This document shows, piece after piece, positions 1 to 34,995 of a stretch of DNA of 34,995 nt (within the stretch, counting starts at the first letter, position 1; each line of letters starts with the position of its first letter). Under the pieces are notes generated by a model that saw nothing but the letters and a program-made list of their open reading frames with translations, made no database searches and was not told the origin of the DNA. The position numbers and the translations under genes were made by a program. Source of the DNA: Rhodobiaceae bacterium (lineage in GTDB: Bacteria > Pseudomonadota > Alphaproteobacteria > Puniceispirillales > Puniceispirillaceae); the NCBI GenBank assembly GCA_018624035.1, contig JAAZUU010000011.1:1-34995 (forward strand), written 5' to 3'.

Positions 1-15
1 GATGACTGTCGATCT

Positions 16-51
16 TCATTGACCTCGCCCTGATCATTGATCTCGCCCTGA
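16..51. repeat. 18-bp tandem duplication, two copies
   Basis: Positions 16-33 read TCATTGACCTCGCCCTGA and positions 34-51 repeat this with a single C-to-T change at the eighth base. The copies abut exactly. The stretch lies before the first recognisable gene. An unseen upstream gene could end inside it, because one forward frame is open from base 1 and stops at 31-33. No function is evident. Confidence 0.85.
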
Positions 52-92
52 CATGGCTGTTGCGGTGTGCATGTGTACTCCAGTCGAGGCGG

Positions 93-120
93 CGCTGTCA
101 CCTTTCCGCTGTCACCCTCC
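93..120. repeat. 14-bp imperfect tandem duplication
   Basis: CGCTGTCACCTTTC at 93-106 is followed directly by CGCTGTCACCCTCC at 107-120, matching at 12 of 14 positions. It is the second short tandem duplication in the first 120 bases, upstream of the ArsC-like gene. The rest of 1-191 shows no convincing gene. A TATAGT hexamer at 161-166 could be a -10 box for the gene starting at 192, but the best -35 (TTGCAT, 140-145) is only 15 bases away. Confidence 0.7.
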
Positions 121-191
121 GATGTGGATTCCCGTGCCATTGCATGAAACCATTGGCAGGTATAGTCTGCCGACAATCGGGAGGCACCTTC

Positions 192-533
192 ATGGCACTG
201 CAATTGTACGGATTGAAAAACTGCGACAGTTGCCGCGCCGCGTTGAAGGCACTGGATGCTGCCGGCATGGAGGTCGCATTCCGCGATGTGAGGGATGACG
301 GCGTGCCGCCGGATGTGCTGCGCCGGGCGCTTGACGACCATGGCGCGGACAAGGTGATCAACCGCCGTTCGACGACCTGGCGCGGGCTGGACGAGACGGC
401 GCGCGCCGGCGACCCGGCGGATCTTCTTGCCGGGAATCCGCCGCTTATGAAACGGCCGCTGATTGTGCTGGCGGACGGCGCCACAATCATTGGATGGGAT
501 GACGGGGCGCGTGGGTCGCTGGGGCTGGCCTGA
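192..533 (+). CDS. ArsC/Spx/YffB-family thioredoxin-fold protein
   Basis: This is a 113-residue cytosolic protein of the arsenate reductase (ArsC)/Spx/YffB family, which has a thioredoxin-like fold. It opens with LQLYGLKNCDSCRAAL, the family signature, and has a CxxC pair (Cys11, Cys14). Classical YffB has a single cysteine here; Spx-type proteins have two. The later NPPLMKRPLIV stretch (about residues 82-92) is the conserved K-R-P region. The ATG at 192 was chosen because GGGAGG lies at 179-184; the same frame is open upstream to about 60, but without family similarity. Redox partner and substrate are unknown. No ars genes are nearby, so arsenate reduction is not implied. Family assignment is firm, function is not. 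Confidence 0.85.
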   Translation: MALQLYGLKNCDSCRAALKALDAAGMEVAFRDVRDDGVPPDVLRRALDDHGADKVINRRSTTWRGLDETARAGDPADLLAGNPPLMKRPLIVLADGATIIGWDDGARGSLGLA

Positions 534-576
534 CGTCGGCAGGAACAACAACAGACAGGAAACAGGTCGGATCGGA

Positions 577-969
577 ATGGCGAAGACAAGAATGGCGCTT
601 GAACTTGGGATGGGAACGTCGCTTCGCAAGGGCGACTACACGCGCGCCGCGGTGCGCGCGGTTCAGGATGCCCTGTGGCGGAATTCCATCAGCTTTGCCG
701 AGGCCTTCGGGTTTGAGAAATCGGACATGCTCATCGATGTCCAGATCGGGGTGCAGAAGCCCGAAGCAGTGGATGGTGACGCGGTGAAGGCCGTTCTTCC
801 CTATGGCAATGGTGGGGTGCGGATTGTCCGGGGCGGGCTTGATATCCCGAAACCCGATGGTGACGGCGTCACAATTCTCGCCAATGCCGCCATTATCATA
901 TCCTTTGACATGGAACGGCGGACCGACACACCGGGCGCCGGCATGGAGGACAAGGCGGTGTCGGCATGA
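577..969 (+). CDS. Lin0512-family protein, paralogue 1
   Basis: This 130-residue protein belongs to the Lin0512 family (TIGR02058), whose function is unknown. The family core is visible: ELGMGTSLRKGDYTRAAVRAVQDA near the N terminus, then IDVQIGVQKPEAVD and VRIVRGGLDI. It is clearly related to the next gene but well diverged, so the two are an old tandem duplication. No signal peptide or membrane segment is seen. The start is uncertain: ATG 577 and ATG 592 are both in frame, and an AGGAAACAGG stretch upstream favours 577. The stop overlaps the next start as ATGA (966-969), implying translational coupling. The chemistry cannot be read from the sequence; the conserved Gly/Asp/Thr motif GDYT is the obvious candidate functional site. 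Confidence 0.8.
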   Translation: MAKTRMALELGMGTSLRKGDYTRAAVRAVQDALWRNSISFAEAFGFEKSDMLIDVQIGVQKPEAVDGDAVKAVLPYGNGGVRIVRGGLDIPKPDGDGVTILANAAIIISFDMERRTDTPGAGMEDKAVSA

Positions 970-1337
970 AACGGCTGATCCTTGAAATGGGAACGGGCAC
1001 CGATCTGTATGGCGGTGACTATACAAAGGCGGCCTGCCGCGCTGTTCGTGATGCCATAGGGCACAGCTCGCTGTCGCTGTTCAGGTCCTGTGGTTACAAC
1101 CACCGCGACATGGTGGTCAGGGTCACGATCGGCGTGCAGGATCCCGAAAGTGTCGATATTCAGCGGGTGGCGGAATCGCTGCCGCGCGGCAACCCGGAAG
1201 TGACGGTGGTTCACGGAGGGCTCAACATCGAGGACGACGCACAGGATACGCCAACCGTCATCGCCTCGGCAGCAGTCGAGGCGTTCCTTGATGTCGATGG
1301 CGAGACCTGGGCCATCAGCGGGTCCGCCGATGGCTGA
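966..1337 (+). CDS. Lin0512-family protein, paralogue 2
   Basis: This 123-residue protein is the more canonical Lin0512-family member. It starts MKRLILEMGTGTDLYGGDYT and continues with KAACRAVRDAI, then VRVTIGVQDPESVD and VTVVHGGLNI. It overlaps the first paralogue by four bases (ATGA), so the two are co-translated and their products may form a mixed oligomer; that is inference. Compared with paralogue 1 it has a free cysteine in KAACRAV where paralogue 1 has KGDYTRAAV, and a longer acidic stretch before its C-terminal strand. The family's biochemical role is not known to me. The gene ends 40 bases before the DMT transporter start. Confidence 0.85.
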   Translation: MKRLILEMGTGTDLYGGDYTKAACRAVRDAIGHSSLSLFRSCGYNHRDMVVRVTIGVQDPESVDIQRVAESLPRGNPEVTVVHGGLNIEDDAQDTPTVIASAAVEAFLDVDGETWAISGSADG

Positions 1338-1366
1338 ACGCCATTCCGGCCTTTGTCGCTGATCGG

Positions 1367-1372
1367 TATAAT
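1367..1372 (+). promoter_or_regulatory. Candidate -10 box (TATAAT) at the DMT gene start
   Basis: A perfect TATAAT lies five bases before the ATG at 1378, and no Shine-Dalgarno sequence is present between them. Only a poor -35 (TTCCGG, 1344-1349) is found at 17-base spacing. If used, transcription would begin at or beside the start codon, giving a leaderless message. Confidence 0.35.
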
Positions 1373-1377
1373 CCTTC

Positions 1378-2247
1378 ATGCGTCCATATGACTTTCTGCT
1401 CTATGTCGCGGTCATCATCGGCTGGTCGACAAGCTGGTATCCGCTGTCATTGCAGCTTGGTGTTGTCGCGCCGGAGGTGTCTATTGTCTGGCGGTTCGCG
1501 ATTTCCAGTCTGATGATGTTCGGCATCTGCGCGCTGCGTCGGATCGATCTCCATTTCAGCCGGTCCGAGCATGCAAGGTTCCTGATGCTTGGCATGGTGT
1601 TGTTCTCGACGAATTTTGCGCTGTTCTACAATGCCAGCCTCTATGCCGCATCAGGCCTTCTGGCAGTTATGCTGTCCATGTCGTCCCTGATCAATGTCGG
1701 GCTGGTCGCGGCAGTCAACCGCCGGTCACCACCGCTGATGCAGGTGGGAGCCGCGCTGACCGGTCTTGCCGGGCTGGCGCTTGTCTTCCTTCCTGAACTG
1801 CGGATGTCGTCAACTGTGCTGACGTCAATGGCTTTCGGCTTTGCCGGGATGATCTGCTTCTGTATCGGCAACATGCTGTCCTCGGCCAGCCAGGGGAGTG
1901 GCATTCATGTTTTCGCCTCGACAAGCTGGGGGATGCTCTATGGCGCCGGTTTCATGGTGCTGGTGGCACTTGTCCGCGGCCATGACTTCATCATTGACCC
2001 GACGATCACCTATTTTGGCAGCCTTGCCTGGCTGATCATCGTCTCCTCGGTCATGACCTTTGCCTGCTATCTCATTCTGATCGGACGAATCGGCCCGGGG
2101 CGGGCAGCCTACGCCACTGTTGTGTTCCCGATTTTCGCGCTGCTGATTTCGGCCCGGTACGAGGGCTACGAATGGAGTTTGCCGTCACTGGTCGGCTTGG
2201 TGCTGGTGATCATCGGCAACTTTATGGTGATCAGGTCCCGCGACTGA
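1378..2247 (+). CDS. DMT-superfamily (EamA) transporter
   Basis: This is a 289-residue inner-membrane protein with about ten hydrophobic segments in two repeated halves, the layout of EamA-type drug/metabolite transporters (first half about residues 1-140, second about 145-287). The first helix (YDFLLYVAVIIGWSTSWYPL) has the usual Trp- and Ser-rich EamA opening. The later ARYEGYEWSLPSLVGLVLVIIGNF is the typical last-helix region. Substrate cannot be predicted; the family exports or imports amino acids, nucleotides and other metabolites. It follows the Lin0512 pair by 40 bases and converges with the minus-strand DUF3429 gene 25 bases downstream. There is no Shine-Dalgarno before ATG 1378. Confidence 0.85.
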   Translation: MRPYDFLLYVAVIIGWSTSWYPLSLQLGVVAPEVSIVWRFAISSLMMFGICALRRIDLHFSRSEHARFLMLGMVLFSTNFALFYNASLYAASGLLAVMLSMSSLINVGLVAAVNRRSPPLMQVGAALTGLAGLALVFLPELRMSSTVLTSMAFGFAGMICFCIGNMLSSASQGSGIHVFASTSWGMLYGAGFMVLVALVRGHDFIIDPTITYFGSLAWLIIVSSVMTFACYLILIGRIGPGRAAYATVVFPIFALLISARYEGYEWSLPSLVGLVLVIIGNFMVIRSRD

Positions 2248-2272
2248 TCCGCCCGTCATTGGCCAGCGATCA

Positions 2273-2770
2273 TTATCCATGCAGGAAGGGCGACGGTGCC
2301 AGCGACGCGGCGGCAAGCCCCATCGAGGCGCCGAGTGTCAGCATATGGCGCAGCCGCATATACCAGGCCGGGATCAGCCCAGCATCGGCGGCACGCCGGT
2401 CGACACTCCAGCAGAGCAGGAACCCGGGGACCAGCGCCAGCAGGGCTGTCCGCGTGTCGAGAAAGACGATGGGGGGCCAGGCATAGAGAGCCGGCACGAC
2501 CGACCAGATGAACCAGCGCTGGCTGCGGTCACCCCGCATGGCGAGGCCCCAATGCACGGCGCCGACAAAGCTGAGGATCACGGCACCGTAGATGCCGCAG
2601 ATGATCAGGGCCAGCCCGGCCCATGGCGCGACACCGCTATGCGCCGCGCCGGCACAGACAAAAAACGGAATCAGACCGCCAAACCCCATCAGGCTGGCAA
2701 GCGGCGGGGCGACATCCTCGGGGGTGGCAGTCTGGGTACTGGTGTCCGGCGGGGTGGAGTTGGTCTTCAT
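2273..2770 (-). CDS. DUF3429 integral membrane protein
   Basis: This is a 165-residue protein of the DUF3429 family, whose function is unknown. A polar Thr/Pro-rich N terminus (about residues 1-22) is followed by about five membrane segments. The family signature VGAVHWGLAM sits between the second and third segments, and the IPAWYMRLRHMLT stretch near the end is also typical. The minus-strand ATG (2768-2770) overlaps the stop of the upstream EamA gene by four bases, so the two are co-transcribed and probably translationally coupled. It converges with the plus-strand DMT gene; I see no strong terminator in the 25-base gap. Confidence 0.8.
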   Translation of the reverse strand: MKTNSTPPDTSTQTATPEDVAPPLASLMGFGGLIPFFVCAGAAHSGVAPWAGLALIICGIYGAVILSFVGAVHWGLAMRGDRSQRWFIWSVVPALYAWPPIVFLDTRTALLALVPGFLLCWSVDRRAADAGLIPAWYMRLRHMLTLGASMGLAAASLAPSPFLHG

Positions 2771-3666
2771 GCGCTGTGCCTGTCCTGCCGTGATAAGCCA
2801 ACCTTGCGCGGCTCTCGCGTGGCCAGTGCGAGCATAGCCACCGCGCCAAGAACGATCGCACCACCGCCGATCTCGGTCAATGTCATGGCCTGGCCCAGGA
2901 AAATCCAGGGCCAGATCGGCCCGAGGACGCTTTCGGTCAGGGTCAGCAGGCTGACCTCGGCCGCCGGTACATAGCCGGTGCCCCAGGTTACCAGCGCAAT
3001 GCCGATGCCGATGGTGAAAGCCCCCATGAACAGCGTCAGCAACAGGTCGGGCCGCGAGATGGCCAGCCCTTCGCCGATCGCGCCAGCGGCAATGCCGGCC
3101 ATGCACAGCGCCAGCACCCCGCCAAGGAAGGTGCCTCCCAGCACGTCGTCACGGCGGCTTCGACGCGCCAGAACCAGCATCACCGCAAAGCTGAATGACG
3201 AGACAAGGGCCACCAGGTTGCCGGCTGTCCGGCCAAGGGACATCCCGTCGCTGATCATCAGCGCGACGCCGATCAACGCCGCCGCCATGGCTGGCCAGGT
3301 CAGTATATGCGGTCGCTCGCCAATCCACACCCAACCAAGTATGGCGGCGAAGAAAGGCGACAGCGTCAGGAGCAGCAACGCCGACGCCACCGAGGTCAGA
3401 AGCAGGGCGTAGACATAGGTCATGAAGGCAATGGCAAGCGCCAGTCCCATCATCAGGTCGGTGCGGTCGAGCGAGCGTAGAAAGGCGGCTGGCGGCTGGC
3501 GACGGCGCAGGCAGGCCACCACGCCCACCATGCCGGCAAGCGTGATCGAACGGTAGAACAGTATGACCATGCCGTCCGTGGTTTCGAGAAGACGCATCAA
3601 CAGGCCCACAAAGCTCATGCATGTGGCGCCGGCGATGATCAACAGCATGGCGACATTCCGCGACAT
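2767..3666 (-). CDS. DMT-superfamily (EamA) transporter
   Basis: This is a 299-residue polytopic inner-membrane transporter with ten predicted segments in two EamA repeats. The first repeat begins MSRNVAMLLIIAGATCMSF. The ALLLTSVASALLLLTLSPFF stretch and the following GWVWIGERP are typical of the S-adenosylmethionine/amino-acid exporter-like EamA group. The last segment contains LTLTESVLGPIWPWIFLGQ, the usual second-repeat signature. The frame is open 18 codons further upstream; ATG 3666 was preferred because the conserved part begins there and a GGAAGGGG lies about 12 bases before it. It is not a close copy of the plus-strand EamA gene. Substrate is unknown. Confidence 0.82.
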   Translation of the reverse strand: MSRNVAMLLIIAGATCMSFVGLLMRLLETTDGMVILFYRSITLAGMVGVVACLRRRQPPAAFLRSLDRTDLMMGLALAIAFMTYVYALLLTSVASALLLLTLSPFFAAILGWVWIGERPHILTWPAMAAALIGVALMISDGMSLGRTAGNLVALVSSFSFAVMLVLARRSRRDDVLGGTFLGGVLALCMAGIAAGAIGEGLAISRPDLLLTLFMGAFTIGIGIALVTWGTGYVPAAEVSLLTLTESVLGPIWPWIFLGQAMTLTEIGGGAIVLGAVAMLALATREPRKVGLSRQDRHSA

Positions 3667-3857
3667 TTGTCCGTCATTCCCCTTCCGGTCAGTGGCCCTC
3701 CAAGGCGTGTCAGTAACCACGAAAGTCCGGGCAAGTCCATGCGGTTCTTCGACTGCCCGTTTTGCATGAAACCGAGCGATATGCTATGCCGCCGACCATT
3801 GCGGTTGCTGTCACGCGCTGATCGTGACGCGGCCGGCAGACAGAAGTGAAGCCGAAA

Positions 3858-4907
3858 ATGAAGCTGAGAATAAAGTTCGCCATGTTTGTCCTGCTGGCGG
3901 CGATTATCGTGACCGGGTGCAGCAGCATGAAGCCTTACAGTGAGTCACCGCAATTTGATCCGGCTGACAACGCTTTTCAGCATTCAAAGGGATATCGGCA
4001 TGACAAGGGGCTGCTGGATGTGCTTGGTCTTGCCCGCGCCTTTTTGGGTCGTGAGGCCGATCCTGCCGAAACCGAGGGGTTTCCTGTTCTCGACCCGGCG
4101 GCCCTCGCGCCGCCCACCGGCGATGGTCCCCATGTCACCTGGATCGGGCATTCGACATTGCTGTTCACCTATCGCGGCGTCAGCGTCCTGACCGACCCGG
4201 TCTTTTCCGAACGCGCGTCGCCCTTCGGTTTCACCGGCCCGAAACGTGTTGCGCCGCCGGCCTACACGGCTGAAACGTTGCCGCAGGTCGATGTCGCGGT
4301 GATCTCGCACGCGCATTACGATCATCTTGATCTGCCGGGCCTTCGGCGTCTGGCGGCGCTGCAACCGCATATCCGGTTCATCGTGCCGCTTGGTCTGGCC
4401 AGATATGTGCGCCGCGCCGGCTTTGATGATGTTGTCGAGATCGACTGGTGGCAGTCCGATCATCGAGACGGGGTGACGGTCACCGCGACCCCGGCGCGGC
4501 ATTGGTCCTCGCGCACCCCGTTTGATCGCAACCGGACTCTTTGGGCGGGTTTCATGTTCCGCTTCGCCGACGGTTATCAGTTCTATTTCGCCGGTGATAC
4601 AGCATACAGCGCGGATTTTGTCGAAACACGTGAACGTCTTGGGGCGCCGGAATTTGCGGCTATCCCGATCGGCGCCTATGAACCGCGGGATTTCATGCGG
4701 GGATCGCACTGCAATCCCGAGGAGGCGGTCCAGATATTCCGGGATCTTGACGCCGGTCAGGCTGTCGCCATTCACTGGGGAACGTTCAAACTGACCCTGG
4801 AGCCGCTGGCCGAACCGCCGCGGCGGCTGGCGGAAGCTCTGGCCGCGGCCGGAATTGTGCCGTCGCGCTTTTGCGCGCTGCAGCATGGAGAGCGGTGGGA
4901 TTTGTGA
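3858..4907 (+). CDS. Metallo-beta-lactamase-fold lipoprotein (NAPE-PLD-like)
   Basis: This is a 349-residue metal-dependent hydrolase of the UlaG/NAPE-PLD-like group, probably membrane-anchored in the envelope. A hydrophobic N terminus ends in a lipobox (IVTGC, Cys21), followed by Ser-Ser, which does not predict inner-membrane retention. The hydrolase core starts at about residue 93 (HVTWIGHSTLLF, VLTDPVFSERASPF). The metal motif HAHYDH is at about 151-156, with later ligands in the FAGDTAY and AIHWGTF motifs. Relatives include phospholipase D-like enzymes on N-acyl-phosphatidylethanolamine, but the substrate here is not predictable. A GTG at 3846 is an alternative start; ATG 3858 has better upstream spacing to a GAAG. 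It is transcribed alone and ends about 130 bases before nuoA. Confidence 0.85.
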   Translation: MKLRIKFAMFVLLAAIIVTGCSSMKPYSESPQFDPADNAFQHSKGYRHDKGLLDVLGLARAFLGREADPAETEGFPVLDPAALAPPTGDGPHVTWIGHSTLLFTYRGVSVLTDPVFSERASPFGFTGPKRVAPPAYTAETLPQVDVAVISHAHYDHLDLPGLRRLAALQPHIRFIVPLGLARYVRRAGFDDVVEIDWWQSDHRDGVTVTATPARHWSSRTPFDRNRTLWAGFMFRFADGYQFYFAGDTAYSADFVETRERLGAPEFAAIPIGAYEPRDFMRGSHCNPEEAVQIFRDLDAGQAVAIHWGTFKLTLEPLAEPPRRLAEALAAAGIVPSRFCALQHGERWDL

Positions 4908-4976
4908 TTGCAAGTGCCAATTGGGGCTGACATGTCGCAGCGGCATTTTATCTGCCCCGAAATATGCGTGTTTGGC

Positions 4977-5005
4977 TTGCTTTTGGCCGGTCTCTGAATT
5001 ATTCA
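4977..5005 (+). promoter_or_regulatory. Weak candidate promoter for the nuo operon
   Basis: TTGCTT (4977-4982) and TATTCA (5000-5005) are separated by 17 bases. Transcription would start near 5012, before a GGGAG at 5024-5028 and the proposed nuoA GTG at 5040. The match to a vegetative promoter is modest, but the geometry fits and this is the only gap in front of the operon. Confidence 0.3.
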
Positions 5006-5039
5006 GACGGTGGTTTTCTTAGTGGGAGTAGAGAACCCG

Positions 5040-5405
5040 GTGCCCGAGCTTTTACATGAATATTTACCTATCGCGGTGTTCTTCGCGATTGCCGTCGGTC
5101 TGGCCATCGCCATGGTCAGCGCATCGCTGTTGCTTGGCAACCAGCGTCCCGATGACGAGAAGATGACAGCCTATGAATGCGGGTTCGACGCGTTCGATGA
5201 TTCGCGCCGCCAGTTCGACGTGCGATTTTATCTTGTCGCGATCCTGTTCATCATCTTCGATCTGGAGGTTGCGTTCCTGTTTCCCTGGGCGGTATCGCTT
5301 GGTGGAATTGGCGTGTTCGGCTTCTGGTCGATGATGCTGTTCCTTGCCGTGCTGACCATCGGTTTTGTTTATGAGTGGAAAAAGGGAGCGCTGGAATGGG
5401 AGTGA
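5040..5405 (+). CDS. nuoA: NADH-quinone oxidoreductase subunit A
   Basis: This is a 121-residue membrane subunit of complex I, located at the quinone-site end of the membrane arm. It has three transmembrane helices. The loop between helices 1 and 2 carries the conserved [23 protein letters not shown] region, including the family cysteine; [14 protein letters not shown] is the second-helix signature. The GTG at 5040 was chosen because GGGAG lies at 5024-5028 and the conserved part starts soon after (LLHEYLPI). A GTG at 5010 is also in frame and would add ten residues. It opens the nuo operon and overlaps nuoB by ten bases. Confidence 0.93.
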
Positions 5406-5944
5406 TCGACCCCCGTCAGGCCGCACCGATCGGGCCGGGGCCCGAACAGGATGCCATCCTGAAAGCTGTCGGTGACGAGATCACCAACCGCGGTTTTGTT
5501 ATCGCCAGCGCCGACAAGCTGTTCAACTGGGCGCGTTCCGGCTCGCTCTGGCCAATGACTTTCGGCCTTGCCTGCTGTGCGGTCGAGATGATGCATTCCG
5601 CCGCCAGCCGCTATGACATGGACCGTTACGGCATGCTGTTCCGGCCAAGTCCGCGCCAGTCGGACGTGATGATCGTTGCCGGCACTCTGACCAACAAGAT
5701 GGCGCCGGCGCTGCGCCGCGTCTATGACCAGATGCCGGAGCCGCGCTGGGTCCTGTCGATGGGATCATGCGCCAATGGCGGCGGCTATTACCATTATTCC
5801 TATGCTGTGGTTCGCGGGTGCGACCGCATCGTGCCGGTCGATGTCTATGTTCCGGGCTGTCCGCCGACGGCCGAAGCGCTGATCTACGGATTGCTGCAGC
5901 TTCAGAAGAAGATCAGACGCACGGCAACGATTGCGCGCGGCTGA
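5396..5944 (+). CDS. nuoB: NADH-quinone oxidoreductase subunit B
   Basis: This 182-residue peripheral-arm subunit binds the terminal [4Fe-4S] cluster N2, which passes electrons to quinone. The four cluster cysteines are visible: the adjacent pair in LACCAVEMM (Cys60, Cys61), Cys125 in [11 protein letters not shown] and Cys155 in [11 protein letters not shown]. The ATG at 5396 follows GGGAG at 5384-5388 inside the end of nuoA, so nuoA and nuoB overlap by ten bases. Length and motifs are normal for alphaproteobacterial NuoB. It is followed by the only sizeable gap of the operon (134 bases). Confidence 0.96.
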
Positions 5945-6015
5945 ACGGGCTTTTTATGGGGGAGTTGTCGCGGTGCTTGACACAACCCCTTGTGCAAATC
6001 TTTCCTGGCGCCATG

Positions 6016-6038
6016 CCGGCCATCAGCATGGTGGCCGG
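6016..6038 (+). other. Inverted repeat in the nuoB-nuoC gap
   Basis: CCGGCCA (6016-6022) and TGGCCGG (6032-6038) form a 7-bp perfect stem with a 9-base loop, about 40 bases before the proposed nuoC start. No T-run follows, so it is not an obvious terminator. An RNA processing or stability hairpin within the operon transcript is possible. Confidence 0.5.
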
Positions 6039-6078
6039 GTGTCAGAGCCACCCCGCCGGTGGCATTGGGAATCAAGAG

Positions 6079-6729
6079 ATGACTGAAGCTGCCAATACCG
6101 AAGCAGACAGTGCCGCAGGCGTCGACGCGCCGCTCCAGGCAATGCAGGGCCATCTCAGGCAGCTTGTTGGTGGCAGCCTGATCGAAAGCCGTGTCGTCCA
6201 TGGCCAGATCGTGCTGGAGGTTGCTGTCTCTGCCATTCAGCAGACGCTGGTCGCGCTTCGCGATGACCAGCACGCCGCCTTCAACCAGCTGTCCGATCTG
6301 ACCGCCGTTGACTATCCGGAGCGCCCGGAGCGGTTCGAGATGATCTATCAACTGCTGTCGATGAAGAACAACATGCGCCTTCGCGTCTGTGCGGCCGTTG
6401 GCGAGGGGCAGGCAGTGCCGTCAATGACAGCGGTCTATTCCGCCGCGAACTGGGCCGAGCGCGAGGCGTGGGACATGTTCGGCATCTTCTTTGCCGGCCA
6501 TCCGGATCTGCGGCGGCTGCTGACCGATTATGGGTTCGAGGGACATCCGCTTCGCAAGGATTTCCCGCTGACCGGGCATGTCGAGGTTCGTTATGACGAC
6601 ACGCAGCGCCGCGTCGTCAATGAACCGGTGTCACTTGTCCAGGAATTCCGCGATTTCGATTTCCTGAGCCCGTGGGAAGGCATGCAGGCGCAGATCCCGG
6701 GCGATGAAAAAGCAGGCAGGGACGGGTAA
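6079..6729 (+). CDS. nuoC: NADH-quinone oxidoreductase subunit C
   Basis: This 216-residue peripheral-arm subunit (30-kDa subunit family) is separate from NuoD, as in most alphaproteobacteria and unlike the fused NuoCD of enterics. Conserved blocks are [22 protein letters not shown], then [31 protein letters not shown] and [12 protein letters not shown], the family signature. The C terminus ends near [19 protein letters not shown] 6079 was chosen, about 15 residues before the first alignable part. The same frame is open far upstream, and ATG 5956 would add a 41-residue extension, but that has no Shine-Dalgarno and no family similarity. It ends ten bases before nuoD. Confidence 0.93.
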
Positions 6730-6739
6730 GGGGTCGGTC

Positions 6740-7918
6740 ATGGCGGAAATGCAGATCAAACCGATCACGATGAATTTCGGACCGCAGCACCCGGCGGCGC
6801 ACGGGGTGCTGCGCCTCGTGCTTGAAATGGATGGCGAGGTGATCGAACGTGCCGACCCGCATATCGGTTTGCTGCATCGCGGCACCGAAAAGCTGATCGA
6901 GCACAAGACCTATCTTCAGGCGTTGCCCTATTTTGACCGGCTAGACTATGTGTCGCCGATGAATCAGGAACATGCCTGGGCGCTGGCGGTTGAGCGTGCC
7001 GTCGGGATCGAGGTGCCGCGTCGCGCGCAATATATCCGCGTGATGTATTGCGAGATCGGGCGGATTCTGAACCATCTTCTGAACCTTACCACATTTGCCA
7101 TTGATGTTGGCGCTATGACGCCGCTTCTGTGGGGTTTTGAGGAGCGTGAGGAACTGATGGGCTTTTATGAGCGGGCCTGCGGGGCGCGCCTTCACGCGGC
7201 CTATTTCCGGCCGGGCGGGGTGCATCAGGACCTTCCCGAAGGTCTGCTTGACGAAATCGCCGACTGGGTGGAGCGGTTCCCGGCCTTTATCGCCGATCTT
7301 GAAACTCTGCTCACCAACAACCGCATTTTCAAACAACGCACGGTCGATATCGGTGTGATCACCGAGGAGGCGGCGCTTGATCTCGGCATGACAGGACCGT
7401 GTCTTCGCGGCAGTGGCGTTGCATGGGACCTGCGCAAGTCGCAGCCCTATGACGCCTATGGCGAAATGGATTTCGATGTTCCCGTCGGCAAGACCGGCGA
7501 TTGCTATGCCCGCTATCTGGTGAGGGTCGAGGAAATGCGCCAGTCATTGCGCATCATCACGCAATGTATCGACAACATGCCGGCCGGACCCGTGCTGGCC
7601 GAGAACAACAAGATCACCCCGCCGAAACGCGGCGAGATGAAACAGTCGATGGAAGCGCTGATCCATCATTTCAAGCTCTATACCGAGGGGTTCCACGTTC
7701 CCGAGGGTGACAGCTACACCGCTGTCGAGGCGCCGAAGGGCGAGTTCGGGGTCTATCTTGTGGCCGACGGGTCCAACAAGCCTTACCGCTGCAAGATCCG
7801 CGCGCCAGGCTTCTATTTCATGGCGGCGGTCGATTATCTGTCACGTGGCCACATGCTTGCCGACTCGGTGGCCATCATCGGGTCGCTTGACATCGTTTTT
7901 GGTGAGATCGACCGATGA
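6740..7918 (+). CDS. nuoD: NADH-quinone oxidoreductase subunit D
   Basis: This 392-residue 49-kDa-type subunit forms the quinone-binding cavity together with NuoB. Typical motifs are [19 protein letters not shown] at the N terminus, [24 protein letters not shown] and, near the C terminus, [27 protein letters not shown]. The hydrogenase-like fold has lost its nickel-binding cysteines, as expected. ATG 6740 is preceded by AAGGGG (6728-6733); an ATG at 6704 inside nuoC is in frame but poorly placed. The stop overlaps nuoE by four bases (ATGA). Confidence 0.96.
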
Positions 7919-8529
7919 GTATCGACGCCCGCATCGCAGACGACCAGCCGGACAGTTTCGCCTTCACCCGCGAGAATGAGGCCGAAGCCAAACGCATCAT
8001 CGCGAAATACCCGAAAGGCCGTCAGGCCAGCGCGGTGATGCCGCTTCTTGACCTCGCGCAGCGACAGCATGACAACTGGATCCCTATGAAGGCCATCGAG
8101 ATGATCGCGGCAAAGCTGGATATGGCCGAAATCCGGGTGCTGGAGGTGGCGACCTTCTACACGATGTTCAATCTGAAGCCGGTCGGCACATATTTTCTGC
8201 AGGCCTGCACGACGACGCCGTGCTGGCTTCGCGGGTCCGACAACATGATGCGCTGCATCAAGGATCGTTATGGCATCAGCTCGGGTGAAACCTCGGAATG
8301 CGGCCGTTTCACGCTTCTTGAGGTGGAATGCCTCGGGGCCTGCGTGAACGCGCCGATCCTGCAGGTCAATGACGATTTCTACGAGGATCTTGATTACGCC
8401 AGCACCGGCGCGCTTCTTGACTCGCTCGAGGCGGGGTCGCCGCTTCCGGTCGGGTCGGTCACCGGCCGGTCCGGATCCGAGGCCGATGGCGGGGCGACCA
8501 CCCTGCAAGAACTGAAGCCGGCGGAATAG
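7915..8529 (+). CDS. nuoE: NADH-quinone oxidoreductase subunit E
   Basis: This 204-residue 24-kDa-type subunit carries the [2Fe-2S] cluster N1a beside the FMN site of NuoF. It has an N-terminal helical domain ([19 protein letters not shown]) and a thioredoxin-like domain with cluster ligands in [11 protein letters not shown] and [11 protein letters not shown]. About 35 residues after the conserved core are low-complexity ([19 protein letters not shown]); such tails are common in alphaproteobacterial NuoE. It starts in a four-base overlap with nuoD, and nuoF follows after 11 bases with GGGAGG in the gap. Confidence 0.95.
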
Positions 8530-8540
8530 GGAGGGATAGA

Positions 8541-9833
8541 ATGCTGAAAGACGAAGATCGCATTTTCACCAATCTCTATGGCTGGATGGATTCCGGCCTT
8601 GCCGGTGCGAAGAAACGTGGCGACTGGCAGAACACCGCCAAGCTGCTGAAGCTTGGTCATGACGAGATCGTCGAGCGGATCAAGGCCTCCGGTCTTCGCG
8701 GGCGCGGCGGGGCGGGGTTCCCGACCGGGCTGAAATGGTCCTTCATGCCAAAGGAAGTCGGCGCACGGCCTCATTATCTTGTCGTTAATGCCGATGAATC
8801 CGAACCCGGCACATGCAAGGACCGCGATATCATCCGGCATGAGCCTCACAAGCTGCTCGAAGGCTGTCTTGTCGCCGGTTTCGCGATGCGCGCGCATGCC
8901 GCCTACATTTATATTCGGGGCGAGTTCGTGAACGAGGCACGCCGCCTCCAGGCCGCCATAGACGAGGCCTATGACGCTGGTCTTCTTGGCAACAATGCCG
9001 CGAAATCGGGCTGGAAATTCGACATCTATCTGCATCGTGGTGCTGGCGCCTATATCTGTGGCGAGGAAACCGCGCTGATCGAGTCGCTCGAGGGCAAGAA
9101 AGGCCAGCCGCGGCTGAAGCCGCCATTCCCTGCCGGTGCCGGCCTGTATGGCTGCCCGACAACGGTGAACAATGTCGAATCCATCGCCGTGACGCCGACC
9201 ATACTGCGGCGCGGCGCCGACTGGTTCTCTGGCCTTGGCAAGGAAAACAACACCGGCACCAAGCTGTTCTGTATTTCCGGTCATGTGAACCGGCCCTGCA
9301 ATGTCGAAGAGGAAATGGGCATTCCGCTTCGTGAACTTATAGAGAAACATGCCGGAGGTGTGCGTGGTGGCTGGGACAATCTCCTTGCGGTCATCCCGGG
9401 CGGATCCTCCACACCGCTGATGCCGCAGAGCGTCTGCAACACCATGACGATGGATTTCGACGCGCTCAAGGAAGCCGGCACCGGGCTTGGCACCGCCGGC
9501 GTGATCGTCATGGACAAGAGCACCGATGTGGTGAAGGCCATCGCGCGGCTGTCCTATTTCTACAAGCATGAATCCTGCGGGCAGTGCACGCCCTGTCGCG
9601 AGGGAACCGGATGGATGTGGCGGATGATGGAACGGCTTGTCCGCGGCGACGCCGAAATCCACGAGATCGAGACGTTGGAGCAGGTCACGCGGCAGGTTGA
9701 AGGTCATACCATCTGCGCGCTTGGCGATGCCGCGGCCTGGCCAATTCAGGGACTGATCAAGCATTTCCGGCCGGAAATCGAGCGCCGCATCACCGCGCAC
9801 CGCACCGCCGTCGCCGTGGAAGCGGCGGAATAG
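8541..9833 (+). CDS. nuoF: NADH-quinone oxidoreductase subunit F (FMN/NADH site)
   Basis: This 430-residue 51-kDa-type subunit oxidises NADH through FMN and holds the [4Fe-4S] cluster N3. Visible are the NADH-binding [13 protein letters not shown], the FMN-binding [15 protein letters not shown], and [19 protein letters not shown]. The N3 cysteines are in [14 protein letters not shown] (Cys346, Cys349, Cys352), with the fourth at Cys392 in HTICALGD. Length and order are standard. GGGAGG precedes the start, and nuoG begins ten bases after its stop. Confidence 0.96.
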
Positions 9834-9843
9834 GGAGAGGGTC

Positions 9844-11916
9844 ATGCCAAAGCTGACAGTCAATGGCATCGAGGTCGAGGTCGAGGACGGCGCCACCGTC
9901 CTTCACGCCTGTGAGGAAGCCGGCGTCGAGATCCCGCGCTTCTGCTACCATGACCGCCTGTCGATTGCCGGCAATTGCCGGATGTGCCTTGTCGATATGG
10001 AGCGCGCGCCAAAACCGATCGCCTCCTGCGCCATGCCTGCCGGCGAGGGCATGGTGATCCGCACCGATACCGACCGCGTGACCAAGGCGCGTGAAGGGGT
10101 AATGGAATTCCTGTTGATCAATCACCCGCTTGATTGTCCGATCTGCGACCAGGGTGGTGAATGCGACCTTCAGGACCAGGCCATGGGCTATGGTTTCGAC
10201 TCATCGCGCTATGAGGAAAACAAGCGCGCCGTCGAGGACAAGCATATGGGCCCGCTGATCAGCACCACGATGACGCGCTGTATCCATTGCACGCGCTGCG
10301 TCCGCTTCGCCACCGAGGTGGCCGGTGTTCCCGAGCTTGGTGCCATAGGCCGCGGCGAGTCGATGGAAATCACCACCTATCTGGAAAAGACGCTGGCGTC
10401 CGAATTGTCGGCGAATGTCATCGATCTGTGCCCGGTTGGCGCGCTGACCTCCAAGCCCTATGCCTTCACCGCGCGCCCGTGGGAGTTGAACAAGACCGAA
10501 TCCGTCGATGTGATGGACGCGGTTGGCAGCAACATCCGGGTGGATTCGCGCGGCGCGCAGGTGCTTCGCGTGCTGCCGCGCCTGAATGAGGACATCAACG
10601 AGGAATGGATTTCCGACAAGACGCGCTACGCAATCGACGGGCTGCGCCGGCAGCGGCTTGACAGGCCCTATGTCCGGGGCCGTGATGGCAAGCTGGCACC
10701 GGTCAGCTGGGATGACGCGCTTGGCATCGTGGCGGCAAGGCTGAAAAAGGCGAAGCCGGCGGCAATCGCGGCAATCACCGGCGACCAGTGCGATGCTGAA
10801 TCGATGTTCGCGCTGAAGCGTTTGTTCGACAAGCTTGGCAGTGGCAATATCGACTGCCGTCAGGATGGCGCCACCATCGGCGGGGCACGGGCCGGCTATC
10901 TGTTCAATTCCACCATTGCCGGTATCGACGAGGCGGACGCGCTGCTGATCATCGGCAGCAATCCGCGCATCGAGGCGGCCGTGCTGAATGCCCGCATCCG
11001 CCGCAACTGGCTTGCCACCCGCCTTCCGGTCGGCGTCGTCGGCCCGCAGATGGACCTGACCTATGATACCGAGACCCTTGGCGACGATCCTGCGATCCTT
11101 GCCGACATCCTGTCCGGCAAGGCGAAATTCGCCGCCAAGCTGAAGCGCGCGAAGAAGCCGATGATTATTGTCGGCATGGGCGCGCTGGCGCGACCCGACG
11201 GCGCGGCCATTCTCGGCAAGGCGCATGAGATCGCCGACACCTATGGCGTTGTCGCGGGTGGCTGGAACGGCTTCAATGTCCTCCATACGGCGGCAGCCCG
11301 CGTTGCCGGTCTTGATCTTGGCCTGACACCGGGACGAGGCCAGATGGATGTGGCCGGCATGTACAAGGCGGCCGAGGCGGGCAAGCTCGATATTGTCTGG
11401 CTTCAGGCCGCCGACGAGATCGATGCTGACAGGCTGAAGGACGCCTTTGTCATCTATCAGGGACATCATGGTGATCGCGGTGCGCATATCGCCGATGTCA
11501 TCCTCCCCGGCGCGGCCTACACCGAGAAGGACGGCATCTACCTCAATACCGAGGGGCGGGTGCAATATGCCGGACGGGCGACCTTCCCACCGGGCGAGGC
11601 GCGCGAGGACTGGACAATCATTCGTGCGCTTGCCGGGCGGATGGGGATCAATCTTGGCTTTGACAGCCTTGATGAGTTGCGCACGGAACTATCTGAAATC
11701 GTGCCGCATTTCGCCGATCAGGACGAAATAAAATCAGCCCGCTGGGCAAAATTCGGGGGGCGCGGCAAGATCAGCTCGACACCGGTCGCCGCGGCGCTTG
11801 ACGGGTTCTACATGACCTGTGCCGTCAGCCGGGCGTCGGAGACAATGGGGCAGTGTCTGATGGCCCTGCAGGCCGATCTTGCGCAGGCCGACCAGGCGCA
11901 GGACGCGGCGGAGTGA
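9844..11916 (+). CDS. nuoG: NADH-quinone oxidoreductase subunit G
   Basis: This 690-residue subunit carries the chain of iron-sulphur clusters between NuoF and NuoI. The N-terminal [2Fe-2S] ferredoxin domain contains [19 protein letters not shown] and ASCAMP. The His-ligated cluster N5 motif is [17 protein letters not shown], and the N4 motif is [10 protein letters not shown] with a distant CPVGAL. The rest is a molybdopterin-oxidoreductase-like domain without cofactor residues, ending in [23 protein letters not shown]. Length is typical of alphaproteobacterial NuoG and shorter than the E. coli form. nuoH starts within five bases of the stop. Confidence 0.95.
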
Positions 11917-11920
11917 CGAT

Positions 11921-12943
11921 ATGGACCTGATCATGAACAGCTATGTCATCGAACTGGCGTGGATCGTCGGCAAGATCATGCTGGTTGTCGGCCCGCTGCT
12001 GATCGCGGTGGCCTATCTGACACTCGCCGAGCGACGTGTCATCGGTTTCATGCAGCTTCGCAAGGGGCCGAATGTTGTCGGCCCGTTTGGCATGTTCCAG
12101 CCTTTTGCCGATGCGCTGAAGCTGATGGCCAAGGAGACCATCCTTCCGGCCGGGGCCAACAAGGTCGTCTTCATGTTCGCGCCAATGCTGACCTTCATCC
12201 TGGCGCTGGTGGCCTGGGCGGTGATCCCGTTCGGCGAGGGGCTGGTGATTGCCGATATCAATGTCGGCATCCTGTATCTGTTCGCGATTTCATCACTCGG
12301 CGTCTATGGCGTGATCATGGCCGGCTGGGCCAGCAATTCGAAATATGCCTTTCTGGGCGCGCTTCGCTCGGCTGCGCAGATGGTGTCCTACGAGGTCTCG
12401 ATGGGCCTTGTCATCATCAATGTTCTGATCTGCGTCGGTTCGCTGAATCTGACGGCCATTGTCGAGGCGCAGCGCGGGATGTGGTTCGCGCTGCCGCTGC
12501 TGCCGATGTTCATCGTCTTCTTCATCTCGACATTGGCCGAGACCAATCGCGCGCCGTTCGACCTGCCGGAAGGCGAGTCGGAACTTGTCGCCGGTTATTT
12601 CGTTGAATATTCGTCGATGAGCTTTGCGCTCTTCTTCCTCGGCGAATATGCCAACATGATCCTGATGAGCGGCATGACAACGGTGCTGTTCCTTGGCGGC
12701 TGGTTGCCGCCTTTCGATATCTGGCCGCTGAACATTGTTCCGGGGCCGCTTTGGTTCATCCTGAAGGTGATGCTGCTGCTGTTCGTGTTCCTGTGGGTGC
12801 GGGCGACGACACCGCGCTACCGCTATGACCAGCTGATGCGGCTTGGCTGGAAGATATTCCTGCCATTCTCGCTGATCTGGGTGGTATTGACGTCGGGCTT
12901 CCTGCTGTGGACCGACAACCTGCCGGCCGTGATGGCTGGATAA
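11921..12943 (+). CDS. nuoH: NADH-quinone oxidoreductase subunit H
   Basis: This 340-residue membrane subunit links the peripheral arm to the membrane arm and lines the quinone tunnel. It has about eight transmembrane helices. Signatures are [26 protein letters not shown] in the first loop, [22 protein letters not shown], and [28 protein letters not shown], with the acidic residues of the quinone channel. ATG 11921 was chosen immediately after the nuoG stop. The last helices end [11 protein letters not shown]. nuoI follows after 12 bases, with GGGAGAG in the gap. Confidence 0.96.
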
Positions 12944-12955
12944 GGGAGAGTTGCG

Positions 12956-13444
12956 ATGCGTGCCATGATCGACAGCCTGCGTTCGTTCCTGTTGCTGGAA
13001 CTCGGCCGGGGCCTGTTGCTGACGCTGAAATATTTCTTCAAGCCGAAGGTGACCATCAACTATCCCTATGAGAAGGGCAGCCTGTCGCCGCGCTTCCGGG
13101 GCGAACACGCGCTGCGTCGCTATCCGAATGGCGAGGAACGCTGCATTGCCTGCAAGCTGTGCGAGGCGGTATGCCCGGCGCAGGCCATCACCATCGAGGC
13201 CGAACCGCGCGATGATGGCAGCCGCCGGACAACGCGTTATGACATCGACATGACGAAATGCATCTATTGCGGTTTCTGCCAGGAAGCTTGTCCGGTCGAC
13301 GCCATCGTCGAAGGACCGAATTTCGAATTCGCCACCGAAACCCGCGAGGAGCTTTATTACGACAAGGACAAGCTTCTTGCGAATGGTGATCGCTGGGAGA
13401 CCGAAATTGCCCGCAATCTTGCCGCCGATGCGCGCTGGCGCTGA
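12956..13444 (+). CDS. nuoI: NADH-quinone oxidoreductase subunit I
   Basis: This 162-residue ferredoxin-like subunit carries clusters N6a and N6b, which lead to NuoB. Two full CxxCxxCxxxCP motifs are present: [16 protein letters not shown] and [16 protein letters not shown]. The N terminus has an amphipathic anchor helix ([21 protein letters not shown]) lying on the membrane surface. The conserved [18 protein letters not shown] precedes the first motif. Length and layout match alphaproteobacterial NuoI exactly. The next gene starts 49 bases on. Confidence 0.96.
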
Positions 13445-13493
13445 TTATGACAGGGGGAGGATATCGTGAACTCAAATACCGGGATGGCGGCAC

Positions 13494-14123
13494 ATGATTG
13501 AGGCGCTGTTCTTCTACCTGTTCGCCGCGGTGATGCTTGGCGCCGGCCTGATGGTCGTTGTGTCGCGCAACCCGGTCTTCTCGGTACTGTTCCTGATTCT
13601 GGCATTTTTCAACGCGGCCGGACTGTTTGTCCTGATCGGTGCTGAATTCATCGCGATGTTGCTTGTCGTTGTCTATGTCGGCGCTGTCGCGGTGCTGTTC
13701 CTGTTTGTCGTGATGATGCTGGACATCAATTTCGCCGAGATGCGGGCCGGCTTCCAGAAATATCTGCCGATCGGCCTTGTCGTCGGCGGCATTCTGGTCT
13801 TTGAACTGGTGGCGGCGATGTATGGCGATGCCTTCAGCGGCGCGACGCTGCCGGCGGCGTCGGAGATCAGCAACACGCGGGCCCTCGGCAATGTCCTGTA
13901 CACGAAATACATGTACCTGTTCCAGGTGGCGGGCCTGATCCTTCTGGTGGCGATGATCGGTGCCATCTCGTTGACCATGCGCCGCCGTTCAGGTGTGCGC
14001 CGGCAGGTGATCGCTGAGCAGAACATGCGCCGCCGCGAGGACAGTGTCGAGATTGTCGATGTGCCGGTCGGGGCATCGGCGCGGACTGTCGCCACGGTGC
14101 CTCCGGGCAAGCGTGAGAGGTGA
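13494..14123 (+). CDS. nuoJ: NADH-quinone oxidoreductase subunit J
   Basis: This 209-residue membrane subunit has five transmembrane helices. Its third helix carries the conserved [22 protein letters not shown], the hinge region proposed to couple quinone reduction to proton pumping. [23 protein letters not shown] precedes it. The C-terminal tail (about residues 165-209) is basic and cytosolic ([20 protein letters not shown]). It is followed by nuoK after three bases. A GTG at 13466 lies upstream, but ATG 13494 starts the conserved part. Confidence 0.94.
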
Positions 14124-14126
14124 GGC

Positions 14127-14438
14127 ATGCTTGAACTTTCGCTGAATCATTATCTGGCCGTGTCGGCGGTGCTGTTCGCGCTTGGCACTTTCGGCATTTT
14201 CCTGAACCGCAAGAATGTGATCACGATCCTGATGTCGATCGAACTGATGCTTCTGGCGGTGAACATCAACATGGTCGCCTTCTCCGCCTATAACGGGGAC
14301 CTCGAGGGCCAGATTTTCTCGCTCTTCATCCTGACAGTCGCCGCCGCAGAGGCTGCGATCGGCCTTGCCATCCTCGTCGTATTCTTCCGCAACCGCGGGT
14401 CGATTGCGGTTGAGGATGTGAACATGATGAAAGGCTGA
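14127..14438 (+). CDS. nuoK: NADH-quinone oxidoreductase subunit K
   Basis: This 103-residue, three-helix membrane subunit is homologous to MrpC of Na+/H+ antiporters. The family glutamates in the second and third helices are present, in [15 protein letters not shown] and [18 protein letters not shown]. The protein ends in a short polar tail. It lies three bases after nuoJ and six before nuoL, so the J-K-L stretch is tightly packed and probably translationally coupled. Confidence 0.95.
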
Positions 14439-14444
14439 CCGGGA

Positions 14445-16379
14445 ATGTATGCATCGATTGTCTTTCTTCCCCTGATCGGCTCGCTGATCGCCGGCTGGCT
14501 CAGTCTTGGCAACCGTGACCGCGCCGCCGAGCTGATCACCTGTGGCTGCATGCTGCTGTCGCTTCTATTCTCGATCATCGCCTTCGCGCAGGTCGCAATC
14601 GACGGGCAGCCGATCACCATTGACCTTGCACGCTGGATCGTCTCCGGCGATTTCGAGGCGATGTGGCGGCTGCGTTTCGACACGCTGACAGCGGTGATGC
14701 TGATCGTCGTTACCGGCGTGTCGTCGATGGTCCATATTTATTCTGTCGGCTACATGTCGCATGACAATGCACGGGCCCGTTTCATGGCCTATCTCAGCCT
14801 GTTCACCTTTGCCATGCTGATGCTGGTGACGGCGGACAATCTGGTGCAGCTGTTCTTCGGCTGGGAAGGGGTTGGCGTGGCCTCCTACCTGCTGATCGGT
14901 TTCTGGTACAAGAAGGACAGCGCGCACAGCGCGGCGATGAAGGCGTTCGTGGTCAACCGCGTCGGTGATTTCGGCTTCGCGCTGGGCATCCTGGCGGTCT
15001 ATCAGATTTTCGGCTCGATCCAGTTTGACGAGATCTTCACCAACGCCGCTGTCATGGCGAACACCGAGATCAATTTCCTTGGCGGCGCGCTGCCGGCGCT
15101 CGAGGTGGCAGGCATACTGCTGTTCATCGGCGCGATGGGCAAATCGGCGCAGCTCGGACTGCATACCTGGCTTCCCGACGCCATGGAAGGCCCGACACCC
15201 GTTTCGGCGTTAATCCACGCGGCGACCATGGTCACGGCCGGTGTCTTCATGGTCTGCCGCCTGTCGCCGATGCTGGAATATGCGCCGCTGTCACTCGACA
15301 TCATCACCATTGTCGGCGCATTGACAGCGATCTTCGCCGCGACGGTCGGATTCACGCAGTTCGATATCAAGCGGGTCATTGCCTATTCGACCTGTTCGCA
15401 GCTTGGCTACATGTTTTTCGCGGCCGGCGTGTCGGCCTATCCGGCGGCGATGTTCCACCTGACCACCCACGCCTTCTTCAAGGCCTTGCTGTTCCTTGGT
15501 GCCGGATCGGTGATCCATGCGATGTCCGATGAACAGGACCTTCGCAACATGGGCGGCATCTGGCGCAAGGTGCCGGTGACCTATGCGATGATGTGGATCG
15601 GCTCGCTGGCGTTGGCCGGCTTTCCGTTCTTCGCCGGTTTCTATTCCAAGGACATGATTCTCGAGGCCGCCTATGCTGCGCATACGGGTGTCGGCTCGCT
15701 GGCCTTCTGGCTTGGCTGCGCGGCGGCATTCCTGACCGCCTTCTACAGCTGGCGGCTGCTGATCATGGCGTTCCATGGCAAGCCCCGCGCCTCGGCCGAG
15801 GTGATGTCGCATGTTCATGAGTCACCGCTGGTGATGACGCTGCCGCTGCTGGTGCTGTCGATCGGTGCGGTATTCTCGGGCTGGCTTGGATATGAGCTGT
15901 TTGTCGGTGCCGGCATGGACCGGTTCTGGGGTGACTCGATCCTGATCCTGCCGATCCATACGGCGATGGAACACGCCCATCATGTTCCGACCTGGGTCAA
16001 GCTTTTGCCGGTCGTGCTGGCGACCTCCGGCGTTGTGCTGGCGGTGCTGTGTTACAGCGTCTGGACAGGGGTGCCGGCGGCAACCGTGCGGGCTTTCCGT
16101 CCGATCCACGCCTTCTTCTACAACAAATGGTATTTCGACGAGCTTTATGACGCGATCTTCGTTCGTCCGGCGGTGCGGATCGGCGCCTTCCTGTGGCACA
16201 AGGGTGACCGTGACACCATCGATGGCCTGGGGCCGGATGGTCTGTCCGGCCTTGTGGTGCGCGTCTCGGCAGCGGCGGCACGGCTGCAATCAGGCTTTGT
16301 CTTCCATTACGCGTTTGCGATGCTGATCGGCGTGGTGGCTCTTGTCACCTGGTATTATCTTCGTTTCGGGGGGATGTAG
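14445..16379 (+). CDS. nuoL: NADH-quinone oxidoreductase subunit L
   Basis: This 644-residue antiporter-like subunit sits at the distal end of the membrane arm and carries the long lateral helix. It has about 16 transmembrane segments. Conserved motifs include FFGWEGVGVASYLLIGFWY (with the key Glu), HTWLPDAMEGPTPVSALIHAATMVTAGV and the helix-7/8 lysine and histidine region STCSQLGYMFFA. The C-terminal part has the NKWYFDELYDAIFV motif typical of NuoL, followed by the lateral helix and a last anchoring helix. Length is usual. Confidence 0.95.
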   Translation: MYASIVFLPLIGSLIAGWLSLGNRDRAAELITCGCMLLSLLFSIIAFAQVAIDGQPITIDLARWIVSGDFEAMWRLRFDTLTAVMLIVVTGVSSMVHIYSVGYMSHDNARARFMAYLSLFTFAMLMLVTADNLVQLFFGWEGVGVASYLLIGFWYKKDSAHSAAMKAFVVNRVGDFGFALGILAVYQIFGSIQFDEIFTNAAVMANTEINFLGGALPALEVAGILLFIGAMGKSAQLGLHTWLPDAMEGPTPVSALIHAATMVTAGVFMVCRLSPMLEYAPLSLDIITIVGALTAIFAATVGFTQFDIKRVIAYSTCSQLGYMFFAAGVSAYPAAMFHLTTHAFFKALLFLGAGSVIHAMSDEQDLRNMGGIWRKVPVTYAMMWIGSLALAGFPFFAGFYSKDMILEAAYAAHTGVGSLAFWLGCAAAFLTAFYSWRLLIMAFHGKPRASAEVMSHVHESPLVMTLPLLVLSIGAVFSGWLGYELFVGAGMDRFWGDSILILPIHTAMEHAHHVPTWVKLLPVVLATSGVVLAVLCYSVWTGVPAATVRAFRPIHAFFYNKWYFDELYDAIFVRPAVRIGAFLWHKGDRDTIDGLGPDGLSGLVVRVSAAAARLQSGFVFHYAFAMLIGVVALVTWYYLRFGGM

Positions 16380-16382
16380 GCA

Positions 16383-17888
16383 ATGATTGGCAACTGGCCC
16401 CTTCTGACGATCATCACCTTCCTGCCAATGATCGGCGTGCTGTTTCTGCTGATGATCCGCGGCGATGATGATGTGGTCGCCCGCAATGCGCGCCATGTAG
16501 CGCTGTGGGTCAGCGGCTTCACCTTCGTGGTGTCGCTGGCGCTTGTGCTGAATTTCGACCCACAGGCACCGGGCTATCAGTTCGAGGAACGCAGTGACTG
16601 GCTGCCCGGCGCCGGCATCAGCTATCACCTTGGTGTCGACGGCATCTCGATGCCCTTCATCCTGCTTTCGACATTGTTGTCGCCGCTGGCCATTCTCGCC
16701 AGCTGGAAGGCCATCACCGTTCGTGTCCGTGAATATATGATCGCCTTCCTGGTTCTGGAGACGATGATGATCGGCATGTTCGCCTCGCTGGACATGCTGA
16801 TGTTCTATCTGTTCTTCGAGGGTGTCCTGATCCCGATGTTCATCATCATCGGTGTCTGGGGTGGGGCGCGGCGTGTTTATGCCGCCTTCAAGTTCTTCCT
16901 CTACACGCTGCTTGGATCGGTGCTGATGCTTGTCTGTATGCTGGCGATGTATATCGACGCCGGCACCACCGATATCCCGATGCTGACGTCGCATGGGTTC
17001 GCGGCTGGCATGCAGACCTGGCTGTTTCTCGGATTTCTGGCCTCATTCGCGGTCAAGGTGCCGATGTGGCCGGTCCATACCTGGCTTCCCGACGCCCATG
17101 TCGAGGCGCCCACCGCCGGCTCGATGATCCTGGCCGGTGTGCTGCTGAAGATGGGCGGTTACGGCTTTATCCGCTTTTCGTTGCCGATGTTCCCGCTGGC
17201 CTCGGAATTCTTTGCGCCGTTGATTTTCGCGCTGTCGATCATCGCCATTGTCTACACCTCGCTGGTAGCGCTGGCGCAGTCCGACATGAAAAAACTGATC
17301 GCCTATTCCTCGGTGGCGCATATGGGCTTCGTGACCATCGGCATCTTCACGCTGACCGAGCAGGGCGTTGCCGGCGCGATGTTCCAGATGATCAGCCACG
17401 GGCTTGTCTCGGCGGCACTGTTCTTCTGCGTCGGCGTTGTTTATGACCGCCTTCATACGCGCGATATCGGTGCCTATGGCGGCGTGGCCGCGGTGATGCC
17501 GCGCTATGCTGTCTTCTTCATGTTCATGATGCTGGCCTCGGTCGGCCTGCCCGGTACAAGCGGCTTCGTCGGCGAGATGCTGGTTCTTGTCGGTGCCTGG
17601 AAGGCCAGCAGCTGGGTGGCGCTGTTCACCGCGACCGGCCTTGTGCTTGGCGCGACCTATATGCTCTGGCTGTACCGGCGGGTGATGTTCGGCAAGGTTG
17701 TCAGCGCCGAGGTCGAGGCGATGGAGCGGATCAGCAGGCGTGAGGTGCTGATTTTCGCGCCGCTGACCCTGCTGGTGCTGTGGTTCGGTATCTATCCGGC
17801 GTCACTTCTCGATGTCATGGCGTCGAGCATTCAGATCATTCTTGACAGCGCCGCCGCCGGCGGTGCCATCGTGATTGCAGGGAGATAG
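16383..17888 (+). CDS. nuoM: NADH-quinone oxidoreductase subunit M
   Basis: This 501-residue antiporter-like proton-channel subunit of the membrane arm has about 14 transmembrane segments. Typical motifs are YHLGVDGISMPFILLSTLL, then FYLFFEGVLIPMFIIIGVWG with the essential Glu, HTWLPDAHVEAPTAGSMILAGVLLKMGGYG and IAYSSVAHMGFVTIGIF. It begins three bases after the nuoL stop and is followed by nuoN after four bases, with GGAGATAGGG in between. Confidence 0.96.
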   Translation: MIGNWPLLTIITFLPMIGVLFLLMIRGDDDVVARNARHVALWVSGFTFVVSLALVLNFDPQAPGYQFEERSDWLPGAGISYHLGVDGISMPFILLSTLLSPLAILASWKAITVRVREYMIAFLVLETMMIGMFASLDMLMFYLFFEGVLIPMFIIIGVWGGARRVYAAFKFFLYTLLGSVLMLVCMLAMYIDAGTTDIPMLTSHGFAAGMQTWLFLGFLASFAVKVPMWPVHTWLPDAHVEAPTAGSMILAGVLLKMGGYGFIRFSLPMFPLASEFFAPLIFALSIIAIVYTSLVALAQSDMKKLIAYSSVAHMGFVTIGIFTLTEQGVAGAMFQMISHGLVSAALFFCVGVVYDRLHTRDIGAYGGVAAVMPRYAVFFMFMMLASVGLPGTSGFVGEMLVLVGAWKASSWVALFTATGLVLGATYMLWLYRRVMFGKVVSAEVEAMERISRREVLIFAPLTLLVLWFGIYPASLLDVMASSIQIILDSAAAGGAIVIAGR

Positions 17889-17892
17889 GGCC

Positions 17893-19350
17893 ATGTTCGC
17901 ATTCCAGATGGCCGATATCATGCCGGCATTGCCGGAAATCTTTCTCGCTGGCATTGCCCTGGTTCTGGTCCTTGTTGCGGCCTATGGTGGCGAGACGCCC
18001 CGCAGTGCGCGTCGCGTCACCCGCATTGCCATGGGCGGCATCCTGATCACTCTTGCGCTGGTGGTGAATGGGGATCCGTTGGCGTCGCGGGCATTTGGCG
18101 GCATGTTCTCGGCTGACAGCTTTGCCATCTATATGAAGGTTCTGGTTCTGCTCGGCACCTTTGCGGCACTTGGCATGTCGCTGCGCTCGGATGGTGACAG
18201 CGACATCAACAAGCCCGAATACAGCCTTCTTGTGCTGCTGGCGCTTGTCGGCATGATGCTGATGATTTCGGCGGACAATCTGATGGCGCTCTATATGGGT
18301 GTGGAATTGCAGTCATTGCCGCTGTATGTGGTGGCGGCGATGCGCACCAATTCGCTTCGTTCGTCAGAGGCCGGATTGAAATATTTCCTTCTTGGCGCGC
18401 TGTCATCGGGAATGCTTCTCTACGGCGCATCGCTTGTCTATGGCGTTGCCGGCACCACCGATTTTGCCGGCATTGCCGAGGCGATTTCCGGGCGTGACAT
18501 GCCGACTGTCTTCATCATCGGCATGGTCTTCATGATCTCGGGGCTTGCCTTCAAGGTATCTGCCGCGCCGTTCCATATGTGGACGCCGGATGTTTATGAA
18601 GGTTCGCCGACGCTGGTCACGGCGCTGTTCGCTATCGCGCCCAAGGTGGCCGCCATCTCGTTGCTCCTGCGTCTGAGCTATGGCGCTTTCGGCAGCATCG
18701 CCGACCAGTGGCAGCAGGTTCTGATCGCGCTGTCTGTCGGCTCAATGGTGATCGGCGCGCTTGGGGCCATCATGCAGACAGATATCAAACGGATGATGGC
18801 CTATTCCTCGATTGCCCATATGGGATACGCGCTTGCCGGCCTCGCCGCCGGCACCGTGGCCGGTGTGACGGGCGTGATGATCTATATGACAGGCTATGTC
18901 TTCATGGGGGCCGGGACCTTTGCCATCATTCTGCTGATGCGCCGCGACGGCGCCGAGGCGACGCGCATCACCGACCTGCAGGGGTTGTCGCGCACGCACC
19001 CGTTGTTGGCGCTGGGCCTTCTCGTGATGATGTTCTCGATGGCCGGCATTCCTCCCCTGGCCGGATTTTTTGGCAAATGGTATGTCTTCCTCGCTGCTGT
19101 CGAGGCAGGTCTTGTGCCTTTGGCTGTAATCGGTGTCGTGATGTCTGTGATCGGCGCGTTCTACTATCTGCGGATCATCAGATTGATGTATTTCGAGGAC
19201 ACCGATTCGCCTCTCGACTCCAAGATCCCGATGGCCAACCGTGTTGTTCTGGGGGCAAGCCTGGCAGTGATTCTGCTGTTCTTCGCCGGTATCGCCGGTC
19301 TGTTGGCAGCGGCGGACAGCGCGGCGGTGGCGCTGATTGTCCTCGGCTGA
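17893..19350 (+). CDS. nuoN: NADH-quinone oxidoreductase subunit N
   Basis: This 485-residue antiporter-like subunit is the one nearest to NuoK in the membrane arm. It has about 14 transmembrane segments. Motifs are MALYMGVELQSLPLYVVAAM, FKVSAAPFHMWTPDVYEGSPTLVTA and MAYSSIAHMGYALAGLAAGT, plus MFSMAGIPPLAGFFGKWYVF near the end. ATG 17893 follows GGAGATAGGG. It is the last nuo gene. birA begins only 14 bases downstream, so the operon probably continues into the cofactor genes. Confidence 0.95.
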   Translation: MFAFQMADIMPALPEIFLAGIALVLVLVAAYGGETPRSARRVTRIAMGGILITLALVVNGDPLASRAFGGMFSADSFAIYMKVLVLLGTFAALGMSLRSDGDSDINKPEYSLLVLLALVGMMLMISADNLMALYMGVELQSLPLYVVAAMRTNSLRSSEAGLKYFLLGALSSGMLLYGASLVYGVAGTTDFAGIAEAISGRDMPTVFIIGMVFMISGLAFKVSAAPFHMWTPDVYEGSPTLVTALFAIAPKVAAISLLLRLSYGAFGSIADQWQQVLIALSVGSMVIGALGAIMQTDIKRMMAYSSIAHMGYALAGLAAGTVAGVTGVMIYMTGYVFMGAGTFAIILLMRRDGAEATRITDLQGLSRTHPLLALGLLVMMFSMAGIPPLAGFFGKWYVFLAAVEAGLVPLAVIGVVMSVIGAFYYLRIIRLMYFEDTDSPLDSKIPMANRVVLGASLAVILLFFAGIAGLLAAADSAAVALIVLG

Positions 19351-19364
19351 CCTGTCTGGTGACA

Positions 19365-20102
19365 ATGCCGGCACCATCCAAGCTTTCACTGTACAGCGTT
19401 GATGTCGCGTCATCCTCGTCCGACCTCGCCTGGCGCGCGGCTGAGGACGGGGCTGCTTCCGGCACTGCCTTTCTGGTCGGGGAGCAGACAGCCGGACGCG
19501 GGCGACGCGGCGCTGTCTGGTCTTCGGCACGCGGCGGCATGTATCTGTCGATCCTGCTGCGACCGGCGATTGCTTCGGATGCGTTCTTCGGCCTGTCCTT
19601 CATTGCCGCGCTTGCCATCCGCGAGGAACTGGCGGCGAGGCTTGTCGGGAAGGATGTGCGCCTGAAATGGCCGAATGATGTCCTGGCCGGAGGCGGCAAG
19701 ATCTGCGGGATCCTGCTCGAGGCGCGCGGCGATACCGTGGTGATTGGCACCGGCGTCAATATCGCACCCGTGATGCCGGTTGACGGGGCAAGGCTGCCGC
19801 CAGCCTCGGTCCATGACCTTGGTGGTTTGGATGTCACGCCGGAAGATCTGGCAGAGAGCTACGGGCGCAACCTGCTGGCGCGCCTCGATGGTTTCGTGCA
19901 GGCAGGTTTCAACCCGGTCAGGCTGGAATGGCTTCGCCACTGTGCCCATATCGAGGGTCAGATGAGGGTGTCGACCGGCGCCGATGTGGTCGAGGGCTTG
20001 TTTGTCGATCTTGACAGTGACGGCGCGCTTGTGCTGCGAGATGACACCGGCGATCTGAACCGCGTTACGACAGGCGATGTTGAACTGATGGGTAGACCCT
20101 GA
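19365..20102 (+). CDS. birA: Biotin--[acetyl-CoA-carboxylase] ligase, monofunctional
   Basis: This 245-residue enzyme activates biotin with ATP and attaches it to the lysine of biotin carboxyl-carrier domains. The catalytic signatures are AFLVGEQTAGRGRRGAVWSS (adenylate loop) and VRLKWPNDVLAGGGKICGILLE. A small C-terminal SH3-like domain (GLFVDLDSDGALVLRDD) follows. The N-terminal winged-helix domain of bifunctional BirA is missing, so it is a ligase without the known repressor function, as in most alphaproteobacteria. The start is uncertain: ATG 19365 has no good Shine-Dalgarno, and GTG 19359 is in frame. coaX starts directly after its stop. Confidence 0.92.
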   Translation: MPAPSKLSLYSVDVASSSSDLAWRAAEDGAASGTAFLVGEQTAGRGRRGAVWSSARGGMYLSILLRPAIASDAFFGLSFIAALAIREELAARLVGKDVRLKWPNDVLAGGGKICGILLEARGDTVVIGTGVNIAPVMPVDGARLPPASVHDLGGLDVTPEDLAESYGRNLLARLDGFVQAGFNPVRLEWLRHCAHIEGQMRVSTGADVVEGLFVDLDSDGALVLRDDTGDLNRVTTGDVELMGRP

Positions 20103-20882
20103 ATGCTGCTTGCCATTGATGTTGGAAACACGAACCTTGTGCTTGCGCTTGGTGAGGTGGATGGCGATATCCGCGATGTATGGCGGATTCGCACCGACGC
20201 CATATGCGATACCGCAACCTGTGCCGAACTGATGCATACGACAATCGGCTCGGCGCTTGCTGGCGCGACCGACGCGATCATTGCCAGTGTCGTTCCGGAC
20301 GTGACGCCGCATGTTGTCACGTCATTGACCGCGCTGACCGGCAGGGCGCCTCTTGTTGTGGGTGCTCCCGGGGTGGATATCGGTATCGATGTGAATATCG
20401 ACCGGCCGGAACAGGCCGGGGCGGACCGTCTGGTGAATGCTGTCGGGGCAGGGGCGCATCATCTACTTCCCGCCATCGTGCTTGATTTCGGCACCGCGAC
20501 GACGCTTGATCTCGTTGCCGCGGATGGTGCCTATGAGGGGGGAATCATTGCCCCCGGCGTGGCGCTGTCGATTGAATCGCTCGAACGGGCGGCGGCGCAA
20601 CTTCCCAGGCTGGAACTGAGGCGTTTTGAAGATGATCTTCCCATACTGGGAAAAAATACCGTCGCCGCAATGGAATCCGGTGTGTTCTGGGGCTATGTAA
20701 GCATGATCGACGGGCTCATGGCGCGTCTTCGCGCCGCCCATGCGCGGCCGGGCGACGATATGCAGGCCATCATGACCGGCGGGCTGGCAGGTCTTTTTGC
20801 GGACCATCTTGCCGGCCCGGTCATCGTCGATACCGATCTGACCGTGAAAGGCCTGTTCGAAATTTTTGCGCGCAATCGCTGA
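20103..20882 (+). CDS. coaX: Type III pantothenate kinase
   Basis: This 259-residue kinase catalyses the first step of coenzyme A synthesis, phosphorylating pantothenate. It belongs to the CoaX group, an acetate/sugar-kinase-like fold. Visible motifs are the phosphate-binding DVGNTN (residues 6-11), the central VLDFGTATTLDLVAADGAYEGGIIAPG with the catalytic Asp, and TGGLAGLFADHL near the end. CoaX-type kinases need a monovalent cation and are not inhibited by CoA. Start and birA stop are adjacent with no gap, which suggests coupling. Confidence 0.95.
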   Translation: MLLAIDVGNTNLVLALGEVDGDIRDVWRIRTDAICDTATCAELMHTTIGSALAGATDAIIASVVPDVTPHVVTSLTALTGRAPLVVGAPGVDIGIDVNIDRPEQAGADRLVNAVGAGAHHLLPAIVLDFGTATTLDLVAADGAYEGGIIAPGVALSIESLERAAAQLPRLELRRFEDDLPILGKNTVAAMESGVFWGYVSMIDGLMARLRAAHARPGDDMQAIMTGGLAGLFADHLAGPVIVDTDLTVKGLFEIFARNR

Positions 20883-20912
20883 TCGCGCGACACTATGGGA
20901 AATTGAAAACAC

Positions 20913-22604
20913 ATGTATCACAGTACCGACCTTCTGTTTGTGCCACTTGGCGGGTCTGGCGAAATCGGCATGAATGCCAATCTCTATCATTATGATGGCA
21001 GTTGGTTGATGGTTGATCTCGGCATTTCGTTTCCGGATGACAGCATGCCGGGGATCGATGTCGTATTGCCGGATCTCAGCTTCATCGAGCAGCGGCGTGA
21101 CAGTCTTGCCGGGCTGGTGATCACGCACGGCCATGAGGACCATCTCGGGGCGATCCCCTATATGTGGTCACAGCTTGGATGTCCGGTCTATGGCAGCGCG
21201 TTCACGCTGGCACTGCTGCGTCGAAAGCTGGCCGAGAACGGCCGGCAGATGGACATTCCACTGATCGAGATCGGCCCCGGCACGGTCACCGAGATCGGCC
21301 CCTTCAGCGTCGAGATGGTGGGGCTGACGCACTCCATTCCGGACCCGACGGCGCTGGCCATCCGGTGTGATGCCGGCACGGTGCTGCATACGGGTGACTG
21401 GAAGTTCGATCCGGCACCGGGACTTGGTGATATGACTGACACCACGCGTCTGGCTCAGATCGGTGACGAGGGCGTGCTGGCGATGGTCGGGGATTCGACA
21501 AACGCCATGGTCGAGGGGCGCACAGGATCGGAGGCCGAGGCCGAGGCCGGCCTTCGTGAGGTCATCGCCGCCGCCACCGGCCGGGTCGCGGTGACCTGTT
21601 TTTCAAGCAATGTGGCGCGTATCCAGTCAATCATCAGCGCCGCCAAGGCGAACGACCGGTCGGTTGCCGTGGTGGGCCGGGCGATCAAGCGGGCCATATC
21701 GGCCGCGCAGGAAGTCGGCTATCTGCGCGATCTTCCCGATTTTGTCCCGGAAGAGGATATTGATCTGCTCCCACGCAACAACATCGTCATCATCTGCACC
21801 GGCACGCAGGGCGAACCACGTGCCGCCATGGCCAAGATTGCTGCCGGCGCCCATGAGAGTGTCAAGCTGGAGCAGGGTGACACGGTGATCTATTCCTCGC
21901 GCCAGATTCCCGGTAACGAGCCGGCCATCGCACGTGTTCAGGATGCGCTGATCCGCCGCCGGATCAACCTGATTACGGACGAAGACGCGCCGGTACATGT
22001 TTCCGGCCACCCGTCACGTGAGGAGATGGTCGAGATGTACGGGCTGGTGAAGCCGCGGATCGCCATTCCGGTGCATGGCACGGCCCGTCACCTTGTCGCC
22101 CATGCCGAACTTGCCGAGGCCTGCCAGGTCCGCCAGACTCTGCTTCCCGACAATGGCACGGTGATCCGGCTCGCCGGGGCGGGCGGCGAGTCAAGCGCGT
22201 CGATTATCGACAATGTGAGGACCGGCGCGCTGACACATGAAAAGGGCAAGATCCTGGAAATCCAGTCGGACATGATGCGGGCACGCCGCCGGATGTTGTG
22301 GAACGGTGTTGTGACCGCCAGTCTGGTGATGAATCGTGATGGCGGCCTGTGTGCTGTCCCGGCGATATCACAGACAGGCATAAGCGATGAGGCCGCCGCC
22401 GCAGATTATGTCGCGACGGCAAGTCTCGCGATCGAGGATGCGCTAGCCGGCATGGGCCGGGCGGCCCGCCGCGATGACGCGAATGTCGAGGAGATTGCCG
22501 GTCAGGCATTGCGCCGGGTGGCGCGCAGCATGTTCGGCCTTCGCCCGGTTGCGCATGTCCATATCATGCGCCTGAGCGAAGACGATCTTCGCGGTGTCGC
22601 CTAG
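20913..22604 (+). CDS. rnj: Ribonuclease J
   Basis: This 563-residue metallo-beta-lactamase/beta-CASP ribonuclease acts in 5'-to-3' exonucleolytic and endonucleolytic RNA decay and maturation. The zinc motif is THGHEDHLGAIPY (His72, His74, Asp76, His77), with further ligands in LTHSIPDP and LHTGDWKFD. The beta-CASP domain includes VTCFSSNVARIQSI, and VHVSGHPSREEMVEMYGLVKPRIAIPVHG follows. A C-terminal domain runs from about residue 450. It is of usual alphaproteobacterial length, 30 bases after coaX. A weak GGGA precedes the ATG. Confidence 0.93.
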   Translation: MYHSTDLLFVPLGGSGEIGMNANLYHYDGSWLMVDLGISFPDDSMPGIDVVLPDLSFIEQRRDSLAGLVITHGHEDHLGAIPYMWSQLGCPVYGSAFTLALLRRKLAENGRQMDIPLIEIGPGTVTEIGPFSVEMVGLTHSIPDPTALAIRCDAGTVLHTGDWKFDPAPGLGDMTDTTRLAQIGDEGVLAMVGDSTNAMVEGRTGSEAEAEAGLREVIAAATGRVAVTCFSSNVARIQSIISAAKANDRSVAVVGRAIKRAISAAQEVGYLRDLPDFVPEEDIDLLPRNNIVIICTGTQGEPRAAMAKIAAGAHESVKLEQGDTVIYSSRQIPGNEPAIARVQDALIRRRINLITDEDAPVHVSGHPSREEMVEMYGLVKPRIAIPVHGTARHLVAHAELAEACQVRQTLLPDNGTVIRLAGAGGESSASIIDNVRTGALTHEKGKILEIQSDMMRARRRMLWNGVVTASLVMNRDGGLCAVPAISQTGISDEAAAADYVATASLAIEDALAGMGRAARRDDANVEEIAGQALRRVARSMFGLRPVAHVHIMRLSEDDLRGVA

Positions 22605-22628
22605 GGTGGAAAGGTACAGAGGACCGTC

Positions 22629-23039
22629 ATGATTGGCCGTATCAATCATATTGCCATCGCGGTGCCCGATCTTGTTGCGGCAGCGCGGCAATGGGAGACC
22701 GGCCTTGGCGCCACCTGCAGCGCGCCACAGGCGCTCCCCGAACATGGGGTAACGGTCGTGTTTGTCGAACAACCGAACACAAAGGTGGAACTGATGGAAC
22801 CGCTTGGCGAGGATTCACCCATCGCCGCCTTTCTGCAACGCAATCCGGCCGGCGGCATGCATCATATCTGCTATGAGGTGGCCAATATCCGCGCTGCGCG
22901 TGATCACCTCATGGCATCGGGCGCACGCGTGCTCGGAGATGGTGAGCCAAAGACAGGGGCCCATGGTACGCCTGTGCTGTTCCTGCACCCGAAGGATTTC
23001 TGCGGCACCCTGATAGAACTTGAGGAGGTTGGCGACTGA
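22629..23039 (+). CDS. mce: Methylmalonyl-CoA epimerase
   Basis: This 136-residue enzyme of the vicinal-oxygen-chelate (glyoxalase) fold interconverts (R)- and (S)-methylmalonyl-CoA, between propionyl-CoA carboxylase and methylmalonyl-CoA mutase. The two fold repeats start at INHIAIAVPDL and GGMHHICYEVANI. The expected metal ligands are His in NHIAIAV, His in HHICYEV and Glu in GTLIELEE. It overlaps the DUF1467 gene by one base (TGATG). BirA upstream in the same run would biotinylate the carboxylase of this pathway. Confidence 0.92.
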   Translation: MIGRINHIAIAVPDLVAAARQWETGLGATCSAPQALPEHGVTVVFVEQPNTKVELMEPLGEDSPIAAFLQRNPAGGMHHICYEVANIRAARDHLMASGARVLGDGEPKTGAHGTPVLFLHPKDFCGTLIELEEVGD

Positions 23040-23281
23040 TGGATTTTGTTTCCGCGCTGGTCGTGTTCCTGCTGCTCTGGTGGTGGGTGTTCCTGATGAG
23101 CCTGCCATTCGGCGTGCGGACCGTGGATACGCCGGAGTCCGGTCACGCCCCGTCCGCCCCGGCGCGCCCCATGCTGTGGCGAAAGGGTCTTGCCGCGACG
23201 GTGATCGCGGCTGTGCTGACAATTGTGGTCGACTGGGTTATTTCCGCTCAGATCATCTCGATTGGCATTCCCGCCGGCTGA
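23039..23281 (+). CDS. DUF1467 two-helix membrane protein
   Basis: This is an 80-residue inner-membrane protein of the DUF1467 family, function unknown. Two transmembrane helices are seen, at about residues 4-24 (VSALVVFLLLWWWVFLMSLPF) and 50-75. Between them is a loop with GVRTVDTPESGHAPSAPARPMLWRK, the family signature. It starts at TGATG with the mce stop. In many alphaproteobacteria the same gene stands between mce and proS; here proS is absent and a terminator follows. Confidence 0.88.
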   Translation: MDFVSALVVFLLLWWWVFLMSLPFGVRTVDTPESGHAPSAPARPMLWRKGLAATVIAAVLTIVVDWVISAQIISIGIPAG

Positions 23282-23345
23282 TCATCGGGCGTAACGACGG
23301 CGTTGCGCGTGTAAAAAAGGCCGCGAAACGGAAGCCACAAAAAAA

Positions 23346-23370
23346 GCAAGGCGCCTGCCTTGCCTTTTCT
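23346..23370. terminator. Rho-independent terminator, works on either strand
   Basis: GCAAGGC (23346-23352) and GCCTTGC (23357-23363) form a 7-bp stem with a GCCT loop. On the plus strand CTTTTCT follows, ending the nuo/birA/mce run. On the minus strand seven T residues follow the stem, so it would be the stronger terminator for leftward transcription. Confidence 0.75.
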
Positions 23371-23376
23371 GAATGG

Positions 23377-23392
23377 GCCGGGTTGTCCCGGC
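23377..23392. other. Second hairpin beside the terminator
   Basis: GCCGGG (23377-23382) and CCCGGC (23387-23392) form a 6-bp G+C-rich stem with loop TTGT, 13 bases beyond the terminator stem. No T-run follows on the plus strand. It may back up the terminator or be part of a minus-strand transcript. Confidence 0.5.
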
Positions 23393-23760
23393 TCCGCTCT
23401 CTCCCTAAACCCGGTATCTTGTCCGCGTTTTTATAAACAAAATGTTAGGCACGAAAACTTCTTCTGTCGACAAAAAATTATACGAATTTTAGAAATTTCC
23501 TCGGGCCTTTGAAATATTCCTGTCAGGCGGTGGATGATTGGCAGACGCTTGCGGGATTACAACATTGAAATTGGCGCACGAAAGCATATGTACCTGCTGC
23601 GGTCATGAGCGCTGCGAACGTCAACATGCGAGCCTGGACGTCCCGGTGCGACAAGGCGAGCCAAAACTCAAGGTTGGCGCGTCGTGCCAATGATAGTAAT
23701 GTCTGCCGCTGCATATTTTCAGACGGGGTGAAGCCCGTCATGATCGGAGAAACAGCGCTG

Positions 23761-24219
23761 ATGGCGACGCCCGTCTCGAAAATCTATCTGAGTTCGGATC
23801 ACGCCGGGGCTGATCTGCGGCGCACTGTCGCCGCGCATCTTGTTGATCTTGGCCATGTCGTCGAGGATCTTGGTCCGGCCTCGGATGAGTCGGTTGATTA
23901 TCCCGATTACGGGGCGAGGCTGGCACAGGCCATGAAGGATGACCCGCAATCGCGCGGTGTTGCCGTTTGTGGCAGTGGCATCGGGATTTCCATTGCGGTC
24001 AACAGATTTTCCTGGGTGCGGGCAGCGCTGGTCGGTGATGCGACCGCCGCGCGCCTGTGCCGTGAACATAATGACGCAAACGTGCTGGCCCTTGGCCAAC
24101 GTCTGACCGGCGTTGCGGTGGCGCTTGATTGTGTCGATATTTTCTTGAAGACCGAATTCGAGGGGGGGCGTCATGCTCGCCGTGTTGACAAGCTGGCGAG
24201 TCCCGGCGATACGGCGTAG
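23761..24219 (+). CDS. rpiB: Ribose-5-phosphate isomerase B
   Basis: This 152-residue isomerase interconverts ribose-5-phosphate and ribulose-5-phosphate in the pentose phosphate pathway, supplying the ribulose-5-phosphate that the riboflavin genes downstream also use. Motifs are [24 protein letters not shown], the active-site [16 protein letters not shown] with its catalytic cysteine, and [16 protein letters not shown] 23761 was preferred because GGAGA lies about ten bases before it; ATG 23740 is in frame but sits behind a hairpin. The stop overlaps a GTG at 24219, but the better glyA start is 24264. Confidence 0.92.
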
Positions 24220-24263
24220 TGCTAACGGCAATCTGGCGGCAGGGCACGCCACAGGAGACCATC

Positions 24264-25559
24264 ATGGATGACATCAGAAAATACGCGATAATGGACGGCT
24301 TCTTTTCGGCAGGACTTGCCGATTCGGATCCGGAACTGGCAGGGGCAATCAGGCATGAGCTTGTGCGCCAGCAGGACCAGATCGAAATGATCGCGTCGGA
24401 GAATATCGTCAGCAATGCCGTGCTCGAAGCGCAGGGATCCGTGCTGACCAACAAATATGCCGAAGGGTATTCCGGTCGGCGCTATTATGGCGGCTGTGAA
24501 TTCGTCGATGTTGCAGAAACATTGGCCATCGAGCGCGCAAAGGAGCTGTTTGGCGCGGCCTTTGTCAATGTGCAACCGCATTCCGGCGCACAGGCAAACC
24601 AGGCCGTGTTCCTGTCGCTTCTCAAGCCGGGTGACACAATCCTCGGCATGTCGCTTGCCGCCGGTGGTCATCTGACTCATGGTGCGGCACCGAACCTGTC
24701 TGGCAAATGGTTCAATGCCGAACAATATGGTGTTGACGAGGATACGGCGCAGATCGATTTCGACGCGTTGATGGCAAAGGCCAAGGAATGCCAGCCGAAG
24801 ATCATCCTTGCCGGTGGCTCGGCCTATCCGCGGACTCTTGATTTCGCCAAATTCCGCGAGATCGCTGATGCGGTGGGCGCTTATCTGATGGTCGATATGG
24901 CGCATATTTCGGGGCTGGTGGCCGCCGGCGTGCATCCGAACCCGGTGCCGCATGCGCATATCGTCACCTCGACAACGCACAAGACATTGCGTGCAGGACG
25001 TGGTGGAATCATCCTGTCGAATGACGAGGCGCTTGGCAAGAAGGTCAATTCGGCGGTATTCCCGGGGCTTCAGGGGGGACCGTTGATGCATGCCATCGCT
25101 GGCAAGGCGGCCGGTTTCGGCGAGGCCCTGCGTCCGGAATTCCGTACTTACATCGAACAGGTGGTCTCGAATGCCAGAACTCTGTCCGATGCCCTGATAG
25201 AACGTGGTCTCGATATCGTGTCGGGAGGTACCGACACGCATCTGGTGCTTGTCGATTTGCGGCCCAAGGGATTGACCGGCAACATCTCCGAGGTGTCGCT
25301 GGAAAATGCCGGCATTACCTGCAACAAGAACGGCGTGCCGTTTGACCCGCAGCCACCGATGGTGACATCAGGTGTTCGCCTGGGCTCGCCAGCCGGTACG
25401 ACGCGCGGGTTCGGAACGACCGAATTCGCCAGGATCGGTCATCTGATCGGTGATGTTCTTGATGGTCTTGCCGCCAATCCGGACGACAATGGCGAAGTCG
25501 AGAACCGTGTACGCAATGAGGTGCGCGAACTTTGCCGGGCTTTCCCAATCTATCAATAG
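24264..25559 (+). CDS. glyA: Serine hydroxymethyltransferase
   Basis: This 431-residue PLP enzyme converts serine and tetrahydrofolate to glycine and 5,10-methylene-tetrahydrofolate. Motifs are [52 protein letters not shown] and [26 protein letters not shown] contains the PLP lysine (Lys240). ATG 24264 follows AGGAGA at 24253-24258; the GTG at 24219 would only add an unrelated 15-residue prefix. rpiB-glyA-nrdR order is conserved in alphaproteobacteria. A short gap of 45 bases separates it from nrdR. Confidence 0.95.
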
Positions 25560-25604
25560 TGTGTACACTCCCGGCCGCATCAACATCTGGCGTTGCGGGG
25601 GATC

Positions 25605-26057
25605 ATGCTCTGTCCGTTTTGTGGTAGTGAAGACACCCAGGTAAAGGATTCTCGGCCTGCCGAGGATGGTGCCGCCATCCGTCGGCGGCGTCTATGCGGT
25701 ACGTGCGGGGCGCGTTTCACCACTTTCGAGCGCGTCCAGCTCCGGGAAATCAACATCGTCAAGCGCAGCGGACGCAAATCCGTGTTTGACCGCGACAAGC
25801 TCGAGCGGTCATTCGAGATTGCGCTCCGCAAGCGCGATGTCGACAAGGATGAGGTGGCGCGGGCGATCAATGATATTGTCCGTACGCTTGAAGGTCATGC
25901 CGAGGGCGATGTCCCGTCGCATCTTGTCGGCGAGCTGGTGATGAAGGCGCTGGCCGGATTGGATCAGGTTGCCTATGTCCGCTACGCCTCAGTCTACAGA
26001 AATTTCGATGAAGCCACCGATTTCGAGGATTTCGTGGAAAAGGAACTCGGTGACTGA
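25605..26057 (+). CDS. nrdR: Transcriptional repressor NrdR
   Basis: This 150-residue regulator represses ribonucleotide reductase genes in response to ATP/dATP. The zinc ribbon is [17 protein letters not shown] with a second pair in [15 protein letters not shown] (CxxC...CxxC). The ATP-cone follows from about residue 48 ([19 protein letters not shown]). It ends [12 protein letters not shown]. The usual second residue is Arg; here it is Leu. ATG 25605 follows a GGGG run. Its last eight bases overlap the proposed ribD GTG start. Confidence 0.95.
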
Positions 26058-27189
26058 CACGACGCCAGGACCATCGCCAGCCGATGATCGAAGATGGATG
26101 CGTGTTGCTATTGCCGAGGCGCGCCGCGCTGAAGGGCGGACGGCACCCAACCCGCCGGTTGGATGCGCCATTGTTGCAGCAACTGGACAGCTTGTCGCCA
26201 CCGGACACACCGCCATTGGCGGACGACCGCATGCCGAGGTTCAGGCTCTTGCCATGGCCGGTGAGGCGGCGCGCGGTGGCACCGCCTATGTGACGCTTGA
26301 ACCCTGCGCGCATCATGGCCAGACCGGACCATGCGTGGATGCGCTGATCGACGCCGGGATTGCCCGCGTTGTCGTGGCGCTTCGCGACCCCGATGACCGG
26401 GTGAATGGCCGTGGCATAGACCGGCTCGCCGACCATGGCATCACGCTGCGGATTGGTGTTGAAGCCGAAGCGGCACGCCGCGTCATGGCGGGGTTCCTCA
26501 GCAGAACAACGCGCGGGCGCCCTTTTGTCACGCTGAAGACAGCGACCTCACTGGATGGCATGATCGCTCTGTCCGATGGTGCCAAACGCTGGATCACCGG
26601 CCAACGGATGCGGAATTACGTTCATCTGCTGCGAAGCCGGTCCGAGGGGTTGCTGTCGGCGGTCGGCACCGTGCTTGCCGACGATCCGGAATTCACCTGC
26701 CGTCTGCCCGGGCTTGGTGGTGACAGCCCCCACCGGTTCATTCTTGACGGGTCTCTGCGCACACCAGTTACGGCAAGGCTGTTTCAGTCCACCGATGACA
26801 CGAGGCTGACCTTTTTCTGTGGTGAACACGCCGATGCCGAAACGCGTGCCACCTTGCGAGGTGCCGGCGCCGAGGTGACGCCGGTCGGAACCGACGAAAG
26901 CGGGAAATTGTCGCTTGCCGCTGTGATGAAGGCGATTGCCGATGCCGGTATCGGCAGCCTGATGGTCGAGGCAGGGGGGCAATTGGCCGCAAGCCTCTTG
27001 CGCGAGAGGTTGGTCGACCGCATCTTGTGGACAAGCAGTCAACATCTCATCGGCGCGGACGGTATACCGGCAATCTCGTCTCTCGCGACGCCGGGATTGC
27101 CGCCGCGGGCGTCTTTCAGCATCATTGCCGAGGGTGGTTTCGGGCCGGACCGCTTCTTAATGCTGGAACGGCCGGACGAGATTGACTAG
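26050..27189 (+). CDS. ribD: Bifunctional riboflavin biosynthesis deaminase/reductase
   Basis: This 379-residue enzyme deaminates and then reduces the pyrimidine product of GTP cyclohydrolase II, two middle steps of riboflavin synthesis. The N-terminal deaminase has the zinc ligands His61 in HAEVQAL and Cys86 and Cys95 in [11 protein letters not shown]. The C-terminal reductase (from about residue 155) has [39 protein letters not shown] and [14 protein letters not shown]. The start is a GTG at 26050, chosen because AAGGA lies six bases before it. It overlaps nrdR by eight bases. Riboflavin synthase follows after 36 bases. Confidence 0.93.
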
Positions 27190-27225
27190 AAAGACGTGTC
27201 ACGGTCACAGGATCAGCTTCCTATC

Positions 27226-27828
27226 ATGTTTACAGGCATCGTTACGGCAATGGGTACGGTTGTGTCCATCACCGACAGGGGAGACAGAATTCTGCGCGTC
27301 GGCGCGGAGTGGGATTGCACGAATCTGGCCATCGGTGCCTCGATCGCGCATTCTGGAATCTGCCTGACCGTCCTGTCGACCTCCGCGCACGAATATGAAG
27401 TGGCGGCCTCGGCGGAAACAATGCGGGTTACCACTCTTGGTGACTGGCGCGAGGGAAGCCGGGTCAATCTCGAGCGGTCCCTTCGCGTTGGCGACGAACT
27501 GGGTGGCCATATCGTCTCGGGGCATGTTGACGGGTTGGCCGAGGTCCTGTCGATCGAGCCTGTCGGGGACAGTCATCGCGTATGGCTTCGCGCGCCGCAG
27601 GATCTGGCGCGTTTCGTCGCCGCAAAGGGATCGGTGGCGCTGGACGGGGTGTCACTGACCGTGAACGAGGTCGAGGGACGTGACTTCAACATCAATGTGA
27701 TTGATCATACCTGGGCGGTTACAACACTTGGCGCGTTGCAGCCGGGACAGTCCCTCAACATGGAAATTGATATGCTGGCGCGTTATGTGGCCAGGCTTGC
27801 CGAAAGTGAAAATAATGACAGCTGGTAA
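27226..27828 (+). CDS. ribE: Riboflavin synthase, alpha subunit
   Basis: This 200-residue enzyme dismutates two 6,7-dimethyl-8-ribityllumazine molecules to riboflavin. It consists of two homologous beta-barrel halves, beginning MFTGIVTAMGTVVS and VDGLAEVLSIEPVGD. The motifs SIAHSGICLTV and KGSVALDGVSLTVNEV mark the ligand sites, and GGHIVSGHVDG joins the halves. The C-terminal trimerisation helix ends in MEIDMLARYVARL. ATG 27226 was chosen, the exact family start. The last 14 bases overlap the next gene. Confidence 0.94.
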   Translation: MFTGIVTAMGTVVSITDRGDRILRVGAEWDCTNLAIGASIAHSGICLTVLSTSAHEYEVAASAETMRVTTLGDWREGSRVNLERSLRVGDELGGHIVSGHVDGLAEVLSIEPVGDSHRVWLRAPQDLARFVAAKGSVALDGVSLTVNEVEGRDFNINVIDHTWAVTTLGALQPGQSLNMEIDMLARYVARLAESENNDSW

Positions 27829-28960
27829 CCGAGAAGGCGCAGCGGCGCTGTCCCCGATCGAAGAGGTGATTGCCGATGCGCGCGCCGGTAAATTGTTTGT
27901 CCTTGTCGATGATGAGGACCGGGAAAATGAGGGTGATCTGTGCATTATCGGTGATTGGGCCACGGCGGAGGCAATCAATTTCATGGCCAAATATGGTCGT
28001 GGCCTGATCTGTCTCGCCCTGACACGGGCACGGACCGAGGCGCTGGGGCTGTCGCTCATGGAACGGCGGAATGAAAGCCGTCACCAGACAGCCTTTACCG
28101 TTTCCATCGAGGCCCGTGAAGGTGTGACCACCGGTATTTCTGCTGCGGATCGCGCGCACACCATCCGCACAGCGATCAACCCGCAATGTACCGGCGAGAA
28201 TATCACCACCCCGGGTCACATCTTTCCGCTTGTGGCGCGTGACGGCGGCACTCTCGTGCGCGCTGGTCATACCGAGGCGGTGATCGACATTGCGCGGGCC
28301 GCCGGTTATGACGACCCGTCAGGCGTGATCTGCGAGATCATGAAGGATGATGGCGAGATGGCGCGCCTGCCTGACCTGGTGGATTTTGCGCGGGAACATG
28401 ATCTGAGGATTGGCTCGATTGCTGATCTTATCGCCTATCGCCGCGCCAGCGAGACGCTTGTCCAGCGCACCGTGGAAACAGTGATAAAGGGCCGGATCGG
28501 CGGTGAATGGCGTCTGATGGTGTTCGAGAACACGGTGTCAGGGGTCGAGCATGTGGCGATGATCAAGGGGGATATCTCGACCCGGGATCCGGTTCTCGTG
28601 CGCATGCACAGGCTCGACATGATGGCCGATGTGCTTGGCGAGATTTCCGATCGGCGCAGTGGCAATGAACTGGAAAGCGCGATGCAGGTGGTCGCCGAGG
28701 AAGGGCGGGGAATCGTCGTGCTTTTGCGCGAATCATCAAAAACCAGCCTGTCCGAGACAATCGGTGCCGCGATGAGCGGGACGCCGGCCCACGATCCGTC
28801 ACATGGCCTTCGCGAATATGGTGTGGGAGCGCAGATTCTGCACGAGCTTGGTGTGCGTCAGATGGTATTGCTGTCGAACAGGCCGGCCAATGTGATCAGT
28901 CTTGATGGTTATGATCTGGAGATCGTCGACTGGCGACGTCTCAGTGGCGACCCGGGCTGA
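27815..28960 (+). CDS. ribB: DHBP synthase with degenerate GTP cyclohydrolase II domain (RibBX type)
   Basis: This 381-residue protein makes 3,4-dihydroxy-2-butanone-4-phosphate from ribulose-5-phosphate. The N-terminal half (about residues 10-205) has intact RibB motifs: [14 protein letters not shown], the EARxGVTTGIS-like [18 protein letters not shown], and [14 protein letters not shown]. The C-terminal half resembles GTP cyclohydrolase II ([40 protein letters not shown]). The three zinc cysteines of that enzyme are absent ([19 protein letters not shown] region), and the HRQEGRxIGL motif is replaced by [14 protein letters not shown]. It should therefore lack cyclohydrolase activity, as known for RibBX variants of Proteobacteria. 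The start overlaps the riboflavin synthase gene by 14 bases. Confidence 0.9.
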
Positions 28961-28970
28961 GGGGGACGGA

Positions 28971-29408
28971 ATGAGCGGACATTTTCTGATTGTCGAGGCG
29001 CGCTTCTATGAAGCGCTTGCCGATGCGCAGGCCGAAGGGGCCATCCGGGCGCTTGATGCCGCCGGTGCCACGCATGATCGAGTCAGTGTTCCGGGGGCGC
29101 TGGAAATCCCGGCTGCCATTGCATTTGCGCATGGCGGGGCGAAACATTATGACGGCTATGTCGCGCTGGGTTGCGTGATTCGGGGTGAGACAACGCATTA
29201 TGACACCGTCTGCAACGAATCGGCACGCGCGCTGATGGATTTGTCGATCGCTGACAATCTGGCCATCGGCAACGGCATCCTCACCGTCGAGAATGAGGAT
29301 CAGGCATGGGCGCGCGCCGATCATCGGCGTAAGGACAAGGGTGGAGGCGCCGCCGAGGCCGCGCTTGCCATGGTCCGGCTGAGAGCCGAGCTTCACGCCG
29401 ATGGCTGA
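28971..29408 (+). CDS. ribH: 6,7-dimethyl-8-ribityllumazine synthase
   Basis: This 145-residue enzyme joins the RibB product to the pyrimidine made by RibD, forming the lumazine substrate of riboflavin synthase. Motifs are [46 protein letters not shown] and the C-terminal [18 protein letters not shown]. The last replaces the usual NGxLTxxxxxQAxxR; the catalytic His is in [11 protein letters not shown] 28971 follows GGGGGA. It overlaps nusB by eight bases (ATG at 29401), a conserved arrangement. Confidence 0.94.
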
Positions 29409-29892
29409 TGCCGGCAAGGATTTGAAACCGGTTCCGGTACGCCGCCGGTCGGCGGCGCGTCTGGCAGCCGTTCAACTCTCCTATCAGGGGCAGATGTCCG
29501 GACAGTCTGTTGCTGAATTTCTGCCAGCTTTCCTGACGCATTACAGTGATGACATACGCAAGTCCTTCCGAGTGAAGGACATCGACAATGCGCATCTGAA
29601 CGCACTCGCGTCAGCTGTAGAGGCGCAGCAAGACATGCTCGACTCCGCGCTTGGTGATTGCCTTGCCGATGGCTGGACGATGGACCGGCTGACCGTTCTC
29701 GATCGGGCAGTGCTTCTCGCCGGTGCGTGTGAGTTGATGACGATGCCACATCTGCCGGCACGCGCGGTGGTCAGCGAATATGCTGCCATCGCGGATGTGT
29801 GCGGCTGTGATGTCGGTTTTGTCAATGCCGTGCTGGATCGCGTGGCGCACAAGGCCCGCAAGGTCGAGATGGCCGGTCGGGGTGATATCTAG
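29401..29892 (+). CDS. nusB: Transcription antitermination protein NusB
   Basis: This 163-residue all-helical protein binds boxA RNA together with NusE (S10) and supports antitermination in rRNA operons. [21 protein letters not shown] is the typical N-terminal helix. The [32 protein letters not shown] stretch and [14 protein letters not shown] are the C-terminal signature. It is joined to ribH by an eight-base overlap, as in many Proteobacteria, and closes the rpiB-rib run. Only 29 bases separate its stop from the end of the convergent bamE; no clear terminator is visible there. Confidence 0.95.
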
Positions 29893-29921
29893 AAGACAGC
29901 CTTGGTCCCGGCAACGTTCGC

Positions 29922-30386
29922 TCAGCGGGGTTTGCGGCGCAGGGTCGAGAAAATCTGCTCGGTCACGCCGAAATTATCGCCCGGCGTCGGTGATTTCTCA
30001 TCAAGATAGGCAATGGTGTTGCCGCTGCTCTCGTCACGTATTTCGACCTCGGTGACGAAATCCGAATCATCAAGCGAAATCACGACCATCGTCCGCGTCG
30101 ATATCCGTTTGCGACCGCCCGGCGGTTCGATCATGACCTCGCCGAGATAATAGATCTTGCCGGAATCAAAGGCGCCCTCAAAACTCGGCTTGCCAAGAAT
30201 GGCCCGCAGGTCGGCGCGCGTGGTCTGGCCGGGGATGATTTGGTCAAGTTCGGTGCTGTCAACGCTGTGACCGTGTGGCGCGATCCGTGCCTCGCAACCC
30301 GCGAGGCCAATCACCGCAACCATGGCGACAAGCACCGCCCGCAACTGCCCTGCGCCCGGAAATGCGTCAAACAAGCCTCTGGTCAT
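29922..30386 (-). CDS. bamE: Outer-membrane assembly lipoprotein BamE (SmpA/OmlA family)
   Basis: This 154-residue lipoprotein is part of the BAM complex, which inserts beta-barrel proteins into the outer membrane. The signal peptide ends in the lipobox GLAGC (Cys31). The SmpA/OmlA domain has IIPGQTTRADLRAILGKPSFEGAFDSGKIYYLGEVM, the family core, then VVISLDDSDFVTEVEIRDE. A minus-strand AGGA eight bases before the ATG supports this start. It is divergent from the bc1 chaperone gene (84-base gap) and convergent with nusB. Confidence 0.92.
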   Translation of the reverse strand: MTRGLFDAFPGAGQLRAVLVAMVAVIGLAGCEARIAPHGHSVDSTELDQIIPGQTTRADLRAILGKPSFEGAFDSGKIYYLGEVMIEPPGGRKRISTRTMVVISLDDSDFVTEVEIRDESSGNTIAYLDEKSPTPGDNFGVTEQIFSTLRRKPR

Positions 30387-30470
30387 GCTGATGGTCCTGC
30401 TTTACTTATGCATGGCGTTGTCACGGCCTTGGCGGTGGCCGGAGCGTTACCTTAATAGGATGGTACGGTG

Positions 30471-31007
30471 ATGGAAAGCCAAGAAAGAGGGTGGCTTGGA
30501 AATATGCTTGGTTGGGGCCGTCGGCGTCAGCTCAGTACGTCAGAGATGCTGTATGGCAACGCTGTCGCGATTGCCAGGGAGCCGTCATTTTTCCGCGACC
30601 ATGGTGTTGCCGACACGGTTGATGGCCGCTTCGATGCGCTGGCTCTGGTGGTGGCGCTGGTGATGAGGCGCCTCAAATCCTGTGGTGACGAAGGAGCCGA
30701 ACTCAGCCAGCAACTGTTCGACTCAATGTTCTCTGATATGGACCTCTCGCTTCGCGAGATGGGCGCTGGTGATATAGGTGTCAGCAAGCGCGTCCGGATC
30801 ATGGCCGAAGCCTTCATGGGACGCCTTGATGCCTATGTGAGCGCGATTGATGATGGTGACCGCGAGGCACTGGCCGCCGCCATCGGCCGCAATCTGCTCC
30901 GCGATGAGGGAACTGCCAGTCCCGAGCTTGTCGATTTTGTCCTGGCGCTTGAGTCGCGTCTGTCGGCGCTTGAGGATGATGTTCTGCTGGCCGGCGAGCT
31001 TGGTTAG
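30471..31007 (+). CDS. Ubiquinol-cytochrome c chaperone family protein (Cbp3-like)
   Basis: This 178-residue protein belongs to the ubiquinol-cytochrome C chaperone family, related to mitochondrial Cbp3, which helps assemble cytochrome b into the bc1 complex. It has no signal peptide. Recognisable are HGVADTVDGRFDALALVVALVMRRL and, in the middle, LFDSMFSDMDLSLREMGAGDIGVSKRVRIMAEAFMGRLDAY, the family signature. GTG 30468 and ATG 30471 are adjacent; ATG was chosen. Its position between bamE and DUF177 is common in alphaproteobacteria. The true client was not tested. Confidence 0.87.
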   Translation: MESQERGWLGNMLGWGRRRQLSTSEMLYGNAVAIAREPSFFRDHGVADTVDGRFDALALVVALVMRRLKSCGDEGAELSQQLFDSMFSDMDLSLREMGAGDIGVSKRVRIMAEAFMGRLDAYVSAIDDGDREALAAAIGRNLLRDEGTASPELVDFVLALESRLSALEDDVLLAGELG

Positions 31008-31047
31008 GCGGCCCCGGTCATGCGCCATGGCGGGCGTTCGGGCGCTA

Positions 31048-31081
31048 TTGACATGGATTTTGGCACCGACGCCGCTATAGT
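31048..31081 (+). promoter_or_regulatory. TTGACA and TATAGT with non-standard spacing before DUF177
   Basis: A perfect TTGACA (31048-31053) and a good TATAGT (31076-31081) lie in the intergenic region, but 22 bases apart, which is too long for an ordinary sigma-70 promoter. One of the two may be used with a poorer partner. The region is the likely promoter of the DUF177-plsX-fabH run. Confidence 0.25.
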
Positions 31082-31140
31082 GCATCCCGAACGAAGGAAA
31101 GATGTGGCGATGTTATCATCGTGACATCAGATCGCTGCCA

Positions 31141-31647
31141 ATGAAGATTTTTTCGCTTGAAACATCGATTGATGTCGAGACCTTGCCGGTCAAAGGGCCG
31201 TATCGCGGCGCTCTTGCTGCCAGCGATGCGGATCTCGCCGCCCTGTCTGACAGATTCGGGTTCGTCGAGCTTGGCAATCTTGACGTGTCGGTGGAGATTG
31301 CCCGGGTTGGCCCGGATTCATGGGATGTGAAAGGCAGGCTGCAGGCGCGGCTTGTCCAGCCCTGTATTGTCACCGGCGAGCCTGTTCCGGAAACGGTGGA
31401 TTTCGGCATTGAAGAAAGGTATGTTCGGGCGGCGAATGAGGATGAGGAGGTCGTAGTAGGCCTCGAGGGTTCCGAACCACTGGTCGATGGGTGTATAGAA
31501 CTGGGCGAGATGGTGGCGCAGTCGCTGGCGCTGGCGGTCAATGCATGGCCGCGTACCGTTGACGCTCCGGACGAATTCAGGGCTGGTGATGTTGAAGATG
31601 CACATCCTTTTGCCAGCCTTGGCAGTCTGAAAATGCCCGGGAAGTGA
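31141..31647 (+). CDS. DUF177 (YceD-family) protein
   Basis: This 168-residue cytosolic protein of the DUF177/YceD family is linked in other bacteria to 23S rRNA metabolism, and the gene usually lies near plsX. The conserved block is RLVQPCIVTGEPVPETVDFGIEERYV, and VDGCIELGEMVAQSLALAVNAWPR follows. A family Cys pair is incomplete here: only one Cys lies in QPCIVTGE. The start is uncertain: ATG 31141 begins the conserved part without a clear Shine-Dalgarno, and ATG 31102 is in frame with AAGGA three bases before it, too close to be optimal. rpmF is not present between it and plsX. Confidence 0.85.
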   Translation: MKIFSLETSIDVETLPVKGPYRGALAASDADLAALSDRFGFVELGNLDVSVEIARVGPDSWDVKGRLQARLVQPCIVTGEPVPETVDFGIEERYVRAANEDEEVVVGLEGSEPLVDGCIELGEMVAQSLALAVNAWPRTVDAPDEFRAGDVEDAHPFASLGSLKMPGK

Positions 31648-31687
31648 ATGCCTCGGGCATCTGGTCAGAATGGGAAGGTTGTCGTTA

Positions 31688-32737
31688 GTGTGTGCCGATA
31701 CCAAAACAGTGAGGCTGGCGCTTGACGCCATGGGTGGTGACAACGCGCCCGCCTGTGTTGTCAGGGGTGCGGATATCGCCTGTCGGAACCATCCCCACCT
31801 TGCTGTCACCTTCTATGGTGACGAGGCGCGGATCAAGTCGTTTATTGGTAAGGCGCGTCATCTGGCTAACGCCCGCGTGATCCATACCGGTGAAGCGGTA
31901 TCTCCCGATGACACGGCGTCACAGGCAGTACGGCGCGGCAAGACAACGTCAATGTGGATGGCCATTGCCAGCGTTGCGGATGGCGAGGCTGACGCTGTTG
32001 TGTCAGCTGGCAATACCGGCGCGTTGATGGCGATGGCCAAGCTGCAGCTTCGTACAATGACCGGTGTGACACGCCCGGCTATCGCGGCGTTCTTTCCGAC
32101 TGTTGGCGAGCATATGTGCATGCTTGATCTCGGCGCCAATCTTGAGTGCGATGCCGAAAATCTGGTGCAGTTCGCGATTCTTGGCCAGGCGTTCCATCGA
32201 AGCCTGACAGGCAAGAGCGAGCCGCGCCTTGGTCTGCTGAATGTCGGTGAGGAAGAACAGAAGGGTCATGAATATCTGCGGGTGGCCTCGCGCCAACTGG
32301 CGGACCCTGAACTTGGCATCAATTATCAAGGGTTTGTCGAAGGGTCGGACCTGACCAACGGCAAGCTTGATGTCGTTGTGACGGATGGATTTTCAGGCAA
32401 CATCGCCTTGAAGACGGCCGAAGGAATTTCGGCCCTGTTCACACGGCTTTTGCGGCGCAGTCTGGCCAGTACGATGTTGTCACGGCTTGGCTATTTTCTG
32501 GCCCGCGGCGCGCTGTCGGAAATGCGTCGTCATATCGACCCGCGAAGCTATAATGGCGCGGTTTTTCTCGGCCTGAACGGAATCGCGGTAAAATCCCACG
32601 GCGGCACCGACAGGATCGGTTTTGCCAATGCCATCAATGTGGCATCGGAGCTTGTCGATCACGGATTCCTGCCAGATGTCAGTGAAGCCATTGCCCGCGG
32701 CAACACCATTCTGGAGCAGAAAAAAGAAGATGCCTGA
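31688..32737 (+). CDS. plsX: Phosphate acyltransferase PlsX
   Basis: This 349-residue peripheral membrane enzyme converts acyl-ACP to acyl-phosphate for phospholipid synthesis. Motifs are VRLALDAMGGDNAP at the start, AVVSAGNTGALMAMAKLQL, LLNVGEEEQKGHEYLR, DVVVTDGFSGNIALKTAEG and, near the end, YNGAVFLGLNGIAVKSHGG. The start is a GTG at 31688 because GGGAAGG lies nine bases before it (31672-31678). ATG 31670 is in frame and would add six residues but has no Shine-Dalgarno. It overlaps fabH by eight bases. Confidence 0.93.
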   Translation: MCADTKTVRLALDAMGGDNAPACVVRGADIACRNHPHLAVTFYGDEARIKSFIGKARHLANARVIHTGEAVSPDDTASQAVRRGKTTSMWMAIASVADGEADAVVSAGNTGALMAMAKLQLRTMTGVTRPAIAAFFPTVGEHMCMLDLGANLECDAENLVQFAILGQAFHRSLTGKSEPRLGLLNVGEEEQKGHEYLRVASRQLADPELGINYQGFVEGSDLTNGKLDVVVTDGFSGNIALKTAEGISALFTRLLRRSLASTMLSRLGYFLARGALSEMRRHIDPRSYNGAVFLGLNGIAVKSHGGTDRIGFANAINVASELVDHGFLPDVSEAIARGNTILEQKKEDA

Positions 32738-33716
32738 CGGTACGACATTGATGGTTTCCGTTGGCAGCTATCTGCCGGAACGTGTCATGACGAACCATGA
32801 CCTTGCCGAAATGGTCGATACCAGCGATGAATGGATTCGCCAACGCACCGGAATTGCGCAGCGCCACATCGTCGCCGAGGGTGAAAATACCTCGGATCTG
32901 GCCCGTAATGCCGCCGAACAGGCGCTGGCGCGGTGCGGGTTGACCGGTGCCGATATCGATCTGATTATCATCGCCACAAGCACCCCTGATGACACGTTTC
33001 CCTCAACCGCGACGAAGGTCCAGCACCAGATCGGCGCGACGAACGCCATTGCCTTTGACGTCCAGGCTGTGTGCGCCGGGTTTGTCTATGCCCTCGACGT
33101 GGCGGACGCCATGCTGTGCGCCGGCAGAGGATGCCGCGCGCTTGTCATCGGTGCCGAAAGTTTTTCAAAGATCCTGAATTGGGAAGACAGATCAACCTGT
33201 GTTCTGTTTGGTGACGGCGCCGGGGCGGTTGTGTTGGAGCGTTGCGAGGCCAACAGTGGCTATGGTGTGCTGGCGAGCCGCCTTCACGCTGATGGCGCGC
33301 ATCGCGATATCCTCTATGTCGATGGCGGGCCATCAAGTTCGGGCACTGTCGGGCATGTCCGGATGGAGGGGAACAAGGTCTTCAGGCACGCTGTGGAAAA
33401 ACTGTCTAGTGTCATGGACGAGGTTCTTGATGCAGCCGACATGACAGTTGAACAGGTTGACTGGCTGGTACCGCATCAGGCCAATATCCGCATCATCGAG
33501 GGCATGCAGAAGAAAATGGGCCTGTCTGATGACCGGGTGGTGAAGACGGTTCACGAACATGCCAACACCTCGGCCGCCTCGATTCCCCTTGCATTGGCGG
33601 CAGCTGTTGAGGACGGGCGTGTCCAAACCGGTCAGGTTCTGGCGTTCGAGGCGATAGGTGGCGGTCTTGTCTGGGGGGCGGCGCTCGTTCGCTACGGCCG
33701 ACCGAACAGTCAGTGA
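32730..33716 (+). CDS. fabH: Beta-ketoacyl-ACP synthase III
   Basis: This 328-residue thiolase-fold enzyme condenses acetyl-CoA with malonyl-ACP to start fatty-acid synthesis. The catalytic triad is in place: Cys115 in DVQAVCAGFVYALD, His249 in LVPHQANIRIIEG and Asn279 in HEHANTSAASIPLAL. TSDEWIRQRTGIAQRHI is the usual N-terminal signature. ATG 32730 overlaps the end of plsX; ATG 32751 is in frame as an alternative. The plsX-fabH-ihfA-merR order is typical of alphaproteobacteria. A 104-base gap to ihfA follows. Confidence 0.95.
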   Translation: MPDGTTLMVSVGSYLPERVMTNHDLAEMVDTSDEWIRQRTGIAQRHIVAEGENTSDLARNAAEQALARCGLTGADIDLIIIATSTPDDTFPSTATKVQHQIGATNAIAFDVQAVCAGFVYALDVADAMLCAGRGCRALVIGAESFSKILNWEDRSTCVLFGDGAGAVVLERCEANSGYGVLASRLHADGAHRDILYVDGGPSSSGTVGHVRMEGNKVFRHAVEKLSSVMDEVLDAADMTVEQVDWLVPHQANIRIIEGMQKKMGLSDDRVVKTVHEHANTSAASIPLALAAAVEDGRVQTGQVLAFEAIGGGLVWGAALVRYGRPNSQ

Positions 33717-33727
33717 ATACATTAGCT

Positions 33728-33760
33728 GTTCAAACTAACCACCTGTAAGAATGTTTGAAA
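33728..33760. other. GTTCAAAC / GTTTGAAA spaced dyad upstream of ihfA
   Basis: GTTCAAAC (33728-33735) and GTTTGAAA (33753-33760) form an inverted repeat with a 7-bp arm (TTCAAAC/GTTTGAA) around a 17-base centre. It lies between the fabH stop and the ihfA promoter, upstream of the -35 box. It could be a regulator site; no T-run follows, so it is not an evident terminator. Confidence 0.4.
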
Positions 33761-33785
33761 TCGCGCAATTTATAAGTGCCGCTGA

Positions 33786-33814
33786 TTGACTCATTCATGA
33801 TTCGAGATTAGCGT
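33786..33814 (+). promoter_or_regulatory. ihfA promoter, predicted leaderless start
   Basis: TTGACT (33786-33791) and TAGCGT (33809-33814) are 17 bases apart. The expected start site is 33821, which is the A of the ihfA ATG, and no Shine-Dalgarno exists before it. Two GANTC sites lie in the promoter (GACTC 33788-33792, GATTC 33799-33803). The -35 is good, the -10 modest (3 of 6). Confidence 0.5.
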
Positions 33815-33820
33815 GACCGT

Positions 33821-34114
33821 ATGAGCAAGACATTGACACGCGCCGACCTCGCCGAGGCGGTTTACAGAAATATCGGCTTATCGCGCAATGAGTCAGCTGA
33901 ACTTGTTGAGACATTTCTTGAAGAAATGTGTGTATGTCTCGAAAAAGGCGAGGAAGTTAAGCTTTCGTCTTTTGGTACATTTTCGGTGCAGTCGAAACGT
34001 GAGCGAATCGGTCGTAATCCAAAGACCGGTGTCGAGGCGACCATCACACCGCGGCGCGTTCTGTCCTTCCGTCCGTCGCACATATTGAAAGACCGGGTTG
34101 ACGGCGAATCATGA
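33821..34114 (+). CDS. ihfA: Integration host factor subunit alpha
   Basis: This 97-residue nucleoid protein pairs with IHF beta to bend DNA in replication, recombination and promoter control. It belongs to the HU/IHF family: [22 protein letters not shown], then [25 protein letters not shown], with the intercalating proline at Pro67 in RNPKTG (65-70), and [19 protein letters not shown]. No Shine-Dalgarno precedes the ATG, and the promoter geometry suggests a leaderless mRNA. The stop overlaps the merR gene by four bases (ATGA). Confidence 0.94.
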
Positions 34115-34473
34115 GCGAGAAAGCCTCCGACGCCTTTCGCACGATTTCAGAGGTTGCGGAGCATCTTGAAATACCACCGCATGTTCTGCGGTTCTGGGAA
34201 ACAAAATTCACCACTCTTCGTCCGCTGAAGCGCAGCGGCGGTCGCCGTTATTACCGGCCTGATGACGTGGCGCTTCTCGAGCGTATTCGTGACCTTCTCT
34301 ACAATGAAGGTTTCACCATCAAGGGTGCGCAGAAGCATATTGGCAGTCGCCAGGCTGGCGGTGTCGCCATGAGTGGCGGCAAGGGTGCCGGTGACGATCT
34401 TGCCGAGGCATTCACGACCTTGGGATCTGCGCGCGAGTCGCTGGCGCGACTGCGCAAGACTGTCGAAGGTTGA
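34111..34473 (+). CDS. MerR-family transcriptional regulator
   Basis: This 120-residue regulator has an N-terminal MerR helix-turn-helix: [25 protein letters not shown] (residues 9-33), followed by [34 protein letters not shown], the winged part. The C-terminal part is short, Gly-rich and then helical ([15 protein letters not shown]), with no recognisable effector domain or metal cysteines. A MerR-type gene directly after ihfA is a conserved alphaproteobacterial arrangement; its targets are not known to me. It overlaps ihfA by four bases. The 240 bases downstream hold the 13-bp repeat and the tRNA promoter. Confidence 0.9.
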
Positions 34474-34587
34474 TTCCCGGTTCCTTTGCGCCTTTCGGTC
34501 ATTCGCGCCTCTCGGGCTTGTTCATCAAGACAAATCCTCCCGTTGACCCGATCCGCCGGCCCGATTCGCTTGTCGGAGCCGCCGGCC

Positions 34588-34672
34588 GAATCCGCCGGCC
34601 GAATCCGCCGGCCGAATCCGCCGGCCGAATCCGCCGACCGAATCCGCCGGCCGAATCCACCGGCCGAATCCG
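34588..34672. repeat. 13-bp tandem repeat, six copies plus a partial seventh
   Basis: The unit GAATCCGCCGGCC is repeated without gaps from 34588 to 34665, six times, then GAATCCG at 34666-34672. Copy 4 has GCCGACC and copy 6 has CCACCGGCC; the others are identical. Degenerate copies extend left to about 34550. Each unit begins with GAATC (a GANTC methylation site) and contains GCCGGC and CGGCCG palindromes. Because 13 is not a multiple of three, the open frames across it encode artificial 13-residue repeats and are not genes. It ends one base before the tRNA-Pro -35 box. Confidence 0.95.
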
Positions 34673-34673
34673 T

Positions 34674-34702
34674 TTGCGAACGCGCCATCTCTCGTCTATA
34701 AC
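34674..34702 (+). promoter_or_regulatory. Promoter of tRNA-Pro
   Basis: TTGCGA (34674-34679) and TATAAC (34697-34702) are separated by 17 bases. Transcription should begin near 34709, five bases before the mature 5' end of the tRNA. The -10 matches at five of six positions. Confidence 0.65.
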
Positions 34703-34713
34703 GCCTGTCGTGT

Positions 34714-34790
34714 CGGAGCGTAGCGCAGCCTGGTAGCGCACCTGCTTCGGGAGCAGGGGGTCGGAGGTTCGAATCCTCTCGCTCCGACCA
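34714..34790 (+). tRNA. tRNA-Pro (anticodon CGG)
   Basis: This 77-base cloverleaf has acceptor strands CGGAGCG (34714-34720) and CGCTCCG (34780-34786), discriminator A and an encoded CCA (34788-34790). The anticodon stem is CCTGC/GCAGG with loop TTCGGGA, so the anticodon CGG at 34748-34750 reads proline CCG. The T arm is GGAGG TTCGAAT CCTCT with GTTCGAATCC. The D loop contains AGCCTGGTAGC. CCG is frequent in this G+C-rich genome. Confidence 0.97.
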
Positions 34791-34791
34791 T

Positions 34792-34801
34792 TTGAATTCA
34801 A
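34792..34801. other. 10-bp palindrome after tRNA-Pro
   Basis: TTGAATTCAA is a perfect palindrome one base after the tRNA CCA end. With the larger hairpin downstream it makes the tRNA trailer strongly structured. Function unknown. Confidence 0.4.
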
Positions 34802-34819
34802 TGATTTATCCCGATTTTC

Positions 34820-34848
34820 ACGTTCAAATCCCGCAGGGGTTTGAACGT
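34820..34848. other. Strong 13-bp stem hairpin downstream of tRNA-Pro
   Basis: ACGTTCAAATCCC (34820-34832) pairs with GGGGTTTGAACGT (34836-34848), with one G-T wobble and a three-base GCA loop. This is the longest stem I found in the window. No T-run follows directly, though CTTTTAT occurs about 25 bases later. It could be a tRNA transcript processing or termination structure, or a protein-binding site. The rest of 34849-34995 holds another GTTTGAAC (34862-34869) and a small inverted repeat ACAAC/GTTGT (34959-34963 and 34969-34973), and no gene I can support. Confidence 0.75.
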
Positions 34849-34995
34849 ACCGGCAGTTGCTGTTTGAACTTTCGGTCTTTTATCCAACCTGACCTGCCGT
34901 GAGCCTTATCCCCGTCACAGCCATGATCCGCGATGCGATCCTCATATGGAAATAGGATACAACAGTCCGTTGTTCTAATGTGGAGATTACCCGAA

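Follow-up and report, generated by a model that had tools for sequence, protein, structure and literature searches.

The array described here lies in a window of 34,995 nucleotides, by which is meant the whole stretch of DNA that was analysed. On the forward strand, ihfA, encoding integration host factor alpha (33821..34114; TIGR00987, E 7e-41, above cut-off), is followed by a gene for a MerR-family regulator (34111..34473; PF13411, E 8e-22), which is the upstream neighbour of the array, and on the far side by a gene for tRNA-Pro with anticodon CGG (34714-34790), identified by ARAGORN. A sigma-70-type promoter of the tRNA gene is predicted on the same strand at 34674..34702, composed of TTGCGA (34674-34679), a spacer of 17 nucleotides and TATAAC (34697-34702); it is conserved in congeners and was absent from the output of a stricter consensus promoter scan. 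In G037, a genome from another family of the same order, the tRNA-Pro is identical to that of the window over 81 bases and the upstream sequence is unrelated.

Upstream of this promoter, GAATC begins at positions 34588, 34601, 34614, 34627, 34640, 34653 and 34666, that is, in exact 13-bp steps. The sequence-only reading had reported these seven sites together with GATTC at 34563, and this is right base for base; its placement of the array end one base 5' of the tRNA -35 box also agrees with the promoter beginning at 34674. TRF called the repeat at 34579-34672 with a period of 13, 7.2 copies, 95% match and a score of 174, and the whole array extends over 34550-34672 once decayed copies at its 5' side are counted in. 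When the forward strand is decomposed into units from each GA, three parts can be observed. The region 34550..34587 holds three decayed copies, GATCCGCCGGCCC (34550), GATTCGCTTGTCG (34563) and GAGCCGCCGGCC (34576), with the 26- and 39-bp rows of TRF beginning at 34551. Six near-perfect 13-bp units, GAATCCGCCGGCC, occupy 34588..34665, as found by TRF, the site listing and the unit decomposition alike; the unit divides into the palindrome GCCGGC and the remainder CGAATCC. The terminal GAATCCG at 34666..34672, which comparison with congeners marks as common to the array and the ancestral promoter, passes directly into TTTGCG. The units at 34627 and 34653 carry one substitution each, both outside GAATC, and GAATC is unbroken in the last seven copies; since these copies contain only two substitutions in total, there is no power to call the intact GAATC conservation. 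The seven phased GANTC are tandem copies of one unit and not independent sites. The units are near identical and arranged head to tail beyond chance expectation (TRF; Markov control), with a unit length inside the range of about 10-60 bp typical of a minisatellite. A coding reading of the array was tried and rejected: two overlapping minus-strand ORFs, 34299-34688 and 34499-34801, span it, with no Pfam match. Repeats of 13 bp are able to remain open in several frames.

The array is missing from the gap between merR and tRNA-Pro in all six congeners (G001, G002, G004, G007, G008 and G009), in which the gene order is conserved, and it therefore appears to be recent and confined to this lineage. 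Copy number accordingly differs between related genomes, with about 7-10 copies here and none in the six congeners. A 20-base query made from the unit matched this genome with at most one mismatch only within the array, all other places having three mismatches. When 136 genomes of the order were searched for arrays with four GANTC at 13-bp spacing, only two others, G018 and G007, had any, built from different units and placed at other loci. An exact 19-base stretch of the unit occurred at 66 loci of a species-representative collection, once at each, and at no locus does the unit form a tandem array. With the unit unique in its genome and none of these loci a tandem array of it, a dispersed repeat family was rejected. 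Viral origin was also rejected, as the 13-bp GANTC arrays in IMG/VR carry unrelated units.

Tandem arrays as such are abundant in this genome (G000). In a 686-kb sample, which covers roughly one quarter of the genome, TRF returned 64 arrays with a period of 9-30 and a score of at least 60, compared with 2 in a second-order Markov control. The intergenic 7% of the sampled sequence contains 26 of the 64, a share obtained with a crude ORF caller that was misled by overlying antisense ORFs into counting the array of the window as coding. If only arrays with three or more copies are considered, there are 40 in the 686 kb here and 6 in 400 kb from G001, which is 3.9 times the rate (p 3e-4). The units are mutually unrelated, mostly with a period of 11-19, and 4 of the 64 contain GANTC, as against about 2 expected from the GANTC density of the genome, P(>=4) = 0.16. 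Given so many unrelated arrays and this GANTC density, a few GANTC-bearing minisatellites are expected in such a genome. Further GAATC arrays are a 14-bp unit on contigs C56 and C179 and a 15-bp unit on C177. The 14-bp array (GAATCGGCCTGAGA) with which contig C56 opens recurs at G000:C179:12056-12130, possibly reflecting an assembly break or a duplication at the repeat. A GANTC-GGCC theme common to the arrays was considered and rejected; GGCC is present in 19 of the 64 units, yet most units are without GANTC. A search of the literature on tandem repeats in such marine alphaproteobacteria, or beside bacterial tRNA promoters, returned nothing on point. The description of the array as a slippage-prone locus holds in kind, this being a minisatellite in a genome full of them. 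The sequence-only reading had also been prepared to give way if the same unit were scattered as a general repeat without GANTC conservation; this applies in part, in that tandem arrays are general in the genome and show no GANTC conservation, and fails for the exact unit, which is present only here.

The scarcity of GANTC that the same reading had assumed is borne out. The window contains 88 sites against 171.8 +/- 10.3 in dinucleotide shuffles, and a 303-kb sample of the genome contains 698 against 1080 expected for independent bases. In that sample AGNCT is as rare as GANTC, while CTNAG and TANTA are rarer still. A genome-wide study reports that GANTC is under-represented in the Alphaproteobacteria and that CTNAG behaves similarly even without CcrM (PMC3973325). 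The cluster of seven GANTC within 100 bp is the densest in the first 303 kb sampled. The CcrM methyltransferase is encoded, with a RAMA domain and a match to NCBIfam NF050803 (E 4e-183, below the strict cut-off of that model) for the protein scanned as a trimmed form with its start set at MNRNMIIEG; GcrA is encoded as well (PF07750, E 1e-17), so that both partners of a CcrM/GcrA-controlled promoter are present. Because CcrM is encoded, the GANTC sites of the array are probably methylatable, and they are probably methylated by the resident enzyme like other GANTC sites.

A GANTC close to the promoter is found in five of seven genomes, G000 included, and in four of the five it stands free of any array; G004 and G007 are without the site. 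Relative to the tRNA start it lies at -48 in G000, G001 and G009, at -49 in G008 and at -46 in G002, and its middle base is A in G000, G001 and G008, G in G009 and T in G002. These five genomes are related species and do not represent five independent events. In G001, G009 and G008 the block that runs from GANTC through the -35 box is largely kept and the sequence 5' of it has diverged. This comparison suggests that the GANTC next to the -35 box predates the array. Conservation in relatives beside a promoter is a property of the last site only and not of the array, and none of the other tRNAs sampled from G000, G001 and G002 has GANTC within 75 bp upstream. In Caulobacter, GcrA requires GANTC methylation for binding and at ctrA P1 occupies the region from -35 to -10 (PMC3667746), and for this reason the older site may be read by CcrM and GcrA. 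This single older site, and not the array, is the plausible candidate for a CcrM/GcrA element. The extended Caulobacter motif YGAKTCG (PMC7987155) is not matched, the site being CGAATCC / GGATTCG with a misfit at the first base.

The array is best regarded, with good though not complete confidence, as a lineage-specific neutral minisatellite in which GAATC has been carried along passively. In an ancestor, GAATCCG would already have adjoined the -35 box of the tRNA-Pro promoter, as the congeners support. Slipped-strand mispairing or unequal recombination would then have duplicated a 13-bp segment containing GAATCCG, the array growing in the upstream direction, perhaps aided by the GC-rich palindrome GCCGGC, through which neighbouring units could pair. 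The 5' copies would have decayed afterwards. The number of GANTC would rise simply since the site sits inside the unit, and the -35 and -10 boxes of the tRNA promoter stay equally far apart when copy number changes. Against the neutral reading it counts that the array halts exactly at the promoter, that GAATC is intact and that GANTC is otherwise depleted, with this cluster the densest found in the first 303 kb sampled. With bacterial intergenic minisatellites and VNTR loci the array shares head-to-tail 13-bp units, a near-identical centre, one decayed edge, a non-coding position and restriction to a lineage. Nothing essential differs; the unit here happens to hold a CcrM site, and the difference in copy number is one between congeners.

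The roles proposed from sequence, a methylation-dense landmark, a protein-binding array or a tuner of tRNA expression, found no support. Congeners with the same gene order are without the array, the units of other arrays are unrelated and mostly without GANTC, and 13 bp does not correspond to a helical period. A regulatory array, in which methylated GAATC would recruit GcrA with sigma-70 RNA polymerase to the promoter of tRNA-Pro, the strength or cell-cycle timing of this promoter varying with copy number, is unlikely. The two encoded proteins, the promoter-proximal GANTC retained with a varying N, its absence upstream of the other sampled tRNAs and the methylation-dependent binding of GcrA in Caulobacter are all in its favour, but congeners have a single site and no array, the first base of the extended motif does not fit, and the upstream copies lie far from the promoter, out to about 160 bp ahead of the tRNA, and do not share one helical face. 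The Caulobacter promoters ctrA P1 and mipZ likewise have GANTC beside the -35 of a sigma-70-type promoter, with CcrM and GcrA encoded; here, by comparison, the promoter is that of a tRNA, the sites are multiple and in tandem, and the extended GcrA motif is not matched. It is very improbable that a CcrM/GcrA site already present beside the tRNA promoter has been multiplied by slippage into a methylation-dense array, with the number of copies determining how tRNA-Pro(CGG) responds to the cell cycle.

An array bound by some other protein, or a contingency locus at which slippage tunes tRNA-Pro expression in the manner of pathogen promoter repeats, is quite unlikely. Tandem repeats in promoters can alter the number or spacing of binding sites, and the reviewed cases involve a change either in how many regulator sites there are or in how far apart the promoter elements lie (PMC3899988); the array, furthermore, occupies the place of an upstream promoter element. 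Unlike the reviewed cases, however, the -35/-10 spacing is unaffected here, there is no known binding protein, the array appears to be recent, and the genome has similar arrays at many scattered places. The phase-variable repeats of Neisseria nadA and Haemophilus hifAB also lie upstream of or within a promoter, whereas the present array is outside the -35/-10 spacer and missing in relatives. A transcribed structure, in which adjacent units form GCCGGC-loop-GCCGGC hairpins that end or stabilise the ihfA-merR transcript, is hardly credible. The unit does consist of a palindrome plus a 7-nt loop, and the RNA fold of the gap reaches -88.6 kcal/mol, but across the gap the RNA z is -1.45, with 16 of 200 shuffles as good, and as DNA the array strand is no more stably folded than its shuffles (z -0.5). 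RNA folding and the terminator scan gave no stable GC hairpin with a T-run that could serve as an intrinsic terminator, and the array is missing in congeners.

The array is of little importance in itself, being one among the many minisatellites of this genome, and it carries the warning that conservation should not be read from motif density inside a tandem repeat. If methylation tied the tRNA promoter to the cell cycle, the older GANTC next to the -35 box of tRNA-Pro(CGG) would be of modest importance.
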